A DNA stretch of 64,000 nucleotides from Algoriphagus aquimarinus (GTDB taxonomy: Bacteria > Bacteroidota > Bacteroidia > Cytophagales > Cyclobacteriaceae), in contig NZ_VORW01000002.1 in NCBI RefSeq assembly GCF_007997215.1, forward strand, positions 558,001-622,000, written 5' to 3'. The number at the start of each line of letters is the position of its first letter. The first letter of the stretch is position 1. A program made the translations under genes and the position numbers. Positions 1 through 64,000 of this stretch are shown here, one piece after another. The notes under the pieces are model-generated. The model worked only from the letters and a program-made list of their open reading frames with translations, had not been told where the DNA came from and did not search any database.

Positions 1-195
1 TTTGCCTTGCTGCTTTGTGTGGGTTTGTTGGCGCTGGTTTTTATAGTGCCTGAGCTCCGCTTGGTTTTGAAGCTGAATGTACTCTCTCCTCAGCTATGGA
101 TTGTTGCCATCATAGCAGGAGTGCTCCCATTAATTGGAATTCAGATTTACATGTCGATTTGGAAAAAAATTCAGAGCCATAAATCATCTGCCTAG
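1..195 (+). CDS. C-terminal end of a P-type cation-transporting ATPase (partial)
   Basis: The reading frame is open from the window edge, so only the last ~64 residues are visible. They hold two hydrophobic segments joined by a short polar stretch (PELRLVLKLNVLSPQLW), then a basic tail. The 'PELR.vLkLn.LSp..W' pattern resembles the last two membrane helices of Ca2+/Mg2+-type P-type ATPases, where the loop before the last helix carries this kind of sequence. No catalytic motif is inside the window, so the family call rests on a short tail. Another polytopic membrane protein is possible. Confidence 0.45.
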   Translation, partial: FALLLCVGLLALVFIVPELRLVLKLNVLSPQLWIVAIIAGVLPLIGIQIYMSIWKKIQSHKSSA

Positions 196-890
196 CTGAA
201 AGATTTAGTAGTGGCATAGGTAACCATTAATTTCCCTATCTGGTGAGATTATTAAAACCAAACCACCACTGGCTGCACCTAACCCAAGAAATCTAATTAG
301 AAAAAGATCAGTGTTTCAAAAGAATTTAGACTACGCCTTCGTTTCTTGTTTTCCTTACCTAATTACTCAATCTTTTGGAGCACCTGCTTCATTTTCACAT
401 CTCAATTGATGAGTATTTACAAGCTGTTGAACACGCTATTACCATGAATAAAGCCATTTTTAATACTTAAACTAGGTGCTATGGAATCTTCTTATTATTA
501 AGATTACTTTCTTTTCCAATTTTAATGGCTTTGGTGTCGACATTTTTTAGGAAAAGGAAGGTTAGAATTTCTATCCGGAATTAGTCATAATATGAAGAAG
601 TAATCGACTAAGTCGTAATTATCTTTAAGTCAGCTGTTTATCGGGTAATAATCTCTTAAGATTGAAAGGTAGTGTCATCTTTAAAGTTGAGCTGTTCAAA
701 AGATAGAATGACCTAAGATTTAATTGCGTTGGATTTAATTGCGTTGGATTACAATATTTATATCCAGTATTAATAGTGTCAGTCAAGATTTAGTCTGATA
801 AACACTAATATTTTCCACATCAATTTAAAGGCTATTAGATAATTGAAGATATAATGATTATCATTTGTTTTTGTCGCAAATCATTACCGT
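196..890. other. Intergenic region, no recognisable gene
   Basis: About 700 bases of AT-rich sequence separate the ATPase end from the glucan synthase. I see no credible ORF or RNA gene. The only clear structure is a 15-bp tandem duplication at 721-750. The last ~100 bases presumably hold the promoter of the large downstream gene, but no promoter motif is clear enough to call. Confidence 0.6.
721..750. repeat. Perfect 15-bp tandem duplication
   Basis: TAATTGCGTTGGATT occurs twice head to tail (721-735 and 736-750), about 145 bases upstream of the glucan synthase start. It is probably a slippage product. A role as a doubled regulator site cannot be excluded. Confidence 0.85.
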
Positions 891-896
891 TTGATT

Positions 897-3800
897 ATGA
901 TGCTTAAAAGCAATACAGTTTTTGAAATGCTATCCAATATGCGTGAGTATTTTCAGAAGGGTAATTCCTTTCTGAATTCAAATGCATCAGACCCTATACG
1001 ATCAGAATTATACAATTTTAATCAAATGAACGCCCATGCCGAAATAGTGGCCCGTTCGCACCAGATATTTAAAGGGAAAAGGGAGGATAAGCTTTTAAAA
1101 AGATTGGATGACAATGAAAAAACCCTCGTGGACGTACGTAACCTGTTGGTTGAAAGCATCCAATCCGGGCAGTCAATCACTCCAGCAGCAGAGTGGCTGT
1201 TAGACAATTTCTATTTAATAGAAGAACAAATTGTAACGGCGAAAAAACACCTCCCTAAAAAATATAGCGAAGGATTACCGTATCTGGCGAATGGGAATTC
1301 TAGCGGTATGCCCAGAGTTTACGACATCGCTCTAGAGATAATTTCACACAGTGATGGTCATGTAGACTCTAATGGATTAAGAGGCTTTATATCATCCTAT
1401 CAAACAGAGAAAATCCTTACGCTGGGAGAACTATGGGCTATCCCGATCATGCTAAAACTTGCTGTCATAGAGAACCTAAGAAGGATAGCAGAAAATACAG
1501 CTCTTGACATGATTGACAATAATCTAGCAGATTATTGGAGTGATCAAATGATAGAAACAGTCAATAATGATCCTGCTGATCTAGTATTGACCATCGCTGA
1601 TATGGCGAGATCAAAGCCTGTTTTGAATAGTCCTTTTGTTGCTGGATTTACTCGCAAACTTCAAGGAAAGGGTCCCACGTTTGCTTTACCAATCAGCTGG
1701 CTAGAACAGCAGTTATCCAAAGTAGGAATAGCAGGAACAGACCTAGTTTGGAATGAAAATCAAAAACAAGCTGCTGATCAGGTATCAGTAAAAAACAGTA
1801 TAGTCACATTGAGATTTATAGGTTCAGCTGATTGGCGCAAATTTGTTGAAGTATCAAGCATAGTTGAGCAAACCTTAAGGAAGGATATTACAGGAATTTA
1901 TGCACAATTAGACTTTGCAACCAGAGACAGGTACAGGCATGTGATTGAATCTATCGCGGCACACTGTCCTCTGTCCGAAACAGAAATTGCTGAGAAAACT
2001 ATTGAATTAACAAAAAGACATCCTTTAGATAAGGACCGTTTTTCTAGAGAACAACATGTAGGGTATTATTTAATAGGTAAAGGTTTAGTCGTATTGCGGA
2101 AAGAATCGCAGATGCGCTATACTATTAAACAAACATTGACCAGCTTCATGGAGAAAAGGCCAGTGTTTATTTATCTTTTTTCAATTGGAATTCTTACGCT
2201 ATTCATCGCTCTGGGCATGCTTTCTATAGCCTGGATCTATGGAGATTTCAGTGCGTTCATCTTGTTCTTGGTGGGTGTATTATGTTTGGCAGGTGGCGCA
2301 CATCTGGCTATTTCCTTCACTAACTGGTTGGCAACGATTTGGGTAAAACCAAGAATTCTGCCAAGGCTGGATTTTTCAAATGGTATCCCAATAGAATACC
2401 GCACGCTTGTAACTATTCCTACGATGCTTTCGAGCAAAAATGAAATTGAAGAGAATGTTGAAGCGCTTGAAATTCGGTTTTTAGCAAATCGAGAGAAAAA
2501 TTTATACTTCAGTTTATTAACAGATTTTACTGATGCGGACTCTGAGACAAAGCCTTATGATCATCTTTATGTCGATTTGGTAAAGGAAAGAATTCGACAA
2601 TTGAATGAGAAATATAAGCAAAGTGAACAGCCAGATATTTTTTATCTTTTTCATCGCCCTAGAAAATGGAATCCTAAAGAAGATAAGTGGATGGGGTACG
2701 AGCGCAAGAGGGGAAAACTCTCTGCTTTAAATTCTCTTTTAAGAGATGGTACTAGAGATGAGTTTAGTCATATAGTTGGTGATTATAGTGCCCTGAAAGG
2801 AATAGAATATGTAATCTCTCTTGATTCAGATACTCAACTTCCAAGAGAAGCAGCTTGGAAATTGATCGCCACAATGGCCCATCCCCTAAATCACGCCGTT
2901 TATGACGAAAGCAAAAAACGAGTCTTGGATGGCTATGGAATTCTTCAACCTAGAGTAGCTTCCGATTTTCCTAAAAATAAAACTTCCCTCTATCTACGTT
3001 TACAAGGGGACATGAAAGGTATTGATCCATATACCAGGGCATCCTCTGATGTTTACCAGGATATTTTTGAGGAAGGTTCTTTTATTGGAAAGGGCATCTA
3101 CGATGTGAATGTGTTTGAAACTGTCTTAAGAAATCGTTTTCCTCAAAACCGTATTTTAAGTCATGATCTCTTGGAAGGTTGCTATACCCGCTCAGGCTTG
3201 GTAAGCGATGTTGTATTATATGAGAACAATCCTTCACATTATGAGGCAGATATAAAACGGCATCATCGCTGGATCAGGGGAGACTGGCAAATAGCTTCAT
3301 GGATATTGCCTTTTGTAAGAAATGCAAGCGGAAATTTGGTTACAAATAATCTTTCTATTTTATCTCGTTGGAAAATAGCCGATAATCTTCGTAGAAGTTT
3401 ATTGCCCATTTCTCTACTATTAATCTTAGTCCTTGGTTGGTCCATATTACCAAAACCCTGGTTTTGGACACTTGCCGTCACCATAATAATATTGTTACCT
3501 GTGATGGCTGCAGCATTTCTGCAGTTGTTTCACCGTCCAGAGGATTTGGACTTTAAGGCTCATATTACCGATGTAGGTAATTCGGTCAAGGAGGTATTAT
3601 TACGCTTTATGTTTGGAATAGCAATATTGCCCTATGAGGCTTACCGCTTTACAGATGCTATATTCCGAACTAACTGGAGAATGCTTGTAAGCGGAAAAAA
3701 ACTATTGGAATGGACACCCTCCGCCACTGCTTCCAGCCAATCAAAAAATAGTTTATGGTTCATTTCTAGGAAAATGTGGATAGGGCCAGTTTTAGCGTTT

Positions 3801-6800
3801 CTGTGTCTCTTACTATTTCTAAACTCCAATTCACCTGCATTTTTTGTTTCCATACCTATTCTCATTTTATGGTTTCTATCCCCTTCTCTTGCTTGGAGAT
3901 TAAGTCTTGTAGAGAAAGAGAATGCACCAAATCTTAACCTAGATGAAAAAATATTTCTGCGTAAAACAGCAAGAAAAACATGGGGTTTTTTCGAACACTT
4001 TGTAAATGAAGGAGAAAACTGGCTTCCTCCTGACAATTTCCAAAAACACCCAGACCCTGTAATTGCACACAGAACATCTCCAACAAATATCGGCCTGTCA
4101 TTGCTTTCAAATCTGACGGCCTACGACTTCGGGTATATTGTGATGGATGAGGTGGTTTTGAGGTGTGGCAACACGATTAAAACTTTAAATAAAATGGACC
4201 GCTATAAAGGTCATTTTTATAATTGGTATGACACTCGCTCCTTATCAATTCTGAGGCCTTCCTATGTGTCTACGGTTGATAGTGGAAATCTGGTGGGACA
4301 TCTTTTGATTTTGCGTCAAGGGATTCTAGCTTTCAAATCCAAACCCATTTTCAATATAGAAAGCTATAAAGGTATACATGCTACACTAGGAGTGTTTCGG
4401 GATTTGTTGAAGGAAAGTACTCAAAATATAGAAGATTTAGAGAATTCGCTGGTTAAGGCTATTCGTAAAAAAAGTAATTCCTTATCAGTTATAAAACAAA
4501 ATTTGGATGAGCTGGCAGCCCTGAGTGAGAAGATAAGTGATTATGATGAGCACACTGAAATAGGTAAGTGGGCCCTAAATTTAAAAAATCAAATTAAAAA
4601 TATACGGGAAGATTTATATAGTCAGATTCCGTGGCTGAAGTTATTACCTATTCCGGATTCGTTTACTAGTCTATCCAAAATGGATTACAATCATTCGCTT
4701 CTCACTCTTCAGGAAGTAAGTGTTGACCTGACTTCGCAGATTGAACAATACAAAAAAGAGACAAGTCAAGAGTCAGACTTTGAATGGTTGATCAAAGTAG
4801 AATCTATTCTTGAAAACGGTCTTGATTTTATTCCGGAAAAACTCAGACTACTCGAGGAAATGGCTGAGGAACTGGAGCAATTTAGTATAGTAGAATATGA
4901 TTTTCTACTCAACAAAGACACCAGTCATCTTTCGATTGGTTATAATGTGGACGAGCTGAGAAGAGATGAAAGCTTTTATGATATGCTTGCGTCAGAAGCT
5001 AGGTTGGGCATTTTTGTAGGTATTGCTCAAGGATTATTGCCACAGGAAAGCTGGTTCTCTTTAGGGCGTTTATTGACTGAATCAAAAAATGGTCCTGTTC
5101 TCCTGTCATGGAGTGGGTCTATGTTTGAATATTTAATGCCGCAGTTAGTAATGCCAACCTATGAGAATACGCTGTTGCATGCGACAAATCGGGCCATGGT
5201 AAAAAGGCAGATAGATTATGCTACAAAACGCGATTTGCCTTGGGGAATTTCGGAATCCGGCTACAACAGGGTGGACACAAGTTTAAATTATCAATACCAA
5301 GCATTTGGAGTCCCGGGGTTAGGATTAAAGCGTGGATTGGAGGATGACCTGGTGATAGCACCCTATGCATCTATGCTCGCGCTAATGGTTTCTCCTAAAA
5401 ATGCAACATCGAATTTGAAGCTTCTAGCTGAACTAGGTTTTGAAGGAGAATATGGCTTTTATGAAGCTATAGATTATACGCAAACACGCGTTCCTCGTGG
5501 GGAAAACCATGTAGTTATCAATTCCTATATGGCTCATCATCAGGGGATGGGTTTTTTGTCTATCGCATATGTTTTAGTAAACAAACCAATGCAAAATCGT
5601 TTTGCGGCGGAACTACGTTTTCAAGCCACATTATTGCTATTACAAGAGCGCATACCTAAGACATCCATTTTTCAGGCGCATACAGCTAAAGTGAACGATA
5701 TACTTACAGCCAAAACCGATTCACAGTTAAGAATTATAAATACTCCAAATACTCCTACACCAGAATTACAGTTGTTAAGTAATGGGAATTATCAAGTGAT
5801 GGTCACAAATTCCGGAGGAGGATACAGCCGCTGGAAAAATATCGCAGTAACCAGATGGAGGGAAGATGCTATTAAGGAAAATTATGGAATCTTTTGCTAT
5901 ATCAAAGATATCAATAGTGGGAATTTTTGGTCAAATACTCATCATCCAACACTCCAGCCTGCAAAGAGTTATGAAACAATATTCTCCCAGGGTACCATAG
6001 AGTTTCACAGACAAGATTTTGGTTTTGAAACCAAAACCCAAATTGTGGTATCTCCTGAAGATAATGTTGAAATAAGAAAAATAAGGATTACCAATCGCTC
6101 TCAAGTCCCCAAAGTTCTGGAAGTCACCAGCTACAGCGAGATTGTTTTAGCTTCCCAAGCATCAGATGAGGCGCATCCGGCATTTAGTAATCTTTTCGTT
6201 CAAACGGAGATCAAACCTGAATACAGTGCCATATTTGGCACTAGAAGACCACGTTCCAAAGACGAAGTACCACCTCATCTTTTCCACTTAACCGATGCCT
6301 ATGGATGTGAAGTGGAGGAAGTTTCCTATGAAACAGATAGAATGCAATTCATTGGTAGGGGAAGAACCTTAGAACATCCCTTGGCGCTGGACTCTAGAAA
6401 ATTAGCCGGCAATCAAGGTGCGGTGCTAGATCCTATCATGGCTACCAAATACCGTATTACGATTAATCCCTTTAAGACTGCTACGATAGATCTTATTTAT
6501 GGAATCTGCGAGAGCCGTGAAGCAAGTGAGGCGCTCATGCATAAGTACAGGGATAAAAACTTAAAGAAACGAGCGCTGGATCTTTCTTGGACACACAGCC
6601 AAGTATTGCTGCGACAGATCGACGCTTCAGAAGCAGAGGCGCAACTCTTTGGGAAATTGGCTGCATCTGTTATTTATTCAAATCCAGCTTTACGTGCCAA
6701 TGAATCAGTAATAAAAAGTAATTATAGGGGGCAGTCCGGACTTTGGAGCCATTCAGTGTCTGGAGATCTTCCAATAGTATTGCTACAAATAGTTGACCAA

Positions 6801-9587
6801 GAGAATCTGAGCTTGGTGTCACAAATGATTAAGGCTCATGCTTACTGGCAATTGAAAGGATTGGCCGTAGATCTGATGATCTGGAATGAAGATCATGGTT
6901 CATATAGGAATGAATTACAAGACCAGATTGTTGGAATGATCTCAGCTTTAAATACCCTAACTGGACATATTCCTGGGAAAATATATGTAAAATCTACAGA
7001 TCAAATTTCTTCTGAAGATCGAATCCTTTTTGAAAGTGTTGCAAAAATAATTATTACTGATAGTTATGGCACCTTATCAGATCAAGTATCTGGAAGGTTT
7101 AGAGAAATAGGTTCATCCCCTTTATTAGAAGTTAAGCCTCAAGTTCAAGACAAAATAGGTTTTGAAAACCTACTGCTTCCAGAGGACCTGAAATACTTCA
7201 ACGGAACAGGAGGATTCTCAGCAGACGGGAAAGAATACAAAATTAAAACTGATAGGAATACATCTACTCCTGCTCCTTGGGTGAATATTATTGCAAACCC
7301 AATTATTGGAACAGTGGTATCTGAAAGCGGTTCAGCTTATACCTGGGCTGTGAATGCCCATGAATACAGAATTACACCATGGCATAATGATCCGGTAACT
7401 GATACGAGCGGAGAAGCTTTTTATCTTCGTGACGAGGAAACTGGATTATTTTGGTCACCAACTCCTTTTCCTGCAAAAGGAGAAGCGAATTACATTACAA
7501 CACATGGATTTGGATATTCCCAGTTTGAACACGTGGAAAACGGCATAGCCTCCAAGATGAGGGTTTTTGTGGACAAGCTGGAGCCCGTTAAGTTTGTAGT
7601 GATTACAATCAAAAATAAATCAGACCGCTTGAGAAAGATTTCCTCTACAGGATACATGGAAATAGTATTGGGGAATGTGCGGTCAAAAACAAATATGCAT
7701 GTTCTCTCAGAGCACGATGTGCAAAATGAATCCCTGTTTTTTCGTAATAGATATAATGATGCATTTGCTAATCGAGTTGCATTTTTCAAACTGATAGGAG
7801 CAAGTAAATACAGTTACTCCACTGATAGGTCAAAGTTTATTGGTAGAAATAGAAATCTTTCAAACCCTCAGGCCTTAGCGCGTTTAGATCTCAGAGGAAG
7901 AATTGGGGCGGGGCATGACACCTGCGCGGCTTTGCAGGGAAAATTCGATTTGTTACCTGGAGAAGAAAGAGAGATTGCTTTTCTGATTGGAAGTGCTGAA
8001 GACACAAACTCTGTTATTAAACTAGTCCAGAAATTTTCAGACCTAAAAACTATTAATCTCTCATTTACTGAGATAAAAGATTATTGGAATGAAATAATTG
8101 ATAAGGTCCAAGTTCAGACCCCTGATGAAGCATTGAATCTTTTAGCAAATGGATGGCTTACTTATCAGACTATCGCTTCCAGACTATTTGCAAGAAGCGG
8201 ATTCTATCAGTCCGGAGGAGCTTTTGGTTTCAGAGACCAGATCCAGGATGTACTATCCTTATTGCACAATAAGCCAGAACTCGCTAGAGAGCAAATACTT
8301 CTGAACGCTTCCCGTCAGTTTAAAGAAGGTGATGTTCAACATTGGTGGCATCCTCCAGAGGGAAGGGGTGTACGTACAAGATGTTCGGATGATCTCTTGT
8401 GGCTTCCGTTTGTGCTTTATAGGTACTTGAATGCCACGGGTGATATAGGGATTTTGAAAGAGCAAACAGGGTTTTTAGAATCTAGACCCTTGCATGAAGG
8501 AGAAGACTCCCTTTATGATTTGCCGGTAAGTGGAAGTTTAATTGCTGATTTGTACCATCATTGCCGTTTAGCAATTATACATAGTCTCCGTTTCGGAGAA
8601 CATGGTTTGCCTTTCATGGGTTCTGGCGATTGGAATGACGGAATGGATCAGGTAGGGAATGAAGGTAAAGGAGAAAGCGTTTGGCTAGCATTCTTCTTTT
8701 ATGATATTCTGTTGAATTTTGAGAAAGTCGCCAATAATTATGGCGATGTAGAGTTTGCATCAACTTGTAAACAAGAGGCGATTCAATTGCAATCAAATAT
8801 CGAAAGATCGGCATGGGACGGTGAATGGTATCAGCGCGCTTGGTTCGATGATGGAACACCCCTCGGTTCAAAAGTTAATGAAGAATGTAGCATAGATGCG
8901 ATCTCCCAAAGTTGGTCAGTTTTGACAAATGCCGCACCTGAGGAAAGAAGAAATCAAGCTATGGATTCCTTAAATAAATATTTGGTGAATAGAGAGATGA
9001 AAATCATCCAGCTGCTGGATCCTCCATTCGATAAATCTGATTTGAATCCAGGGTATATCAAAGGTTACGTGCCAGGAGTTAGGGAAAATGGAGGGCAATA
9101 TTCCCATGCTGCTATTTGGACCTTGATGGCATTTGCAGCGCTAGGTGATCGAGAGCGAACCTATGAACTCTTTAGTATGATCCAGCCAGTGAATCACGCT
9201 TTAAATAACGAAGATGTACAGATTTACAAGGTGGAGCCTTATGTGATGGCAGCTGACGTGTATGCAAATGAAACCCATCGTGGCCGTGGAGGATGGACTT
9301 GGTATACTGGTTCTGCTGGATGGATGAATCAATTTATAATTGGTTCCTTACTGGGGATGGAGCTGTTAGTAGACAAGCTCAAATTCACACCTTGTTTTCC
9401 TGAGGAATGGCCTTCAGTTACGATCAATTATCGTTTTAAAACTGCTACTTATTCTATCAAAGTTTTTCAGGCGAAAAATATGGAAGATTCGTGGTGGAAA
9501 ATAGACAATGAGCAAGGGAAAGGAAATGTGATTCCTCTTAAAGAGGATGGATTGCACCATGATGTTGAGGTTCATGTTTTAATCTAA
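897..9587 (+). CDS. ndvB: Cyclic beta-1,2-glucan synthase-like giant membrane enzyme (GT84-GH94)
   Basis: A ~2,896-residue protein with the architecture and length of NdvB/Chv-type cyclic beta-1,2-glucan synthases. Membrane segments lie near residues 424-484, 838-877 and 962-1000. The glycosyltransferase domain between the first two has a DSDTQLPRE motif (~645) and an HHRWIRGDWQ motif (~790), equivalent to the processive QxxRW motif. A glucoamylase-like domain follows (PWGISESGYN region), then two GH94-type beta-sandwich modules (~1644 and ~2145) and a C-terminal (alpha/alpha)6 phosphorylase-like domain with the GDWNDGM signature (~2579). In the known family, UDP-glucose is polymerised in the membrane and the GH94 part controls ring size. 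The start is ATG 897; TTG 891 and ATG 900 are in frame nearby. It is monocistronic, with large gaps on both sides. An osmoregulatory or surface glucan role is inferred. Confidence 0.93.
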   Translation: MMLKSNTVFEMLSNMREYFQKGNSFLNSNASDPIRSELYNFNQMNAHAEIVARSHQIFKGKREDKLLKRLDDNEKTLVDVRNLLVESIQSGQSITPAAEWLLDNFYLIEEQIVTAKKHLPKKYSEGLPYLANGNSSGMPRVYDIALEIISHSDGHVDSNGLRGFISSYQTEKILTLGELWAIPIMLKLAVIENLRRIAENTALDMIDNNLADYWSDQMIETVNNDPADLVLTIADMARSKPVLNSPFVAGFTRKLQGKGPTFALPISWLEQQLSKVGIAGTDLVWNENQKQAADQVSVKNSIVTLRFIGSADWRKFVEVSSIVEQTLRKDITGIYAQLDFATRDRYRHVIESIAAHCPLSETEIAEKTIELTKRHPLDKDRFSREQHVGYYLIGKGLVVLRKESQMRYTIKQTLTSFMEKRPVFIYLFSIGILTLFIALGMLSIAWIYGDFSAFILFLVGVLCLAGGAHLAISFTNWLATIWVKPRILPRLDFSNGIPIEYRTLVTIPTMLSSKNEIEENVEALEIRFLANREKNLYFSLLTDFTDADSETKPYDHLYVDLVKERIRQLNEKYKQSEQPDIFYLFHRPRKWNPKEDKWMGYERKRGKLSALNSLLRDGTRDEFSHIVGDYSALKGIEYVISLDSDTQLPREAAWKLIATMAHPLNHAVYDESKKRVLDGYGILQPRVASDFPKNKTSLYLRLQGDMKGIDPYTRASSDVYQDIFEEGSFIGKGIYDVNVFETVLRNRFPQNRILSHDLLEGCYTRSGLVSDVVLYENNPSHYEADIKRHHRWIRGDWQIASWILPFVRNASGNLVTNNLSILSRWKIADNLRRSLLPISLLLILVLGWSILPKPWFWTLAVTIIILLPVMAAAFLQLFHRPEDLDFKAHITDVGNSVKEVLLRFMFGIAILPYEAYRFTDAIFRTNWRMLVSGKKLLEWTPSATASSQSKNSLWFISRKMWIGPVLAFLCLLLFLNSNSPAFFVSIPILILWFLSPSLAWRLSLVEKENAPNLNLDEKIFLRKTARKTWGFFEHFVNEGENWLPPDNFQKHPDPVIAHRTSPTNIGLSLLSNLTAYDFGYIVMDEVVLRCGNTIKTLNKMDRYKGHFYNWYDTRSLSILRPSYVSTVDSGNLVGHLLILRQGILAFKSKPIFNIESYKGIHATLGVFRDLLKESTQNIEDLENSLVKAIRKKSNSLSVIKQNLDELAALSEKISDYDEHTEIGKWALNLKNQIKNIREDLYSQIPWLKLLPIPDSFTSLSKMDYNHSLLTLQEVSVDLTSQIEQYKKETSQESDFEWLIKVESILENGLDFIPEKLRLLEEMAEELEQFSIVEYDFLLNKDTSHLSIGYNVDELRRDESFYDMLASEARLGIFVGIAQGLLPQESWFSLGRLLTESKNGPVLLSWSGSMFEYLMPQLVMPTYENTLLHATNRAMVKRQIDYATKRDLPWGISESGYNRVDTSLNYQYQAFGVPGLGLKRGLEDDLVIAPYASMLALMVSPKNATSNLKLLAELGFEGEYGFYEAIDYTQTRVPRGENHVVINSYMAHHQGMGFLSIAYVLVNKPMQNRFAAELRFQATLLLLQERIPKTSIFQAHTAKVNDILTAKTDSQLRIINTPNTPTPELQLLSNGNYQVMVTNSGGGYSRWKNIAVTRWREDAIKENYGIFCYIKDINSGNFWSNTHHPTLQPAKSYETIFSQGTIEFHRQDFGFETKTQIVVSPEDNVEIRKIRITNRSQVPKVLEVTSYSEIVLASQASDEAHPAFSNLFVQTEIKPEYSAIFGTRRPRSKDEVPPHLFHLTDAYGCEVEEVSYETDRMQFIGRGRTLEHPLALDSRKLAGNQGAVLDPIMATKYRITINPFKTATIDLIYGICESREASEALMHKYRDKNLKKRALDLSWTHSQVLLRQIDASEAEAQLFGKLAASVIYSNPALRANESVIKSNYRGQSGLWSHSVSGDLPIVLLQIVDQENLSLVSQMIKAHAYWQLKGLAVDLMIWNEDHGSYRNELQDQIVGMISALNTLTGHIPGKIYVKSTDQISSEDRILFESVAKIIITDSYGTLSDQVSGRFREIGSSPLLEVKPQVQDKIGFENLLLPEDLKYFNGTGGFSADGKEYKIKTDRNTSTPAPWVNIIANPIIGTVVSESGSAYTWAVNAHEYRITPWHNDPVTDTSGEAFYLRDEETGLFWSPTPFPAKGEANYITTHGFGYSQFEHVENGIASKMRVFVDKLEPVKFVVITIKNKSDRLRKISSTGYMEIVLGNVRSKTNMHVLSEHDVQNESLFFRNRYNDAFANRVAFFKLIGASKYSYSTDRSKFIGRNRNLSNPQALARLDLRGRIGAGHDTCAALQGKFDLLPGEEREIAFLIGSAEDTNSVIKLVQKFSDLKTINLSFTEIKDYWNEIIDKVQVQTPDEALNLLANGWLTYQTIASRLFARSGFYQSGGAFGFRDQIQDVLSLLHNKPELAREQILLNASRQFKEGDVQHWWHPPEGRGVRTRCSDDLLWLPFVLYRYLNATGDIGILKEQTGFLESRPLHEGEDSLYDLPVSGSLIADLYHHCRLAIIHSLRFGEHGLPFMGSGDWNDGMDQVGNEGKGESVWLAFFFYDILLNFEKVANNYGDVEFASTCKQEAIQLQSNIERSAWDGEWYQRAWFDDGTPLGSKVNEECSIDAISQSWSVLTNAAPEERRNQAMDSLNKYLVNREMKIIQLLDPPFDKSDLNPGYIKGYVPGVRENGGQYSHAAIWTLMAFAALGDRERTYELFSMIQPVNHALNNEDVQIYKVEPYVMAADVYANETHRGRGGWTWYTGSAGWMNQFIIGSLLGMELLVDKLKFTPCFPEEWPSVTINYRFKTATYSIKVFQAKNMEDSWWKIDNEQGKGNVIPLKEDGLHHDVEVHVLI

Positions 9588-9736
9588 TTGGTACTAAGTT
9601 TTACAAACCTTTAAAAATTAGAGTTTACAACTATTAGCCAAATGTTAAGGAAGAACTGCAAATTCAAATAGGGACTCTTATTTTTTCAGAAAAGGAAATG
9701 GCATCGTAGGGCAAGCTAAAAAATATAGGTAGTTAT

Positions 9737-9821
9737 CGGGAGGAATCTCGCCTGGTTTATAATTATCCCAGTGTATGTCGCTCTCGACATGCCTGTCTGC
9801 CTTAGGCAGGCAGGCTCGATT
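9737..9821. repeat. Dispersed repeat related to 40390-40456, interrupted by a hairpin
   Basis: The order GGAATCTCGC, TGGTT-TATAATTAT, CCAGTGT, GACATG, CTCGATTTCAT is shared with the segment upstream of degP at 40390-40456. Here a CCTGTCTGCC/GGCAGGCAGG hairpin is inserted between GACATG and CTCGATTTCA. That implies nesting of one repeat inside another. Confidence 0.6.
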
Positions 9822-9970
9822 TCATCTGAAGCAAAAATACTTAAAATAGAATAAGCTCAGCGGAGGACAAGGTGTTAAGAAATCTTCCTTAAGAAGATTT
9901 TGGACATGGGCCCGGAAGGCAAACCCTAATCAGTCCCGATAACAATCTGACTACACCTAGGTGAGGGGGT
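9822..9970. repeat. Structured dispersed repeat, family A, copy 1
   Basis: The first ~80 bases match 12337-12416 with only about three differences. The element contains a perfect 8-bp stem (AAATCTTC 9880-9887 with GAAGATTT 9893-9900). It ends with a block (CAGTC...ATCTGACTACACCTAGGTG) that recurs at 12440, 53250, 54390 and 56450. Five copies occur in this window, always between genes. It is likely a structured RNA/DNA element or non-autonomous mobile repeat; its function is unknown. Confidence 0.8.
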
Positions 9971-10036
9971 GAGGTCAACCACCAAAGCTGGAGCCAGACA
10001 CTCAAGCCAAACCCGCGATATCATTCATTCTACAGT

Positions 10037-12340
10037 TTAAACACCCACACTCTCCTTCAATAAAGATGTCACTAGCTCAACGGTTAATGCTTTCTTGTTC
10101 GCCTTTTCCCGGAGGGTATCAAAAGAGTATCTAAAGTCACATCCTTCTTTGTAGGCACTGCATCCATAAGCTGTTTTACCTCTTATTATTGTTCCTTTAT
10201 TGCACAATGGGCAGGGAATGACTGGAGGCGTTTTTTTAGAAGACTTAGCTACTTTCTTTTCTTCCAAAACGAGTTGAAAATGATCATTGAAACGTATCAA
10301 TCCTTCTTTATCTCCTGTCGTCGTTTTAAATCCTTTCAAGTTGACAGTAGATCCTTTCTGGAGCAAACGTAAATACTGATTCTCTGATATATTCTTTCCT
10401 TCGTACGAAAAAGGAAGTAAAAAGTCGCATCCGGTTTTATAGGCGCTGCATCCGTAACTCGATTTTCCTTTGAGCAGCGAGCCTTCCTTGCATTTTGGAC
10501 AAGAGCTTCCCACTATCGCAGTTGCAGTTGTTGATTTTTCTTTTTCAGGAACCTTGGTTTCAGTGCTGTGAGATATTTTAGCATGGCTTTCTTCCCTGAT
10601 AACTTCGTAGACCAAATGCTCCACCATACTTTTCATGTTCTTCACAAAAGAGCCCGCGTTAAAATTCCCTTTTTCTATCTCTTTCAATTGTTTTTCCCAC
10701 TGCCCTGTGAGTTCTGCAGAGGTCAGCAGGTCATTTTTAATGATATCGATCAATTGCACTCCTGTTTCGGTGGGCAAAATTTGCTTTTTATTCCGTTCAA
10801 TATATTGTCGCCTGAACAGGGTTTCAATAATATTTGCCCGAGTAGAAGGACGACCAATGCCATTCTCTTTCATTAACTCCCGCAACTCTTCATCGTCAAC
10901 TTGCTTACCGGCAGTTTCCATACCTCTTAACAAAGTCGCTTCAGTATATTGATGAGGAGCTTTGGTTTCTTTCTCCAGGAACGAAGGTTCATGCGGCCCT
11001 CTTTCTCCTTTAGTAAAGAGCGGGAGCTCATCTTTCTCCTTTTTATCTTTGCCGTCAGCAGTTTCAAAAACAACCCTCCAGCCTTTTTCTAAAATGACTT
11101 TCCCGGTTGTTTTAAACGGAACCGTATCCACTTTTCCTAATACTGTGGTATTGGCCACCAAACAATCATCATAAAACACGGCGATGAATCTCCTGGCAAT
11201 AATATCATATACTTTTAAGTGATTCCCGTGCAAACTGCTTTGAATTCCTGTAGGAATCATGGCATGGTGATCGGTTACTTTTTTATCATTGAAAACCTTG
11301 GTAGACTTTTTTAATTTTTTGCCCAAAAGTGGTTGAGTCAACGAGTTATAATTCGTTAGCTTCTCTATAATTCCTTTTGCTTTGGGGTAAATATCATTCG
11401 GTAAAAAAGTGGTATCCACTCTTGGGTAGGTGATTAATTTCTGTTCGTATAGTTGCTGCGCTATCTTAAGTGTTTCATCGGCAGAAAGGCCAAACTTATT
11501 ATTGCAATACACCTGTAATCCTGTCAAGTCAAAAAGCTTAGGTGCGTAATCCTTCCCTTTTTTATTAGCAATGGAGACGACTTCAAAGTCATGTTCTTTT
11601 ACCACGTTGGCAAAAGCCTCACCATCTTCTTTCTTTAAAAATTTCCCTTCTTCACAATTAAATACGGTCTCTCTATACACCGTTTGTAATTCCCAAAAAG
11701 GTTGTGGCTGAAAATTTTGAATTTCTTTAAACCGGTTAACAATCATAGCCAGTGTAGGCGTTTGGACTCTACCGATGGACAGTACCTGTTTGTATCCGCC
11801 ATGTTTCACCGTATATAAGCGCGTGGCGTTCATTCCCAACAGCCAATCCCCGATTGCCCGGGAATATCCAGCATAATACAAATTATCGTACTTAGCAGAA
11901 GGTTGGAGTTTTTCGAAGCCTTCCTTGATGGCTTCTGTGGTCAAGGATGAAATCCATAAGCGTTTGACTTCCCCTTTATACTCCGCTTGTTCAATTACCC
12001 ATCGTTGGATCAGCTCTCCCTCTTGTCCAGCATCACCACAGTTGATAACTAGTGTGGCTGTGTCAAATAGCTTTTTTACAATGTCAAATTGCTTCTTGAT
12101 CCCTGCATTATTAACGATTTTAGTTTTGAACTTTTCGGGAAGCATCGGAAGGTGACTGAGGCTCCAACTCTTCCAATAGGGGTCATAATCGTTCGGCTCA
12201 AATAAGGTACAAAAGTGTCCGAAGGTATAGGTAACTATATACCCATTCCCCTCATAATATCCATCGTGCCTAGTATTAGCTCCTAGAACAGAGGCAATTT
12301 CACGGGCTACACTTGGTTTTTCAGCAATACAAACGATCAT
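10037..12340 (-). CDS. topB: DNA topoisomerase III (type IA)
   Basis: A 767-residue type IA topoisomerase. It has an N-terminal Toprim domain starting IAEKPSVAREIASVLG, with the acidic motif DAGQEGELI near residue 107. The core contains SIGRVQTPTLAM (~190) and the active-site tyrosine motif TYPRVDTTF (~310). Two C-terminal cysteine modules (near 620 and 713) follow the pattern CPxC...GCSAYKxGCDF. The family passes single strands and resolves replication or recombination intermediates. ATG 12340 is chosen over in-frame TTG 12349, because the ATG lies directly before the IAEKPS motif. The start codon falls exactly at the edge of a family A repeat. Near-identical copies of that repeat lie on both sides of the gene, so it may have arrived as a cassette. 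Such genes are common both on Bacteroidota chromosomes and on their conjugative elements. Confidence 0.95.
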   Translation of the reverse strand: MIVCIAEKPSVAREIASVLGANTRHDGYYEGNGYIVTYTFGHFCTLFEPNDYDPYWKSWSLSHLPMLPEKFKTKIVNNAGIKKQFDIVKKLFDTATLVINCGDAGQEGELIQRWVIEQAEYKGEVKRLWISSLTTEAIKEGFEKLQPSAKYDNLYYAGYSRAIGDWLLGMNATRLYTVKHGGYKQVLSIGRVQTPTLAMIVNRFKEIQNFQPQPFWELQTVYRETVFNCEEGKFLKKEDGEAFANVVKEHDFEVVSIANKKGKDYAPKLFDLTGLQVYCNNKFGLSADETLKIAQQLYEQKLITYPRVDTTFLPNDIYPKAKGIIEKLTNYNSLTQPLLGKKLKKSTKVFNDKKVTDHHAMIPTGIQSSLHGNHLKVYDIIARRFIAVFYDDCLVANTTVLGKVDTVPFKTTGKVILEKGWRVVFETADGKDKKEKDELPLFTKGERGPHEPSFLEKETKAPHQYTEATLLRGMETAGKQVDDEELRELMKENGIGRPSTRANIIETLFRRQYIERNKKQILPTETGVQLIDIIKNDLLTSAELTGQWEKQLKEIEKGNFNAGSFVKNMKSMVEHLVYEVIREESHAKISHSTETKVPEKEKSTTATAIVGSSCPKCKEGSLLKGKSSYGCSAYKTGCDFLLPFSYEGKNISENQYLRLLQKGSTVNLKGFKTTTGDKEGLIRFNDHFQLVLEEKKVAKSSKKTPPVIPCPLCNKGTIIRGKTAYGCSAYKEGCDFRYSFDTLREKANKKALTVELVTSLLKESVGV

Positions 12341-12490
12341 CTGAAGCAAAAATAGTTAAAATAGCATAAGCTCAACGGAGGACAAGGTGTTAAGAAATCT
12401 TCCTTAAGAAGATTTTAGCCTTGGGCCAGACAGTAGGGGAGGAAAATTCCGTCCAGTCACTACGAGTGATTTGACTATACCTAGAGGGGG
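12337..12490. repeat. Structured dispersed repeat, family A, copy 2
   Basis: Almost identical to 9822-9970 over its first 80 bases, including the AAATCTTC/GAAGATTT hairpin. It then diverges but keeps the CAGTCAC...GATTTGACTATACCTAGAGGGGG terminal block. One edge coincides with the topB start codon. The other edge cuts an HMA-domain reading frame, which suggests the element or a cassette bordered by it inserted there. Confidence 0.8.
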
Positions 12491-12621
12491 CATCCTTGAG
12501 GATTCAGATGAACTTCTGCCGCTGCAACATCGGGCACTTTTAATAATGCCTGTTTTACATTGCTCACACACCCAACACAACTCATTCCTATAATTGATAA
12601 CTCTTTTTCATTTAGTTTGAT
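12481..12621 (-). pseudogene. Truncated heavy-metal-associated (HMA) domain fragment
   Basis: On the minus strand, a 46-codon open stretch reads IKLNEKELSIIGMSCVGC followed by VSNVKQALLKVPDVAAAEV. This is the start of an HMA copper-binding fold with its GMxCxxC metal site. No ATG or other normal start precedes it (a stop lies just upstream). The reading frame runs into the end of the family A repeat and stops. It is therefore a remnant of a copper chaperone or of the N-terminus of a copper P-type ATPase. Confidence 0.7.
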
Positions 12622-12664
12622 TTATTTTAAAATTATTATTCAATATTCATTCACGTCAGTTTGG

Positions 12665-13564
12665 CTATTCCTTCACTGCTTTCAATAAGGATTTCACCGA
12701 TCCTGAGCTTTTAAGAATCACTTTGCTGTTCTTCACTGATTGATTCTCAGAGTCAATCCTAAATGTGAGATCAAGTTTATATTTCACATCCTTGCCATTC
12801 TTTAGCAAATCGAATAGTGTTTTACCTACCTCTTTGAAAGATAGCCTTATGGGGATTTCAAGGTCAGTGATGCTTTGCTCTTTAATGTCGGTAACTCCGG
12901 GTATCTCACCTTCTATCCAATCATGGTCTTCTATGGCAAACTTATAAGCGATGTTCTTTGCTTTGATTGAAAAAACGTTTTGATTTTTTATAGAAATATT
13001 TAGTTGGATAGCAGCTCTCGAAAAATTAAGGGAATCAACCTGAATATGTTTCGAAGTAAGTTCAGGGATATAAATCAGCGGAAGAAGACGATTGACATCC
13101 ACGTCAAATTTCTTTTTAAAAACTATGTCGGTGAAGAAGGTTGCGTGTAATCTATATTCAACCGAATCAATTTCCTTTCGCTCACTGGCTTTTAGGATTG
13201 AGGTAAGGTGATGGTTTAGAATGGTAAGCGGAAGTGAAATCAAACTGGCGTCATTGCTCTCTAGTGAAATTGTCTTTTTGTAATGACTCTTGATTACTTC
13301 TACATCGTTTATAAAAATGCTGTATTGTAAACTATCTGCGGTAAATGAAAAAGGAAGTTGATTTTTCAAAAGCACTTTTACTGTCATCTCTGTCTTCTCT
13401 GCGGTGAGTGACGTTATTTCCATAATGGAAAGCTCAACACGAGGTAGCAAAAATGTTTTATAAGGACTTGTCTCTCGTTTATAGCTAACAAATCGCCAAA
13501 TAAAAAACACTGCCAGACTGGCTATGATTAAAAACAGAATCGTTAACAGTATTTTCTTTGTCAT
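12665..13564 (-). CDS. Membrane-anchored LEA type 2 / WHy-domain-like protein
   Basis: A 299-residue protein with one N-terminal hydrophobic segment (KILLTILFLIIASLAVFFIW) that works as a signal anchor or uncleaved signal. A beta-rich exported region follows. It seems to contain two LEA-2/WHy-like modules, with alternating 'V.V.lkN.LPFsf....LqYsIFINDVEV' and later 'IQLNISIKNQNVFSIKAKNIAYKF' patterns; this is the family's hydrophobic beta-sandwich with 'N.n.f.i....l.Y.i'. LEA-2 domains are linked to desiccation and stress tolerance, but bacterial members are poorly characterised. The gene stands alone between repeats and an IS200 copy. Confidence 0.6.
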   Translation of the reverse strand: MTKKILLTILFLIIASLAVFFIWRFVSYKRETSPYKTFLLPRVELSIMEITSLTAEKTEMTVKVLLKNQLPFSFTADSLQYSIFINDVEVIKSHYKKTISLESNDASLISLPLTILNHHLTSILKASERKEIDSVEYRLHATFFTDIVFKKKFDVDVNRLLPLIYIPELTSKHIQVDSLNFSRAAIQLNISIKNQNVFSIKAKNIAYKFAIEDHDWIEGEIPGVTDIKEQSITDLEIPIRLSFKEVGKTLFDLLKNGKDVKYKLDLTFRIDSENQSVKNSKVILKSSGSVKSLLKAVKE

Positions 13565-13627
13565 GATTATTTCCTCATTTTATTCTCCATTATCTTAATC
13601 TCTGTATTCTCCTTTTTAATTCACCTT

Positions 13628-14160
13628 AGAAATCCGCCTGCTTTGCAGGTGGTCATGTCCTAGTAGCTATGCTTAATATTTGGGCTATGACTAAATATAG
13701 GAAATTAAGCCATGTAGTTTTCAAATGTGATTATCATATCGTTTGGGTTCCTAAATTTAGGTTTCGCATTTTGAAGAGTGCGATAAAGGAGCTGGTTGCT
13801 CATGATATAATGATGCTTTACGAATGGAAAGGCTGTATTGTTGAACAACTTAACGTTCAGGAAGATCATGTTCATTTGTTGGTTTCTGTTCCTCCAAAGA
13901 TTTCGATTTCACAATTGATGGGCACATTGAAAGGAAAGATAGCTATCAAGCTTTTCAAGAGTTATCCAAAACTGAAGAAGAAGCCCTATTGGGGAAATCG
14001 GTTTTGGGCAAGGGGCTATTTTGTAAATACAGTAGGCCTTGATGAGGAGATGATCAAATGATATGTAAAATATCAAGAGAAAGAAGAGCGAAAGGAAGAA
14101 GATCAGCAACAAGGTTTTGATTTCTAGTTTTAAGCCCAACGCCCCTTACAGGGGCTATTC
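13628..14160 (+). mobile_element. IS200/IS605-family insertion sequence (inactive copy)
   Basis: A short element built round a Y1 transposase gene. A subterminal hairpin lies at the left (CCGCCTGC 13634-13641 with GCAGGTGG 13645-13652) and another at the right (GCCCC 14141-14145 with GGGGC 14151-14155). That is the palindromic-end layout of single-strand IS200 elements, which have no inverted terminal repeats. Boundaries are approximate. There is no accessory tnpB. The copy cannot move itself because its transposase is truncated. Confidence 0.8.
13687..14127 (+). pseudogene. tnpA: IS200-type Y1 transposase TnpA with premature stop
   Basis: The frame opens MTKYRKLSHVVFKCDYHIVW and contains the HUH metal-binding motif as HVHLLVS (about residues 63-69). 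After NTVGLDEEMIK an in-frame TGA (14059-14061) interrupts translation. The frame then continues YVKYQEKEERKEED to TAG at 14127, which is the expected family C-terminus. In this family the catalytic tyrosine lies in that YV.YQ helix, so the nonsense codon removes the nucleophile. A single change (CGA to TGA, Arg to stop) would explain it. An upstream in-frame start at 13669 would add six residues. Confidence 0.88.
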
Positions 14161-14192
14161 AAAGCCACCTTCTAAGAAGCTGTGTTATTTAC

Positions 14193-14561
14193 TGATGTCT
14201 TGTCCTAAAATAGGTTTACACAAATCAATTTTATTTTTTCTATTCCTTCTTCCGCCAATTTAGCCTGATCCCATCACACGAGGGAAGAGACTACGGCATA
14301 AAGCCAGCGTTTTGGTTTATTCCGTTTCCTCTTGCAGGTAGTGGTAGCCTCAGCCTGGTATAGCTTCATACCTATTTGTCTAACCAAAACACAAAAGCTA
14401 TGAAGACTGAAGCAAAAACATTATCAAAACGGAATGGCCGAAATGCCTTTGGAAGCAAGGGCAACAACCCACAAAGAACAAATGGATCATCGGATATCTA
14501 TGAGAAGTTTATCGATCTGATAATAGAGTTTCGCTCAATTTTTAGTAAATGCGACAGTTAA
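14193..14561 (+). pseudogene. Remnant of an ArdC-like gene start with its leader (copy 1)
   Basis: The leader begins TCTTGTCCTAAAATAGGTTT and runs ~200 bases to ATG 14400. The frame then reads MKTEAKTLSKRNGRNAFGS followed by SSDIYEKFIDLIIEFR, and ends in unrelated sequence at 14559. The same leader and coding start occur at 26802 and, more decayed, at 23405. The 26802 copy continues IIEKQEQRVISW, close to the 'IY.k.TD.II..LE.GviPW' N-terminus of ArdC-type antirestriction/ssDNA-binding proteins. Only the first ~45 codons survive. ArdC genes travel on plasmids and conjugative elements, so these are probably scars of such elements. Identity is inferred from a short motif. Confidence 0.55.
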
Positions 14562-14794
14562 GGCGTTGCTCTCATAAAAAAAAGTATGTCACTATTACTT
14601 ACTGAACCTTAAAAGACAAAGAGCGAACAAGTAAGCCAATTCTGAAAAATATATCATTGATATTTAATTTATCACTAGAGAAAATTGCCAATTTTGTACA
14701 TATAAACTCATTGTGTTTACCGACTATTTTACTTTCAAAGTTATAATCAATCCCATCGGAAAAATGGGGCAAAATCTACTTCTCTTAGGACACA

Positions 14795-15763
14795 ATGAAT
14801 TTACAACAGGTCATACCTTTGATTGCCTTTATTTTGGCAACCTATTCTGTTATAGGTAATGATGTCATTCAGACATTAGGGACATTTCTTACTTCTAATC
14901 ATAAAAAGAAATGGTGGGTTTTGTGGTTCTATGCAGGATCCATTTTAACAATAGTGCTGGTTTACGGTTGGATTACACATCAGGGAGACGTTTCCTATGG
15001 TAGACTGGACATGATTCCGCTTCCGGAAAACATGCCTTATTGGTATATAATCCCGCCTATAGTTTTGATCATCCTTACCAGGTTTGGTCTTCCGGTTAGT
15101 ACCACTTTTATGATCTTAAGTGTTTTTTCATCCCAGACTGTAATTGAAAAGATGATCCTGAAGTCAGTTTTGGGATACGCAGTAGCATTTGTTTTTGCAT
15201 TTGCGATTTATCTTTTGATCGCCAAGCGATTTGAGTCAAAAGAAAGCATTTCCAGATCAGAGAAAGATAAAGCAAAAAAAGGCTGGCTCGTAGCGCAATG
15301 GCTGTCCACTGGTCTGTTATGGTCTCAATGGTTGGTTCAGGATTTTGCCAATCTTTATGTGTATTTACCTCGGCAATTGACATTGACAGAACTGGTCACT
15401 TCCTTAATCATCATTTTGGTTTTAATGGCTCATCTCTTTAGATCCAGAGGAGGTAAGATTCAGGAAATTGTGCACTCCAAATCCAACACCGAGCACATTC
15501 GGTCGGCCACCTTTATAGACCTTACCTATGCCATCGTATTGTTTCTGTTTACAGAGTTGAGCAACGTCCCCATGAGCACCACTTGGGTATTTATCGGGAT
15601 TTTGGCCGGCCGTGAAATTGCGATCAGTTACCGTCTCAACAAAAACGAAATCGGTAATTCCAGAAAGCAAATTTTCAGGGATCTTTATAAAGTCAATATA
15701 GGATTGATTGTAAGTATTTTGCTGGCGTATGCAGTCGGAATGTTAAACGTAATGGAAGTATAG
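14795..15763 (+). CDS. PiT-like inorganic phosphate permease family membrane protein
   Basis: A 322-residue polytopic protein with about nine to ten hydrophobic segments. Two inverted halves each carry a family-like signature. The first is GNDVIQTLGTF near residue 21, matching the 'GANDxxxxxGT' motif of PiT transporters. Each half also has a threonine-rich STT element (PVSTTFM ~101, PMSTTWVF ~265). PiT proteins couple Pi uptake to H+ or Na+. This one is shorter than E. coli PitA (about 500 residues) and lacks most of the large cytoplasmic loop, so the substrate is uncertain. It is a single gene, preceded by the ArdC remnant and convergent with the MFS gene. Confidence 0.65.
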   Translation: MNLQQVIPLIAFILATYSVIGNDVIQTLGTFLTSNHKKKWWVLWFYAGSILTIVLVYGWITHQGDVSYGRLDMIPLPENMPYWYIIPPIVLIILTRFGLPVSTTFMILSVFSSQTVIEKMILKSVLGYAVAFVFAFAIYLLIAKRFESKESISRSEKDKAKKGWLVAQWLSTGLLWSQWLVQDFANLYVYLPRQLTLTELVTSLIIILVLMAHLFRSRGGKIQEIVHSKSNTEHIRSATFIDLTYAIVLFLFTELSNVPMSTTWVFIGILAGREIAISYRLNKNEIGNSRKQIFRDLYKVNIGLIVSILLAYAVGMLNVMEV

Positions 15764-15852
15764 CAGGCACAATTTTGATCTCGGACAAAGGTTTTAGGTT
15801 TCAATATGGAATGTTTTCTGCCCTTGGAATGACTTGCTTTTCCCTTGTTCAT

Positions 15853-17181
15853 TTATGGGTTTATGGGTTTTAATTTTGGGGCTAAGACCTGAACCAAGAT
15901 TAGGGCAAAGAGATAAGAAACACTGGCAATAATGAATATAGGGACATAGCTTCCTGTCTTTTCAAGTAGATAGCCAGTTGCTGTAGCAATTAACATTCCC
16001 CCAACAGCTCCGAACATTCCTCCTATTCCCACAACAGAGCCCACTGCATTTTTTGGAAACATATCGGAAACCAGGGTAAATAAATTAGCTGACCAGCCTT
16101 GGTGGGCAGCTGTTGCCAGGCTTATTAAGCCTACAGCAATCCATAAATTGGCGGTCTGGGATGCGAAAAATATAGGAAGAACAGCCAGCGCACAAATAAG
16201 CATCGTGGTCTTTCTGGCGGAATTAACGCTCCAACCTGTGTTGATTAGAAAAGAAGATAACCAACCTCCGGCTATACTTCCGAAATCTGAAAACAAATAA
16301 ATAGCCACTAGTGGCAGTCCTATTTTGTCCAAGGTTAGACCGTGTGAGGTATTCAGATATTTAGGCAACCAGTAGAGGTAGAACCACCAGATCGGATCGG
16401 TCATGAATTTTGCCAAAGCAAAAGCCCAGGTTTGCCGATGTGGAAACAACTTAAGCCAGGGAATCCTTTCCACATTTTCTTCCGCATCAGATTGAATGTA
16501 ATCCAGCTCAGCTTTTGATACTTTCGGATGTAATTCCGGCTTTTTGTAAGTGACTAGCCAAAATACTAGCCAGATAAAACCCAAGGCTCCGGTAATTATA
16601 AAGGCCCATTCCCATCCAAAACGTAAGGCAATAAAAGGAACTGCCAGAGGAGCCACAATTGCGCCAATATTGGCTCCGGAATTGAATATCCCAATCGCTA
16701 AAGACCTTTCCTTCTTGGGAAACCACTCCGACACAGTTTTTATTGCAGCAGGGAAGTTTCCTGCTTCACCAATGCCTAATCCAAATCGGGCTAGCCCAAA
16801 AGTAAAAGCTGAACTAGCAGCGGCATGAAGCATTGCAGCAAAGCTCCACAAAACAACAGCAAATGAGAATCCCTTTCTGGTTCCAAATCTGTCCATAATA
16901 TTACCCATAATCAGAAAGCCAAGGGCATAGGCAAACTGGAAAGCAGTAATGATATACCCATATTGGACTTCTGACCAATTCATATCGGTCTGAAGTTGAG
17001 GAGCTAAAATTCCTAATACCTGTCTATCTATGTAATTAATTGTGGTCGCAAAAAACAAGAGCGCGCAAATCCTCCATCGGAAATTCCCGACTTTAATAGG
17101 TGTCTCCACAAGGTTAACATTTCCTGGATTCACGAGAAATTCGGCACTAATTTCAGAAGTGATTTTTTTTAGTGGTTTCAT
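15853..17181 (-). CDS. MFS transporter, hexuronate/sugar-acid (ExuT-like) type
   Basis: A 442-residue major facilitator with ~12 membrane segments. An N-terminal cytoplasmic extension of ~30 residues precedes the first helix (INYIDRQVLGILAPQL). The loop between helices 2 and 3 has the MFS motif A-like GNIMDRFGTRKG. Helix 4 has the family-typical RFGLGIGEAGNFPAAIK, as in hexuronate and D-galactonate transporters of the anion:cation symporter group, followed by EWFPKKERSLAIGIFNSG. The usual role is proton-coupled uptake of hexuronates or aldonates. No uronate catabolism genes lie nearby, so the substrate is an inference. Confidence 0.85.
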   Translation of the reverse strand: MKPLKKITSEISAEFLVNPGNVNLVETPIKVGNFRWRICALLFFATTINYIDRQVLGILAPQLQTDMNWSEVQYGYIITAFQFAYALGFLIMGNIMDRFGTRKGFSFAVVLWSFAAMLHAAASSAFTFGLARFGLGIGEAGNFPAAIKTVSEWFPKKERSLAIGIFNSGANIGAIVAPLAVPFIALRFGWEWAFIITGALGFIWLVFWLVTYKKPELHPKVSKAELDYIQSDAEENVERIPWLKLFPHRQTWAFALAKFMTDPIWWFYLYWLPKYLNTSHGLTLDKIGLPLVAIYLFSDFGSIAGGWLSSFLINTGWSVNSARKTTMLICALAVLPIFFASQTANLWIAVGLISLATAAHQGWSANLFTLVSDMFPKNAVGSVVGIGGMFGAVGGMLIATATGYLLEKTGSYVPIFIIASVSYLFALILVQVLAPKLKPINP

Positions 17182-17481
17182 TAGCTAGTGAAGAGCATTG
17201 GATAAAGTTCTGTGAAATTTAATAGATGGGTATGCTAATGGTGATATGGTAAGGATGTTGACTAAATACTGTAAGGAACCTTTGGCCTTTTATTTTACTT
17301 GGCGGTACACTTAAAAAAAAATTGTTTGATATTTTGGATCTTGATTATAGTGTATTGAATGGAACTTTGGAAATCATACCTGTTTAGTAGCAGTAACCTA
17401 GTTGAAGTATAATTAATTAAGGCGGATTACTTATTTTATATGAATAGGGTAGCTCTTGAAGAGTAATCCAGTGTGAATAAG
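17182..17481. other. Intergenic region, nothing recognised
   Basis: Three hundred AT-rich bases between two minus-strand genes. It must hold the MFS gene's promoter, but no repeat, ORF or hairpin stands out. Confidence 0.6.
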
Positions 17482-18753
17482 TTATATTTTCCTCACCAGT
17501 ACTTTGTCAATACGAGGTCCATCTTTGTCTATAATTTCCAGCCTAAATCCTTCAAAATCCACATAACTACCTTCTTCAGGAATAGTTTGGGACATATTAA
17601 GTATTAAGCCTGCTAACGTAGTATAAGATTTGTTTCTAAAATCAGTTCCGGTGTTAAAGTACTTTTCAAAATCGTGAACAGGAAGTTGGCCATCTATTAG
17701 CCAGGTACTATCTTCCCGCTGATAGATCTTAAATTCTTCTTGGCCAGGTTCAGAAGTATCGCCAAATATTGCATCTACTATATCATCCAATGTTATGATT
17801 CCTATAGTGACTCCATATTCATCTACCACAATTCCATAATGGAGCTGTTTGACCTTAAATAGTTCCAAGGCCTGAAAGGCATACATGGTTTCATTTAAGT
17901 ACAATGGCTCATGTGCAATTGTACGTAGATCAAAATTGGCTGAAAGCTTTTTATCGAACAGGTCTTTTACTAGAACCAATCCCACAATATTGTCTAAGTC
18001 ATTATTAAGACAAAGTGGATAAGCGGAATGCTTTTCAAGGCTGATTTTATTTTTGATGGTTTTTTCATCGTCTGCAATATCAAAATAAATCAGTTCATTG
18101 CGATGTGTGAAAAGGCTGTTAATCCTCCTGTCACCAAGTTCAAATACACGTTCCACTATATCATGCTCGATATTCATTATTTCACCTCCTTGAGCACTAT
18201 GACGAAGAATAGATTTTATTTCTTCTTCTGATACCGCATTTTCTGACTTATTTTTTATTCCAAAGAGCCTTAAAAGCAGATCATTTGATGAGGTGAGCAA
18301 CCACACAAAGGGACTTGTGATTTTGGATAGTATTATCATGGGGCGGGATACCAATGCAGCAATTGTTTCGGGGTAAGTCATCCCCATGCGTTTAGGGAAC
18401 AATTCTCCTAGAACTATGGAGAAATAGGTGACCATAATTACAATTCCTCCCACTGCCAAAGTATTGGCATAAGGTGCAACAAATCCTATATCTGAAAGCC
18501 ATAATGCAAAATCCTCTGTGAGATTTTCCCCGCTATAAACACCTAAAAGAATGCCAATTAAGGTTATACCGATCTGGACAGTTGATAAAAATTTCCCTGG
18601 GTTTTCCGAAAGCTCTAATGCTGCCTTCGCCCCAGAAATACCTCGTTTCTTTTGGTTTTCTAACTTAAATTTCCGGGATGATACAAGTGCCAGTTCTGAC
18701 ATAGCAAAAACCCCGTTAAGTAGTATTAAAAAAACAATGATCAAGATTTCCAA
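17482..18753 (-). CDS. CNNM/CorC-family (hemolysin-like) membrane protein with CBS pair
   Basis: A 423-residue protein with the standard HlyC/CorC layout. An N-terminal DUF21/CNNM transmembrane domain (~1-190) has three to four helices and the family segment FAMSELALVSSRKFKLE. A two-CBS module (~200-330) contains VLVKDLFDK and VVDEYGVTIGIITLDDIVDAIFG. A C-terminal CorC/HlyC transporter-associated domain follows (~340-420; WLIDGQLPVHDFEKYF). Family members act in Mg2+/Co2+ efflux or homeostasis, and the 'hemolysin' name is historical. The gene stands alone, ~290 bases from terC. Confidence 0.9.
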   Translation of the reverse strand: MEILIIVFLILLNGVFAMSELALVSSRKFKLENQKKRGISGAKAALELSENPGKFLSTVQIGITLIGILLGVYSGENLTEDFALWLSDIGFVAPYANTLAVGGIVIMVTYFSIVLGELFPKRMGMTYPETIAALVSRPMIILSKITSPFVWLLTSSNDLLLRLFGIKNKSENAVSEEEIKSILRHSAQGGEIMNIEHDIVERVFELGDRRINSLFTHRNELIYFDIADDEKTIKNKISLEKHSAYPLCLNNDLDNIVGLVLVKDLFDKKLSANFDLRTIAHEPLYLNETMYAFQALELFKVKQLHYGIVVDEYGVTIGIITLDDIVDAIFGDTSEPGQEEFKIYQREDSTWLIDGQLPVHDFEKYFNTGTDFRNKSYTTLAGLILNMSQTIPEEGSYVDFEGFRLEIIDKDGPRIDKVLVRKI

Positions 18754-19043
18754 ATTGTATTAGTTTAAAGTGATAATAAAGTTAGCTAATTGGTAATTTT
18801 CTTTTAAGGATTTATTCATAGTCTTAAAAAACGGACCACTTGAGCAGGTTATTCTAGCGAGTATAACTTCCTAATAAGTAGAGAATTGCAATTTTTTGGA
18901 AAGGTGGAGTTAACTATCAAAACAACAAGCTGGCTTTGTAAGAAATCATCAATGCAGGTGTAGTATTTAAGAAGAGTGAAACCCTAATAAAACCCATTCA
19001 ATTGATATCTGCTTATAATCTGAATAAAAAATCGTATACTCAT

Positions 19044-19994
19044 TTAACCACTTTCACCCGCCTTTACAGGAATTAGCACTGAAGCCAAAATACCCCCTGC
19101 CAGCGCGAGAGATATTACTACTAATGATAGCCATTCGGGCATTTCTACATGATGAGAGATTATCATTTTAATACCCACAAAGGCCAAAATACCCACCAGA
19201 GTGAAATTAATAAATCGAAATTTATTGAGCATGCGGAAGATCAGGAAGTACATTGATCTTAATCCCATAATTGCAAGGATATTCGAACTGAAAACTATAA
19301 AAGGGTCGGCTGTTATAGCAAGAATGGCAGGAATACTATCAAGTGCAAAAAGAATATCAGTGAGCTCTATAATGATCAAAGCCATGAATAGTGGTGTGGC
19401 TAATCGTATTCCCCTTTTTTTAATAAAGAAATGTTCCCCGTTCATATGAGCTGTAAAAGGAATTACTTTTCTCAATTTTTTGAAAACAAATGATTCCTTA
19501 GGGTTGAACTCAGATTCATCCGATTTCAGCATTTTATAGGCAGTGAAAATCAGAAAGGCACCAAATACATATACTATCCAGTCAAATTTGTTGATAAGAG
19601 CCACACCGAAAATTATCATCAGGGCCCTAAATAAAATTGCTCCAATTATGCCCCAAAAAAGTACCCTGTGCTGATAAATGGCTGGAATACTAAAAGACCT
19701 GAAAATAACCGCAATCACAAAAATATTATCTATGCTAAGAGATAACTCAATTAAATAGCCTGTCACATATTTAAGGACTGCAACTTCAGGTTTTAGATCG
19801 GTAGGATTTGGAATGAGCTCATTGGAAAAAAGCCACCAAATGACCCCTGAAAATAGTAAAGCGATAGTAACCCAGATTGCTGTCCAAATTGCTGCCTCTT
19901 TGGTCTGAATTACATGGGCTTTTTTGTTAAATACTCCTAGATCTAAAGAAAGAAAAAGCAATATACTTGCGATGAAAATAATCCACACATTCAT
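19044..19994 (-). CDS. TerC/Alx-family integral membrane protein
   Basis: A 316-residue polytopic protein with about eight or nine helices and the TerC signature LSLSIDNIFVIAVIFRSF (~residues 82-99). A second acidic intramembrane motif, ELTDILFALDSIPAILAI, lies near 212. Both acidic segments are conserved in TerC/Alx proteins implicated in manganese (Alx/MntP-like) or tellurite-related metal handling. It is the last gene of a tight minus-strand run (DAACS symporter, DedA, a 59-codon ORF, TerC), so it is likely cotranscribed with them. Confidence 0.9.
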   Translation of the reverse strand: MNVWIIFIASILLFLSLDLGVFNKKAHVIQTKEAAIWTAIWVTIALLFSGVIWWLFSNELIPNPTDLKPEVAVLKYVTGYLIELSLSIDNIFVIAVIFRSFSIPAIYQHRVLFWGIIGAILFRALMIIFGVALINKFDWIVYVFGAFLIFTAYKMLKSDESEFNPKESFVFKKLRKVIPFTAHMNGEHFFIKKRGIRLATPLFMALIIIELTDILFALDSIPAILAITADPFIVFSSNILAIMGLRSMYFLIFRMLNKFRFINFTLVGILAFVGIKMIISHHVEMPEWLSLVVISLALAGGILASVLIPVKAGESG

Positions 19995-20011
19995 AGTTAC
20001 AATGGCTGTTT

Positions 20012-20191
20012 CTACTGTTTAATTGATGATATAAATAAGTTGTTTTGCTGAGGTAAAAGGAGTTTTCTTTCCTCCAAATTGAGATTAAAAGAGAGTTCAT
20101 GATTTGATATCAACACGATTCTCCTAATAACTAAATCTAAAGCACTAATTCCAAGTTTGAGAATAATACCAATCCAAATTTTTGTATCCAT
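20012..20191 (-). CDS. Possible small 59-residue protein between dedA and terC
   Basis: An ATG-started frame (MDTKIWIGIILKLGISALDL...) fits in the gap between dedA (ends 20208) and terC (starts 19994), leaving 16 and 17 bases on the two sides. Such packing is typical of a real operon member. The N-terminal 25 residues are hydrophobic and the rest is charged. A GTG at 20215 would extend it and overlap dedA. I recognise no family, and the codon pattern is not decisive; it could be a chance frame. Confidence 0.35.
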   Translation of the reverse strand: MDTKIWIGIILKLGISALDLVIRRIVLISNHELSFNLNLEERKLLLPQQNNLFISSIKQ

Positions 20192-20207
20192 AGAATTATG
20201 ATGTTGG

Positions 20208-20840
20208 TTAAGCACCTTGATCTTTTTTAAAACTTAAATATTGCCTAAGCAATGGAATAGTTGTAAGCGCGACTATAATCACAATTATCCATTCGATATA
20301 ATCTATAAGCTCTGGAAAAATAAGTTTTAACATATATCCCGCTAGCACCAGGCTTGAAGTCCAGAGTAGTGAACCCATGAAATTATAGACCATAAATATC
20401 TTGATATCTGATTTTATCATACCCATGCAAAGCGGTAGAAAAGTCCGGATAACCGGGATAAATCTACCTATAATCATTGCCCCTTTATGTCTCTTTTCAA
20501 AGTAAGCTTCGGCCATATTAACATACTTCGCTTTAAAGAAAAATGAGTCGGGTCGGGCAACTAACCAGTTACCAAATTTTGCTCCCACTGCATAGGATAC
20601 CATATATCCTAAGAAAGCCACTAAGGTAATGCAAGATATCAATGGCAAAATGTGAATATTTAAAACTGGTAACCCACAAAGCATCCCCGCCAGAAACAAC
20701 AGAGAATCTCCAGGTAAAAAGAACCCAAAGAACAGTCCGTTTTCTGTAAAGATTATAACAAGTAGAAGTATGAGCCCGCCCTTATCAATTATCAATTCAG
20801 GGCTCAGAAGCGCTAAAATGTTTTGTATAAATTCATACAT
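20208..20840 (-). CDS. DedA-family membrane protein
   Basis: A 210-residue protein of the DedA/VTT superfamily. It has the re-entrant motif FFGFFLPGDSLLFLAGMLCG near residue 35. The conserved cytoplasmic stretch FEKRHKGAMIIGRFIPVIRT (~115-134) is followed by a helix with FMVYNFMGSLLW. DedA proteins are proposed to flip polyprenyl phosphates or phosphatidylethanolamine and to affect membrane homeostasis and pH tolerance. The gene lies 41 bases after the DAACS symporter gene, on the same strand. Confidence 0.92.
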   Translation of the reverse strand: MYEFIQNILALLSPELIIDKGGLILLLVIIFTENGLFFGFFLPGDSLLFLAGMLCGLPVLNIHILPLISCITLVAFLGYMVSYAVGAKFGNWLVARPDSFFFKAKYVNMAEAYFEKRHKGAMIIGRFIPVIRTFLPLCMGMIKSDIKIFMVYNFMGSLLWTSSLVLAGYMLKLIFPELIDYIEWIIVIIVALTTIPLLRQYLSFKKDQGA

Positions 20841-20881
20841 GCTATAGTTGGTTTAACTCTGAATAGATTTTTAGGGATGGA

Positions 20882-22327
20882 TTATACACGCTCAACCCGA
20901 TTATTCAACATCTCCTGAATCTCCTTATTCAAGGCGGGTTCAGTGGAAACAAAATCTAAGTCTTTAGATGAAGGAAGATCAAATTCACCTTCCCATTTTG
21001 CTATCACACAGGTGGCCAGACAATTTCCAATCACATTGACTGATGTTCTTGCCATATCCATTAATTCATCGATTGCCAGGATCAAAAAGATAGGTGCCAT
21101 TGGTAAATTAAAGCTAGCTGCAGTTCCCATCAGAATGATCAAGGAGGCTCTTGGAATTCCAGCTACTCCTTTGCTAGTGAGCATTAAAGTGAGCACCATT
21201 AAAAGCTGATCTTCTATCCCCATATTTATCCCACCTACTTGGGCAACAAAAATTGCTGCTAGGGACAGGTATAGCGTCGTTCCGTCCAGATTGAAACTAT
21301 AGCCAGTTGGCATAACAAATGCGACTATTTTGCGGGGAACACCAAATTTTTCCATCGCCTCCATCGCTTTGGGAAGTGCCGCCTCCGAACTGGTGGTTGC
21401 AAAGGCGATAGAAACCGGCTCAGAGATTGCCTTTAAGAATTTTAATACAGGGATTTTAAGAATAAGCGCGATAGGAAGTAAAACCAGAAGTAGGAATGCT
21501 AGCAAAGCAACATACAGTGTGGCCAACAAATGAAATAGATTAACCAAGATTCCCAAACCCATTTCACCTACTGTGTATGCTATTGCGGCTCCAACACCGA
21601 AGGGTGCGAAATACATAATTACACGGGTAAAATTGAACATAACCTCAGAAAGACTTTCAGTGAAAGAAAGCATGGTTTGCTTCTTTTTTTCATCTTTTAC
21701 CAATGCCAAGCCTATCCCAAACAGAATACTGAAAATGACTATTTGAAGAATCTCTCCTTCAAAAATAGATTTTGCGATATTCTCGGGGAAAATATGTTGA
21801 ATCACCTCCTGCCAAGTTCTTGCTGTACCTTGAATAGGAACTTCGCCCACAGGCAGCTCAATACCGACACCTGCTTTGGATATATTGATTGCCAATACTC
21901 CGATCAACAAAGCAAACGTAGTGACCACTTCGAAATATAGAAGTGACTTCCAACCCATTCTACCAACTTGTTTTAAGTTGGAATGTCCAGCTATACCTAC
22001 GACCAGAGTGGCGAATAGGAGTGGGGCAATCACCGTCTTAATCATTCTGAGAAAAATCTGACTGACCACTTTTAGATTCATCGCTAGCTCAGGAAAATCC
22101 ATGCCTATGGCAGTTCCTATAAGCATACTGCCAAAAATCCATGAAGTAAGGGAAGCTCTTTTCAGGCAGTACACTACAATTGCCAGCAAGCCTAGCCACC
22201 GACTTGCCATTAGTATGGAATCAGAAACAAGTCCAGGCCAAAGCATATGGAGCACAATAAAAATTGCGGCTTGTGTACCCACTGTGGCTATAAAATAAGA
22301 AATATAGGATGTTTTTTTAAGTTTCAT
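20882..22327 (-). CDS. Dicarboxylate/amino-acid:cation symporter (DAACS family)
   Basis: A 481-residue symporter of the GltP/DctA family. The serine-rich re-entrant motif FATTSSEAALPKAMEAMEKF lies near residue 320. The substrate/ion-binding helix GYSFNLDGTTLYLSLAAIF follows, then a second re-entrant loop (SKGVAGIPRASLIILMGTAA) and the last helix with NVIGNCLATCVIAKWEG, whose Asn-x3-Asp/Cys region contacts substrate. It has about 50 more N-terminal hydrophobic residues than GltP. It is the first gene of the run leading into dedA and terC. Glutamate, aspartate or C4-dicarboxylates are likely substrates. Confidence 0.92.
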   Translation of the reverse strand: MKLKKTSYISYFIATVGTQAAIFIVLHMLWPGLVSDSILMASRWLGLLAIVVYCLKRASLTSWIFGSMLIGTAIGMDFPELAMNLKVVSQIFLRMIKTVIAPLLFATLVVGIAGHSNLKQVGRMGWKSLLYFEVVTTFALLIGVLAINISKAGVGIELPVGEVPIQGTARTWQEVIQHIFPENIAKSIFEGEILQIVIFSILFGIGLALVKDEKKKQTMLSFTESLSEVMFNFTRVIMYFAPFGVGAAIAYTVGEMGLGILVNLFHLLATLYVALLAFLLLVLLPIALILKIPVLKFLKAISEPVSIAFATTSSEAALPKAMEAMEKFGVPRKIVAFVMPTGYSFNLDGTTLYLSLAAIFVAQVGGINMGIEDQLLMVLTLMLTSKGVAGIPRASLIILMGTAASFNLPMAPIFLILAIDELMDMARTSVNVIGNCLATCVIAKWEGEFDLPSSKDLDFVSTEPALNKEIQEMLNNRVERV

Positions 22328-22850
22328 GATGCGGAATCTTATCGCTTATATAATTAGGAAGAATTGATAGTTGAGGGTATTGTTATTCAACACCGATTGA
22401 AAAGGTTTACTACTTAAAGCCTGATTTTTAGTTTTGGCACTTATTTGCAAAGAGGATATCCCAAAATGCAAGTAGTTGGAATGAATTAAGGATAATCTCC
22501 CTTTAGTATTCTCACTTTTTCCTTACCAAAGAATTCTTCCTAAATAGCCTACAATTGGAATTATTCCTCTCTTCTTATATGACAAGTAGATGGTTTTGAG
22601 AATTGGTAGTGCAAGATTTGAAAGGAGCGCAGTCTGATTTAGTCAGGCCACAGCCAATTAATCATTCAGAAATGGAATACAGGTTCTTGACCAGAACAGG
22701 TACTAATACAAGTCGACTGATGAAATTAAGCATGGCCGATTGCTGCAATTCTTGTCTCATTTGGAAAGTCAACTTTCCAAAAAGATGTAATTGGATGTGT
22801 TAAAGTATTATGCTGCGTTCCAGGTCAAAACCCTGACTTGTAGCTTTTTG
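22328..22850. other. Intergenic region, nothing recognised
   Basis: About 520 bases between the symporter start and a small minus-strand ORF. A short plus-strand frame at 22603-22803 has no recognisable motif and no convincing start. I see no repeat or RNA gene. Confidence 0.5.
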
Positions 22851-23219
22851 CTAAGTGAAGTAATGATGGGGAAAAACGATTAAAAAAGCAGGTAAGTTTG
22901 CGTCTATTGTTAACGCGGTCTTTTTATAATTCTGTTCAATTGTTTGGCAAAATGCCGATAAACCTGAAAAACTGCTTCGTAGGAATTGGGATTTAAAAAA
23001 ACAAGGAGCAGTCCTAAGAACCAATGTTTCCGAGATAATCCTGATAGTAAGAGCATCTCCCAATTCTAAGAATGAACTTTGCTCAATAGAAAAGGTAGCT
23101 TGTGGTAATTCTCGGGTTGGCTGAAGAGTCGAGTCTAAGCTCACAGGTATATCACCTGCCCAGAAAGTTACCGAAGCAACTAGATTAAGAAATAAGAATA
23201 AGACTGCTAAAATCCTCAT
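22851..23219 (-). CDS. Small putative secreted protein, unknown
   Basis: A 122-codon frame that opens with a plausible signal peptide (MRILAVLFLFLNLVASVTFW, then AGD). The mature part has no family I recognise. The tail (SQFLRSSFSGLSAFCQTIEQ) does not look like a folded conserved domain, so this may be an N-terminal fragment of a decayed exported protein. It stands alone between long non-coding stretches. Confidence 0.35.
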   Translation of the reverse strand: MRILAVLFLFLNLVASVTFWAGDIPVSLDSTLQPTRELPQATFSIEQSSFLELGDALTIRIISETLVLRTAPCFFKSQFLRSSFSGLSAFCQTIEQNYKKTALTIDANLPAFLIVFPHHYFT

Positions 23220-24125
23220 ATGATCTATCTGATGCTAAAGCTAGCTGAAATAAAATTCACTTTGTAAAGAGCGCAATTATTTATTAATGGTAATAAATAG
23301 GATTATTAGTTACGTGATAATTATGAAGTGTTAGGGATTATTTCCAAAACATTATCCTACTTAATTCTCTATAAATTAATGGGGTAATTAGACTTTTTTA
23401 CCCCTGAATTCTTTAAAAATTTGGCCTTAGGAAGCCTAGCAACCAGAGGCTTCCGGCATAATTCCGCTAGCTCCGCTGTGTTTTTCTTGCCTCTTGCAGG
23501 AAGTCTCGGTCTAGGCTGGTGCTGCTTCATACCAATATGTCAGATTTGTCTAACCAAAGAACAAAAGCAATGAAGACTAAAAAAAACATCTGCAAAAGGA
23601 ATTGAGCCAAATACCTTTGGCAGCAAGGTTAATAACCTGCAAAGAGCAGATGGATCACCGGATAACTATGAGAAGTTTACGGATCTGATTAATATTTACA
23701 GATCTAATCATAGGCATAGTCGGTAAATTTGTTTCAGGGCAGGTAAAGGGAGATTCTGCCAAGAAATTATCAGATAGCATTGGTAATATTATGTAGGATA
23801 GACTGAGTCTTTCAATTAACAGGGCGGGTATACTTATCAGTAAGTGCAAGCAGTAGAAGTAGGGATTTCCAACATCCACGATTTCTTCACTTTCTTGCGT
23901 GGGATTTGTAGGAATGGTTGTTTATAGTGTGTATGAAATGTTTTTCACTTCTATTATCTCTCAAAGGAATGATTTGAAGCACCCTCATTCTATTTAATAA
24001 CTTTTGGATCTCATTTATATTTTTTCAGGATTGATATTTAATGGTCCTCCATTGGAGTAGGTACACATATCAATTTACCAAGATTTTGCCGTTGGAAAAT
24101 TCCTTTGATTAAATACCTTTGACGA
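23220..24125. other. Long non-coding stretch holding an ArdC-like remnant
   Basis: Nine hundred bases without an intact gene. The middle (about 23405-23700) is the most decayed of three ArdC-like leader/start copies. The right ~250 bases presumably carry the promoter of the potassium-uptake pair. A minus-strand frame at 23655-23879 overlaps the remnant and is not credible. Confidence 0.6.
23405..23700 (+). pseudogene. Remnant of an ArdC-like gene start with leader (copy 2, most decayed)
   Basis: The leader shares the order CTCTTGCAGG, GTCT, GGCTGGTGCTGCTTCATA, TTGTCTAACCAAA.ACAAAAGC and ATGAAGACT with the copies at 14193 and 26802. The coding part is frameshifted: MKTKKNICKRN then stop, with the downstream frame resuming as NTFGSKVNNLQRADGSPDNY and EKFTDLI. 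This matches NAFGSK.NNPQR.NGSSDIY of the other copies. The upstream block beginning TGTCCTAAAATAGG is missing here. Confidence 0.55.
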
Positions 24126-25874
24126 ATGAAATTCGATTTGAAATATTTAAACAAAATTGCATTTTGGATTAGTGCTCTGGGAATTTTTGCTCTCATTTCC
24201 GATTTTGGTTTTTTTCAGGAAAGGTCAACACAAAGTTTTTTTGACGGATTTTTCTTTTTTGTTCTGGCCATAGGAATTGTTTCGACAATCTCCCGATATC
24301 TCAGTATAAATAAGAGAATAAAGAAGAGTGTATTTGTTTTTGATTTATTTTCAGTTGTTTTCACTTTGTGGATCTATTACATGTACCTGTTTGTAGGGGT
24401 TCCATTTGAAACAGATCTGCTCCTCGAGAATCCGATTTGGGTTCGCATAGCAGTCCTTGCCACTTTTATCAGAGAGTTTTCCGAGTTAAAAGTGAGTTAT
24501 AAAAGGACGATTTTGAATCCGGCACAATTGTTTGTTGGAAGTTTTTTTTTGATAATCCTTTTTGGTACTGGAATGCTAATGCTTCCAAATGCCACATATA
24601 ATGGGCTATCGTTTATTGATGCACTTTTCACATCCACTAGTGCTGTATGTGTCACAGGCTTGGTGGTAGTGGATACAGGAAGCTACTTTACCGAGTTTGG
24701 GCAAGTAATTATCATGTTGCTGATACAGATTGGGGGATTGGGTATTTTGACTTTTGCTAGTTATTTCAGTTATTTTTTTAGTGGTGGTGCTACCTATGAA
24801 AACCAATTGGTGTTGGGTGATATGAACAATTCAAAAAAATTAGGTGAAGTATATTCTACCTTAAAGAATGTGATCCTGATTACGTTTGGAATTGAATTTT
24901 TCTCTGCAGTTTCGATATTTTTTAGTTTAGATACACAGAATTTCCCGTCCCATATTAATAGGTTCTTTTTCTCCGCATTTCATTCTATTTCCGCTTTTTG
25001 CAATGCTGGTTTTTCAACGTTACCAAACAGCTTATTTGAAAAGGGATTTAAATATAATTATTTCCTGCACCTTGTTATTATTGCAACTTTTGTATTGGGA
25101 GGATTGGGATTTTCTATTGTTTCAAATATTTTAAACTACCTGAAATATAGATCAAAGAAGATTCTTTTCAATAGAAAAAGAAATTTTGAATCTAGACCAT
25201 GGGTATTAACTATCAACAGTAGAATTAATTTAATTACCACGGTGAGTATTTCGCTGGTGGCCTTTGCAATATTCTATATTTTGGAATTTCATAATACACT
25301 GGAAGGACATACTAGTTTTGGCAAAATTGTTACGGCTTTATTTGGTGCTACTACTCCAAGAACTGCGGGCTTTAACTCAATTGACACTGCCTCCATGCTA
25401 TTTCCAACCACGATGATGGTGTTTCTTCTGATGTGGATTGGAGCATCCCCGGTTTCAACCGGTGGTGGTATCAAGACTAGTACTTTCGCGATTGCCACTT
25501 TAAATATTTTAAGCTTGGCAAAAGGAAAAACACGATTGGAGGTTTTTAGAAGAGAAATTGCAGACATTTCTGTCAGAAGAGCCTTTGCTACCATTTCTCT
25601 TTCATTGATTGTTATTGGTTTAGGCATCATGTTGATTTCCTTATTCGACAGTGAGAAGAATTTAAAGGATATCGCATTTGAATGTTTTTCTGCCTACAGT
25701 ACAGTTGGCTTAAGTTTGGGTATTACTGCAGATTTATCGGAGCCAAGTAAATTTATCATCATCGTAATCATGTTTGTGGGTCGGGTTAGTATGTTGTCTA
25801 TCATCATTGCATTTTTCAATAAAGTCAAGCATAAGAATTATAGATACCCAACAGAAGAAATTACAATAAACTAA
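24126..25874 (+). CDS. ktrB: Potassium uptake channel subunit, TrkH/KtrB family
   Basis: A 582-residue membrane protein. An N-terminal ~130-residue block of hydrophobic segments comes first, then the four pore repeats of the SKT superfamily. The filter-like segments are SAVCVTGLVVVDTGSYF (~175), FHSISAFCNAGFSTLP (~285), ATTPRTAGFNSID (~410) and CFSAYSTVGLSLGIT (~523); each has the key glycine or its equivalent. The protein forms the K+ translocating subunit and works with a cytosolic RCK regulator. The next gene (25882), seven bases downstream, is that regulator, so the two form an operon. Confidence 0.93.
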   Translation: MKFDLKYLNKIAFWISALGIFALISDFGFFQERSTQSFFDGFFFFVLAIGIVSTISRYLSINKRIKKSVFVFDLFSVVFTLWIYYMYLFVGVPFETDLLLENPIWVRIAVLATFIREFSELKVSYKRTILNPAQLFVGSFFLIILFGTGMLMLPNATYNGLSFIDALFTSTSAVCVTGLVVVDTGSYFTEFGQVIIMLLIQIGGLGILTFASYFSYFFSGGATYENQLVLGDMNNSKKLGEVYSTLKNVILITFGIEFFSAVSIFFSLDTQNFPSHINRFFFSAFHSISAFCNAGFSTLPNSLFEKGFKYNYFLHLVIIATFVLGGLGFSIVSNILNYLKYRSKKILFNRKRNFESRPWVLTINSRINLITTVSISLVAFAIFYILEFHNTLEGHTSFGKIVTALFGATTPRTAGFNSIDTASMLFPTTMMVFLLMWIGASPVSTGGGIKTSTFAIATLNILSLAKGKTRLEVFRREIADISVRRAFATISLSLIVIGLGIMLISLFDSEKNLKDIAFECFSAYSTVGLSLGITADLSEPSKFIIIVIMFVGRVSMLSIIIAFFNKVKHKNYRYPTEEITIN

Positions 25875-25881
25875 AGATTAA

Positions 25882-26574
25882 ATGAAATATATAGTTGTAG
25901 GTCTCGGGAACTTCGGTTCCTCACTTTCTCAAAAATTAACAGCTCAAGGAAATGAGGTGATTGGGATTGATACAAGAATGGAGAAAGTTGATTTATATAA
26001 GGAAAAAATTTCTCATACCATCTGCATGGATGCTACTGATGAGTTTACAGTTTCGGGTTTACCGCTGGAAGATACTGATATTGTAATAGTGGCTATCGGA
26101 GAAGATCAGGGTGCGAATATTATGTCAACTGCTATATTTAAAAATATGCAGGTTAAGCGATTGATTAGCAGGGCAATTAATCCACTTCATGAAAAAGTTT
26201 TAAAAGCAATTGGAGTGGATGAAATTGTCCATCCAGAAGAAGAAACAGCGGAGAGATGGTCAAAAAAACTATGTATTAAAAATGTAGTAGATTCTTTTGA
26301 GCTAAATGAACATTTTAGTATTGTTGAAGCAAAGGTACCTAAGGAGTATATCGGGAGGACCATCAGGGAAATTGGGTTCCGAAGTAAATTTAACCTATTG
26401 GTATTAACTATCATGAAACAGTATGAAGTAAAAAGTTTGCTGGGATCTCAACAAACCGAATTGAACATACAGGGAATAGCAACTCCGGATCAAAAGCTTG
26501 AGAGTACGGATATTTTGGTTCTATATGGGTCAAATAAACACATCAAAGAATTTTTTAAGTTTGAGAAAATGTGA
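25882..26574 (+). CDS. ktrA: Potassium uptake regulatory subunit, TrkA/KtrA family
   Basis: A 230-residue RCK protein. The N-terminal Rossmann domain starts IVVGLGNFGSSLSQKL, with the GxGxxG nucleotide site, and has the acidic residue after strand 2 (VIGIDTRMEKV). The C-terminal RCK_C domain (~140-225) contains EAKVPKEYIGRTIREIGFRS and ends with TDILVLYGSNKHIKEFFKF. In the family, ATP/ADP or NAD(H) and c-di-AMP binding gate the membrane partner. It is cotranscribed with ktrB. Confidence 0.93.
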   Translation: MKYIVVGLGNFGSSLSQKLTAQGNEVIGIDTRMEKVDLYKEKISHTICMDATDEFTVSGLPLEDTDIVIVAIGEDQGANIMSTAIFKNMQVKRLISRAINPLHEKVLKAIGVDEIVHPEEETAERWSKKLCIKNVVDSFELNEHFSIVEAKVPKEYIGRTIREIGFRSKFNLLVLTIMKQYEVKSLLGSQQTELNIQGIATPDQKLESTDILVLYGSNKHIKEFFKFEKM

Positions 26575-26801
26575 TTTGAATTGGTATGTAATAATGGTTA
26601 TTTCTTATTAATCCATTTTCAAAATAAAATGATCGGCTAATTCTTCAATTTCAAATTATTGGACCTGATCCTTCACCAAGGATATTGAATTATATTTGTT
26701 CATTTCATTAGGCCATTTTGATATGAATGTATGTTATTTAAAGATAGTTTGAGTACTGCAGCTAGGAGTTATCAAGTGTACACTACTTTAGGAATTCATG
26801 A

Positions 26802-27203
26802 TCTATGTCTTGTCCTAAAATAGGTTTACACAAATCAATTTTATTTTTTCTATTCCTTCATTAGCCAATTTAGCCTGATCCCATCACACGAGGCAAGAGA
26901 CTAAGGCATAAAGCCAGCGCTCTTGCGGTTGCTGATTTATTCCGTTTCCTCTTGCACTTAGTGCCGGTCTCAGGCTGGTGCAGCTTCATAAGTATTGTCA
27001 AACCAAAACACAAAAGCTATGAAGATTGAAGCAAAAACCTCCTCAAAAATACCAGTAGAAAAGAGAGTCCGAAATGCCTTTGGAAGCAAGAGCAACAACC
27101 CATAAAGATCAAATGGATCATCAGATATCTATGAGAAGTTTACCGATCTGATTATTGAGAAACAGGAACAGCGAGTTATTTCTTGGAATCAACTTTCTGG
27201 ATG
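26802..27203 (+). pseudogene. Remnant of an ArdC-like gene start with leader (copy 3)
   Basis: The leader matches 14193-14400 closely, beginning TGTCTTGTCCTAAAATAGG. ATG 27018 opens MKIEAKTSSKIPVEKRVRNA, then FGSKSNNP, an in-frame TAA, and RSNGSSDIYEKFTDLIIEKQ followed by EQRVISWNQLSG and a stop. 'EKFTDLIIEK.EQ.VI.W' is the most informative part. It fits the N-terminal ssDNA-binding region of ArdC-type antirestriction proteins (typically 'TD.II..LE.G..PW'). The fragment abuts a broken symporter gene, suggesting a deletion join. Confidence 0.6.
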
Positions 27204-27221
27204 ATTCTGGTTTAGGGACTG

Positions 27222-27565
27222 TTTATCAACCTACAGAATTTCGGGATTAACCAAACTATATACAGCGCTACATTACTGCCAAAACTGAAAAAAAAGCGGT
27301 GAAATCTACCTGGCAGGGAAGCTTACTTTATGTTCCTGTTTCCTTACTTTTCTTCTTTATAGGTACAGCTCTTTTTTCTTATTATCAAGCATATCCTGAC
27401 TTGTTGCCAGCTGAATTGCAGCTAATGGAGAATGCAGATAAAGTCTTTCCTTATTTCATAGTATCAGGACTTCCTAAGGGAGTGACGGGGATTTTGATTG
27501 CTTCTATTTTTGTAGTAGGATTTTTACTAACAGGCTTGATTTCGAGAAAAAGTAGAAAGACATAA
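27222..27565 (+). pseudogene. Internally deleted sodium:solute symporter (SSS family) fragment
   Basis: The fragment reads FINLQNFGINQ, then after a one-base shift NYIQRYITAKTEKKAVKSTW, QGSLLYVPVSLLFFFIGTAL, KVFPYFIVSGLPKGVTGILI and ASIF. This is the mid-region of SSS-family transporters ('Q..NYVQRY..aKs...A..s...G.l.YiPvs..FFFIGTalf'). After ASIF the sequence jumps to VVGFLLTGLISRKSRKT and a stop, which looks like a natural C-terminus. The central helices are therefore deleted and the N-terminus is missing. A terminator follows at once. Confidence 0.75.
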
Positions 27566-27566
27566 A

Positions 27567-27592
27567 AAAAGCCGATCATTCGATCGGCTTTT
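27567..27592. terminator. Bidirectional intrinsic terminator
   Basis: Perfect inverted repeat AAAAGCCGAT / ATCGGCTTTT around a CATTCG loop, giving a T-run on both strands. It lies between the convergent symporter remnant and the 5'-nucleotidase-like gene. Confidence 0.9.
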
Positions 27593-27625
27593 GGGGTGAA
27601 AACAACTTATTCTTTTTGATTTTTC

Positions 27626-29296
27626 TTAAGTAAACTCATAGGGTACGCCGTGAACTTGTGTCAGCAAGGTCTCGGGAGCATCAAGCGCAATAGCTGATTT
27701 TGGTGGAATTGGTGTAACTGGTGAGTTTTCAGCTAAGTAATTCTGAATAGCTTCATGAAGCGTGTATTCCGTATTTTTTGTTTCTTTGACTCCAACGAAT
27801 CTACAGAGGATTTCATCTGGATCTCCTTCTCGTTCGCAGGCAGAGATAGTATACGTTTTTGTTAAGTCGATCGGCTTTCCAGCTATTTTGAGTTCTTTTA
27901 CTCTGTCTCCTTCTTCTCCAAAAGCATTGAATTCCACATACATTCCTTTGAATTTGACTACCCATCCTCCAAATCGTTGTGAGGCCTCTTTAGCAAAAAC
28001 ATTATTTAACTCTTTCTCTAGCCAGAACCTGATTTGCTCGCCAGTCACCTTTCCTGTTCGGATATTTGAATTCACCGGGAGCATATCGTAAATAAATCCA
28101 TTGGTGATAGGAATATTTCCAGTATGATCTGGCGTAGATCGAGGAGGGCAAAACCTGAATCCATTGGAAAGTATAATATCTATATCCGGATTTTGCCAGC
28201 TGATCGCATCCAGGACGAGGGTGTCGATGGTGTTTTCTATCACAAAATATCTGTAAAGCGGGATAGTAGAATACCCCACCACTTTCTGAATATCGGCTAA
28301 ATAGGGACCCTCATTACTTTTGATGAGTTGTGTCATTTCTGGAGCAGCTGGATATTTTTCGGCATTGACTTCCATTAATTCATACTCATCAGAAATCAAT
28401 TTTCCGTGTTCAAATTCCAATTCAAGCTTTCCTACAAAAGATCCGAAAGCACCGGGCTCCACCACTTTGGTATAGGTAGATTGAATTGGCGTTCTAACAC
28501 GCTCATGTGTATCACCTCCAAGGATGTAATCTACACCTTCGCAGGCAGGCAGATTTCCTAAATGAATCTGCTGAGAAAGACCCAAGTGAGCTACTATCGC
28601 CACAAATGCGCATTTCTCCTGATTTCTAAGGACATCCACATAATGAGCCAAGTTTTCTTCGGGCTTGGTATAGACAATGCCTTTACTATAATTTGGTGAC
28701 TGTCGCTTTGGAACCAAATGATCTGTATAGCCTAGAAATCCAATTTTAACCCCGTTTATGCTCCAGATGTAATATGGAGGGAAAATCAATTCTCCTTTCG
28801 TTCCATCTCCTAGATCATGGTACATATTTGCACAAACCTTAGGGGCTGTCAATGAGCCCAAAAGGTGTTGCATTGTTTTCTTATAATAAACGACTTCCCA
28901 ATTTCCGGGAAGATATAGATCATAACCTAGCGAATTCAAAATAGGGAGCATGGCTTCTCCTGTAGTTTTCACGGATAGCTCTGAACCCTGAAACATATCA
29001 CCAGTATCAATCAAAAAGCTATTTTCAGTTTTCTTGCGCTCCTGATCTATAAATGTTTTTAGATGTGCATAGCCTCCAGTTTTACGAAATACTGCTTTTT
29101 CATTTTCCCAGAATAACTCATCATGTGCATGGATTTGACAATGCACGTCAGTAGTTTGGAATATTGTAAGCTTGAATTTTTCAGGGGTTGATTTTGAGGG
29201 GTTTGCTATTGCTTTGGAAGTGGTTAGTCCTAAAAGACCAGAACTTGCGCCTAAAGCACCTATTTTCGTAAGAAACGTTCTTCTTGATTTTTTCAT
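27626..29296 (-). CDS. Tat-exported 5'-nucleotidase / SoxB-like metallophosphoesterase
   Basis: A 556-residue protein with an N-terminal twin-arginine signal (KKSRRTFLTKIGALGASSGL). The calcineurin-like phosphoesterase domain has metal-site motifs TTDVHCQIH (~48), LIDTGDMFQGSEL (~97), LPGNWEVVY (~128), AIVAHLG (~225) and GGDTHERV (~250). The C-terminal half is the 5'-nucleotidase C domain (ISWQNPDIDIILSNGFRFCP, then GEQIRFWLEKELNNVF). Family members hydrolyse nucleotides, UDP-sugars or cyclic nucleotides; the related SoxB acts on thiosulfate intermediates. The usual GNH(D/E) motif reads GNWE. No sox genes are nearby. The gene is monocistronic. Confidence 0.85.
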   Translation of the reverse strand: MKKSRRTFLTKIGALGASSGLLGLTTSKAIANPSKSTPEKFKLTIFQTTDVHCQIHAHDELFWENEKAVFRKTGGYAHLKTFIDQERKKTENSFLIDTGDMFQGSELSVKTTGEAMLPILNSLGYDLYLPGNWEVVYYKKTMQHLLGSLTAPKVCANMYHDLGDGTKGELIFPPYYIWSINGVKIGFLGYTDHLVPKRQSPNYSKGIVYTKPEENLAHYVDVLRNQEKCAFVAIVAHLGLSQQIHLGNLPACEGVDYILGGDTHERVRTPIQSTYTKVVEPGAFGSFVGKLELEFEHGKLISDEYELMEVNAEKYPAAPEMTQLIKSNEGPYLADIQKVVGYSTIPLYRYFVIENTIDTLVLDAISWQNPDIDIILSNGFRFCPPRSTPDHTGNIPITNGFIYDMLPVNSNIRTGKVTGEQIRFWLEKELNNVFAKEASQRFGGWVVKFKGMYVEFNAFGEEGDRVKELKIAGKPIDLTKTYTISACEREGDPDEILCRFVGVKETKNTEYTLHEAIQNYLAENSPVTPIPPKSAIALDAPETLLTQVHGVPYEFT

Positions 29297-29937
29297 TTAG
29301 TTATTTTGGGTTAGTTCCTGATCTCAACCTTTTGTGAATTGTATTTCCAAAACAGTTAAAACTCATATTTCATGTGATATTAAGTATTCAGGTCTCTTGA
29401 TTTTGGTGACATTCCTCACATTACTAAAAAACAACCCGAAAAAAAAACCGAAGGATTAGCTTGGGAACCAAGTTTTTGCGAGTAGTAGCTTTGAGATTTT
29501 TATCCAAAAAACTTGATTCAAATTGTTCTTAAAAGAGATTTTATTTGTATCCTCTTTTCTTCCAATTTAGAAATAAAAGCTATAAATGAAGTGGTTAAAG
29601 TTAGCATTTTGTCCACTGGACGTACACAGGAAATCTATGCGGGTGAAAGTCTGAAACTGCAGGACAATTCCCTGAAAAATATAAAAGCGGAGACGCAATC
29701 TACGCTTAGTGGGGTAATAGAATTGTTACGTAATGGCTGAAGCAATACTTATAAGTAAACAGGTAAAAGAATTTTCTTTTCTGTAGGGTTGTACTGTGTA
29801 ACCTTCCAAGCAATGGGCAAGGCCAATATAAAAAGCCAAAGTATCTGTATGGAGAGTGTCATTAAACTAAATGTGTCAATGCGCTATTAAAATCCTGATA
29901 TAGACTACCATCTTACCTTTCTCAATAAGCATTTTTT
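29297..29937. other. Intergenic region with a short ORF remnant and a dispersed repeat
   Basis: A plus-strand frame around 29570-29740 (NEVVKVSILSTGRTQEIYAG, then ESLKLQDNSLKNIKAE) has a beta-rich, FecR-like feel. It lacks a normal start and looks like a C-terminal scrap, so I do not call it a gene. At 29811-29876 lies a repeat shared with 38641-38706. Confidence 0.45.
29811..29876. repeat. Dispersed repeat shared with 38641-38706
   Basis: The shared order is AATGG.CA..GCC.ATATA, AAAGCCAAAGTAT, GTATGGAGAGTGTC and AAACTAAATG, with the same order at the second site. Both sites are downstream of, and distal to, minus-strand genes. Confidence 0.6.
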
Positions 29938-31467
29938 TCACACCACATATTTATCCCAAAGCCCATACGTTTCATTGATTTTTCCTTTTGAAAAGGAGAG
30001 GGCCATAATAGTAATTCCGGACAGGCTACTGCTGATTGTGAGGGACATACCACTATCCTCCAGCAACCAGGGCATAACTGCTAGTGCAAGACCTAACAAT
30101 ACGTTGAAGTAGCGAAAACTTCTGAGCACCTCGGCCATAGCCACTACCGCAAAAACAATCACGAGAGCTCCTCCCAAGTGATTCAGATTAGCATAGGATG
30201 TTTCTATTCCCATCTGAAAAACTGTAGGTGAAAACATCAGCCAAAGCCCAATGATTACAGAAATAGTCAATTGCCAAGGGGCAGTCATTCCCCATATGGA
30301 TGATTTAAAAACCTTCCACGGATTGTCAACAAATGTTACCAATTCAGGGGAACGTTGATCCATTTCTGTAGAAAGTGCATCGCCACCTTTCCAGAACACT
30401 TTCCATAACGAATCTCCTTTTTGTTTCCGCTGTACCATGTGCTGCCACATGGCAATAACTTCATCGATCTGTAAGGGAATCATGGGAAGCATAACAATGG
30501 CAGAAAATAGGCAAAAGGCACACCAGGCACCTACTGCAAGCGGCTGTGATATCACCAAGAATATGCTCACAAAACCTAGTGGAATGACCAAAATACCAAA
30601 AAAGGTGACCATCCAGGGCATTGTACGCCATCTGGAAGTACCTCCCATAAATCCCATCAGAAATTCCAGCGTGTAGGCGAGCGTGCCTAAGGCTGCATCT
30701 GAAATCGGCCAACTATGTGACATATCAGAGTTCAAAACGTTTAACGTGCCTTCCCCAAAAAATGGATCCCAGACAGTATCAATATAGCCTAATTGAAATG
30801 CTCCCAAATAACGAGAGGCCAGCCACCCGATGAATGCCAGGCCAATCATAAGTGAGCGCTGTGGCCAGCTGGAGGGATTGTAACTCCAGCCAGTGGGTAC
30901 ATTGCCCCCCATTTTCATAAATAGGATCATGTTGGGCATGCCAGGTATAAGGATGGATAAGGCAATAATTAAGGCCCCAACCATGGTGCTGTTATAATAA
31001 GCTATGGCTGTTGGTGCCCAAAAAATGAACGGGGCCATACTGATCCATATTCCAATAAAACATATAATCCAAACACTATAAGGACGATTAGGCTTGAGTG
31101 ATCGCCAACCAAAAATTATAAGTAATATCCCACTGATAATATCGCTCCAATACATAGCGGCTATGCGATCGCTAAGCGACAACCAGACAGATCTTCCTCC
31201 GGCAGGTGATACCACATTCTTCCCATAATCAAAAGTGAGTGGCGAAGCAATCATCCAAACACCCAGTAATACAATTACCCAGTAGACCCAGAGCGTCTGT
31301 TTGTGATGATCCTTCAGCATTTTCATGCGGTCAGCTGCGCTCATTTTCATGGCACCCATGTCCATATTTTCATGACCTTGCATGGTATTGTGCTTTTCCA
31401 TGTCCATCATAGGGCGGGTGACACCTCGCGAGCCCATACCTTCCATTTTTTTAGCATGATCATCCAT
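29938..31467 (-). CDS. SPW-repeat / vitamin K epoxide reductase-like membrane protein
   Basis: A 509-residue polytopic protein. The N-terminus (~1-50) is Met/His-rich and soluble. Then come helices with SPW-type motifs (GVWMIASPLTF ~70, GIWISMAPFIFW ~135), a central VKOR-like four-helix region whose active pair is AWCAFC (~312), and a C-terminal SPW module (GLWLMFSPTVF ~415). VKOR proteins relay electrons between a CxxC pair and quinone to reoxidise periplasmic dithiols. The central block also contains the conserved-type 'Y.LE..MG' stretch. It is the last gene of the six-gene minus-strand operon starting at 33882, 11 bases after the SDR gene. An envelope redox role is inferred. Confidence 0.75.
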   Translation of the reverse strand: MDDHAKKMEGMGSRGVTRPMMDMEKHNTMQGHENMDMGAMKMSAADRMKMLKDHHKQTLWVYWVIVLLGVWMIASPLTFDYGKNVVSPAGGRSVWLSLSDRIAAMYWSDIISGILLIIFGWRSLKPNRPYSVWIICFIGIWISMAPFIFWAPTAIAYYNSTMVGALIIALSILIPGMPNMILFMKMGGNVPTGWSYNPSSWPQRSLMIGLAFIGWLASRYLGAFQLGYIDTVWDPFFGEGTLNVLNSDMSHSWPISDAALGTLAYTLEFLMGFMGGTSRWRTMPWMVTFFGILVIPLGFVSIFLVISQPLAVGAWCAFCLFSAIVMLPMIPLQIDEVIAMWQHMVQRKQKGDSLWKVFWKGGDALSTEMDQRSPELVTFVDNPWKVFKSSIWGMTAPWQLTISVIIGLWLMFSPTVFQMGIETSYANLNHLGGALVIVFAVVAMAEVLRSFRYFNVLLGLALAVMPWLLEDSGMSLTISSSLSGITIMALSFSKGKINETYGLWDKYVV

Positions 31468-31478
31468 GATTTTTCTAG

Positions 31479-32516
31479 TTATTCCAGTTTATTAACTTGA
31501 TAGAATTTCTTAGGATCGTCCTTTAAATTTTCAATCATTTTAGGTAAGGTTTCTCGCAAACCGTGTTTGGGTTTCCAGCCCAATAACTTTTTGGCCTTTG
31601 AACTGTCCATTTCATAATGGTCATCGGCCAAGTCAATCATCCAAGGTTTGATAAAGGCTTTGCCAAAAAGATTTAGCATAAATGCCCCAGTTTTGGCAAA
31701 CCACTTTGGAATGGCGATGATGGGCATTTTATTACCATGAATTTCGGTACTGATAATGTCTTGTAGTTCCTTATAGCTCAGGGTTTCGTCATCGCCAATA
31801 TTCATCACAACTTCCTTGGGAAGATCATTTCTTTTTTCAATTGTCAAGGCAATAGCATTAATGACATCATCTCGATGTACATAGGTGCTACCATGGGCGG
31901 TATTTGCTGGATAAAGTTTTGCCGATAGTTGCTTTTCATAGATGCGCTGAACCTGATTGGTGATGGGGATTGAATTACCTTCTTCACTATACACACCTGC
32001 TATGCGCATCATCACAATTGGAATTTCGCCCCGTTTTTCATTCATTACTTTTTCGGTAGTGACTTTCGATTTCGGATAATCCCACTTAGGTACTAAAGGA
32101 GATTCTTCAGTGATCAAAACGCCAGGGGAGGAGGGTTTATAAACCAACATGCTACTTGAAAAAACAAATTGTTCCACTTCAAAATCCTGTAAATATTTCA
32201 GCATGCGCGCTGTGCCTTTCACAGTCACTTTATCATATAGATCAGAAGGTTCTCCTAAGAAGTCATAATAGGCAGCCAGATGTATAACCGAAGCTATTTT
32301 GTTTCCATAAGCGTAGCGAACCCTTTTGAATGCGAAGTCCATTCGGTCATCGCTGGTGAGGTCTACACTTACACATTCTGCCTCTGCCGGAGGGAAAGGG
32401 TAGCCATCATGGTCAAATCCAATAACATGGTATTTTTCGGCAAGCTTATGAATTAAGGCAGAGCCTATCATTCCACTGCTTCCCGTCACAATTACCACTT
32501 CAGCTTTGTCTTTCAT
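31479..32516 (-). CDS. NAD-dependent epimerase/dehydratase (extended SDR)
   Basis: A 345-residue extended short-chain dehydrogenase. The N-terminal Rossmann site is VTGSSGMIGSALIHKL (TGxxGxxG). HLAAYYDFLGEP follows strand 4, and FSSSMLVY gives the catalytic Ser. The YPKSK (Y-x3-K) pair lies near residue 148, in WDYPKSKVTTEK. The substrate is unknown; sugar nucleotides, steroids and membrane lipids are all used by relatives. Its ATG overlaps the stop of the 37-residue membrane protein gene (ATGA), so translation is probably coupled. It belongs to the methionine-rich lipoprotein operon. Confidence 0.88.
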   Translation of the reverse strand: MKDKAEVVIVTGSSGMIGSALIHKLAEKYHVIGFDHDGYPFPPAEAECVSVDLTSDDRMDFAFKRVRYAYGNKIASVIHLAAYYDFLGEPSDLYDKVTVKGTARMLKYLQDFEVEQFVFSSSMLVYKPSSPGVLITEESPLVPKWDYPKSKVTTEKVMNEKRGEIPIVMMRIAGVYSEEGNSIPITNQVQRIYEKQLSAKLYPANTAHGSTYVHRDDVINAIALTIEKRNDLPKEVVMNIGDDETLSYKELQDIISTEIHGNKMPIIAIPKWFAKTGAFMLNLFGKAFIKPWMIDLADDHYEMDSSKAKKLLGWKPKHGLRETLPKMIENLKDDPKKFYQVNKLE

Positions 32517-32626
32517 TTTCGTCTTCTAAATCTTAAAAAATAGAGGACTACTACGATGATAAGGATTGGAATAAACCACATTCCCCAGCCCATTCCCATT
32601 CCCCAATTCCAAGTATTATCGTGCAT
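32513..32626 (-). CDS. 37-residue single-pass membrane protein
   Basis: The frame reads MHDNTWNWGMGMGWGMWFIP, then ILIIVVVLYFLRFRRRK. The N-terminus is short, exported and rich in Gly/Met/Trp, followed by one transmembrane helix and a basic cytoplasmic end. Its stop overlaps the SDR gene's start (ATGA), and it lies four bases after the upstream lipoprotein gene, so it is embedded in the operon. A paralogue with the same design is at 33135-33251. The repeated M/W/H residues could ligate metal (inference). Confidence 0.75.
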   Translation of the reverse strand: MHDNTWNWGMGMGWGMWFIPILIIVVVLYFLRFRRRK

Positions 32627-32630
32627 GATG

Positions 32631-33035
32631 TTATTTAGTATTGGTTGTAGATGTCATTTTCATGACCTTGTTCCACATTTGCGGTTTGTCTTTCATCATC
32701 TGAATCATGTTATTAAACATGATGCTGTCATTAGCCGCCATATTGACCATATGGTCCATCGTACCCATTATTTTTGCAGGGTCGCTCATCATCATGCCAA
32801 TCATTTCAGGTCTACCCACCATTCTTTGGCCCATTATGTTCCTACTACTATCATTGGCCATCATGGCATCCATCATCTCCATTCTATAGGCTTGGTTATT
32901 GATAAAGGAGGTTATGATTTCAGAACGTTGTACATCATTTTTTAGTAATTGGTCTACGGGTTGTTTGGAATCGCAGGCTATAAATAAGAATATAGCACTT
33001 GCCATTAGCATTGAGGTAATCAGTAATTTTTTCAT
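32631..33035 (-). CDS. Methionine-rich lipoprotein (134 residues)
   Basis: A type II signal peptide ends in a lipobox, MASAIFLFIAC (Cys ~21). The mature part is helical and unusually rich in Met, with clusters such as YRMEMMDAMMAND, MIGMMMSDPAKIMGTMDHM and MFNNMIQMMKDKPQMWNKVM. No known domain is visible. It shares an IIxxxI.NQ segment and the MM/P.M spacing with the 194-residue lipoprotein at 33298, so the two are probably paralogues. The gene is four bases upstream of the small membrane protein gene. Possible roles are copper/silver binding through Met thioethers or scavenging of oxidants; both are inferred. Confidence 0.8.
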   Translation of the reverse strand: MKKLLITSMLMASAIFLFIACDSKQPVDQLLKNDVQRSEIITSFINNQAYRMEMMDAMMANDSSRNIMGQRMVGRPEMIGMMMSDPAKIMGTMDHMVNMAANDSIMFNNMIQMMKDKPQMWNKVMKMTSTTNTK

Positions 33036-33134
33036 CTTATTCTTAGTTTAAATTTTTAATAGTGGTAGCTATGTCACCGAGTTTTCCTTGTTTCATTTTA
33101 GGATTTGACTAAATGCTTACTTTCCTCTGAGTAA

Positions 33135-33251
33135 TCATCTTCTTCTGCGCGACCTGAAAAAGAATGTCCCAAACAAGAGTACTACTACAATTATGAAAAA
33201 CCACCAGCCAAGGTGCATTCCCATATATCCATAATCTCCATTGTACATCAT
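33135..33251 (-). CDS. 38-residue single-pass membrane protein (paralogue of 32513-32626)
   Basis: The frame reads MMYNGDYGYMGMHLGWWFFI, then IVVVLLFGTFFFRSRRRR. The design matches the other small protein: G/M/Y/W-rich start, W-W/F before one helix, and an Arg-rich end. It sits 46 bases after the 194-residue lipoprotein gene and 99 bases before the second lipoprotein gene. Conservation of the order lipoprotein then mini-membrane protein in both pairs is the main support that both tiny genes are real. Confidence 0.7.
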   Translation of the reverse strand: MMYNGDYGYMGMHLGWWFFIIVVVLLFGTFFFRSRRRR

Positions 33252-33297
33252 AGCTATTGATATTTTATTTAATGAAATTATTATTGATGTTATCAGT

Positions 33298-33882
33298 TTA
33301 ATTGTGATCCATTTCCTTCATCTTCATTCCCTTATTTTTCTCTTTCATCTTCTCCATCATCTTTGCTTTCATTTCAGGATTCTCCATCATTTTTTCCATC
33401 ATCTCTTCCATCATCGCAGGGTTTTCTTTCATTTTTTGCATCATTTTTTCTTTCATTTCCCCTTGCATCTCTTTGTTTTCATGCATTTTCTGCATCAACA
33501 TCTTTCTTCCTTCCGAACTTCCAGACATTTTATCGAGCATCATCATTTGCATTTTTTCTTTCATTTCAGGATTCTCCATCATTTTCTGCATATGCGATTC
33601 CATCTTCTGTTTCATTTCAGGGTTTTTCTCCATCATTGTTTTCATCTTTCCAGATTCCATCATTTGCATATGGTTCTGCATCATTATCTTTTGTGCACCT
33701 TCATTCTGTTGTGCCAAATCGATAAATTCGCTGAATTGGCTCTGGTTAGAAATGATCTCTTGATAAAGCGCATTTCTGTTTTCCTGATTTTCCATCGTTT
33801 CGTAAGCATTAAAGGTGGATTTACAGCTCATTAATGAGCCAATCACACTAAAAACGAGTAATGTTTTTACTATAGTTTTCAT
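33298..33882 (-). CDS. Highly methionine-rich lipoprotein with NPEMKxKM-type repeats (194 residues)
   Basis: The signal peptide ends at a lipobox, VIGSLMSC (Cys ~20). From about residue 65 to the end nearly every third residue is Met, in degenerate repeats such as KNPEMKQKMESHMQKMMEN, NPEMKEKMQMMM, NPAMMEEMMEKMMEN and NPEMKAKMMEKMKEKNKGM. The alternating Met/Lys/Glu would form a long amphipathic helix with stacked thioethers. This is the first gene of the operon 33882-29938. Met-rich exported proteins elsewhere bind Cu(I)/Ag(I) or act as sacrificial oxidant sinks (for example MrpX in the reactive-chlorine response). I cannot decide between these from sequence. Confidence 0.85.
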   Translation of the reverse strand: MKTIVKTLLVFSVIGSLMSCKSTFNAYETMENQENRNALYQEIISNQSQFSEFIDLAQQNEGAQKIMMQNHMQMMESGKMKTMMEKNPEMKQKMESHMQKMMENPEMKEKMQMMMLDKMSGSSEGRKMLMQKMHENKEMQGEMKEKMMQKMKENPAMMEEMMEKMMENPEMKAKMMEKMKEKNKGMKMKEMDHN

Positions 33883-34163
33883 GTTACTTTGATTTAGATT
33901 TAATAATATTTTGTTGACAGTTTTAATTCATCAATGATTGCTATTTTATAGTATGATTATCCGCATCCGATAGCTATCGGATGATGCCAGTAGCGATAGT
34001 TTCTTTGCTTTGCAGGACGGAAGACCGATGACCGAAGTGGCCTAAATGCCAACTTTTACCATATTATAAGTCGCTTTTAGGCCTTTACTGGTGCGATTGC
34101 GGATTTACATATTTTGTGTTTTTCTTTTATAGCAAAACCACTACTAGTACCATTATTCTACAA

Positions 34164-35546
34164 TTAGAAAGGATCATTCAATTTGCTTACCCGAATGAGT
34201 TTCTTATTAACAAACTCCTGTATCCCCAACTCTGAGAGTTCACGTCCAAAGCCAGACTGCTTGGTTCCACCAAAGGGAAGATCGGCTTGTGTCCAGGTAG
34301 GGTGGTTGATAAAGACCATTCCGGTATCAATCTGATCCGCGACTCTTTTACCACGTTCGACGTCTTGTGTAAACACTGATCCGCCCAAACCAAAATCAGA
34401 ATCATTAGCCAGATCAATAGCAGCCTGTTCGTCTTTTACTACATAGAAGGATGCCACCGGACCAAATAATTCTTCGTGATATGCTGCAATGCCGGGCTTC
34501 AGATCGGTGAGTATGGTAGGTTCCATGAAGGCACCTTCACGATTGGCGCGTTTGCCTCCCAATAGAACCTTAGCACCTTCCTCTACAGATCGTTTCACCT
34601 GGTCGGCTAAATGAACTGCAGCTTCTTCACTACTCATTGGACCTAATTCTGTTGTGGGATCCATGGGATCGCCCACTTTCATTTTTGATAATGCATCCTT
34701 GAACTTTTGGATAAACTCATCGGCTATTGCTTCCACAGCAATAAACCGCTTTGAGGCTACACAGCATTGGCCGTTGTTATTCATTCTGCCAACAACTGCC
34801 CATTCTACCGTTTTATCCATATCGGCATCTTCCAGTATAATGAACACATCATTACCACCTAGTTCCAGCACGACTTTTTTCAAATGTTTTCCAGCTTCAG
34901 CAGCTACACTAGCACCGGCTTCTTCACTTCCCGTTAGGGAAACGCCTTTTATCCTTTTATCAGAAACTAATGCTGATGCACGTTTTCCGGAGATAAATAG
35001 GTTAGTATATAATCCTTCAGGAGCGTTTGCTTCTTCGAAGAGTTCTTCGATAGCAGCAGCACATTGTGGTACAATGGAGGCGTGTTTTAATAGGATAGTA
35101 TTACCTACCATGATATTAGGGGCTGCAAAGCGGGCTACTTGATAGTACGGGAAATTCCATGGCATCACGCCTAACAACACTCCAATGGGACTATTGCGAA
35201 CGAGGGCTGTTCCATATTCCGGATTGAGTACTTTATCTGCAAGAAACGCTTCAGCATGATCAGCATAATAATCAATGATATCGGCACTCAAATCAATTTC
35301 TCCCTCAGCCTGAGCAATGATTTTGCCCATTTCTAGGGTGATAGTTTTAGCTAATTCAGACTTCTTGATACGCATAAGCGTAGCTACCTTATAGAGCAGA
35401 TCGGCTCGCTGTTGGTAGCTGGTTTCTTTCCAATCGGCAAAAGCTACTTGCGCTTTGGCTACCTTGGCATCAACCGTCTTTTGTGTCATTTCTTCAAATG
35501 ACTTTACAGTCTTATTTGTGTTTGGATTTACTGTTTGTATGGACAT
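34164..35546 (-). CDS. NAD(P)-dependent succinate-semialdehyde/aldehyde dehydrogenase
   Basis: A 460-residue aldehyde dehydrogenase. The conserved Asn is in PWNFPYYQ (~120), the catalytic Glu in ELGGND (~229) and the nucleophilic Cys in NNNGQCCVASKRF (~262). The NAD-binding SLTGSEEAGASVAAEAG lies near 200, and the C-terminal oligomerisation strand ends FGRELSELGIQEFVNKK. The sequence type matches the short succinate-semialdehyde dehydrogenase group (GabD/Sad), which oxidises SSA to succinate. No GABA aminotransferase is adjacent. The first 13 codons and the entire upstream region are duplicated at 45414-46068, upstream of another operon. Confidence 0.9.
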   Translation of the reverse strand: MSIQTVNPNTNKTVKSFEEMTQKTVDAKVAKAQVAFADWKETSYQQRADLLYKVATLMRIKKSELAKTITLEMGKIIAQAEGEIDLSADIIDYYADHAEAFLADKVLNPEYGTALVRNSPIGVLLGVMPWNFPYYQVARFAAPNIMVGNTILLKHASIVPQCAAAIEELFEEANAPEGLYTNLFISGKRASALVSDKRIKGVSLTGSEEAGASVAAEAGKHLKKVVLELGGNDVFIILEDADMDKTVEWAVVGRMNNNGQCCVASKRFIAVEAIADEFIQKFKDALSKMKVGDPMDPTTELGPMSSEEAAVHLADQVKRSVEEGAKVLLGGKRANREGAFMEPTILTDLKPGIAAYHEELFGPVASFYVVKDEQAAIDLANDSDFGLGGSVFTQDVERGKRVADQIDTGMVFINHPTWTQADLPFGGTKQSGFGRELSELGIQEFVNKKLIRVSKLNDPF

Positions 35547-36161
35547 ATTTTATAAGCTTAGATAGAATTTATTTTGTTAAACAAATTCTAAAATTATTAA
35601 AGTATGAAATTTAGATTTAGTTCTGACTATAACCTTTTTCCAATTCTGATTTAGAGCTACTGCTTGAAGCAAATCTTCATAATAAAGCTGCTTGTAGTTG
35701 AAATTATATCGATACCCTAGTTGAAAAATAAAGTATATAATTCACACATTTTCAGAATTGCATATGACCTCCAGTCAAACTATATCTATTTCTCTCATCT
35801 TATCCCAATATTTATACCCAATAAAAAAAATACGGATCATGATCGATGAGGGCATTATAATTAATTATTCTTTAAAAAATAAGAAGTAGTTGGGGTATAA
35901 TATGCTGATTAATTGGGGTAATAGTTACCGATTAATTAATCATATTATTATGCTCAATACATATAATCTAGCATAGCGATTTTAACTACATAGTATAAGG
36001 AATGTCCTGTTCAAGCCACTAATGCAACAGTTCTGTAAGTTACTAATTTGTCTTTAGGCGATAAGTAATTAAACTTTTTGATAGACCTGTTATTGATTTT
36101 GTTTTCTATTTCCGCAATTGTATCATCGGAGATTTCATTTAAGTCAGTTTTTTTAGGTAGG
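35508..36161. repeat. 654-bp direct repeat, copy 1 (promoter region of the aldehyde dehydrogenase)
   Basis: Nearly identical to 45414-46068. It spans the first 13 codons of the dehydrogenase, ~465 bases of upstream DNA and the 3' part of an IS30-type transposase remnant. The boundaries are sharp: AGTCTTATTTGTG at one end and TTTTTTAGGTAGG at the other. The two copies are in the same orientation ~9.9 kb apart. Confidence 0.95.
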
Positions 36162-36279
36162 AGTGCCCTTATTAGTCCAATTCTGTTTTCCACCGTTCCT
36201 TTATTTTGAGAAGTATAGGGTAAATTGAAGTAGGTTTTGATTCCAACCTCTTGGGCAATTTTATGGTGTAGTGGAAAGG
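36011..36279 (-). pseudogene. IS30-family transposase, C-terminal remnant
   Basis: The minus-strand frame reads HKIAQEVGIKTYFNLPYTSQ, NKGTVENRIGLIRALLPKKT, then DLNEISDDTIAEIENKINNR and SIKKFNYLSPKDKL. This is the end of an IS30 transposase: the DDE-domain Glu in '(G)T.EN.IGLIR..lPK.tDl', then the family's terminal helix '..l..In.RP.k...f.tP'. The N-terminus and first catalytic Asp residues are gone. The 654-bp repeat boundary falls inside this gene. Confidence 0.8.
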
Positions 36280-36630
36280 CCCGATATAAAAGCAGCTATC
36301 AAAAAAATGAGGGGAATAAAAAATTTTTCGAGTTCTGCTACTTACCTCAATAGAGCAAATATTGATGTCCCGATCATCATACTAAGTAAGAAAGCAAAAA
36401 CAGCCTAAAATAATAAAAAGAAGGGTTTAGCGTATCATCGTAAATGTAATTACTTCCCGATACTGTAAGTGTTAACTGTTTGGTTTTTTGCTATTTATAT
36501 ATCTGAAGTTGTACGGAGGTGGTACAAATTAGTGTGCTAAGGGGATTTTAAATCAATTCCTGATTGATATTTTAGTTTAGGATTGTTTTTTTTTTTAGTA
36601 CAGTCCGTGAATTTTAATTTGTATGCTCTG
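36280..36630. other. Intergenic stretch with an unidentified coding scrap
   Basis: On the plus strand 36281-36405 is open and reads PDIKAAIKKMRGIKNFSSSA, then TYLNRANIDVPIIILSKKAK and TA-stop. It resembles the end of a globular protein, but I cannot name the family. The remainder to the permease end is AT-rich, with a 12-T run near 36587-36598. Confidence 0.4.
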
Positions 36631-37932
36631 CTAAGGATTACTTTTAGCAACTTTTCTATTAATCAATAATCTTATCATCAATTCGATCAAGAACGATAAA
36701 GCAAGTATTCCAACAAACAAAAAAAGTATAGTATAGGAGCCCTTAATAGAATAGATCAAAAATAAAACGATAACAGTTAATGTTGTCAGCAAGGCTGTAC
36801 CAACTAAAAATTTTGAGGCTTTAGTTTGATGTATAATTTTAAGATGGCCTAAATGAGTTACCGTGTGAATAAACAATACGGTAATGGAGCCTACAGCAGC
36901 TATTTGTAATAAATCCAGGAATATTATTAGCAAAGCAGTTATGACCAAGCTAACGAGTAATCCCTCTCTGCTGTATCCGAGTTTTTTGGCAAAAAATCCT
37001 GGCAGCTGTCCGTCTTTGGCCATTTGATAAGAGATATTAGTTGTGGCATATAATACCGCATTGATAGATGACGATGTAGCGAAAAGTGCCGTAATTGAAA
37101 TAATAGTGAAGCCGAGTGCACCAAAAATAGGTTTCGAGGCTTCAGCCAAAGCATAATTCTTAGCTTCGATTACCTTGTCAACTTCCAAGTTGCCAAAAAC
37201 AGCAAACGCCAACGCAGTATAGATAACCATGGTTATTCCAATGGATATGAAAATTGCTCTTGACAAGTTTTTCTCGGGATTAACAATATCTTCAGCGGTA
37301 TGTGTAATTATTCTAAATCCTTCATAGGAAAAGAAGGTAATGGCAATACTGAACAAGATTTTATCGGATGAAGGATATAGTGCCGGCGCCATTAATTCAG
37401 GCTTTACATAGATCAGCCCCACTGTGGCAAATGCCACCAATATTACCAGGGTAATTATCACCGCTACATTCTGAAACTTAACCACTTTTTTTACTCCAAA
37501 AAACTGAATGGTTCCAAGTATTGCCATTATTGCTAAAGCAAAAATATTGGTGTAAATCAGCGATCCTTTTAAATTAAATAAGGCTGCAGCATAACTGCCA
37601 AAAGCCTTCGCTAAAAGTGAAAGTGCCAGTATGGATGATAAATACAACAAGACGCTTACCCCTCCGGAAAAAACGTTTACTCCAAATGCCTGAACAACAT
37701 ATTCTACGATACCTCCAGCTGCAGGAAAACGGGCTCCTAACTTTGCCAATGAATATCCGCTAATTGCGGCAACTATCCCGCCTGCGATAAAAGATATATA
37801 AACTGCTTTGCCAGCAATCGCACCGGCCTGTCCCATTAGTGCAAAGATCCCAGCTCCAATCATTGCACCAACTCCGATTCCCACTGCTGACCATAAGCCA
37901 ATTTTATTTTTTGATTTATCCATTTTCTCCAT
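36631..37932 (-). CDS. APC-superfamily amino acid permease
   Basis: A 433-residue transporter with ~12 helices. Helix 1 has the substrate-binding glycine motif GIGVGAMIGAGIFALMGQAG (~residues 15-34). The helix 2-3 region SGYSLAKLGARFPAAGGIVEY and helix 6 segment FFSYEGFRIITHTAEDIVNP also match the amino acid/polyamine/organocation family. It faces the same way as the dehydrogenase gene but is separated from it by the IS30 remnant. Substrate unknown; amino acids or GABA would be plausible next to a semialdehyde dehydrogenase (inference). Confidence 0.9.
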   Translation of the reverse strand: MEKMDKSKNKIGLWSAVGIGVGAMIGAGIFALMGQAGAIAGKAVYISFIAGGIVAAISGYSLAKLGARFPAAGGIVEYVVQAFGVNVFSGGVSVLLYLSSILALSLLAKAFGSYAAALFNLKGSLIYTNIFALAIMAILGTIQFFGVKKVVKFQNVAVIITLVILVAFATVGLIYVKPELMAPALYPSSDKILFSIAITFFSYEGFRIITHTAEDIVNPEKNLSRAIFISIGITMVIYTALAFAVFGNLEVDKVIEAKNYALAEASKPIFGALGFTIISITALFATSSSINAVLYATTNISYQMAKDGQLPGFFAKKLGYSREGLLVSLVITALLIIFLDLLQIAAVGSITVLFIHTVTHLGHLKIIHQTKASKFLVGTALLTTLTVIVLFLIYSIKGSYTILFLFVGILALSFLIELMIRLLINRKVAKSNP

Positions 37933-38333
37933 GACGTATTTCTTCGTACACTTCAGCTTAGTAAAACCATTACTTGTTCACCCTTTTATCATTCAAACTT
38001 CTATTCATTTCTCAGTGTGAATTACAGTCTGATGCGGCCAATAATTCCGAAAGTATCTTTCAATCGTTTTTAAATGTGGCCTAATAGCAGATACTCCTCC
38101 AGCAGGTTAGTCATAAGCACGCATGCTTCGAAATAGCTTGACAAAAATTTGTAGAATGCCTTTCAGCAACCTTGTAAAGGTTAGTGCATTACAAAAGGAA
38201 AGTGTTACGCATGGATTGGCAATAGTTACATAATTCTCACTTTATATAGGCTTAAGGACTAAAGCCTAGGGGACGTGAACGGCGATACACTAGTTTAATT
38301 GCCATTCGTGAAAACACGAACGGCGGCTATAGA

Positions 38334-38415
38334 ATGACCACGAAGTAGTCAAACCATAAATAACTTGCCCGCCGTGGCGGCGCCATGGCCCTGATAGCTA
38401 TCGGGGTCATGGTAA
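38334..38415. repeat. REP-like palindromic repeat, copy 1
   Basis: GACCACGAAGTAGTCAAACC is followed by TAACTTGCCCGCCGTGGCGG, then CCATGG...CATGG. The same modular order (GACTACGAAGTAGTC palindrome, spacer, CCATGG hairpin) recurs at 47766, 48188 and, partly, 48619. A GATAGCTATCGGGG palindrome is inserted in this copy. Confidence 0.8.
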
Positions 38416-38422
38416 ATAGTGA

Positions 38423-38615
38423 CTCGTCCTAAAAAAAGTTTACAGGTTAAAGATTAAGTACTGTTATAGATTTACAATTTTAATTAGTCCTGCAATGAGT
38501 TTACAAGAGTACGATTTTTAGTGTAATAGTTTTTCCACAACCTTTCAGTTTTTTGATTGGTCTGCTGGACTTGTTCTGGAGTTAAATTTCCAATAGTCTA
38601 TGGGCTCACGCAAAA
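38423..38615 (-). pseudogene. IS3-family transposase (OrfB) C-terminal remnant with element end
   Basis: The minus-strand frame ends TIGNLTPEQVQQTNQKTERL, WKNYYTKNRTLVNSLQD and stop. 'LTP.q.....' with a terminal 'WKNYY..' is characteristic of IS3 OrfB. Upstream the frame is broken by an in-frame stop. The DNA just beyond the gene reaches GTCCTAAAAAAAGTTTACAG, which looks like an element terminal repeat. It resembles the start of the ArdC-like leaders (TGTCCTAAAATAGGTTTACA). Confidence 0.7.
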
Positions 38616-38640
38616 CCTCTTCGTGCGTAACCGTTCAGGC

Positions 38641-38706
38641 AATGCACGCAATGGCTATTGCCTATATATAAAGCCAAAGTATTTTTATAGAGACTGTCGC
38701 TGAACT
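38641..38706. repeat. Dispersed repeat shared with 29811-29876
   Basis: Same block order as the other copy (AATGG...GCC.ATATA, AAAGCCAAAGTAT, AGAGACTGTCGCTGAACTTA). It lies between the IS3 remnant and the end of degP. Confidence 0.6.
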
Positions 38707-38838
38707 TAATGCACCACCTTGTAAACCTTAACAATGCCTGATAAGCAACTGAAGATCAATCATTCTTGATTTCATTTTCTTTCATTCAATTCTGTTTTAG
38801 ATACTTAAATATTTTCAATACGATGTACGCTCTTTACT

Positions 38839-40335
38839 TTAAGTTCCTAGCGAGAAATTGAATACCACCCTGGAGCCATCTGGTGCAATAGCGAGTATTT
38901 GAATGATCCCATTTTGTGCTGAAAGCAAAGCCATATCAATCTCTTCTGAGTTATCAACTGGCTTACCATTAATGAAGACGATTATCGTATTCTTGGGAAT
39001 TCCGATCTGTTCAAAAAAACCTCCTCTTCGAACATCCGTTACGATGACACCTGAATACAGATTTAATTGTTGTTTCTGATCTCTCGTTAGCGATGTAAAC
39101 TCAGCTCCGAGTTTATTGTGTATAGTTTCAAGAGATTCATTTACGTTGCTTGCAGTCTTTACGGACTCATCTCCTTTTAAAGTAACGGAAGTAGTATAGG
39201 TAGTACCTTTACGTAAATAATTCAGTTTAATAATATCGTCAGGTTTATGCCTCGCGATCCTTTCCGAAAATTCCGCTGATGATGTCATTTGTACGCCATC
39301 AATACTTTGAATGATATCACCTTCCTGCAATCCCGATGCTTCTGCTGCGCTTTCTCTTAGCACACTCGTTATATAAACGCCTTTTACTTTTGCCGGATCA
39401 AGTCCCTGTTGCTTGAAAAATTGATCTTCTGCAATGGGAGCGGGAAATGATACACCTAGTATACCCCGTTTTACAATGCCATACTTTTTTAAATCATCCA
39501 GAATTTTTTTAGCAAGATTTACAGGAATTGCAAATCCATAGCCTGAGTAGCTGCCGGTCTGTGAAGCAATAGCACTGTTAATGCCGATTAATTCACCATT
39601 TAAATTCACCAGTGCCCCACCGCTATTTCCAGGATTAATGGCTGCGTCAGTTTGAATAAAGGATTCAACAGCCGTGTTCATGTTTGGAGAATTACCGTCA
39701 CTATTATTACCTGGTCGGTTAATAATTCCGATGCTTCTTGCTTTTGCGCTCACAATTCCAGCCGTAACCGTTGTATTGAGTGAGAATGGGTAACCAACTG
39801 CCAATACCCATTCGCCTATTTCTACAATATCAGAATTTCCAAATTTTACTGCAGGAAGCCCCGTAGCATTTACTTTTAATAATGCCAGATCTGTATTTGG
39901 ATCAAGGCCAACTAATGTAGCGGTGAATATTCTTTTATCGGGAAGTATAACTTCAATCTCATCAGCATTTTCTACAACATGATTATTTGTAGCGATATAA
40001 CCATCTGCTTCAATAATTATCCCAGAACCTGAGCCCATTGCAAAACTGCTTTTGCCAGGTACCCCATTAAATTGCTGTCCAGAATTTTCGGATGTTTCTG
40101 ATCCTTCGTAAATCGTTTTAATATGCACTACTGATGGTGTAATTGCCCTCGATGCCGTGACAAAATCTCCCATTACATTTTGTGATTTTTTGTAATGAAT
40201 ACTATCGTTCGACAAGGATTGAAGAATTGTATCCTTTGCAAATTCTTCAGTGCGACTGTTTTCAACTGAATAGCTAGCCAAACTTTGGTGGCTAATTAGC
40301 ATCGTTGCAATGATCAATAAAGATTTGTATTTCAT
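38839..40335 (-). CDS. degP: Periplasmic serine protease, HtrA/DegP family
   Basis: A 498-residue exported protease. It has an N-terminal signal peptide (LLIIATMLISHQSLAS), a trypsin-like domain with His in ATNNHVVENADE (~120), Asp in TDLALLKV (~148) and Ser in NPGNSGGALVN (~238), then two PDZ domains (~290-390 and ~410-498; GVSFPAPIAEDQFF, GVIVTDVRRGGFFEQIGIP). The family degrades or refolds damaged envelope proteins under heat and oxidative stress. The leader before its start contains a 19-20 bp direct repeat. It is next to katG on the same strand, which suggests a shared stress role. Confidence 0.95.
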   Translation of the reverse strand: MKYKSLLIIATMLISHQSLASYSVENSRTEEFAKDTILQSLSNDSIHYKKSQNVMGDFVTASRAITPSVVHIKTIYEGSETSENSGQQFNGVPGKSSFAMGSGSGIIIEADGYIATNNHVVENADEIEVILPDKRIFTATLVGLDPNTDLALLKVNATGLPAVKFGNSDIVEIGEWVLAVGYPFSLNTTVTAGIVSAKARSIGIINRPGNNSDGNSPNMNTAVESFIQTDAAINPGNSGGALVNLNGELIGINSAIASQTGSYSGYGFAIPVNLAKKILDDLKKYGIVKRGILGVSFPAPIAEDQFFKQQGLDPAKVKGVYITSVLRESAAEASGLQEGDIIQSIDGVQMTSSAEFSERIARHKPDDIIKLNYLRKGTTYTTSVTLKGDESVKTASNVNESLETIHNKLGAEFTSLTRDQKQQLNLYSGVIVTDVRRGGFFEQIGIPKNTIIVFINGKPVDNSEEIDMALLSAQNGIIQILAIAPDGSRVVFNFSLGT

Positions 40336-40544
40336 ATGATTATAATTTGATTTTTATAGGTCATATGCCTGCCCGGCTGACGCCATTCGGACGGGGAATC
40401 TCGCAAAGCTGGTTATCATACCAGTGTGTGACTTTTGAGTCATGCTCGATTTCATATGATTATAATTTGCTTTTCTATTGTTACATGCTCGATTTCAATA
40501 CAAATGAAACTGGGCATTTCCATAGCCTTCTTTTTATAGAAATT
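40336..40544. repeat. Leader region of degP with a duplicated 19-20 bp motif and a dispersed repeat
   Basis: TTTCATATGATTATAATTT is present at 40330-40348, covering the degP start codon, and again at 40450-40468. ATGCTCGATTTCA occurs at about 40442 and 40485. Between them (40390-40456) lies a segment related to 9737-9821. The layout looks like a repeat insertion with a direct duplication of the degP start region. Confidence 0.65.
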
Positions 40545-42842
40545 TTATTCGTCCTTCACGTCATAGCGATCAAGCATCATTACTTTATTCCAGGCTGATA
40601 CGAAATCGTTCACGAAGCGATCTTGTCCATCATCAGCTCCGTAAACTTCAGCGATGTTGCGCAGTTGCGCATTGGAACCAAATATCAAATCGCAGCGGGT
40701 CGCTGTGTATTTTGTAGTTCCACTTTTCCGGTCATTGACGTTGAACAGCATTTCGTTTTCACCTTGAGGAACCCACTCGTAGTCCATACTGGTTAGAACA
40801 CGGAAAAAGTTATTAGATAATTGTCCGGGGTGGTCAGTAAATACACCGTGTTTGGAGTAATCGTAATTTTGGTCCAATACACGAAGGCCACCTACTAAAA
40901 CCGTCCATTCTGGTGCATTCAATGTCAATAGTTGGGCACGGTCAAGGAAGATTCGCTCTGACGGCACACGGTATCCTATTTTATCATTATGGTAGTTTTT
41001 GAATCCGTCAGAAACAGGCTTCAAGTAATCGAAACTTTCTACATCAGTTAGTTCTTGAGTAGTGTCCATTCGTCCTGGGGTAAAAGGCACCTTAACGTGA
41101 TTACCAGCATCTTTGGCTGCCTTTTCAATAGCTGTACAACCACCCAGAACAACTAGGTCAGCCAGAGAAACTTCCTTGTTACCTGATTGATTAGCATTGA
41201 AATCACTTTGAATTGCTTTAAGCGTATCAAGAACCTTATTAAGCTCAGCAGGTCGATTCATTACCCAATTGTTCTGTGGTTCCAGCGCTATGCGTGCTCC
41301 ATTGGCACCACCTCTTTTGTCAGAATGGCGGTACACAGCAGCTGCAGACCAAGCTGCAGAGACTAAAGCTGATACGCTTAAATCACTCTCGAGGATCTTA
41401 TTTTTCAAAGCGGCTATGTCACTATCGTTTACCAATTCATGATTACAAACCGGAATCGGATCTTGCCACAGCAAATCCACTTTTGCTACTTCAGGGCCCA
41501 AATAGCGAACTCGAGGACCCATATCTCGGTGCGTTAATTTATACCAAGCTTTTGCAAAGGTTTCTGTGAAATAATCAAAGTCATTTAAAAATTTTGTACA
41601 TACTTTACTATAGGCAGGATCTACCTTTAAAGCAATATCAGAAGTCATCATCATCAAATCCTCCATCTTTCCATTTAGATGTGCATTTGGGGTTTTTGGA
41701 GCCATTGGATCTATCGGAGTCCATTGGAGGGCTCCAGCAGGACTTTTAATTTTTTTCCACTCGAATTTGAACAGGTTGATTAGGTAGTTATTGTCCCACT
41801 GCGTAGGATCAGGCGTCCATGAACCCTCAATCCCATTGGTCATTGCGTACTGGGCAAATCCGGTGCCTTCCGGGTTCTGCCAGCCCATGCCCATGGCCTG
41901 AATAGGTGCTGCTTCTGGTGCGGGACCTATCTTATCGGCAGTTACCATACCGTGACTCTTTCCGAATGCATGTCCACCTGCAATTAAGGCTACCGTTTCT
42001 TCATCATTCATCGCCATGCGCTTAAATGATTCCCGAATGGCTCGCGCAGAATCCATAGGTTCCCCGTTACCACCAGGTCCTTCTGGGTTTACATAAATTA
42101 ATGCCTGATGGGTAGCGGCAAGCGGATTTTCAAGGTCTCGATTCTCATCCGAAGGTTCTCCTTCCCAGCGGAGCGTTTGGGTCACCATTTTATCGGGATG
42201 ACCGTCGAAGTATTCACCTACTTTTGATTCCTTAAACGGCTTGCCTTCCCAGAATTCCGGACCCCAGTAGGTACTGCGGTCTGGTTCCCAGGCATCACGT
42301 CGGCCACCACCAAAACCATAGGTAGGAAAATTCATGATTTCTAAAGCACAATTTCCAGTCAAAACCATAAGGTCTGCCCATGATAGTGCTGCGCCATACT
42401 TTTTCTTTATTGGCCAAAGAAGGCGACGGGATTTGTCAGTATTTCCATTGTCCCACCAGGAATTGATAGGAGCGAAGCGCTGCATCGCTTGTCCTGCACC
42501 GCCTCTTCCATCTGCGATACGATAGGTACCAGCTGCGTGCCAGGCCATACGAACCATTTGCGGACCGTAATTGCTGTAATCTGCTGGCCACCAATCCTTT
42601 GAATCAACAAGTAAAGCCTTGATATCCTGCTTAAGTTGATGGAAATCAATTTTATTAAAAGCTGTTTTATAATTCTCGTCACTCATGGGATTGGCTGCCG
42701 GCTGATCCTGATGCAGCAGCTCCACCTGTAAACGGTTGGGCCACCAATCGTCAACCTGGGGATGCGTTCCAATTGCTCCTCCTATTCGGGTACCCCGAAA
42801 TGGACACTTGCCGAGATTTTCTGGATTATCAATGTCTGTCAT
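40545..42842 (-). CDS. katG: Bifunctional catalase-peroxidase (KatG, HPI)
   Basis: A 765-residue enzyme with the two-domain KatG architecture. In the N-terminal heme domain the distal Arg-Trp-His lies in [12 protein letters not shown] (~93-104). The Met-Tyr-Trp crosslink Tyr is in the [13 protein letters not shown] region, and the proximal His is in [12 protein letters not shown] (~290). The degenerate C-terminal half (after ~430) keeps the fold without heme ligands ([20 protein letters not shown]). It removes H2O2 and oxidises small donors in the cytoplasm. No signal peptide is present. It is flanked by ferritin upstream and degP downstream on the same strand, forming an oxidative stress cluster. 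Confidence 0.97.
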
Positions 42843-42901
42843 AATAATTTATATAATTGTCAACGCATTCATAATGATTTTTCTGGTAACTCCTTCAAAT
42901 T

Positions 42902-43453
42902 TTAGGGGTTCTCCGTAGTCACATCTTCAGCTGCAGTTACTTCATCAGATGCTTTTTCCATATCTCTGTCAAATGTGTACATAGCATTACTACTCATTTT
43001 TTCACCACCAGCTATTTTCATTTTATCTAATAAGTTCATCGCGAGGGTTTCTTCTTCCACTTGTTCCTTAACAAACCATTGCATAAAATTCCATGTAGCC
43101 CAGTCCTCCTCATCAAGACTTTTCTTTACTAGTTTGTGTACTGCTTTTGTATTATCCACTTCGTGCTCAAATACTTTTTCAAAGCAGTTGTTTAGACTTA
43201 CCGGATTCTCTGCTGGAGCGGGAATAGCTGACACCACTACTTCAGCACCTCTTTTTAAAATATATTCCAATATTTTCATCATGTGGTTCCGTTCTTCTTG
43301 TGCATGTCTAAAAAGAAAATTGGCTATACCACCGAATCCCTGTTTGTCAGCCCATGCGCCATAGGATAAATATATCTGCGAAGCATGTGCTTCCTTGGTC
43401 ATTTGTGTATTTAATGCTGTTTCAATACTTTTTGAAAGTCTGTTCGTTTTCAT
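42902..43453 (-). CDS. ftnA: Ferritin, non-heme (FtnA type)
   Basis: A 183-residue four-helix iron-storage protein. Ferroxidase-centre residues are visible in TKEAHASQIYLSYGAW (~20), HAQEERNHMMKILEYI (~50-65; E-x-x-H) and WFVKEQVEEE (~125). A C-terminal ~20-residue extension is rich in acid residues. It oxidises Fe(II) and stores it, limiting Fenton chemistry. It lies 59 bases upstream of katG and is likely cotranscribed. The start region AATTATAAGATCATATGAAA resembles that of degP. Confidence 0.95.
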   Translation of the reverse strand: MKTNRLSKSIETALNTQMTKEAHASQIYLSYGAWADKQGFGGIANFLFRHAQEERNHMMKILEYILKRGAEVVVSAIPAPAENPVSLNNCFEKVFEHEVDNTKAVHKLVKKSLDEEDWATWNFMQWFVKEQVEEETLAMNLLDKMKIAGGEKMSSNAMYTFDRDMEKASDEVTAAEDVTTENP

Positions 43454-43820
43454 ATGATCTTATAATTAAGATGATAATTAAAATACTTCTTTGACAATTG
43501 ATTTTTTATCCTTTGAAATCAACTAATGCTTTTCGATAGCTTTCACCAATGGGGGAGGATCGAAGAGATAAAAGAGTTTGTCTATTCTATTACTGTTTGC
43601 TTATAAAAACTATATAGTATTTGTCCGGTGGAATATTATTCCACTTTTTATTTAGATAAAATATCTCTGGAATTATCGCTTAATAGTTTGTCAAATTCCC
43701 CTTCCAGGATAATATCATTCTTTGTTTTGTAGGCAAAAATGAGCGTGTTATTTCAAATTTTATTTTAGGATTCAAGGTCCCTTAAAATAGAGATGAAGAG
43801 AGTAACTACAGCTCCTTTTG
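43454..43820. other. Intergenic region, nothing recognised
   Basis: About 370 bases between the HPF-like gene end and the ferritin start. It must hold the ferritin/katG promoter; no repeat or ORF is visible. Confidence 0.6.
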
Positions 43821-44135
43821 CTAGTGATTACTCAACCGTCCCATTATGGTGTGTAGTGATGTAGTCAACTTATCAAGTGCACCCGAAACGGCCTCATCAA
43901 GGGTATCTGCCTGATCGGTAACTGCCATGGGTTGGCGACCCTCGACTCGGGCTTCAATCATACATCGCATGGCGTTTAGTCCATTATTATTACCGTCTTC
44001 ATCGCTAAGATGAACCTCGATACGTGTAATCTGATCACTATACCTGCTTAGTTCTTCTTCTATTTGAGCGATATAGGAAGCCGTAAACTCCTCGGTTCCG
44101 TTGATGTTTTTGTCTGTGTTAAATTGAATAATCAT
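43821..44135 (-). CDS. HPF/RaiA-family ribosome hibernation factor-like protein (short)
   Basis: A 104-residue protein with the beta-alpha-beta-beta-beta-alpha pattern of the S30AE/HPF fold. Its segments are MIIQFNTDKNI, a helix around YIAQIEEELSRYSDQITRIE, the strand VHLSDED, RCMIEARVEGRQPMAVTDQA, and the final helix TLDEAVSGALDKLTTSLHTI. This corresponds to short HPF or YfiA, without the long-form C-terminal dimerisation domain. Such proteins bind the 30S decoding centre and silence ribosomes in stress. The 30-base gap to the upstream baeRF-like gene implies an operon. Confidence 0.85.
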   Translation of the reverse strand: MIIQFNTDKNINGTEEFTASYIAQIEEELSRYSDQITRIEVHLSDEDGNNNGLNAMRCMIEARVEGRQPMAVTDQADTLDEAVSGALDKLTTSLHTIMGRLSNH

Positions 44136-44165
44136 GTTTTTTATTTTAATAATGATGACTATGAA

Positions 44166-45374
44166 TTAGTAGCGGAATATGGCTGCTAGACCTGTTTGCG
44201 AGGGCATTTGGTCTTTGGGCACAACAACTACCGAACCGCCCATTTTATGGACCAATTCACCTAATTCATCCAGGTGATCGACTAATAATGGTTGCGTTAA
44301 ATCAGCCATTTCATACGTACCTGTTACTTTATTTCTTAATCTGTCGGCAATGACCCGATGTGCTTCCAAAAGAATGGTTTCTACTCTGCCGGCTTCCGCG
44401 GCTTCGAGTACCTCATCCATACTATCGCTACCTAAGCCTTTTGACTTTACCTGATTGTATTTTTCTGCCAGTGTCTCCAGTTTTTTTAGATATACCGGTT
44501 GCATCACTTCCCACGATAGTTCCGTCAGCTTTTCTATTGAAACAGATTCGGGATTGATGTCAATTCCTTTCGGCAGCATGAATGGATTTTTATCTACCTG
44601 GCTATAAAGAGAATGATGTTCGGGCAAGGTGGCGAGAATCAAGGGTATCCCTTCAGGGTTTGAGTAACGCTCATAAACAGCATCGGATACCACACGAAAA
44701 AACCGTTCCGCATCATTATCTACTTCCTCTTTTTTACCGCCTTGTCCGTGATGCATGTTTGCGCTATGGCCACTTACACCACCATAAGAGGCTACGGTAG
44801 AATGTTTCTCCGTCAATTCCTTGCCCAGTGCTGCTTCCATTGCTTTTGGAAAATCATCGGGAAGATCGATTTCATGGAGTGAATACCTATTGCCTTCATA
44901 AAAATGGATGGCATCCTGGGTTAGGGCCAGTACATGATAACGATCTATTGACTGCAGAATATTCCGCAGCGGTTTGGTGTGGAAGCTATCGGCTACCATC
45001 ACTAGGGCTTCAACAGGTAGCTGCATGCGAATCACTTCGAAATGTTTGGAAGAACCCAACACCGCAAGGCCATTGCTCGCATGATTCCAATATTCATGAT
45101 CCATGGCAAGTGCTTCAAAAGGCTCCAATAACTTATCAATGTCGGCAGTAGGATATTTTTCAGTTACCGACTCCCTGACTTGTTTGACTAAATTTTTGTA
45201 TCGAATCAAATCCTGCTTATTTTCAGGATGCGTCCGATGGGTGGGCATGTAAAGGGAGATGCACGGTGCTTCTGTAGCAGATAGCAGTTTATTAAGTACT
45301 TCTTGTGTGACTGATTGTATTGGCATTTTATTGATATTTATTGTGAGGTGATTATTAATATGAGACTCCATCAT
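44166..45374 (-). CDS. Archaeo-eukaryotic release factor-like (baeRF family) protein
   Basis: A 402-residue cytosolic protein. The region order fits the bacterial eRF1-like (baeRF) group: an N-terminal domain with CISLYMPTHRTHPENKQDL (~40) and YKNLVKQVRE, a middle domain (~110-270) including YHVLALTQDAIHFYEGNRYS, and a C-terminal eL30-like domain ending MADLTQPLLVDHLDELGELV, HKMGGSVVVVPKDQMPSQ and TGLAAIFRY. Such proteins are proposed to act on stalled or hibernating ribosomes but are poorly characterised. An alternative start is ATG 45326 (MPIQSV...). The gene is followed by the HPF-like gene. Its upstream DNA is a duplicate of the aldehyde dehydrogenase promoter region. Confidence 0.7.
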   Translation of the reverse strand: MMESHINNHLTININKMPIQSVTQEVLNKLLSATEAPCISLYMPTHRTHPENKQDLIRYKNLVKQVRESVTEKYPTADIDKLLEPFEALAMDHEYWNHASNGLAVLGSSKHFEVIRMQLPVEALVMVADSFHTKPLRNILQSIDRYHVLALTQDAIHFYEGNRYSLHEIDLPDDFPKAMEAALGKELTEKHSTVASYGGVSGHSANMHHGQGGKKEEVDNDAERFFRVVSDAVYERYSNPEGIPLILATLPEHHSLYSQVDKNPFMLPKGIDINPESVSIEKLTELSWEVMQPVYLKKLETLAEKYNQVKSKGLGSDSMDEVLEAAEAGRVETILLEAHRVIADRLRNKVTGTYEMADLTQPLLVDHLDELGELVHKMGGSVVVVPKDQMPSQTGLAAIFRY

Positions 45375-45413
45375 GCATTTGTTTGCTGTTAATGCACTTT
45401 AGGCTCCTTACAA

Positions 45414-46068
45414 AGTCTTATTTGTGTTTGGATTTACTGTTTGTATGGACATATTTTATAAGCTTAGATAGAATTTATTATGCTAAACAAATTCTAAAAT
45501 TATTAAAGTCTAATAATTTAGATTCAGTCCTGACTATTACCTTTTTCCAATTCTGATTTAGAGCTACTGCTTGAAGCAAATCTTCATAATAAAGCTGCTT
45601 GTAGTTGAAATTATATCGATACCCTAGTTGAAAAATAAAGTATATAATTCACACATTTTCAGAATTGCATGTAACATCCAGTCAAACTATATCTATTTCT
45701 CTCATCTTATCCCAATATTTATACCCAATAAAAAAAATACGGATCATGATCGATGAAGGCATTATAATTAATTATTCTTTAAAAAATAAGAAGTAGTTGG
45801 GGTATAATATGCTGATTAATTGGGGTAATAGTTACCGATTAATTAATCATCTTATTATGCTCAATACATATAATCTAGCATAGCGATTTTTACTACATAG
45901 TATAAGGAATGTCCTGTTCAAGCCACTAATGCAACAGTTCTGTAAGTTACTAATTTGTCTTTAGGGGATAAGTAATTAAACTTTTTGATAGACCTGTTAT
46001 TGATTTTGTTTTCTATTTCCGCAATTGTATCATCGGAGATTTCATTTAAGTCAGTTTTTTTAGGTAGG
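45414..46068. repeat. 655-bp direct repeat, copy 2 (upstream of the baeRF-HPF operon)
   Basis: A duplicate of 35508-36161 with few differences. It carries a 13-codon stub of the dehydrogenase start (MSIQTVNPNTNKT on the minus strand), its full 5' region and an IS30 transposase tail. It ends 40 bases before the baeRF-like start, so any promoter inside it would read into that operon. Confidence 0.95.
45917..46068 (-). pseudogene. IS30-family transposase tail (duplicate copy)
   Basis: Same terminal codons as at 36011 (LPKKTDLNEISDDTIAEIEN, then KINNRSIKKFNYLSPKDKL). The sequence is cut at the repeat boundary, so only ~50 codons remain. Confidence 0.75.
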
Positions 46069-46093
46069 CTTAAGCTGGCAAGTGCATCATTGC

Positions 46094-46238
46094 TTATGAT
46101 AGAGTTTCCCTCGCTATCACACAGTAGCCAACTGAGATTATAACATCCACTTTGTAATGTTCAGGTTTGCTAGTTTGCGTTTTTTCTTTGTTAGCGCCGT
46201 GTTGAGGGTTGTCGCAAATTTTGCAACAACCACTTCCT
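46094..46238 (-). pseudogene. RhuM-like fragment
   Basis: The minus-strand frame reads GSGCCKICDNPQHGANKEKT, QTSKPEHYKVDVIISVGYCV and then IARETLS-stop. 'E.hY.vDvIIsVGYrV' is the signature of RhuM-type (virulence_RhuM/Fic-associated) proteins found in mobile and defence regions. Only this core is left, so the call rests on one motif. Confidence 0.45.
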
Positions 46239-46326
46239 TCACCAATTCAAGCAAGAAGACCACTCATACTATAGCCAGATATTTAGCCGAAGATTTTTGC
46301 ATATTTAGGAATAAAACTAGTCCACA

Positions 46327-47622
46327 ATGAAAAAATTAGTGCTTTCGTTTTTCTTAATTACTTCAGTGATGCAACTTGGATTTGCTCAACGGGAACTGAT
46401 CCATGCCAAGCCGGCTACTCTTGGATTTGATGAAGATTTCATCAACCATCAAGTGGATTCTATTATGGAAATGGGCATAGACAGTTTGGCTTTTCCAGGA
46501 GCACAAGTGTTGGTAGCAAAGAACGATACGGTTATTTTTCATAAAGCCTATGGTTATCATACTTACGACAACATCCAACCTGTAGCATTGAACGACTTAT
46601 ACGATTTAGCCTCGGTGACCAAAATTGCTGGGCCTTTACCCGCTATAATGAAGTTGGTGGATGAAGGGAAGCTTGATCTGGACAAACCTTTCAGCAACTA
46701 TTGGAAACCTTGGAGAAACCGAAAGGACAAAAAAGACCTAACGCTTCGGGAGATTTTGACCCATCAGGCGGGTTTAGTCCCCTACATTGTGTTTTTGGAT
46801 GAAGTCGTTCGGGAAAATGGCCAGATCAAAAGAAGATTTGTGCATCATTCGCCCGATAAAAAATTTCAAGGACAAGTATACGATGGGTTATATATAAACG
46901 ATCGTTTCGAACGGAAAATGAACCGAATCATCAACCGATCCGAAGTATCCGATGAAAAGAAATACTTGTATTCGGGACTCACTTTTCTAATTTTTCCTTC
47001 TTTGATTGAGCAACTCACAGGCACCGACTATCAAACCTATTTGGAAGAGAATTTCTATCAGCCTATAGGTGCTCATACCTTGGGATATTTACCTACCGGA
47101 AAAAATTATGTAAACGACATAGTACCCACCGAAGTGGATTCCCTTTTTAGAAAAACCTTGGTAAAAGGATGGGTACATGACGAAAACGCAGGACTAAAAG
47201 GAGGTGTTTCGGGTAATGCAGGCTTGTTCGCTACCGCTGATGACTTGGCCAAATTGATGATCTTTTATCAAAATTATGGCAGAGTGGAAGGCTTACAGCT
47301 TATCTCAGCCGAAACCGTGAAAGAGTTTACTAAAGTACAATTTCCAGAAAACGAAAACCGCCGCGGGCTGGGTTTTGACAAACCACTCTTGAACAATGCC
47401 GAGCTTCCCTTGGCAGAAGCTTACCCTTCACCTTTGGCAAGTCCCGAAAGTTTTGGTCACTCTGGCTTTACCGGAACTTTTGTCTGGGCCGATCCCGTAA
47501 AAAAGCTCACGTATATATTTCTATCCAATCGGGTTTATCCGTCCAGAGTTCACCAGAAATTGTACAGTTTGGGTATTCGAGAAGCTTTGCAAGATGTTTT
47601 TTATCGGGCAGAGCAAGAGTAG
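46327..47622 (+). CDS. Exported serine hydrolase, beta-lactamase class C / PBP4* family
   Basis: A 431-residue protein with a Sec signal peptide (VLSFFLITSVMQLGFA). The catalytic Ser-x-x-Lys is SVTK (~97). The second motif is YSG in LYSGLTFL (~215), where class C enzymes have YxN. The third is HSG in FGHSGFTGTFVW (~378). Relatives are esterases, D-aminopeptidases and beta-lactamases; in Bacteroidota they often occur as lipid- or periplasm-exported enzymes in wall recycling. YxG instead of YxN is more typical of esterase-like members. Monocistronic. Confidence 0.88.
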   Translation: MKKLVLSFFLITSVMQLGFAQRELIHAKPATLGFDEDFINHQVDSIMEMGIDSLAFPGAQVLVAKNDTVIFHKAYGYHTYDNIQPVALNDLYDLASVTKIAGPLPAIMKLVDEGKLDLDKPFSNYWKPWRNRKDKKDLTLREILTHQAGLVPYIVFLDEVVRENGQIKRRFVHHSPDKKFQGQVYDGLYINDRFERKMNRIINRSEVSDEKKYLYSGLTFLIFPSLIEQLTGTDYQTYLEENFYQPIGAHTLGYLPTGKNYVNDIVPTEVDSLFRKTLVKGWVHDENAGLKGGVSGNAGLFATADDLAKLMIFYQNYGRVEGLQLISAETVKEFTKVQFPENENRRGLGFDKPLLNNAELPLAEAYPSPLASPESFGHSGFTGTFVWADPVKKLTYIFLSNRVYPSRVHQKLYSLGIREALQDVFYRAEQE

Positions 47623-47765
47623 AATTCTAATGTGGATACACTAGTCTAGTTTTTTTAACCACAAAGGAGCAAAGAACTCAAAGAATTCCGCAAAGGAGAT
47701 TATTGGTGCATTTAGCTCCGTAGGAACCATAGGTTTGTTGCTTAAATAATATAAATGAGGACAGT

Positions 47766-47836
47766 ATGACTACGAAGTAGTCAAACCATTAATAACTTGC
47801 CCGCCGTGGCGGGGCCATGGGTGGAACCCATGGTAT
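47766..47836. repeat. REP-like palindromic repeat, copy 2
   Basis: GACTACGAAGTAGTC palindrome, AAACCATTAATAACTTGCCC, GCCGTGGCGG, then CCATGGGTGGAACCCATGG as a second hairpin. Same modular plan as 38334 and 48188. Confidence 0.85.
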
Positions 47837-47932
47837 ATTGGTCAACAAATCTCTATGCCTCCCGCCCAAAGCCTTCTTTTGGAAACCTTATTCATTGCGG
47901 GAGGATGGAAAAGGATTTTATTTTCTTTCTTC

Positions 47933-48208
47933 TTGTTCTTTTGCCTTGATGCAAAAGAACCAAAAGATCAAGACACAGCAAAGCTCCCACCGCACATGCC
48001 GGACGCTGGCCCGCTTCCTCCTTCGGCGGACAGGGCCACGTCGTCCCACCGCGCCCACAAAACAAGCGATTGTGGTAAATGGAATAAGCGAATGTTTTTA
48101 TGCTCCATAATTACATTTTCCCATGATACAGGTTCGAGATTGAATCCCGACAATCATCAAGAAAAGAACATCATTAATATTACGAATGACTACGAAGTAG
48201 TCAAACCA
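47933..48208. repeat. 276-bp direct repeat, copy 1
   Basis: Near-identical to 48364-48639 over exactly the same length. It starts with a hairpin (TTCTTTTGC...GCAAAAGAA), contains a GC-rich core (CCGGACGCTGGCCCGC, TTCGGCGGACAGGGCCAC) and ends in the GACTACGAAGTAGTCAAACC REP motif. Open frames run through it in both directions, but they are by-products of base composition. Confidence 0.92.
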
Positions 48209-48235
48209 TTAGTAGCCATGGGTTTTAACCCATGG
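48188..48235. repeat. REP-like palindromic repeat, copy 3
   Basis: GACTACGAAGTAGTC, AAACCATTAGTAG, then the hairpin CCATGGGTTTTAACCCATGG. This is the cleanest copy of the two-hairpin element. Confidence 0.88.
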
Positions 48236-48363
48236 TAAAGAGGTAACCACACAATTCACCTCCCGCGCAGGATTTCATATTGTAAGAGGAATATAGTTGC
48301 GGGAGGATGGAAACGAGGTTCATTTGGTCCATTTTCTTCTAAAGGTGCTTAGCCACCTTTTTA

Positions 48364-48639
48364 TTGTTCTTTTGCCTTGATGCAAAAGAACCAAAAGATC
48401 AAGACACAGCAAAGCTCCCACCGCACATGCCGGACGCTGGCCCGCTTCCTCCTTCGGCGGACAGGGCCACGACAGCCCACCGCGCCCACAAAACAAGCGA
48501 TTGTGGTAAATGGAATAAGCGAATGTTTTTATGCTCCATAATTACATTTTCCCATGATACAGGTTCGAGATTGAATCCCGACAATCATCAAGAAACGACC
48601 ATCATTAATATCCCGAACGACTACGAAGTAGTCAAACCA
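48364..48639. repeat. 276-bp direct repeat, copy 2
   Basis: Same as 47933-48208 with a handful of substitutions (for example CGTCGTCCC against CGACAGCCC). It also ends with GACTACGAAGTAGTCAAACC (48619-48639), but the following CCATGG hairpin is absent; a gene fragment follows instead. Confidence 0.92.
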
Positions 48640-48819
48640 GTCAGTCCCGTTCATATTTCCATCCAAGATGGGAATGAAGTAGCACTATTATTTGAAGTTG
48701 AAAACGTGGACACTTACATGCATCTTCTTGATACCGAAGGGCCAGGTGCGATGGCAAATGATGGCGTTATCAAAGAGACGGTGAAGATATTCGTAATGGA
48801 CAAAGAGTTTCATCTATAG
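48640..48819 (+). pseudogene. C-terminal gene fragment, unidentified small protein
   Basis: The frame reads VSPVHISIQDGNEVALLFEV, ENVDTYMHLLDTEGPGAMAN, DGVIKETVKIFVMDKEFHL and stop. Alternating strands and helices give it the look of a ferredoxin-like (dimeric alpha-beta barrel/monooxygenase-type) domain end. There is no own start, because the 276-bp repeat replaces the N-terminal part. I do not assign a function. Confidence 0.5.
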
Positions 48820-49473
48820 AATCCTCACTAGATCACTTCCTTTATGTAGCTGAATACTAGGCGTAATTTGTAATTACGCCTTTCTATTTTATGGATTTGT
48901 AATTCCGTTTTTTCTAATAAAATCATTTCACTTTCAGTACTAACTCTATCTACTTCTCGCAGTTTTTGATGGGTTTTTCATGCTTTAGCTAGAAATGCAG
49001 GAAAGATTGACTCGTACAAGCTAATAATACGAAGACACTGAGTAGGAGATGAAATTCAGGCAGTTTTGCATATTCTGAATCACCTTCAGACTCTTGTAGC
49101 GCAATCCCAAATTCCTCATGGTAGACATCTGATATTCTTTTGAAAAATAGGAGAGGGAAGATGTAAATCTTAAAGTCGAAAGCATCAATAGGTCCTTTCA
49201 GAATCCAAGCTGCTTTTGAAAGGTATTGCTCTAGCCGTCAGAAAGTTCACCTCGCTCTTTTTTAATTTATTAAATATCTGAGTCACTTCTAAATCAGACA
49301 GCTATTAGGTCTAAATTTTTTCTAATAATTCTTCTTTGTAAACCTAAAGGGCCGGTAAGCAGGTTCTTCCTCACGAAAGACACCCTTGCTCTTGGCTTAA
49401 CGATAGCTATCGGATCCCATTGGCAGGCTCGTTTGGGATTTGCACCCTATAGATATATGGTATGCGTAGCGCA
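48820..49473. other. Non-coding stretch holding an hsdM fragment and short repeats
   Basis: No intact gene. The main content is the HsdM remnant at 49014-49216. A GATAGCTATCGGATCCC palindromic motif lies near 49403. The rest is AT-rich and featureless. Confidence 0.55.
49014..49216 (-). pseudogene. hsdM: Type I restriction methyltransferase (HsdM) N-terminal fragment
   Basis: The minus-strand frame reads KAAWILKGPIDAFDFKIYIF, PLLFFKRISDVYHEEFGIAL and QESEGDSEYAKLPEFHLL. This is the strongly conserved N-terminal block of type I methylase subunits ('iLRGpvDasdfK.yIfPLLFFKRiSDVydEE'). The upstream part is out of frame and the catalytic NPPY region is absent. It is the relic of a lost type I restriction system. 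Confidence 0.85.
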
Positions 49474-49505
49474 CAAAAAAAAGGCAATCTTTTCAGACTG
49501 CCTTT
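49474..49505 (-). terminator. Intrinsic terminator of the ice-binding protein gene
   Basis: Read on the minus strand: AAGGCAGTCTGAAAAGATTG followed by CC and a run of nine Ts. The stem forms between AAGGCA-TCT and AGA-TGCCTT with a small internal mismatch. It lies ~25 bases after the stop codon. Confidence 0.85.
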
Positions 49506-49527
49506 CTAGATGGTTGCTTGGTATAAC

Positions 49528-50382
49528 TTATTCTGGTTTGTTAACCGTATTCATTTGTAAAGTTACTGCAGTTTGCGCCAACATTCTTCCGTTTATTGTT
49601 GCTCCTGTTTGCATATTGATTCCTGTTTGCCCAAGAATGTTTCCTTCAAAATGTGATGTTGTCCCGAAAGTTACGGCACTAGCTACTTGCCAGAAAATAT
49701 TTTTTGCTTGAGCACCACCTTCTAAAGTAACTCTTACTGCAGAACTCATGTCAAGAGTTCCGGCAACCTGAAATATCCAAATATCGGTTGAACTTCCGGC
49801 AATTGTAATATCTGTTGGGATGTTAACTGCACTTGTCCATTTATACAAGCCAGGAAGAAGAGTTTGGCCACCAATAGTTCCGGCTCCTAAATTCAAATAA
49901 TCAGGATTAGATCTTCCTGCTGCGTCAGTGTATGCAGTTTGCATATCACCAATAGCTGAAGTTAACATAGTGGCACTTGTAGTTTTACATGCAGGACCTG
50001 CAGCATTTACTGAGAATACTGAACCTGTTACTTCTGTACAATCTACTACCATAGCAGCACCAGTGATTGGGCTAGTTCCTATATCACCGATAATTGAAGA
50101 TTTATAAACACTTGTAATTCCTGATTTTGAAAGAATTACAAAGTCACCGGCAACGCCAAGATTTACACTTTCCAATCCATTGCTTTTTGAAATTCTAGCA
50201 TTTGATTTTGAATCATTGGCAGCAGCTTCTGCATTAAACGTTGAAACTTGTAATGAATCGTCTACTTCTGCAGTCAACGTTGAAATTTGAGAAGAATCAT
50301 CTATATCATTTGAACAACTTTCAAGACCAATTATACCGAATAATAGTATTGCAGCTATCGGGACTATTTTTTTTAGTTTCAT
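49528..50382 (-). CDS. Ice-binding (DUF3494) lipoprotein
   Basis: A 284-residue protein. A lipobox-type signal (LLFGIIGLESC, Cys ~23) is followed by an acid/Ser-rich linker with a near-duplicated motif (SSQISTLTAEVDDSLQVST). From ~residue 68 a full DUF3494 beta-solenoid begins LGVAGDFVILSKSGITSVYK. It includes IIGDIGTSPITGAA, GGQTLLPGLYKW, STDIWIFQVAGTL, AKNIFWQVASAVTFGTTSHF and GNILGQTGINMQTGATINGR. DUF3494 proteins bind ice and inhibit recrystallisation or attach cells to ice. The lipid anchor suggests a cell-surface or periplasmic location. Monocistronic, with its own terminator; such genes are often horizontally transferred. Confidence 0.93.
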   Translation of the reverse strand: MKLKKIVPIAAILLFGIIGLESCSNDIDDSSQISTLTAEVDDSLQVSTFNAEAAANDSKSNARISKSNGLESVNLGVAGDFVILSKSGITSVYKSSIIGDIGTSPITGAAMVVDCTEVTGSVFSVNAAGPACKTTSATMLTSAIGDMQTAYTDAAGRSNPDYLNLGAGTIGGQTLLPGLYKWTSAVNIPTDITIAGSSTDIWIFQVAGTLDMSSAVRVTLEGGAQAKNIFWQVASAVTFGTTSHFEGNILGQTGINMQTGATINGRMLAQTAVTLQMNTVNKPE

Positions 50383-50640
50383 TTTGATGGTTTTTAAACT
50401 GTGACTTAGTTGTTCCAGCTATTAAGATATTAATTGATATAACGTTTTCGTTGGTTGAATAGTATTTTGTTTTTATCGAATTATAAAATGGATGAGTATA
50501 AATACCGTCTACAGTTATTGTAAATGCATATAAATCAATTGATTGGCTGAAAAAGTAAACAGAGTCGGCAGATAACTAAATTACATTTCGGATTTTGTGG
50601 GCTTAAATCCGGAAATACTTCTGAACTCAATCTAACCCAG

Positions 50641-51024
50641 ATGTACAAACTTCTGTACGGCTTCCTCTTTATTGCCTTCTTTCTGCTAGCTTCTCAGCTA
50701 AGTGCGCAGACGGTCTTCATCACTAAGACAGGAGCGAAGTATCATAAAGAATCCTGTCGATATGCCAAAACAGGCTGGGCTTCGGATCTGGCAGCAGCAA
50801 AGAAGAGAGGCCTAACTGCCTGCTTGGTTTGTAAACCATCCAGTACTGAAACTGGGGAAGCCAAACCTTTTCCTTTGTCTTCAGAACAGAGTAAAGTGGA
50901 GCCAAAGAAGCAAACTCAACCAGCGCAAGCATCCAGTCAGTGCAAAGCAACTACTAAAGCAGGGCCAAGGTGCTCAAGAAAAGCTGCTTCTGGAAGTAGT
51001 TATTGTTGGCAGCATGGGGATTGA
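50641..51024 (+). CDS. Secreted cysteine-motif protein with DUF5763-like C-terminus
   Basis: A 127-residue protein with a Sec signal (LLYGFLFIAFFLLASQLSAQ). The first module, KTGAKYHKESCRYAK...GLTACLVCKP (~30-68), is a compact Cys/His arrangement seen in Ada/nuclease-associated zinc-binding tails. A Pro/Lys/Gln-rich linker follows, then CKATTKAGPRCSRKAASGSS with YCWQHGD at the end. That end matches the small Cys/His repeat (C...G..C.rka..gs.YC.qH) known as DUF5763. Metal binding is likely; the role is unknown. Confidence 0.65.
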   Translation: MYKLLYGFLFIAFFLLASQLSAQTVFITKTGAKYHKESCRYAKTGWASDLAAAKKRGLTACLVCKPSSTETGEAKPFPLSSEQSKVEPKKQTQPAQASSQCKATTKAGPRCSRKAASGSSYCWQHGD

Positions 51025-51328
51025 GAGTAAAGATTTGTATAAGACTGCATAGTTAAATAATTAGCAGGGCCGAGCGCCTTCTCCTAAAGGAGAAGGATAT
51101 AATGAGGTAGCAAAAATACCCTGTATAGGGTATGTTCTCCTATCATTTTATTCCCTTTCTTGTCCTTGTTCTTTATCACCTAAAGCTCTCATTCCTGAGA
51201 CTGGAAGGATTCGGGAACTATGCCAACTTTTATAGTACTGACCCGGGCTTAAATCTGGAAACAATCACACCTCGAAATTCTCGAGACCATAATAAGCGAT
51301 TTTTATTGACAGTTATAAATTAATTGGA
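51025..51328. other. Intergenic region with one hairpin
   Basis: CCTTCTCCTAAAGGAGAAGG (51077-51096) is a perfect hairpin without a T-run. A short frame at 51132-51323 has a hydrophobic start but no recognisable features and probably is not a gene. Confidence 0.5.
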
Positions 51329-53119
51329 ATGGGTTACGATTATTCAAGTCTTCATGAAATTGATGATTCTACGGAGTATACGAGAAGCTATGATATTAGG
51401 CACATAGCAGAAATTAAGCATATAGGCTTGGGTACATACAGGGTTTTAAAGGATTTAGATAATTACATCCTTGACAAAAAGATCGAAGCTCAATTTTCGA
51501 AATGGGACGAGCAATGGAATAAAATAGAGCTTCGTAATAAAGCTAATTCTGAAAAGGAGAATAATTTGAGTGTTGCTGAGGAAAAGAGTTTGGAGGCTAA
51601 AGCTCTGCAAGATGCTGTTGCAAACATTCTTCATCATACACTGGATATAGATGATACTGTAGACTGGGAAAGCCTAAAGGATTTCAGGAAATTCAAAACG
51701 CCAAATCCATTGATTGAGTTGCCCAACGAATTGAAAAGGCTAAAGGAACCAAGCTCTCCCATTTTTAGAGAGAAAAGTACCCAACCTAAAAGCTCTTATT
51801 TTGATCCGAAGCTCACTTTTATTGATAAAATCATCCCTGCTTTCCGCTTAAAGAAGGAAAGTAAAGCTAATGAGGAATTTAACAGAGCATTTGCATCTTG
51901 GGAGAAGAGTGTGAAAGAAACAGAAGCTTATAATAATTCCTTACAATCAGAATACGAAAGAAAACTATTAGCTTTTGAAGAGGGAAAAGATAATGTTAGA
52001 GCCCAATTCAAAGAATTGGAAAAAGAATGGATGTTGCAGCAGGAGGAGTTCTATAATCAACAGAAAGAGCATAATGGGCAAATTGAACTTTTAAAAGAAA
52101 AATATTTCTTAGGTGATCTACGGTCAGTAATTGAGTACTGTGAGATGGTACTGAATAACTCTGAATATCCTGATAATTTTCCGAAGGATTTTGATATCGA
52201 TTACAACCCCGAAACAAAAATTCTGCTGGTGGAATATGTTTTACCATCTCCATCACAAATACCAACATTGCTGGATGTAAAATATATTGCTACAAGAAAG
52301 GAGTTAAAGGAATCTCATCTTTCAGAAGCTCAAGTTGCCCGGATTTATGACGAGTCAATTTACAAAATTACCTTGAGAACAATTCATGAACTTTTTGAAG
52401 CGGATCAGACCAATGCTCTGGATGCGATAATATTTAATGGTTGGGTTGAAGCAATTAATAAAGCCACAGGAAAATTAGTCAATAATTGCATTGTTTCTAT
52501 TCAAGCAGGGAAAACAGAATTTATTGAAATAAATCTAGCGCATGTCGATCCCAAAACGTGCTTTAAGAACCTTAAAGGAATAGGAAGTAGTAAATTAAGC
52601 GGAATAGTAGCAGTTCAGCCCATCGCTCAAATCAATAAGGATGATAGGAGGTTTGTTTCTTCTTATGATGTCGCAGATAGAATCAACGAAGGAGATAACT
52701 TAGCTTCGATGGATTGGGAAGATTTTGAACACCTACTGAGGGAGATATTTGGAAAAGAATTTAATTCAAATGGTGGGGAAGTTAAGGTAACTCAAGCAAG
52801 CCGAGATGGGGGAGTAGATGCAATTGCTTTTGATCCTGATCCTATTAGAGGTGGTAAAATTGTGATCCAAGCTAAAAGGTACACCAATACAGTGGGGGTC
52901 TCGGCGGTAAGGGACTTGTATGGAACTGTATTAAATGAAGGGGCCACCAAAGGAATTTTGGTTACAACCGCTGATTATGGTCCAGATGCCTATGAATTTG
53001 CTTCAAATAAACCCATCACTCTTATGAATGGATCGAACCTACTTTATTTGCTTGAAAAGCATGGGCACAAAGCTAGAATTGATTTAGCTGAAGCAAAAAG
53101 AATTCAGAAAGGGATTTAA
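51329..53119 (+). CDS. Mrr-type restriction endonuclease with long coiled-coil N-terminus
   Basis: A 596-residue protein. Residues ~30-110 and ~170-270 are charged and helical with coiled-coil character (many E/K heptads, e.g. QFKELEKEWMLQQEEFYNQQ). A middle region (~290-440) is of unknown fold. The C-terminal ~120 residues are a restriction-endonuclease-like Mrr_cat domain: DWEDFEHLLREIFGKEF, then GGVDAIAFD (Asp ~493) and KIVIQAKRY (QxK, ~507), followed by RDLYGTVLNEGATKGILVTT. Mrr nucleases cut modified or foreign DNA. The coiled-coil half may form a sensor or dimer rod. It opens the defence-rich part of the window. Confidence 0.85.
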   Translation: MGYDYSSLHEIDDSTEYTRSYDIRHIAEIKHIGLGTYRVLKDLDNYILDKKIEAQFSKWDEQWNKIELRNKANSEKENNLSVAEEKSLEAKALQDAVANILHHTLDIDDTVDWESLKDFRKFKTPNPLIELPNELKRLKEPSSPIFREKSTQPKSSYFDPKLTFIDKIIPAFRLKKESKANEEFNRAFASWEKSVKETEAYNNSLQSEYERKLLAFEEGKDNVRAQFKELEKEWMLQQEEFYNQQKEHNGQIELLKEKYFLGDLRSVIEYCEMVLNNSEYPDNFPKDFDIDYNPETKILLVEYVLPSPSQIPTLLDVKYIATRKELKESHLSEAQVARIYDESIYKITLRTIHELFEADQTNALDAIIFNGWVEAINKATGKLVNNCIVSIQAGKTEFIEINLAHVDPKTCFKNLKGIGSSKLSGIVAVQPIAQINKDDRRFVSSYDVADRINEGDNLASMDWEDFEHLLREIFGKEFNSNGGEVKVTQASRDGGVDAIAFDPDPIRGGKIVIQAKRYTNTVGVSAVRDLYGTVLNEGATKGILVTTADYGPDAYEFASNKPITLMNGSNLLYLLEKHGHKARIDLAEAKRIQKGI

Positions 53120-53190
53120 TATAAGTAGGATTCACTAAAAAATAATTCATTCAACTCACGAGCAAATAGCAAATTGGTATGGATATCAGG

Positions 53191-53303
53191 GTAGGCCAAG
53201 GCGTCAGGAAATGATTCACAAATCATTTTAGCCTTGGGCGAGGCTGCAGGGCGGTCAAATCCCACCCAGTCACCACAAACGATCTGACTACACCGAGAGG
53301 GGG
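53191..53303. repeat. Structured dispersed repeat, family A, copy 3
   Basis: It contains a perfect 8-bp stem (AAATGATT 53209-53216 with AATCATTT 53221-53228) at the place where copies 1 and 2 have AAATCTTC/GAAGATTT. GCCTTGGGC, a GGGCGG/CCCACCC pairing and the CCCAGTCACCAC...GATCTGACTACACC block follow. Three stem positions differ from copy 1, and each is matched by a change on the other arm. Confidence 0.8.
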
Positions 53304-53476
53304 ACCTATTATGAAATGATCGCGACATAATTAAGTTTAGTTTTTCGCGAAGTTTACGATCAGAGTTATTTCAAAAGTTTTTCGCGACAAAAGTTATGTC
53401 GCGATGTCGCAAAAAAGTAAAGATAAAATTGCTTCCATTTATTAGGTACAACTTTTAGAAAATTAAATATACTAAC

Positions 53477-54355
53477 ATGTTAAATTGGCTATTTGGGAAA
53501 AAACCTTCAGGACAAAGCAAAACAGGCATTTATAAGGTGGATAATCGAGCTTTAGTCGAACTGGAGGAAAGTCCTGGGAATGGATCTGTTAATTCTATTA
53601 TTGAATATTTAGGATTTGATACAAGTCAAGTTCATACGGTTTTCACTTTTGACTCACCATTGATTGAGATTATAGGTTTTAAAGTTTTTACCGAAAAACC
53701 GGTTTTTGCTGTAGCAAAGAATAAAGCAAGGAGAGTTGATTTAGGAAGCTTGAATAAGGAGATTAAAGGTATTGATTGGAGATACGAATATTCCAGTCAC
53801 ACAGTTGAGGATACTTTAACTGAAGGTATTGAGAGAGAATCATTCTCAATTGACTTTTTAAGCTCAGTGCTTTTACTTAAGCATGAAGGGGACGATCTTT
53901 ATCAAGCTCCGAAAATTGGGCTTTATTTAAAGTTTGAAAATGGGTTATTAAAAAGCTTTACCTCGTCTGATTGGTCAAACTCTGCATCCAAATGGTTGAA
54001 AGATTTCAATAGTGACATGTTTGAAGATATGCTATCCGAGGCAATGCAATACCATAGAAATGAGATCGAAGCCATGGAAGAAGTAAATTTGCAATGTGAA
54101 TCACTAAGAGGGATCCCGCAGGCTATTCAAAATGAGTTCATATACCTTCATGAAAAAGTCAACGGTAACATCAATTTTTTCAATCTGTTGGCAGCACACT
54201 ATAATCTACTTGATGGTGAAAGGATAAAAATAGATGATTTCAAAACTGTCAATAAGGGCAGATTTGTGGCTATTGAAGAAAATATAGTTAAAGTCGATCA
54301 GTTTGCCTTTCGGTTTGACACAGATGGGTTTCTTTTGGATGCTAAAACCAACTAA
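53477..54355 (+). CDS. Conserved-looking protein of unknown function (292 residues)
   Basis: A cytosolic mixed alpha/beta protein. A hydrophobic-basic start (LNWLFGKKPSG) is followed by a strand-rich first half (VHTVFTFDSPLIEIIGFKVF, KPVFAVAKNKARRV) and a helical second half (DMLSEAMQYHRNEIEAMEEV, QNEFIYLHEKVNGNINFFNL). No catalytic motif or family is recognised. It lies between two family A repeats and next to the Mrr gene and the DUF488 pair, so it may be part of the defence island. Full length and good ORF quality support it as a real gene. Confidence 0.7.
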   Translation: MLNWLFGKKPSGQSKTGIYKVDNRALVELEESPGNGSVNSIIEYLGFDTSQVHTVFTFDSPLIEIIGFKVFTEKPVFAVAKNKARRVDLGSLNKEIKGIDWRYEYSSHTVEDTLTEGIERESFSIDFLSSVLLLKHEGDDLYQAPKIGLYLKFENGLLKSFTSSDWSNSASKWLKDFNSDMFEDMLSEAMQYHRNEIEAMEEVNLQCESLRGIPQAIQNEFIYLHEKVNGNINFFNLLAAHYNLLDGERIKIDDFKTVNKGRFVAIEENIVKVDQFAFRFDTDGFLLDAKTN

Positions 54356-54382
54356 CTCATGGATAAGATTGACAAACATATT

Positions 54383-54440
54383 AGGGGAATTACAAATCCC
54401 ACGCAGTAACCATGACGAATTGACTACACCTAGACTAGGG
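54383..54440. repeat. Structured dispersed repeat, family A, copy 4 (short)
   Basis: Only the terminal block is present: GGGGAATTACAAATCCCACG, CAGTAACCATGACGAATTG, ACTACACCTAG. It retains the GGGG.../CCC pairing. Confidence 0.7.
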
Positions 54441-54562
54441 AGCTGATTAGGACTAGAGAATATGGTATGGCGAATTTTGAGACAGATATAGCCGCCTTAT
54501 TTGTTGAATTATATAGAGAGCTTTCATCTTAATAAGAAGTAAGGGCTACCTTTGCAGAGATT

Positions 54563-55450
54563 ATGATGTATTACAGAAGGAAAATAGTAATGGCGATTTT
54601 GGAAGCCTTTGGAGGTGAGCTAGAAAAACTTCAGCTTCAAAAGTTACTCATGCTTTTTACTACCTACCAACAGGAAAAGAGTTTTCATTTTGTTCCCTAT
54701 AAGTTTGGCTGTTTCTCATTTCAGGCAAATGCGGACCTCTCTACAATGAAGAAGTATGAGCAGGTTACCGAAGGAGAGAAAACATGGAGAAAACTAGATC
54801 AAACGTCTTATTGGCAAGTTCTAAAGCCGGAGGATAGATTAGCAGTTACCAAACTGAAAACGAAATTTGAGGGAAAGACTTCCAGAGAACTTATTCGCTA
54901 TACCTACGTCAATTTCCCCTATTATGCCATTAATAGTACGGTAGCAGAGCGATATCTGAATACAGCGGAAATGGAAATAGTTAACGCTAAGAAGCCTCTA
55001 TCAGCCAAAAAGGTGCTTTATACCATCGGATATGAAGGAATTAGTTTGGAAGAATACATAAACAAACTTCTGGCTGTTGATGTCAAGGTACTTTGTGATG
55101 TGAGAAAGAATTCCTTAAGCATGAAGTACGGCTTTAACAAATCCCAATTACAAATGGCTTGTGATGGTGTTGGGATACGGTTTTTACATATTCCTGACGT
55201 TGGAATAGTTGCTGACAAAAGAAAGGAACTAAATACCCAGAAGGATTACGATATACTTTTTGAAGACTATAAAAAGACAGTCTTACCTGAGACGATATCG
55301 CGACAGGAAGAAATACTGGAATTGATTAAAACCCATGACAGGGTTGCTATCACCTGCTTTGAGGCAAATATTTGCCAGTGCCATCGCAAGCATTTGGCAG
55401 AGGCAATTTGTGAGCTTCCCTCCTTTGATTATGAACTGATACACTTGTAA
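54563..55450 (+). CDS. DUF488 protein with N-terminal Panacea/SocA-like domain
   Basis: A 295-residue two-domain protein. The N-terminal ~130 residues (KIVMAILEAFGGELEKLQLQ, KLLMLFTTYQQ, FVPYKFGCFSFQANADLSTM) resemble the small helical Panacea/DUF4065 fold by the 'L.lqKLL...yKfGcfSf' pattern. From ~153 a DUF488 domain starts VLYTIGYEGISLEEYINKLL. It contains LCDVRKNSLSMKYGFNKSQL, LNTQKDYDILFEDYKK, and the cysteine motif TCFEANICQCHRKHLAEAI (~264-283). DUF488 has no established biochemical role. The Cys-His cluster is its most conserved feature. The next gene starts three bases after the stop, so the two form a two-gene unit. Confidence 0.8.
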   Translation: MMYYRRKIVMAILEAFGGELEKLQLQKLLMLFTTYQQEKSFHFVPYKFGCFSFQANADLSTMKKYEQVTEGEKTWRKLDQTSYWQVLKPEDRLAVTKLKTKFEGKTSRELIRYTYVNFPYYAINSTVAERYLNTAEMEIVNAKKPLSAKKVLYTIGYEGISLEEYINKLLAVDVKVLCDVRKNSLSMKYGFNKSQLQMACDGVGIRFLHIPDVGIVADKRKELNTQKDYDILFEDYKKTVLPETISRQEEILELIKTHDRVAITCFEANICQCHRKHLAEAICELPSFDYELIHL

Positions 55451-55453
55451 GCT

Positions 55454-56296
55454 ATGCCCAGAGAGAAAATCCTTTTGACTGTCACCACTTATCCTTTGCC
55501 TTCAAGAAGCTATGATGAATTGGTTTGTACTGCAGGGATGAGAGAGGATGGCACTTGGATCAGAATTTACCCTATGCCACTCAGTTATCTCAAAGGAATG
55601 AAATCTACGGGCAAAGTTAAATCCAGAAAATATACATGGATAGAGTTGGATCTGGTAAAACGAACTGATGATTTTCGTCCGGAAAGTTATTCTCCTAAGG
55701 ATTATGAGTTTAAAGATATTGTAATAGGAGATACAATAGACACCAAAAACAACTGGAAAGTCAGGAAATCTATTTGTCTTCAAAATGTATATACCAATCT
55801 TACTAAGCTTATAGAAGATTCAAAAGCCCCTAAGAATGTTTCTTTGGCAACTTTTAAACCTACAAAGATCAATCGCTTGATCATTCAGAAGGATGAGGCT
55901 GATTGGAAACCTGTATGGAAAGCCCTTCAAAAGCAAATGGATATGTTTAATGAACCCAAAGCAGAAGCAAAAGAAGCATTTCCGAAAGTTCCTTGGAAAT
56001 TCAAGTATGAATTTGAAGATGATGAAGGTAAAGTCTCCAAGCTTATGATAGAGGATTGGGAAATTGGGCAGCTGTACTGGAATTGTCTCGAAGGTGCTAA
56101 AGGAGATCCACAAATCGCTTTGGAAAAAGTGCGGCAGCAATACGAAAAGAATTTTTTGGAGAATAAAGATCTTTATTTTTTTCTCGGTACTACCAAAGAA
56201 TGGCATACCCGCAGAGCAAATAATCCATTTGTTATAATTGGAGTATTTTATCCTATGTTACCACCCAAGCCTGATCCTACCCCATTGTTTGGCTAG
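55454..56296 (+). CDS. Unknown partner protein of the DUF488 fusion (280 residues)
   Basis: A cytosolic protein with a characteristic N-terminal stretch: LLTVTTYPLPSRSYDELVCT, AGMREDGTWIRIYPMPLSYL and YTWIELDLVKRTDDFRPESY. The end, WHTRRANNPFVIIGVFYPM, looks like a buried strand with an arginine pair. I recall similar proteins encoded beside DUF488 genes in other genomes, without a characterised function. The 'GMREDGTWIRIYP' segment looks like a PUA/ASCH- or EVE-type beta core, but that is speculative. The three-base spacing from the DUF488 gene suggests a functional pair. Confidence 0.7.
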   Translation: MPREKILLTVTTYPLPSRSYDELVCTAGMREDGTWIRIYPMPLSYLKGMKSTGKVKSRKYTWIELDLVKRTDDFRPESYSPKDYEFKDIVIGDTIDTKNNWKVRKSICLQNVYTNLTKLIEDSKAPKNVSLATFKPTKINRLIIQKDEADWKPVWKALQKQMDMFNEPKAEAKEAFPKVPWKFKYEFEDDEGKVSKLMIEDWEIGQLYWNCLEGAKGDPQIALEKVRQQYEKNFLENKDLYFFLGTTKEWHTRRANNPFVIIGVFYPMLPPKPDPTPLFG

Positions 56297-56891
56297 CATG
56301 TCATCTGTCCTTATTGGGAACACAAATATTTAATTTCAGCAGGATTGTTCACTTTCTACTAAAGTGCCTGTCCCGATAGCGAAGCGTATCGGGAAGAGGG
56401 ATGGGGTGAGGTAGACTTAGCCAATTGCAAATTGATAATGATATAAGGGTGGAATTACAAATCCCACCCAGTCAAAATGACGATTTAACTACTCCCAGGT
56501 GGGGTAAGTAAAATCTAAAAGAGCTTATACCTTAACCCAATCACCCCGCCGATAGCTTTGCCGATGCCTGGTAAAGAACAGGGGGAATGGGGTCGTTAAT
56601 TTCCGAGTTAATACTCATAGGCTTCGAACCATAATGATCCTGAAGATTTCCTTCCCCTATAAACACTACATAATTTATAGGAATGCGGCTATAGCCCATT
56701 CCTATGTGGAATGAATACTTGGGCTAAAGCCGGAAAAAGATGGCCGAATTTTTTTTCCCTCCATCTGAAGATGGAGGGAATTGATTGGGCACTGCTCCGA
56801 TTTTAGTTTGGCATTGCTATCAATAGGAATGTGGCTTCAGCCCATTCCTAATTGTAGATAACATTCCCAAACGGGGCTTTAGCCGAACCCT
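56297..56891. other. Intergenic array of hairpin repeats
   Basis: No gene. It contains a CCCGATAGCG...TATCGGG hairpin (~56372-56393), family A copy 5 (56446-56505), AGGAATG.GGCT...AGCCCATTCCT hairpins (~56681-56706 and ~56813-56838), and a perfect CCCTCCATCTGAAGATGGAGGG hairpin (~56757-56780) next to an eight-T run on its left side. The last could terminate minus-strand transcripts. Confidence 0.65.
56446..56505. repeat. Structured dispersed repeat, family A, copy 5 (short)
   Basis: GGGTGG 56448-56453 pairs with CCCACCC 56463-56469 around AATTACAAAT. Then come AGTCAAAATGACGATTTAAC, TACTCCCAGGTGGGG. Same block as copy 4. Confidence 0.72.
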
Positions 56892-57335
56892 TTAAAAATA
56901 AATTTTTCCAGTCTGGTGTTTAAAAGAATTCAACAGCAATTCCCCAGCGGTCAATTCCCCGCTTTCATCTTCTAGCATTACATGGATGTTCAAAGTTTGG
57001 AGGGGTGCCTTGGCATTTTCCTCTTCCAGAATATGGACTATTTTTCCGGACACATTCGAACCTGTTTTAGTAAGTGCAGTGGCATGATGCCCTATTAGCT
57101 CTGAAGTATTCCAGTTTACAATTTCCAAGTCCTCCAGATTCACTTTACTGATAGGAGGAAAGGAAAATCCTGTACCCAAGGCTAGAATATCTGCCCGAGT
57201 TTTGTAGATATCATTTGACTCAAATACCTCGAGAAGTAAATACAACTGCTTTGGATCTTCGTCATGGTATGGTGTATGAAACTTGACCAAATGACCACGT
57301 CTCGGAGTATTAGGATTTTCAACAGATGGCTTCAT
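56892..57335 (-). CDS. Unknown protein, downstream partner of 57319-57942
   Basis: About 147 residues from ATG 57335; an upstream start at 57362 is also possible. Strand-rich: RGHLVKFHTPYHDEDPKQLY, LLLEVFESNDIYKTRADILA, VNLEDLEIVNWNTSELIGHH, LQTLNIHVMLEDESGELTAG. It suggests a small beta-barrel-like domain. No family recognised. The start overlaps the preceding gene's end by 17 bases, so the two are translated from one message and probably work together. Confidence 0.6.
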   Translation of the reverse strand: MKPSVENPNTPRRGHLVKFHTPYHDEDPKQLYLLLEVFESNDIYKTRADILALGTGFSFPPISKVNLEDLEIVNWNTSELIGHHATALTKTGSNVSGKIVHILEEENAKAPLQTLNIHVMLEDESGELTAGELLLNSFKHQTGKIYF

Positions 57336-57942
57336 ACTGTTGGGATTTAATACATTCAGCAATGCTAGGTCTTAGATCATCTATAAGCTGGAATTTTTCA
57401 TTGGTAAGTAAGCCGCCTTTAAATTCATGGAAGGGCAGGTCTACAGTTTTCAAAAAGTGAAGAATTCGCTCTATAGCTGCTACTGAATAGGTCGCGGAAG
57501 TTCTGGTTAGAGATAACCTGCTGTACAGATAGCCTTGATTAGCATCATCATGATTTACAGCTACATCTTCAAAATATCTTTGGATTATATCCTTTTGATC
57601 TTCTGTCCCCATACAGATCCACACTTCCAATGTCAAAGGGATAAATTTGCTGCAATTATCATTTATCCATTCCATAAGTGTCAAAGCCGATTCAACACTT
57701 TCTTTTGAACTTTTAAACCATTCCGGCCATTCGAGGCTTTCAAAATCATATCGGCCAAGAATCCCCTTAAGTTGGCTTAAGCTTAAGTAATAAGGCTTTT
57801 CAGGATTGTCGTATTCGTGTTTCATGATAGAAACCAAGAATTCTCCATTATGTCCAAGGAATTCCAGGTATTCGTTGTCCTGATCTATTTCGCTAATGAG
57901 CCAATTTTCAGGAAGGGGATGAGGTAGATAGTCTAGGAACAT
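57319..57942 (-). CDS. Unknown protein (207 residues), divergent from the HTH regulator
   Basis: A cytosolic protein: MFLDYLPHPLPENWLISEID, DNEYLEFLGHNGEFLVSIMK, SLEWPEWFKSSKESVESAL, RYFEDVAVNHDDANQGYLYS, YSVAAIERILHFLKTVDLPF. No catalytic motif or family is recognised. It is transcribed away from the controller-like regulator (58028) across an 85-bp region containing two palindromes, so the regulator may control it. It overlaps the next gene by 17 bases. Confidence 0.6.
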   Translation of the reverse strand: MFLDYLPHPLPENWLISEIDQDNEYLEFLGHNGEFLVSIMKHEYDNPEKPYYLSLSQLKGILGRYDFESLEWPEWFKSSKESVESALTLMEWINDNCSKFIPLTLEVWICMGTEDQKDIIQRYFEDVAVNHDDANQGYLYSRLSLTRTSATYSVAAIERILHFLKTVDLPFHEFKGGLLTNEKFQLIDDLRPSIAECIKSQQYEAIC

Positions 57943-57974
57943 AAGATTTTGTTATTTTTAGTACCAAATGAAGC

Positions 57975-57986
57975 TATCTTAAGATA
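57975..57986. promoter_or_regulatory. 12-bp perfect palindrome in a divergent promoter region
   Basis: TATCTTAAGATA, about 33 bases before the minus-strand gene start (57942). A possible operator or promoter element shared with the regulator gene. Confidence 0.5.
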
Positions 57987-58004
57987 AGAAATAATTCACA
58001 AAAT

Positions 58005-58020
58005 GTTTACTATAGTAAAC
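58005..58020. promoter_or_regulatory. 16-bp perfect palindrome, likely operator of the HTH regulator
   Basis: GTTTACTATAGTAAAC is a perfect 16-bp inverted repeat ending eight bases before the ATG of the 68-residue HTH protein. That is the position where controller (C) proteins of restriction systems bind to autoregulate. No experiment supports it here. Confidence 0.7.
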
Positions 58021-58027
58021 AAAATAT

Positions 58028-58234
58028 ATGGGTATTAAACAGACTTTTGGGCAGAAAGTGAATGCCTTAAGAAAAGGTAAAGGCCTATCGCAGGAGGACT
58101 TATCAGAAAAGTCCGGGATCAATCGTCCCTACATCTCGGCCATAGAGCAGGGGAAGCGAAATGTCTCGCTCGAGGTAATGGAGAAGCTCGCTGAAGCATT
58201 GGAAATTCACATTAAAGTACTCTTTGAAGAATAA
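58028..58234 (+). CDS. Small XRE-family HTH regulator, controller-protein-like
   Basis: A 68-residue protein that is essentially one Cro/C1-type HTH domain: FGQKVNALRKGKGLSQEDLS, then EKSGINRPYISAIEQGKRNV (recognition helix) and SLEVMEKLAEALEIHIKVLF. Its size, lack of other domains and the palindrome directly before the start resemble the C proteins of restriction-modification operons. It overlaps the TTG start of a broken Vsr gene by 11 bases, so the two were cotranscribed. It is divergent from an unknown gene pair. Confidence 0.85.
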   Translation: MGIKQTFGQKVNALRKGKGLSQEDLSEKSGINRPYISAIEQGKRNVSLEVMEKLAEALEIHIKVLFEE

Positions 58235-58575
58235 ACCCTACATAAGACCCAAAATAGCAATCCCCCAATTCTGCGAGGAGAATGGCTTTTACACCACCAA
58301 AGGCAGGTCTTTCAATATGTCCCAAATCAAAGGAAAGGACACCAAACCGGAAAAACTCCTGAAGAAAGCCTTATGGCAAGCAGGAGTGAGGCATAAAACT
58401 CAAAAGAAGCCTCTATTTGGGAAACCTGATGTCAGCCTCAAAAAATACAAACTGGTCATCTTTGTAGACGGGATCTTTTGACATGGATACAACTGGGAGG
58501 ATAGGAAAGAAGCCATCAAATCCAACAGGGAATTCTGGATCGCCAAGATCGAACAGAATAGAATCAGAATGAGGC
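58224..58575 (+). pseudogene. vsr: Broken Vsr-like DNA mismatch endonuclease
   Basis: From TTG 58224 the frame reads YIRPKIAIPQFCEENGFYTT, MSQIKGKDTKPEKLLKKAL, FGKPDVSLKKYKLVIFVDG and then IF-stop-HGYNW. The TGA replaces the tryptophan codon of the FWHG motif that is intact in the copy at 61409. The frame resumes as EDRKEAIKSNREFWIAKIE, after which the last third is replaced by unrelated sequence. It is therefore doubly dead: nonsense plus 3' loss. It overlaps the HTH regulator gene. Confidence 0.85.
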
Positions 58576-58767
58576 AAAGCCAATCGCTTTTCAATAATTA
58601 CCTCTCTCATCTATTGATATATAATCCCATTTATGGAAAAACTTTAAAATTAATATCTTCGAATAAGATTAAAAATTAGTTATAGGATTAGTAAGCATAT
58701 GTATCTTTCGGGAGCCAAATAAATGAGGACTTAGATCTCATAACAGAGGGTTTATAGCTTACAAGTA

Positions 58768-60762
58768 ATGAATATGAAGAATTTTAGAAAGGTTGTCCTA
58801 CTACTAATCCTATTATTTGCCTCAATTCAAGCCCGTTCTCAAGTGTGGGACTCGGGAATCAAAGCAACAGGTGATAATCAATTCCCATATGAACCCTCAG
58901 TTGAGATTAATGTTGATTATTACGGAAACAGAGTGATAGCAGGTCACTTTCAACGGAGCTTTTCGCTTGGGCCACATTCAATAATTACAGAGGATGACTA
59001 TTATTCTGACATTTTTCTAAGTAGGATAAATAAAAATGGAGAAGTTGAATGGCTTAAACACATAGAAGGAGGTAATTCATACGCTGACGATATTGGAGTG
59101 ACTGTTGACGAAGATTCAAATATTTACCTCACAGGAAGTGAAGGAAACATTTTCGTCTCTAAATATGATTCTCTGGGTAATCTTGTATGGCACCAGGATT
59201 TTGAGAAGGAACACGCTGGATATGGAGCATCAATTGCAACTGATCAATTTGATAATGTATATGTAATAGGAGAGAATGGTTGGGAATTTTTTATGGCAAA
59301 ACTGGACTTTGAGGGTAATCCTATTTGGAAAAAGGATTTTTGGTATAATTCCTCTGCTGCGGTAAACTTAAGTGATATGGCGGTTGACGCTCTGGGTAAT
59401 ATTTATTTTAGTGGAGTTTTTGGAATTAAAGTCCTGAAAGTGGATGATGTTGAATTAGTTCATGATGTAACCGGGGGAAATGATACATTTTTCGGTAAAG
59501 TTGATTCGCAAGGAAATGTGTTGTGGATCAAGTCCTCTACCGGACGAACTAACAGTGAACCACAGATCGCGTTAACTGCAGATAATCATATTTACCTAAG
59601 TGGTGCGCTATTTACTGGGTTATCTTTTGAGGATATTTTTATTGAGGGCATTTGCTGTCAGAATCCAAAACCTTATATCGCAAAATATACCACAGAAGGT
59701 GAACTAGTTTGGGCTAAGGAAGGCTTTACTACCTATTCCGAAACAGGGGCAACGTGCGACATAAAGAGCGATTATGATGGGAATCTTTACCTTACTGGAA
59801 CCTATTTTACATGCTATGGCTGTACAGAAACTGACTTTTATCTGGAAAAATATAATAAAGAAGGTGATCATTTATGGAGAGTAGAAATGAACATGGGTAG
59901 TTCAGATTATTCCCATTCAATAGATATTGACAATAACGGATTTCTATATAACATTGGCTACAACTATTCTGCTGATTTCATTGATCCGGAAAACTATGTT
60001 GAGTTAAGAACAATTGGTTTAGGTAAGCTATCAACCGGATCTACAACCAGGAAAAGAACTCCTCGGCCCAGAAGTGAGAGATTTGTACAGGTGTGTGATA
60101 TAAATGAGACAATTAACCTGGAGGCAAAAGGCGAAAATATCAAGTGGTATAGCGATCCTTCTATTACTAATGAAATTGAACAAGGTAATACTTATAGTCC
60201 GAGTACAATTTCTGATACCTTATATGTAACTCAGACACTCAACCAAATTGAAAGTTGGCCAAAACAAGTGATCATTTATGTTTCCGAAATTCCTGACTCA
60301 AAAATAATGGTTGAAAATGATACCCTAAGGGCGCCAAAAGGTATTAATTATCAATACCAGTGGCTGTATGAAAACGATACTATACTTAATGCAACTGAGA
60401 GTTTTGTCTCATTAGACAGTACACAGAATTATTCTGAATTTAGCGTTATTGTTACAGATATAAACTGTAGCAGAATATTGGATCAAGTTGATCTTATAAC
60501 TTCAATTGATACGTCAGAAGAAGATCATGGCTTCTCAATCTACCCAAATCCCACCACTGGAATTCTTAATTTAAATTATTTGGATAGAAATGCAGACCTC
60601 ATGGTATCTGTTATAAATGTTTCAGGAAAGGAAGTTTTTTATGGTAAAATAGCGCCATTTGATCCCCCCTATCTGAACTTAGAACTTTACCCAAATGGGA
60701 TCTATTTGGTTAGAATTTTTGATGGAATGAAAATCCATACAGTCAAGGTTTTAAAACATTAA
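58768..60762 (+). CDS. Secreted beta-propeller-like protein with type IX sorting domain
   Basis: A 664-residue protein with a Sec signal (VVLLLILLFASIQARSQ). About seven repeats of ~50 residues follow the SBBP-like pattern 'D.fGNiYltG...g......k.d..Gn..W'; examples are VDEDSNIYLTGSEGNIFVS, VDALGNIYFSGVFG and SDYDGNLYLTGTYF. A linker with Ig/PKD-like features (~450-570) follows. The C-terminal ~80 residues are a T9SS type A sorting domain: FSIYPNPTTGILNLNYLD, then NVSGKEVFYGKI and YPNGIYLVRIFDGMKIHTVK. It is exported to the surface through the type IX machinery. It sits as cargo between the two Vsr genes, unrelated to them in function. Confidence 0.88.
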   Translation: MNMKNFRKVVLLLILLFASIQARSQVWDSGIKATGDNQFPYEPSVEINVDYYGNRVIAGHFQRSFSLGPHSIITEDDYYSDIFLSRINKNGEVEWLKHIEGGNSYADDIGVTVDEDSNIYLTGSEGNIFVSKYDSLGNLVWHQDFEKEHAGYGASIATDQFDNVYVIGENGWEFFMAKLDFEGNPIWKKDFWYNSSAAVNLSDMAVDALGNIYFSGVFGIKVLKVDDVELVHDVTGGNDTFFGKVDSQGNVLWIKSSTGRTNSEPQIALTADNHIYLSGALFTGLSFEDIFIEGICCQNPKPYIAKYTTEGELVWAKEGFTTYSETGATCDIKSDYDGNLYLTGTYFTCYGCTETDFYLEKYNKEGDHLWRVEMNMGSSDYSHSIDIDNNGFLYNIGYNYSADFIDPENYVELRTIGLGKLSTGSTTRKRTPRPRSERFVQVCDINETINLEAKGENIKWYSDPSITNEIEQGNTYSPSTISDTLYVTQTLNQIESWPKQVIIYVSEIPDSKIMVENDTLRAPKGINYQYQWLYENDTILNATESFVSLDSTQNYSEFSVIVTDINCSRILDQVDLITSIDTSEEDHGFSIYPNPTTGILNLNYLDRNADLMVSVINVSGKEVFYGKIAPFDPPYLNLELYPNGIYLVRIFDGMKIHTVKVLKH

Positions 60763-61408
60763 CTATCCACAGTTCCATAGCTAGCCAGCGAAGGCTATCA
60801 GCCAGGGTTGAAAATGATATGGATCTCAAAATCATCCTTAAAATTGCTCTGATTAGTAAAACCATACCTCTTCAAATATGATCAAAAGCTAAAGGACAAC
60901 TACACCGCCGTTCGTGTCATCACCAGCGGTATTACTAACCATTTCTCATTTCCATTCCCCGGAACGCCCTCTCGTTTCCAAAAGAACTGCCTGCTCCGAG
61001 GACATGGCTTATGTAATAATTCCGCACCTCGGGTTGAAAACCGAGGCTCTATTGTCCGAGGCTGTCTAAAATAGGCTTGAAGTTGTCAGCCTGAGTCTTA
61101 AATATTCTACGAACATACAAAAAGGAAATGACCGTAATTTGGTTTGCAACCATAATCAGGGTCACCTTGAGCGAAGTCGAAAGGTTCTCGACTCCGCTCG
61201 AACTGACCAGCTTTCGTTGTCCTCAAATCAATCTGTCATTGGTAGCGGAGTCGAAGGCCATTTGCAGCAATTATAGCCGCATGTCGAATTCGATAGATGT
61301 GACAAACAGCTCTTTTGAGACAGCATCTTTTAATGATGGACTAACCTATTATCCTCAAATACGATCAAAAGCTATAGGACAACCAGAACTCTCCATTTTA
61401 TTAACTTC
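60763..61408. other. Repeat-rich intergenic region
   Basis: No convincing gene. There are REP-like scraps: GCCGTTCGTGTCATCACC related to the hairpin near 38301; a CCTCGG...CCGAGG hairpin at ~61026-61045 beside GGCTGTCTAAAATAGGCTT; and CTTGAGCGAAGTCGAA...TCGACTCCGCTCGAA at ~61168-61202. A frame at 61128-61412 runs through these repeats and is not a credible gene. Confidence 0.55.
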
Positions 61409-61879
61409 TTGAGTCAAAGACCCTACATAAAACCCAAAATAGCGATCCCACAGTTCTGCGAGGAGAATGGCTTCTACACCACCAAAGCTCGATCCTACAA
61501 TATGTCGCAAATTAGGTCAAAGAATACCAAACCTGAAAAGCTTCTAAAGAAAGCCTTATGGCAAGCAGGGGTGAGGTATAAAACTCCAAAGAAGCCATTA
61601 TTTGGGAAACCGGACATCAGCCTGAAAAAACACAAACTTGTCATCTTTGTAGACGGCACCTTCTGGCATGGCTACAACTGGGAAGAGAGAAAAAACACCA
61701 TCAAATCCAACCGTGAATTCTGGATAGCGAAGATCGAACGCAATATGCAGCGGGATCTGGAAGTCAATGACTACTATCAATCAAAAGGCTGGACTATAAT
61801 GAAGTTTTGGGATTTTGAGGTGAAAGGGGAGTTGGGAAAGGTTTTATATCAAATCTTAACAGCTACTTCTAATATTTAA
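61409..61879 (+). CDS. vsr: Vsr-like very short patch repair endonuclease (intact)
   Basis: A 156-residue protein from a TTG start. The upstream-homologous copy also begins at TTG, supporting this choice. Motifs of the family are MSQIRSKNTKPEKLLKKALW (~31-50), GKPDISL (Asp ~69), VIFVDGTFWHGYNW (His ~87) and FWIAKIERNMQRD, then GWTIMKFWDFEVKG. Vsr nicks 5' to a T:G mismatch arising at methylated cytosines, and usually accompanies a C5 methyltransferase. The zinc-ligand cysteines around the FWHG motif of E. coli Vsr are not present here. It converges on and overlaps the AIPR gene end by 11 bases. No methyltransferase is visible in the window. Confidence 0.88.
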   Translation: MSQRPYIKPKIAIPQFCEENGFYTTKARSYNMSQIRSKNTKPEKLLKKALWQAGVRYKTPKKPLFGKPDISLKKHKLVIFVDGTFWHGYNWEERKNTIKSNREFWIAKIERNMQRDLEVNDYYQSKGWTIMKFWDFEVKGELGKVLYQILTATSNI

Positions 61880-64000
61880 CCCCAAACTTCTTCAATTTTT
61901 TAATTGAAATATCAACTATTTCCAACCGTTTTAAATCAATATTTTCCTCTCTCTTAATTTTCTGGAAAACTGTTTTTATTACACTTAATTCATTAAATCC
62001 TAAAGTTTGAGTTTGCTCTCCCAGATCAATAATTCTTTTCCAGTCATCATTACTCAATCTTTTTAGTCTATTGTATAATGCAACAGGGTCTATAATTTCT
62101 TTGTCATTTAGTTTACTAAGAGCTATAACTTTTTCAAAATCTATTTTTTTCATTGTCAAAAAGTCTACTATATCAGATCCCTTTTTTATAAGTTGATCAG
62201 TCATAGTACCTGATTCTCTTAATATCTTTTTTATCATCGAAACATTACTGTGCTGATAATTTGACAAGACATCAGTATTTAAATTATATAAGGATAAACC
62301 ATCCCAAAACCGAATCCCGAGTGAAGTAATCTTCTGCAGTTTATTGTACTTTTCAGCTTCTTCTATGTCCGAATGATCTGATTCATACCGGATTTTAAAT
62401 GCGCTATCACTTATTAAGTATTTATTATTTCCATGTTCATAGGATAAACCTTCTTTTCAGTTAAGCTCATCCAGGTTTTTTCAGATTTTGCTGCTTCACT
62501 TATCAAGGCAACATTTAGACTATTTAAAAAGTCATACACATACTTCATCCCTTTTTTTAGTTCTAATTGGAGCTCATCAGGTATTGTCTGTGTTTCCCAT
62601 ATTTTTTCAAGATTTAGAAGATTGCCTGTTAGGAAATGTAAATAAGATAAAGAATAGGCTACAGTCTGAGATTTAATGTTAGTATCCCCAATTGGATTTT
62701 GATTTTTCCTACCAAATAATTTATCCGTGACTTGAAATAGAATAGCATTTGCTACAATATCCTGCCAGTAAACACGACCTGGTTTTTTCTTTTTGTGTTT
62801 TTTTTCAATCTCTTTGAGAAACTGATTGTAATTTTTCTGAGCACCTTTAGCGACATGGAAAGGTTGTAGCCCATAGATATTCAAGTATTTAGCAATCTCT
62901 GATTTTACGATTACTTGATTACGAGGATATTTGAGTTTAAATGCATCCTGTTTTCCTTTTGTAGGTTCCTTATTCAGTGCTTCTCTATATTGCCCCTTAA
63001 CACGTTCAAGAAACCAAATAGTCTGTTTATTACTATCATCGGGATCAATGGCGAATGTGGTTCTAGATAACTCTTCAAGTCTCTGAAGAAATGGGTTGTT
63101 GGAGGTTAGGTCGAGCTCGGAAACAGGGTTCTGAGAATTTGCATACCGGGAAATGAAAGGTACGGTTTCGTTCTTTTTATCTTCATCCTTAATTACCGTT
63201 AACTTCATCTGAACAAAGACCTGTGATAAGTCAGATTTGTATTTTTTTTCCGTATGAAATAGAGAAGCTGTTGTCTGACCTCCATTCACAATCTGAAAAT
63301 CTTTTACTCCGGTAATTACGAACTGGCCATCTTCTTGTATTTCGGTCTTTACTTCTTGGGCTGTAGTTGCTATCCCGTTATTATAAGGCAAAAACATATA
63401 GGGTTCCTGCCTGATTGTTTCTCTAATCCCTTTATTGATTTTACCGTTTTGTTGAAGAAATGCTCTCACATTGCTTTCCAATAGCCTCGTGCCGTAATTT
63501 TTGTAGAGAGTAGAAAGTACTGTGCCTGGCATGATTGCGAGATAGCATTCATATAAGCTATTTTCAGAAGGCATTGCCAAGCAAGGAATGGAAATACCTA
63601 ATGTTTTTCTGAAATCAATTTCTATTGGTTCGCGATTGTATTTAGACTGGGATAGTCTGTGAAGCCTCTCTGCATCCCAAACATGAAAGTTAAAGGTTAA
63701 ATCTTCAAGGCCTTTTACACTAAAATTAGTGGGAGGATCATGCGGGATATTTCCATTTGAAAGAATAAAAACATTAACACGAATAATTTCTTTATGGTTA
63801 TCTCTGATGAGCGAAGCAAGGCCATATGCCTCAGTTGAAGGTTCAATATCCTGTAGATGGCCTTTAAATGCGGCATTAAGGAATCCAACTGGCCACTTGA
63901 TCAGTTTGTCAAATTCTGGTTTACCTAATCTATATAGTTGGTTAGTATCTAAATTGTGTGTAATAAATATGTCCAATGTTTCAAACCCTTCCTCAATTGC
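61869..64000 (-). pseudogene. AIPR-family (abortive infection phage resistance) gene, frameshifted, 5' end outside window
   Basis: The upstream part (to 62414) reads through the window edge and has the AIPR core: MFLPYNNGIATTAQEV, then ITGVKDFQIVNGGQTTASLF and YANSQNPVSELDLTSNNPFL. It stops soon after KTWMSLTEKK. In the next frame the sequence continues KEGLSYEHGNNKYLISDSAF, SLGIRFWDGLSLYNLNTDVL, SNYQHSNVSMIKKILRESGT and on to 61869. This looks like the C-terminal domain of the same protein. Adding one A to the AAAA tract near 62452 (CTGAAAAGAAGG) restores a single frame. AIPR proteins accompany restriction-type and abortive infection systems, often with methyltransferase and Vsr genes. A sequencing error cannot be excluded. 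Confidence 0.75.

Follow-up and report, generated by a model that had tools for sequence, protein, structure and literature searches.

The catalogued candidate system PDC-M19 pairs a SocA/Panacea-like DUF488 protein with a predicted tandem-OB protein carrying clamp-binding-type motifs

The DNA analyzed here, which we call the window, is a stretch of 64,000 nucleotides from Algoriphagus aquimarinus. It contains two genes on the plus strand, designated A and B, whose products are 295 and 280 amino acids long. They lie where an initial annotation of the same DNA had placed a two-gene unit, with three bases between the stop codon of A and the ATG of B. The locus has the following features:

54467..54532, plus strand: relic of the 3' end of hsdR, a type I restriction subunit gene
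54547..54554, plus strand: putative internal promoter element, TACCTTTG
54563..55450, plus strand: gene A, encoding a SocA/Panacea-like domain and a DUF488 domain
54584..54931, plus strand: Panacea/SocA-like domain of A with the fold of the DarG C-terminal domain (residues 8-123)
55046..55405, plus strand: DUF488 domain of A (residues 162-281)
55355..55387, plus strand: conserved C265-x-E267 ... C273-H274-R275 cluster of DUF488
55454..56296, plus strand: gene B, encoding a predicted tandem-OB protein with clamp-binding-type motifs
55454..55786, plus strand: predicted OB fold 1 of B (residues ~1-111)
55784..56269, plus strand: predicted OB fold 2 of B (residues ~111-272)
55934..55948, plus strand: internal clamp-binding-type motif of B, QMDMF (residues 161-165), modeled at low confidence and likely in a flexible loop
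56267..56293, plus strand: C-terminal tail of B, KPDPTPLFG, degenerate here (QxxLF in most homologues)

Both proteins match PADLOC profiles over nearly their full length, A to PDC-M19A (E = 2.7e-123) and B to PDC-M19B (E = 1.3e-114), and the genes lie in the same adjacent order as the two profiles, on one strand and 3 bp apart. The pair is therefore not the new one that the initial annotation had hypothesized; the accompanying suggestion that it is toxin-antitoxin-like is the best-supported reading of it. In PADLOC, PDC-M19 is the name of a predicted phage-defence candidate for which no mechanism is given, and our literature search found no paper that names it. We did not find a domain and motif analysis of A and B in PADLOC. 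The architecture of this catalogued candidate, well supported overall, is what becomes newly visible here. Each protein also matches a PHROG family of unknown function.

The AlphaFold model of A is confident (pLDDT 94.4, pTM 0.91). Its C-terminal part belongs to DUF488, as the initial annotation had recognized: the Pfam family PF04343 is matched with an E-value of 7e-21, and by 90 of 90 homologues. The motif CQCHRKH pointed out earlier occupies residues 271-277, and the C-E-CHR residues are intact in the window and invariant in the 90 homologues, 88 of which match the Pfam model 'Active DUF488-N3 subclade'. In VIA comparisons the modeled domain resembles the N-terminal domains of tetrapyrrole methylases (Z 10.2) and dual-specificity phosphatases (Z ~8.9), a likeness of general alpha/beta architecture only. 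To our knowledge, the DUF488 family is widespread and has had no function assigned to it, and we know of no role for it in any antitoxin.

The separate N-terminal domain of A, previously described as resembling Panacea/DUF4065, has support from both profile and fold comparisons. The Pfam family PF13274 (SocA_Panacea) is matched directly by 22 of the 90 homologues (best E = 1.4e-4); the window protein itself has no Pfam match to this family. Residues 8-123 align with Bacteroidota Panacea proteins in hhalign over 109 columns (93% probability, E = 3.3e-7), and the negative controls were flat, with both the DUF488 part of A and protein B giving nothing against Panacea. Residues 2-139 of the model match the DarG C-terminal domain (7yk3) over 136 residues, with a VIA Z of 12.5, an rmsd of 3.2 and a Foldseek probability of 1.00. 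Because profile comparison with the same DarG domain gave nothing (0.5%), the link between A and DarG is structural only. Searches of PDB sequences with the alignments of A and of B gave no matches.

This domain departs from the standard antitoxin at its signature. PMC8832971 describes a GPV signature as critical for neutralization in PanAT systems. In A, the glycine (G49) is invariant, and cysteine stands in place of the proline and tyrosine or phenylalanine in place of the valine (G-C-[YF]), so the domain is a divergent relative rather than a standard PanA. We conclude that the N-terminal part of A has the DarG C-terminal fold and is a distant member of the SocA/Panacea antitoxin type. As in the PanAT systems of PMC8832971, a gene with a Panacea-type domain adjoins a variable partner; in contrast to them, A has G-C-[YF] for GPV and a fusion to DUF488, a name with 0 occurrences in the main text of PMC8832971, and a partner of B's OB/clamp kind does not appear in the passages of that paper that we consulted. 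DarTG offers a second comparison, in which the C-terminal domain of DarG inhibits the toxin DarT by direct contact (Deep 2023, as cited in PMC12170906). A shares that fold, whereas it has DUF488 in place of a macrodomain, and B is no DarT (it has no Pfam match). The N-terminal domain of A is basic (median pI 9.2), unlike a nucleic-acid mimic, and mimicry of single-stranded DNA, as proposed for the DarG domain, is therefore disfavored for A.

Pfam has no family for B of the window, and a scan of 79 B homologues returned nothing credible. The AlphaFold model (pLDDT 86.1, pTM 0.85) has two successive OB-like domains. The leading Foldseek matches are RPA, HIN, CST, Teb1 and the Oxytricha telomere-end-binding proteins, with E-values of 5e-5 to 4e-3 (5e-5 to RPA, 4e-4 to HIN). 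The VIA alignments give the first domain Z-scores of 7.1-7.5 to OnTEBP, BRCA2, SOSS1 and the HIN domain of IFI16, and the second 6.5-7.1 to RMI1, the C-terminal OB domain of RPA70 and POT1. These values are middling, 7.5 being the maximum, but the top of the list consists mostly of OB proteins that bind single-stranded or other DNA, so B likely contains two OB folds and may bind single-stranded DNA. The modeled domains align with those of RPA, telomere-end-binding and HIN-200 proteins; unlike these, B is bacterial, has no sequence similarity to them and carries clamp motifs in addition. Both A and B are basic proteins. The earlier suggestion of a nucleic-acid-directed activity is consistent with the predicted OB folds and with the motifs described below.

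The consensus for binding the bacterial sliding clamp is QL[S/D]LF or QxxLF (PMC12309361), and B homologues have sequences of this type at two places. Among 86 full-length B proteins, the C-terminus is QxxLF in 60 and QxxLx[FL] in a further 11; by comparison, such QxxLF tails occur in 3 of 1204 other open reading frames of the same loci. The second motif is internal, around residues 161-165, with variants such as QGDLF, QTDLF and QLNLF, and across the 79 homologues it has Q161 in 78, leucine or methionine at 164 in 76 and F165 in 74. The first and fourth positions of the motifs are kept in ~95% or more of homologues. Of 29 held-out B proteins from outside the alignment, all 29 contain the internal motif and 23 the C-terminal motif. 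Both motifs lie in low-confidence, presumably flexible segments (pLDDT 55 for residues 161-170), as expected for short linear motifs. A clamp-binding-type motif, as would be looked for in a SocAB-type partner, is a property of the family, and the window copy retains the internal QMDMF with a degenerate tail that has lost its glutamine, a loss also seen in L023. As a control, one of the two Pol IV genes of the genome has QIDIF near its C-terminus, a weak sign that the host clamp uses such motifs; no motif was seen at the other Pol IV locus. The motifs suggest that B may bind the sliding clamp.

A SocA-family domain in A together with clamp motifs in B leads us to favor a SocAB-like clamp-inhibitor module. 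SocA is a Panacea-domain antitoxin (PMC8832971), its toxin SocB halts elongation by binding the sliding clamp (PMC7566177, PMC12795458), and RipA, a toxin unrelated to SocB, targets the same clamp pocket (PMC12795458). As in the type VI SocAB system of Caulobacter, in which SocB targets the beta clamp, a gene of the PF13274 antitoxin family adjoins a partner with clamp-binding motifs. In contrast to SocAB, the antitoxin domain of A is fused to DUF488 and is without GPV, and B combines two motifs with OB folds predicted in tandem. Under the SocAB-like reading, B would attach to the beta sliding clamp, using either one or two QxxLF motifs, and, if unrestrained, would occupy the clamp and single-stranded DNA and so block replication. 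The SocA/Panacea-like domain of A would touch B directly and so hold it in check, and the DUF488 domain of A could add an enzymatic or regulatory activity. Release of B, plausibly at phage takeover or upon loss of the element, would then arrest replication. In the lineage of the window, such a module would have traveled in a type I restriction operon and outlasted it. We infer toxicity of B, its binding to the clamp and single-stranded DNA, neutralization by A, a phage trigger and phage defence, and we hold the SocAB-like reading tentatively, as our preferred one that is nonetheless a little more apt to fail than to stand. Several features weigh against it: the replacement of GPV, the size of B, which is large for a toxin, an OB assignment made on middling Z-scores, the window's C-terminal motif without its glutamine, and the presence of DUF488, which is without a known antitoxin role.

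In nearly all loci A immediately precedes B, typically with a gap of -4 to +12 bases, and the pairing is far beyond chance. Distances among A and among B proteins are correlated (Mantel r 0.71 over 79 loci; 0 of 2000 permutations). This joint inheritance also suits the main rival, in which the two proteins form one effector complex: B would sense, or be recruited to, single-stranded DNA and the clamp at (phage) forks and would bring a catalytically active DUF488 domain to DNA or nucleotides, the Panacea-like domain serving only as glue between A and B. The invariant catalytic-type residues C265, E267, C273, H274 and R275 speak for an active domain, as does the match of nearly all homologues to the 'Active' subclade model, and the complex would accord with the predicted single-stranded DNA binding by B, the basic character of both proteins and the listing in PADLOC as a phage-defence candidate. 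We consider the effector complex unlikely, and the pattern of loss described next tells against it.

In about 15 cases A is intact and the B next to it is either broken or missing. There are 11 disruptions (L011, L067, L091, L092, L094, L096, L152/L153, L159, L174, L175 and G686, the sister genomes L152 and L153 being counted as one event) and 4 absences (G482, G541, G766 and G879). A disrupted A beside an intact B was found once, in an incomplete draft genome (L018/G082). For disruptions alone, 1 of 12 is on the A side (two-sided binomial p = 0.006). In-frame stops account for at least four of the breaks in B; assembly errors may explain some of the breaks seen in draft genomes and MAGs, a possibility that counts against the SocAB-like reading. 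If B is harmful and A keeps it in check, as an antitoxin does a toxin, one-way loss of B is what one would expect; the pattern fits less well if B is only the targeting subunit of A. Greater dispensability of B could produce the same pattern, and we take the asymmetry as only consistent with neutralization of an adjacent toxin by A. In one locus with A and without B (L171 in G482, 3074-5639), A is directly preceded by two open reading frames that resemble, by eye, a HipA-like kinase and a DUF3037 protein.

One scan with B found at least 562 relatives in genome contigs; 80 B relatives among the matches listed are mostly from Bacteroidota, with a few from other phyla. Relatives of A were found on 19 viral contigs. 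Searches of plasmid and phage collections gave matches to the DUF488 part only, and three plasmid loci that we inspected have no annotated two-gene unit of the A/B kind. Within the phylum, the presence of the pair is patchy: B was found in 20 and full-length A in 22 of 395 sampled genomes, and none of the five further genomes sampled from the same genus has A. Families are intermingled in the B tree, where the window copy groups with Algoriphagus (up to 91% identity). Patchy presence and a family-mixing tree fit horizontal spread. On viral contigs L106 and L108 (~9250-11560), A occurs without B and adjoins what look by eye like a gene for a single-stranded DNA-binding protein and a RelE/HigA-like toxin-antitoxin pair. 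At L176 (G242, 5027-6257), the genes for a DUF488-only protein and a distant relative of B converge from opposite strands, and an array of tandem repeats resembling a CRISPR lies nearby.

The initial annotation expected a defence-island neighborhood. This holds for the clade of the window, in which the pair lies inside type I restriction-modification operons, but many copies are without defence neighbors and a clade in Flavobacteriaceae sits beside metG. Most loci have no hsd genes and the pair is often solitary. In a PADLOC neighbor scan, with the top families listed, the immediate neighbors include HSDR_N at 8 and metG at 6 of 122; the families listed for genes six to seven positions away include none of type I restriction. 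The metG site is a conserved chromosomal position represented by eight Flavobacteriaceae loci (L064, L070, L073, L079, L081, L087, L088 and L091) with the pair 13-22 bases downstream, and seven B rows from metG-linked copies fall in one clade of the B tree. This clade looks vertically kept, which argues against the SocAB-like reading and speaks for another, in which B would be an extra factor for single-stranded DNA and the clamp at stalled forks, modulated by A, with no role in conflict. Clamp motifs are typical of repair proteins, and the strong purifying selection on the pair (below) would suit such a replication or repair accessory. We regard it as improbable given the patchy presence of the pair, with none in the sampled genomes of the same genus, the mixing of families in the B tree, the close association with type I restriction-modification and the occurrence on viral contigs.

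In the closest relatives (L021-L026, L028, L030 and L101), the gene order is hsdR-A-B-hsdS-hsdM as far as the contig reaches. The start of A is 6-57 bases downstream of hsdR; on contigs long enough to show it, B is followed by hsdS and hsdM. In the window, ~20 codons of hsdR are left (66 bases), and their position, frame and DNA sequence match the hsdR ends of the Algoriphagus loci L021-L023; the spacer before A also matches Algoriphagus loci. A search of the window by tblastn with the Hsd proteins of relatives gave nothing significant, and this relic is the only remnant of the operon found there. The initial annotation had listed Mrr, AIPR, Vsr and hsdM relics as neighbors. Pfam confirms Mrr_cat, Vsr and AIPR; no hsdM relic was found by tblastn, and the hsdR 3' end upstream of A takes its place. 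All N6_Mtase matches of the genome are outside the window, and other type I systems occur elsewhere in the genome. The computations show that the pair arrived inside a type I restriction operon and outlived it. A locus of the same type has decayed independently in L174 (G350, 3870-5720), with a broken hsdR upstream, an intact A and a broken B.

Compared with L021 and L022, dN/dS is 0.055-0.069 for A and 0.057-0.061 for B, and values of about 0.06 indicate that both proteins are under constraint, with strong purifying selection, which we also count in favor of the SocAB-like reading. The consensus of the Bacteroidota -7 box is TAnnTTTG. The element TACCTTTG, just before A, fits this box, and since it is common to L021-L023 in a sequence comparison, the pair probably has its own promoter. 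These results bear on the idea that the pair is an accessory of type I restriction, for example in controlling restriction or in directing it to forks, and has been left an orphan in the window. The gene order in the window's own clade, the hsdR relic and the independently decaying hsdR upstream of A in L174 agree with this idea. Selection that persists despite the loss of hsdR, the promoter-like element directly upstream of A and the absence of hsd genes from most loci make it very improbable. Both accessory readings are less likely than the effector complex.

If the SocAB-like reading is right, B would be a further, structurally different clamp-targeting toxin, carried with restriction operons and on prophage-like contigs, and the replisome would be a recurrent target in bacterial conflict. 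We know of few toxins that target the clamp (SocB and RipA). More broadly, a protein in which an antitoxin-family domain is fused to a DUF488 enzyme, and which controls an RPA-like tandem-OB partner holding the clamp by two separate motifs, would be a class of conflict module not described in the literature we searched, a prospect we think somewhat less likely than not. Such a module would halt replication forks, or sense them, from within the replisome, and DUF488 would gain its first functional setting. The clamp motifs and the antitoxin-type domain make both DUF488 and PDC-M19 testable, with two questions to ask: whether B stops replication at the clamp, and whether A restrains B.

Other genes in the window deserve mention. 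An open reading frame of 292 amino acids (53477-54355) between Mrr and the hsdR relic has no credible match in Pfam, PADLOC or NCBIfam. The AIPR-family protein at 62414-63976 best matches MzaE of the MZA system, with 323 of 1050 bits, far below the equivalog cut-off. The segments 58019-58231, 58224-58481 and 61409-61879 include two copies of vsr: one is broken and directly follows a small XRE helix-turn-helix open reading frame, and the other, 3 kb downstream, is intact; we noticed no methylase beside either. The small XRE open reading frame before the broken copy possibly encodes a controller protein.
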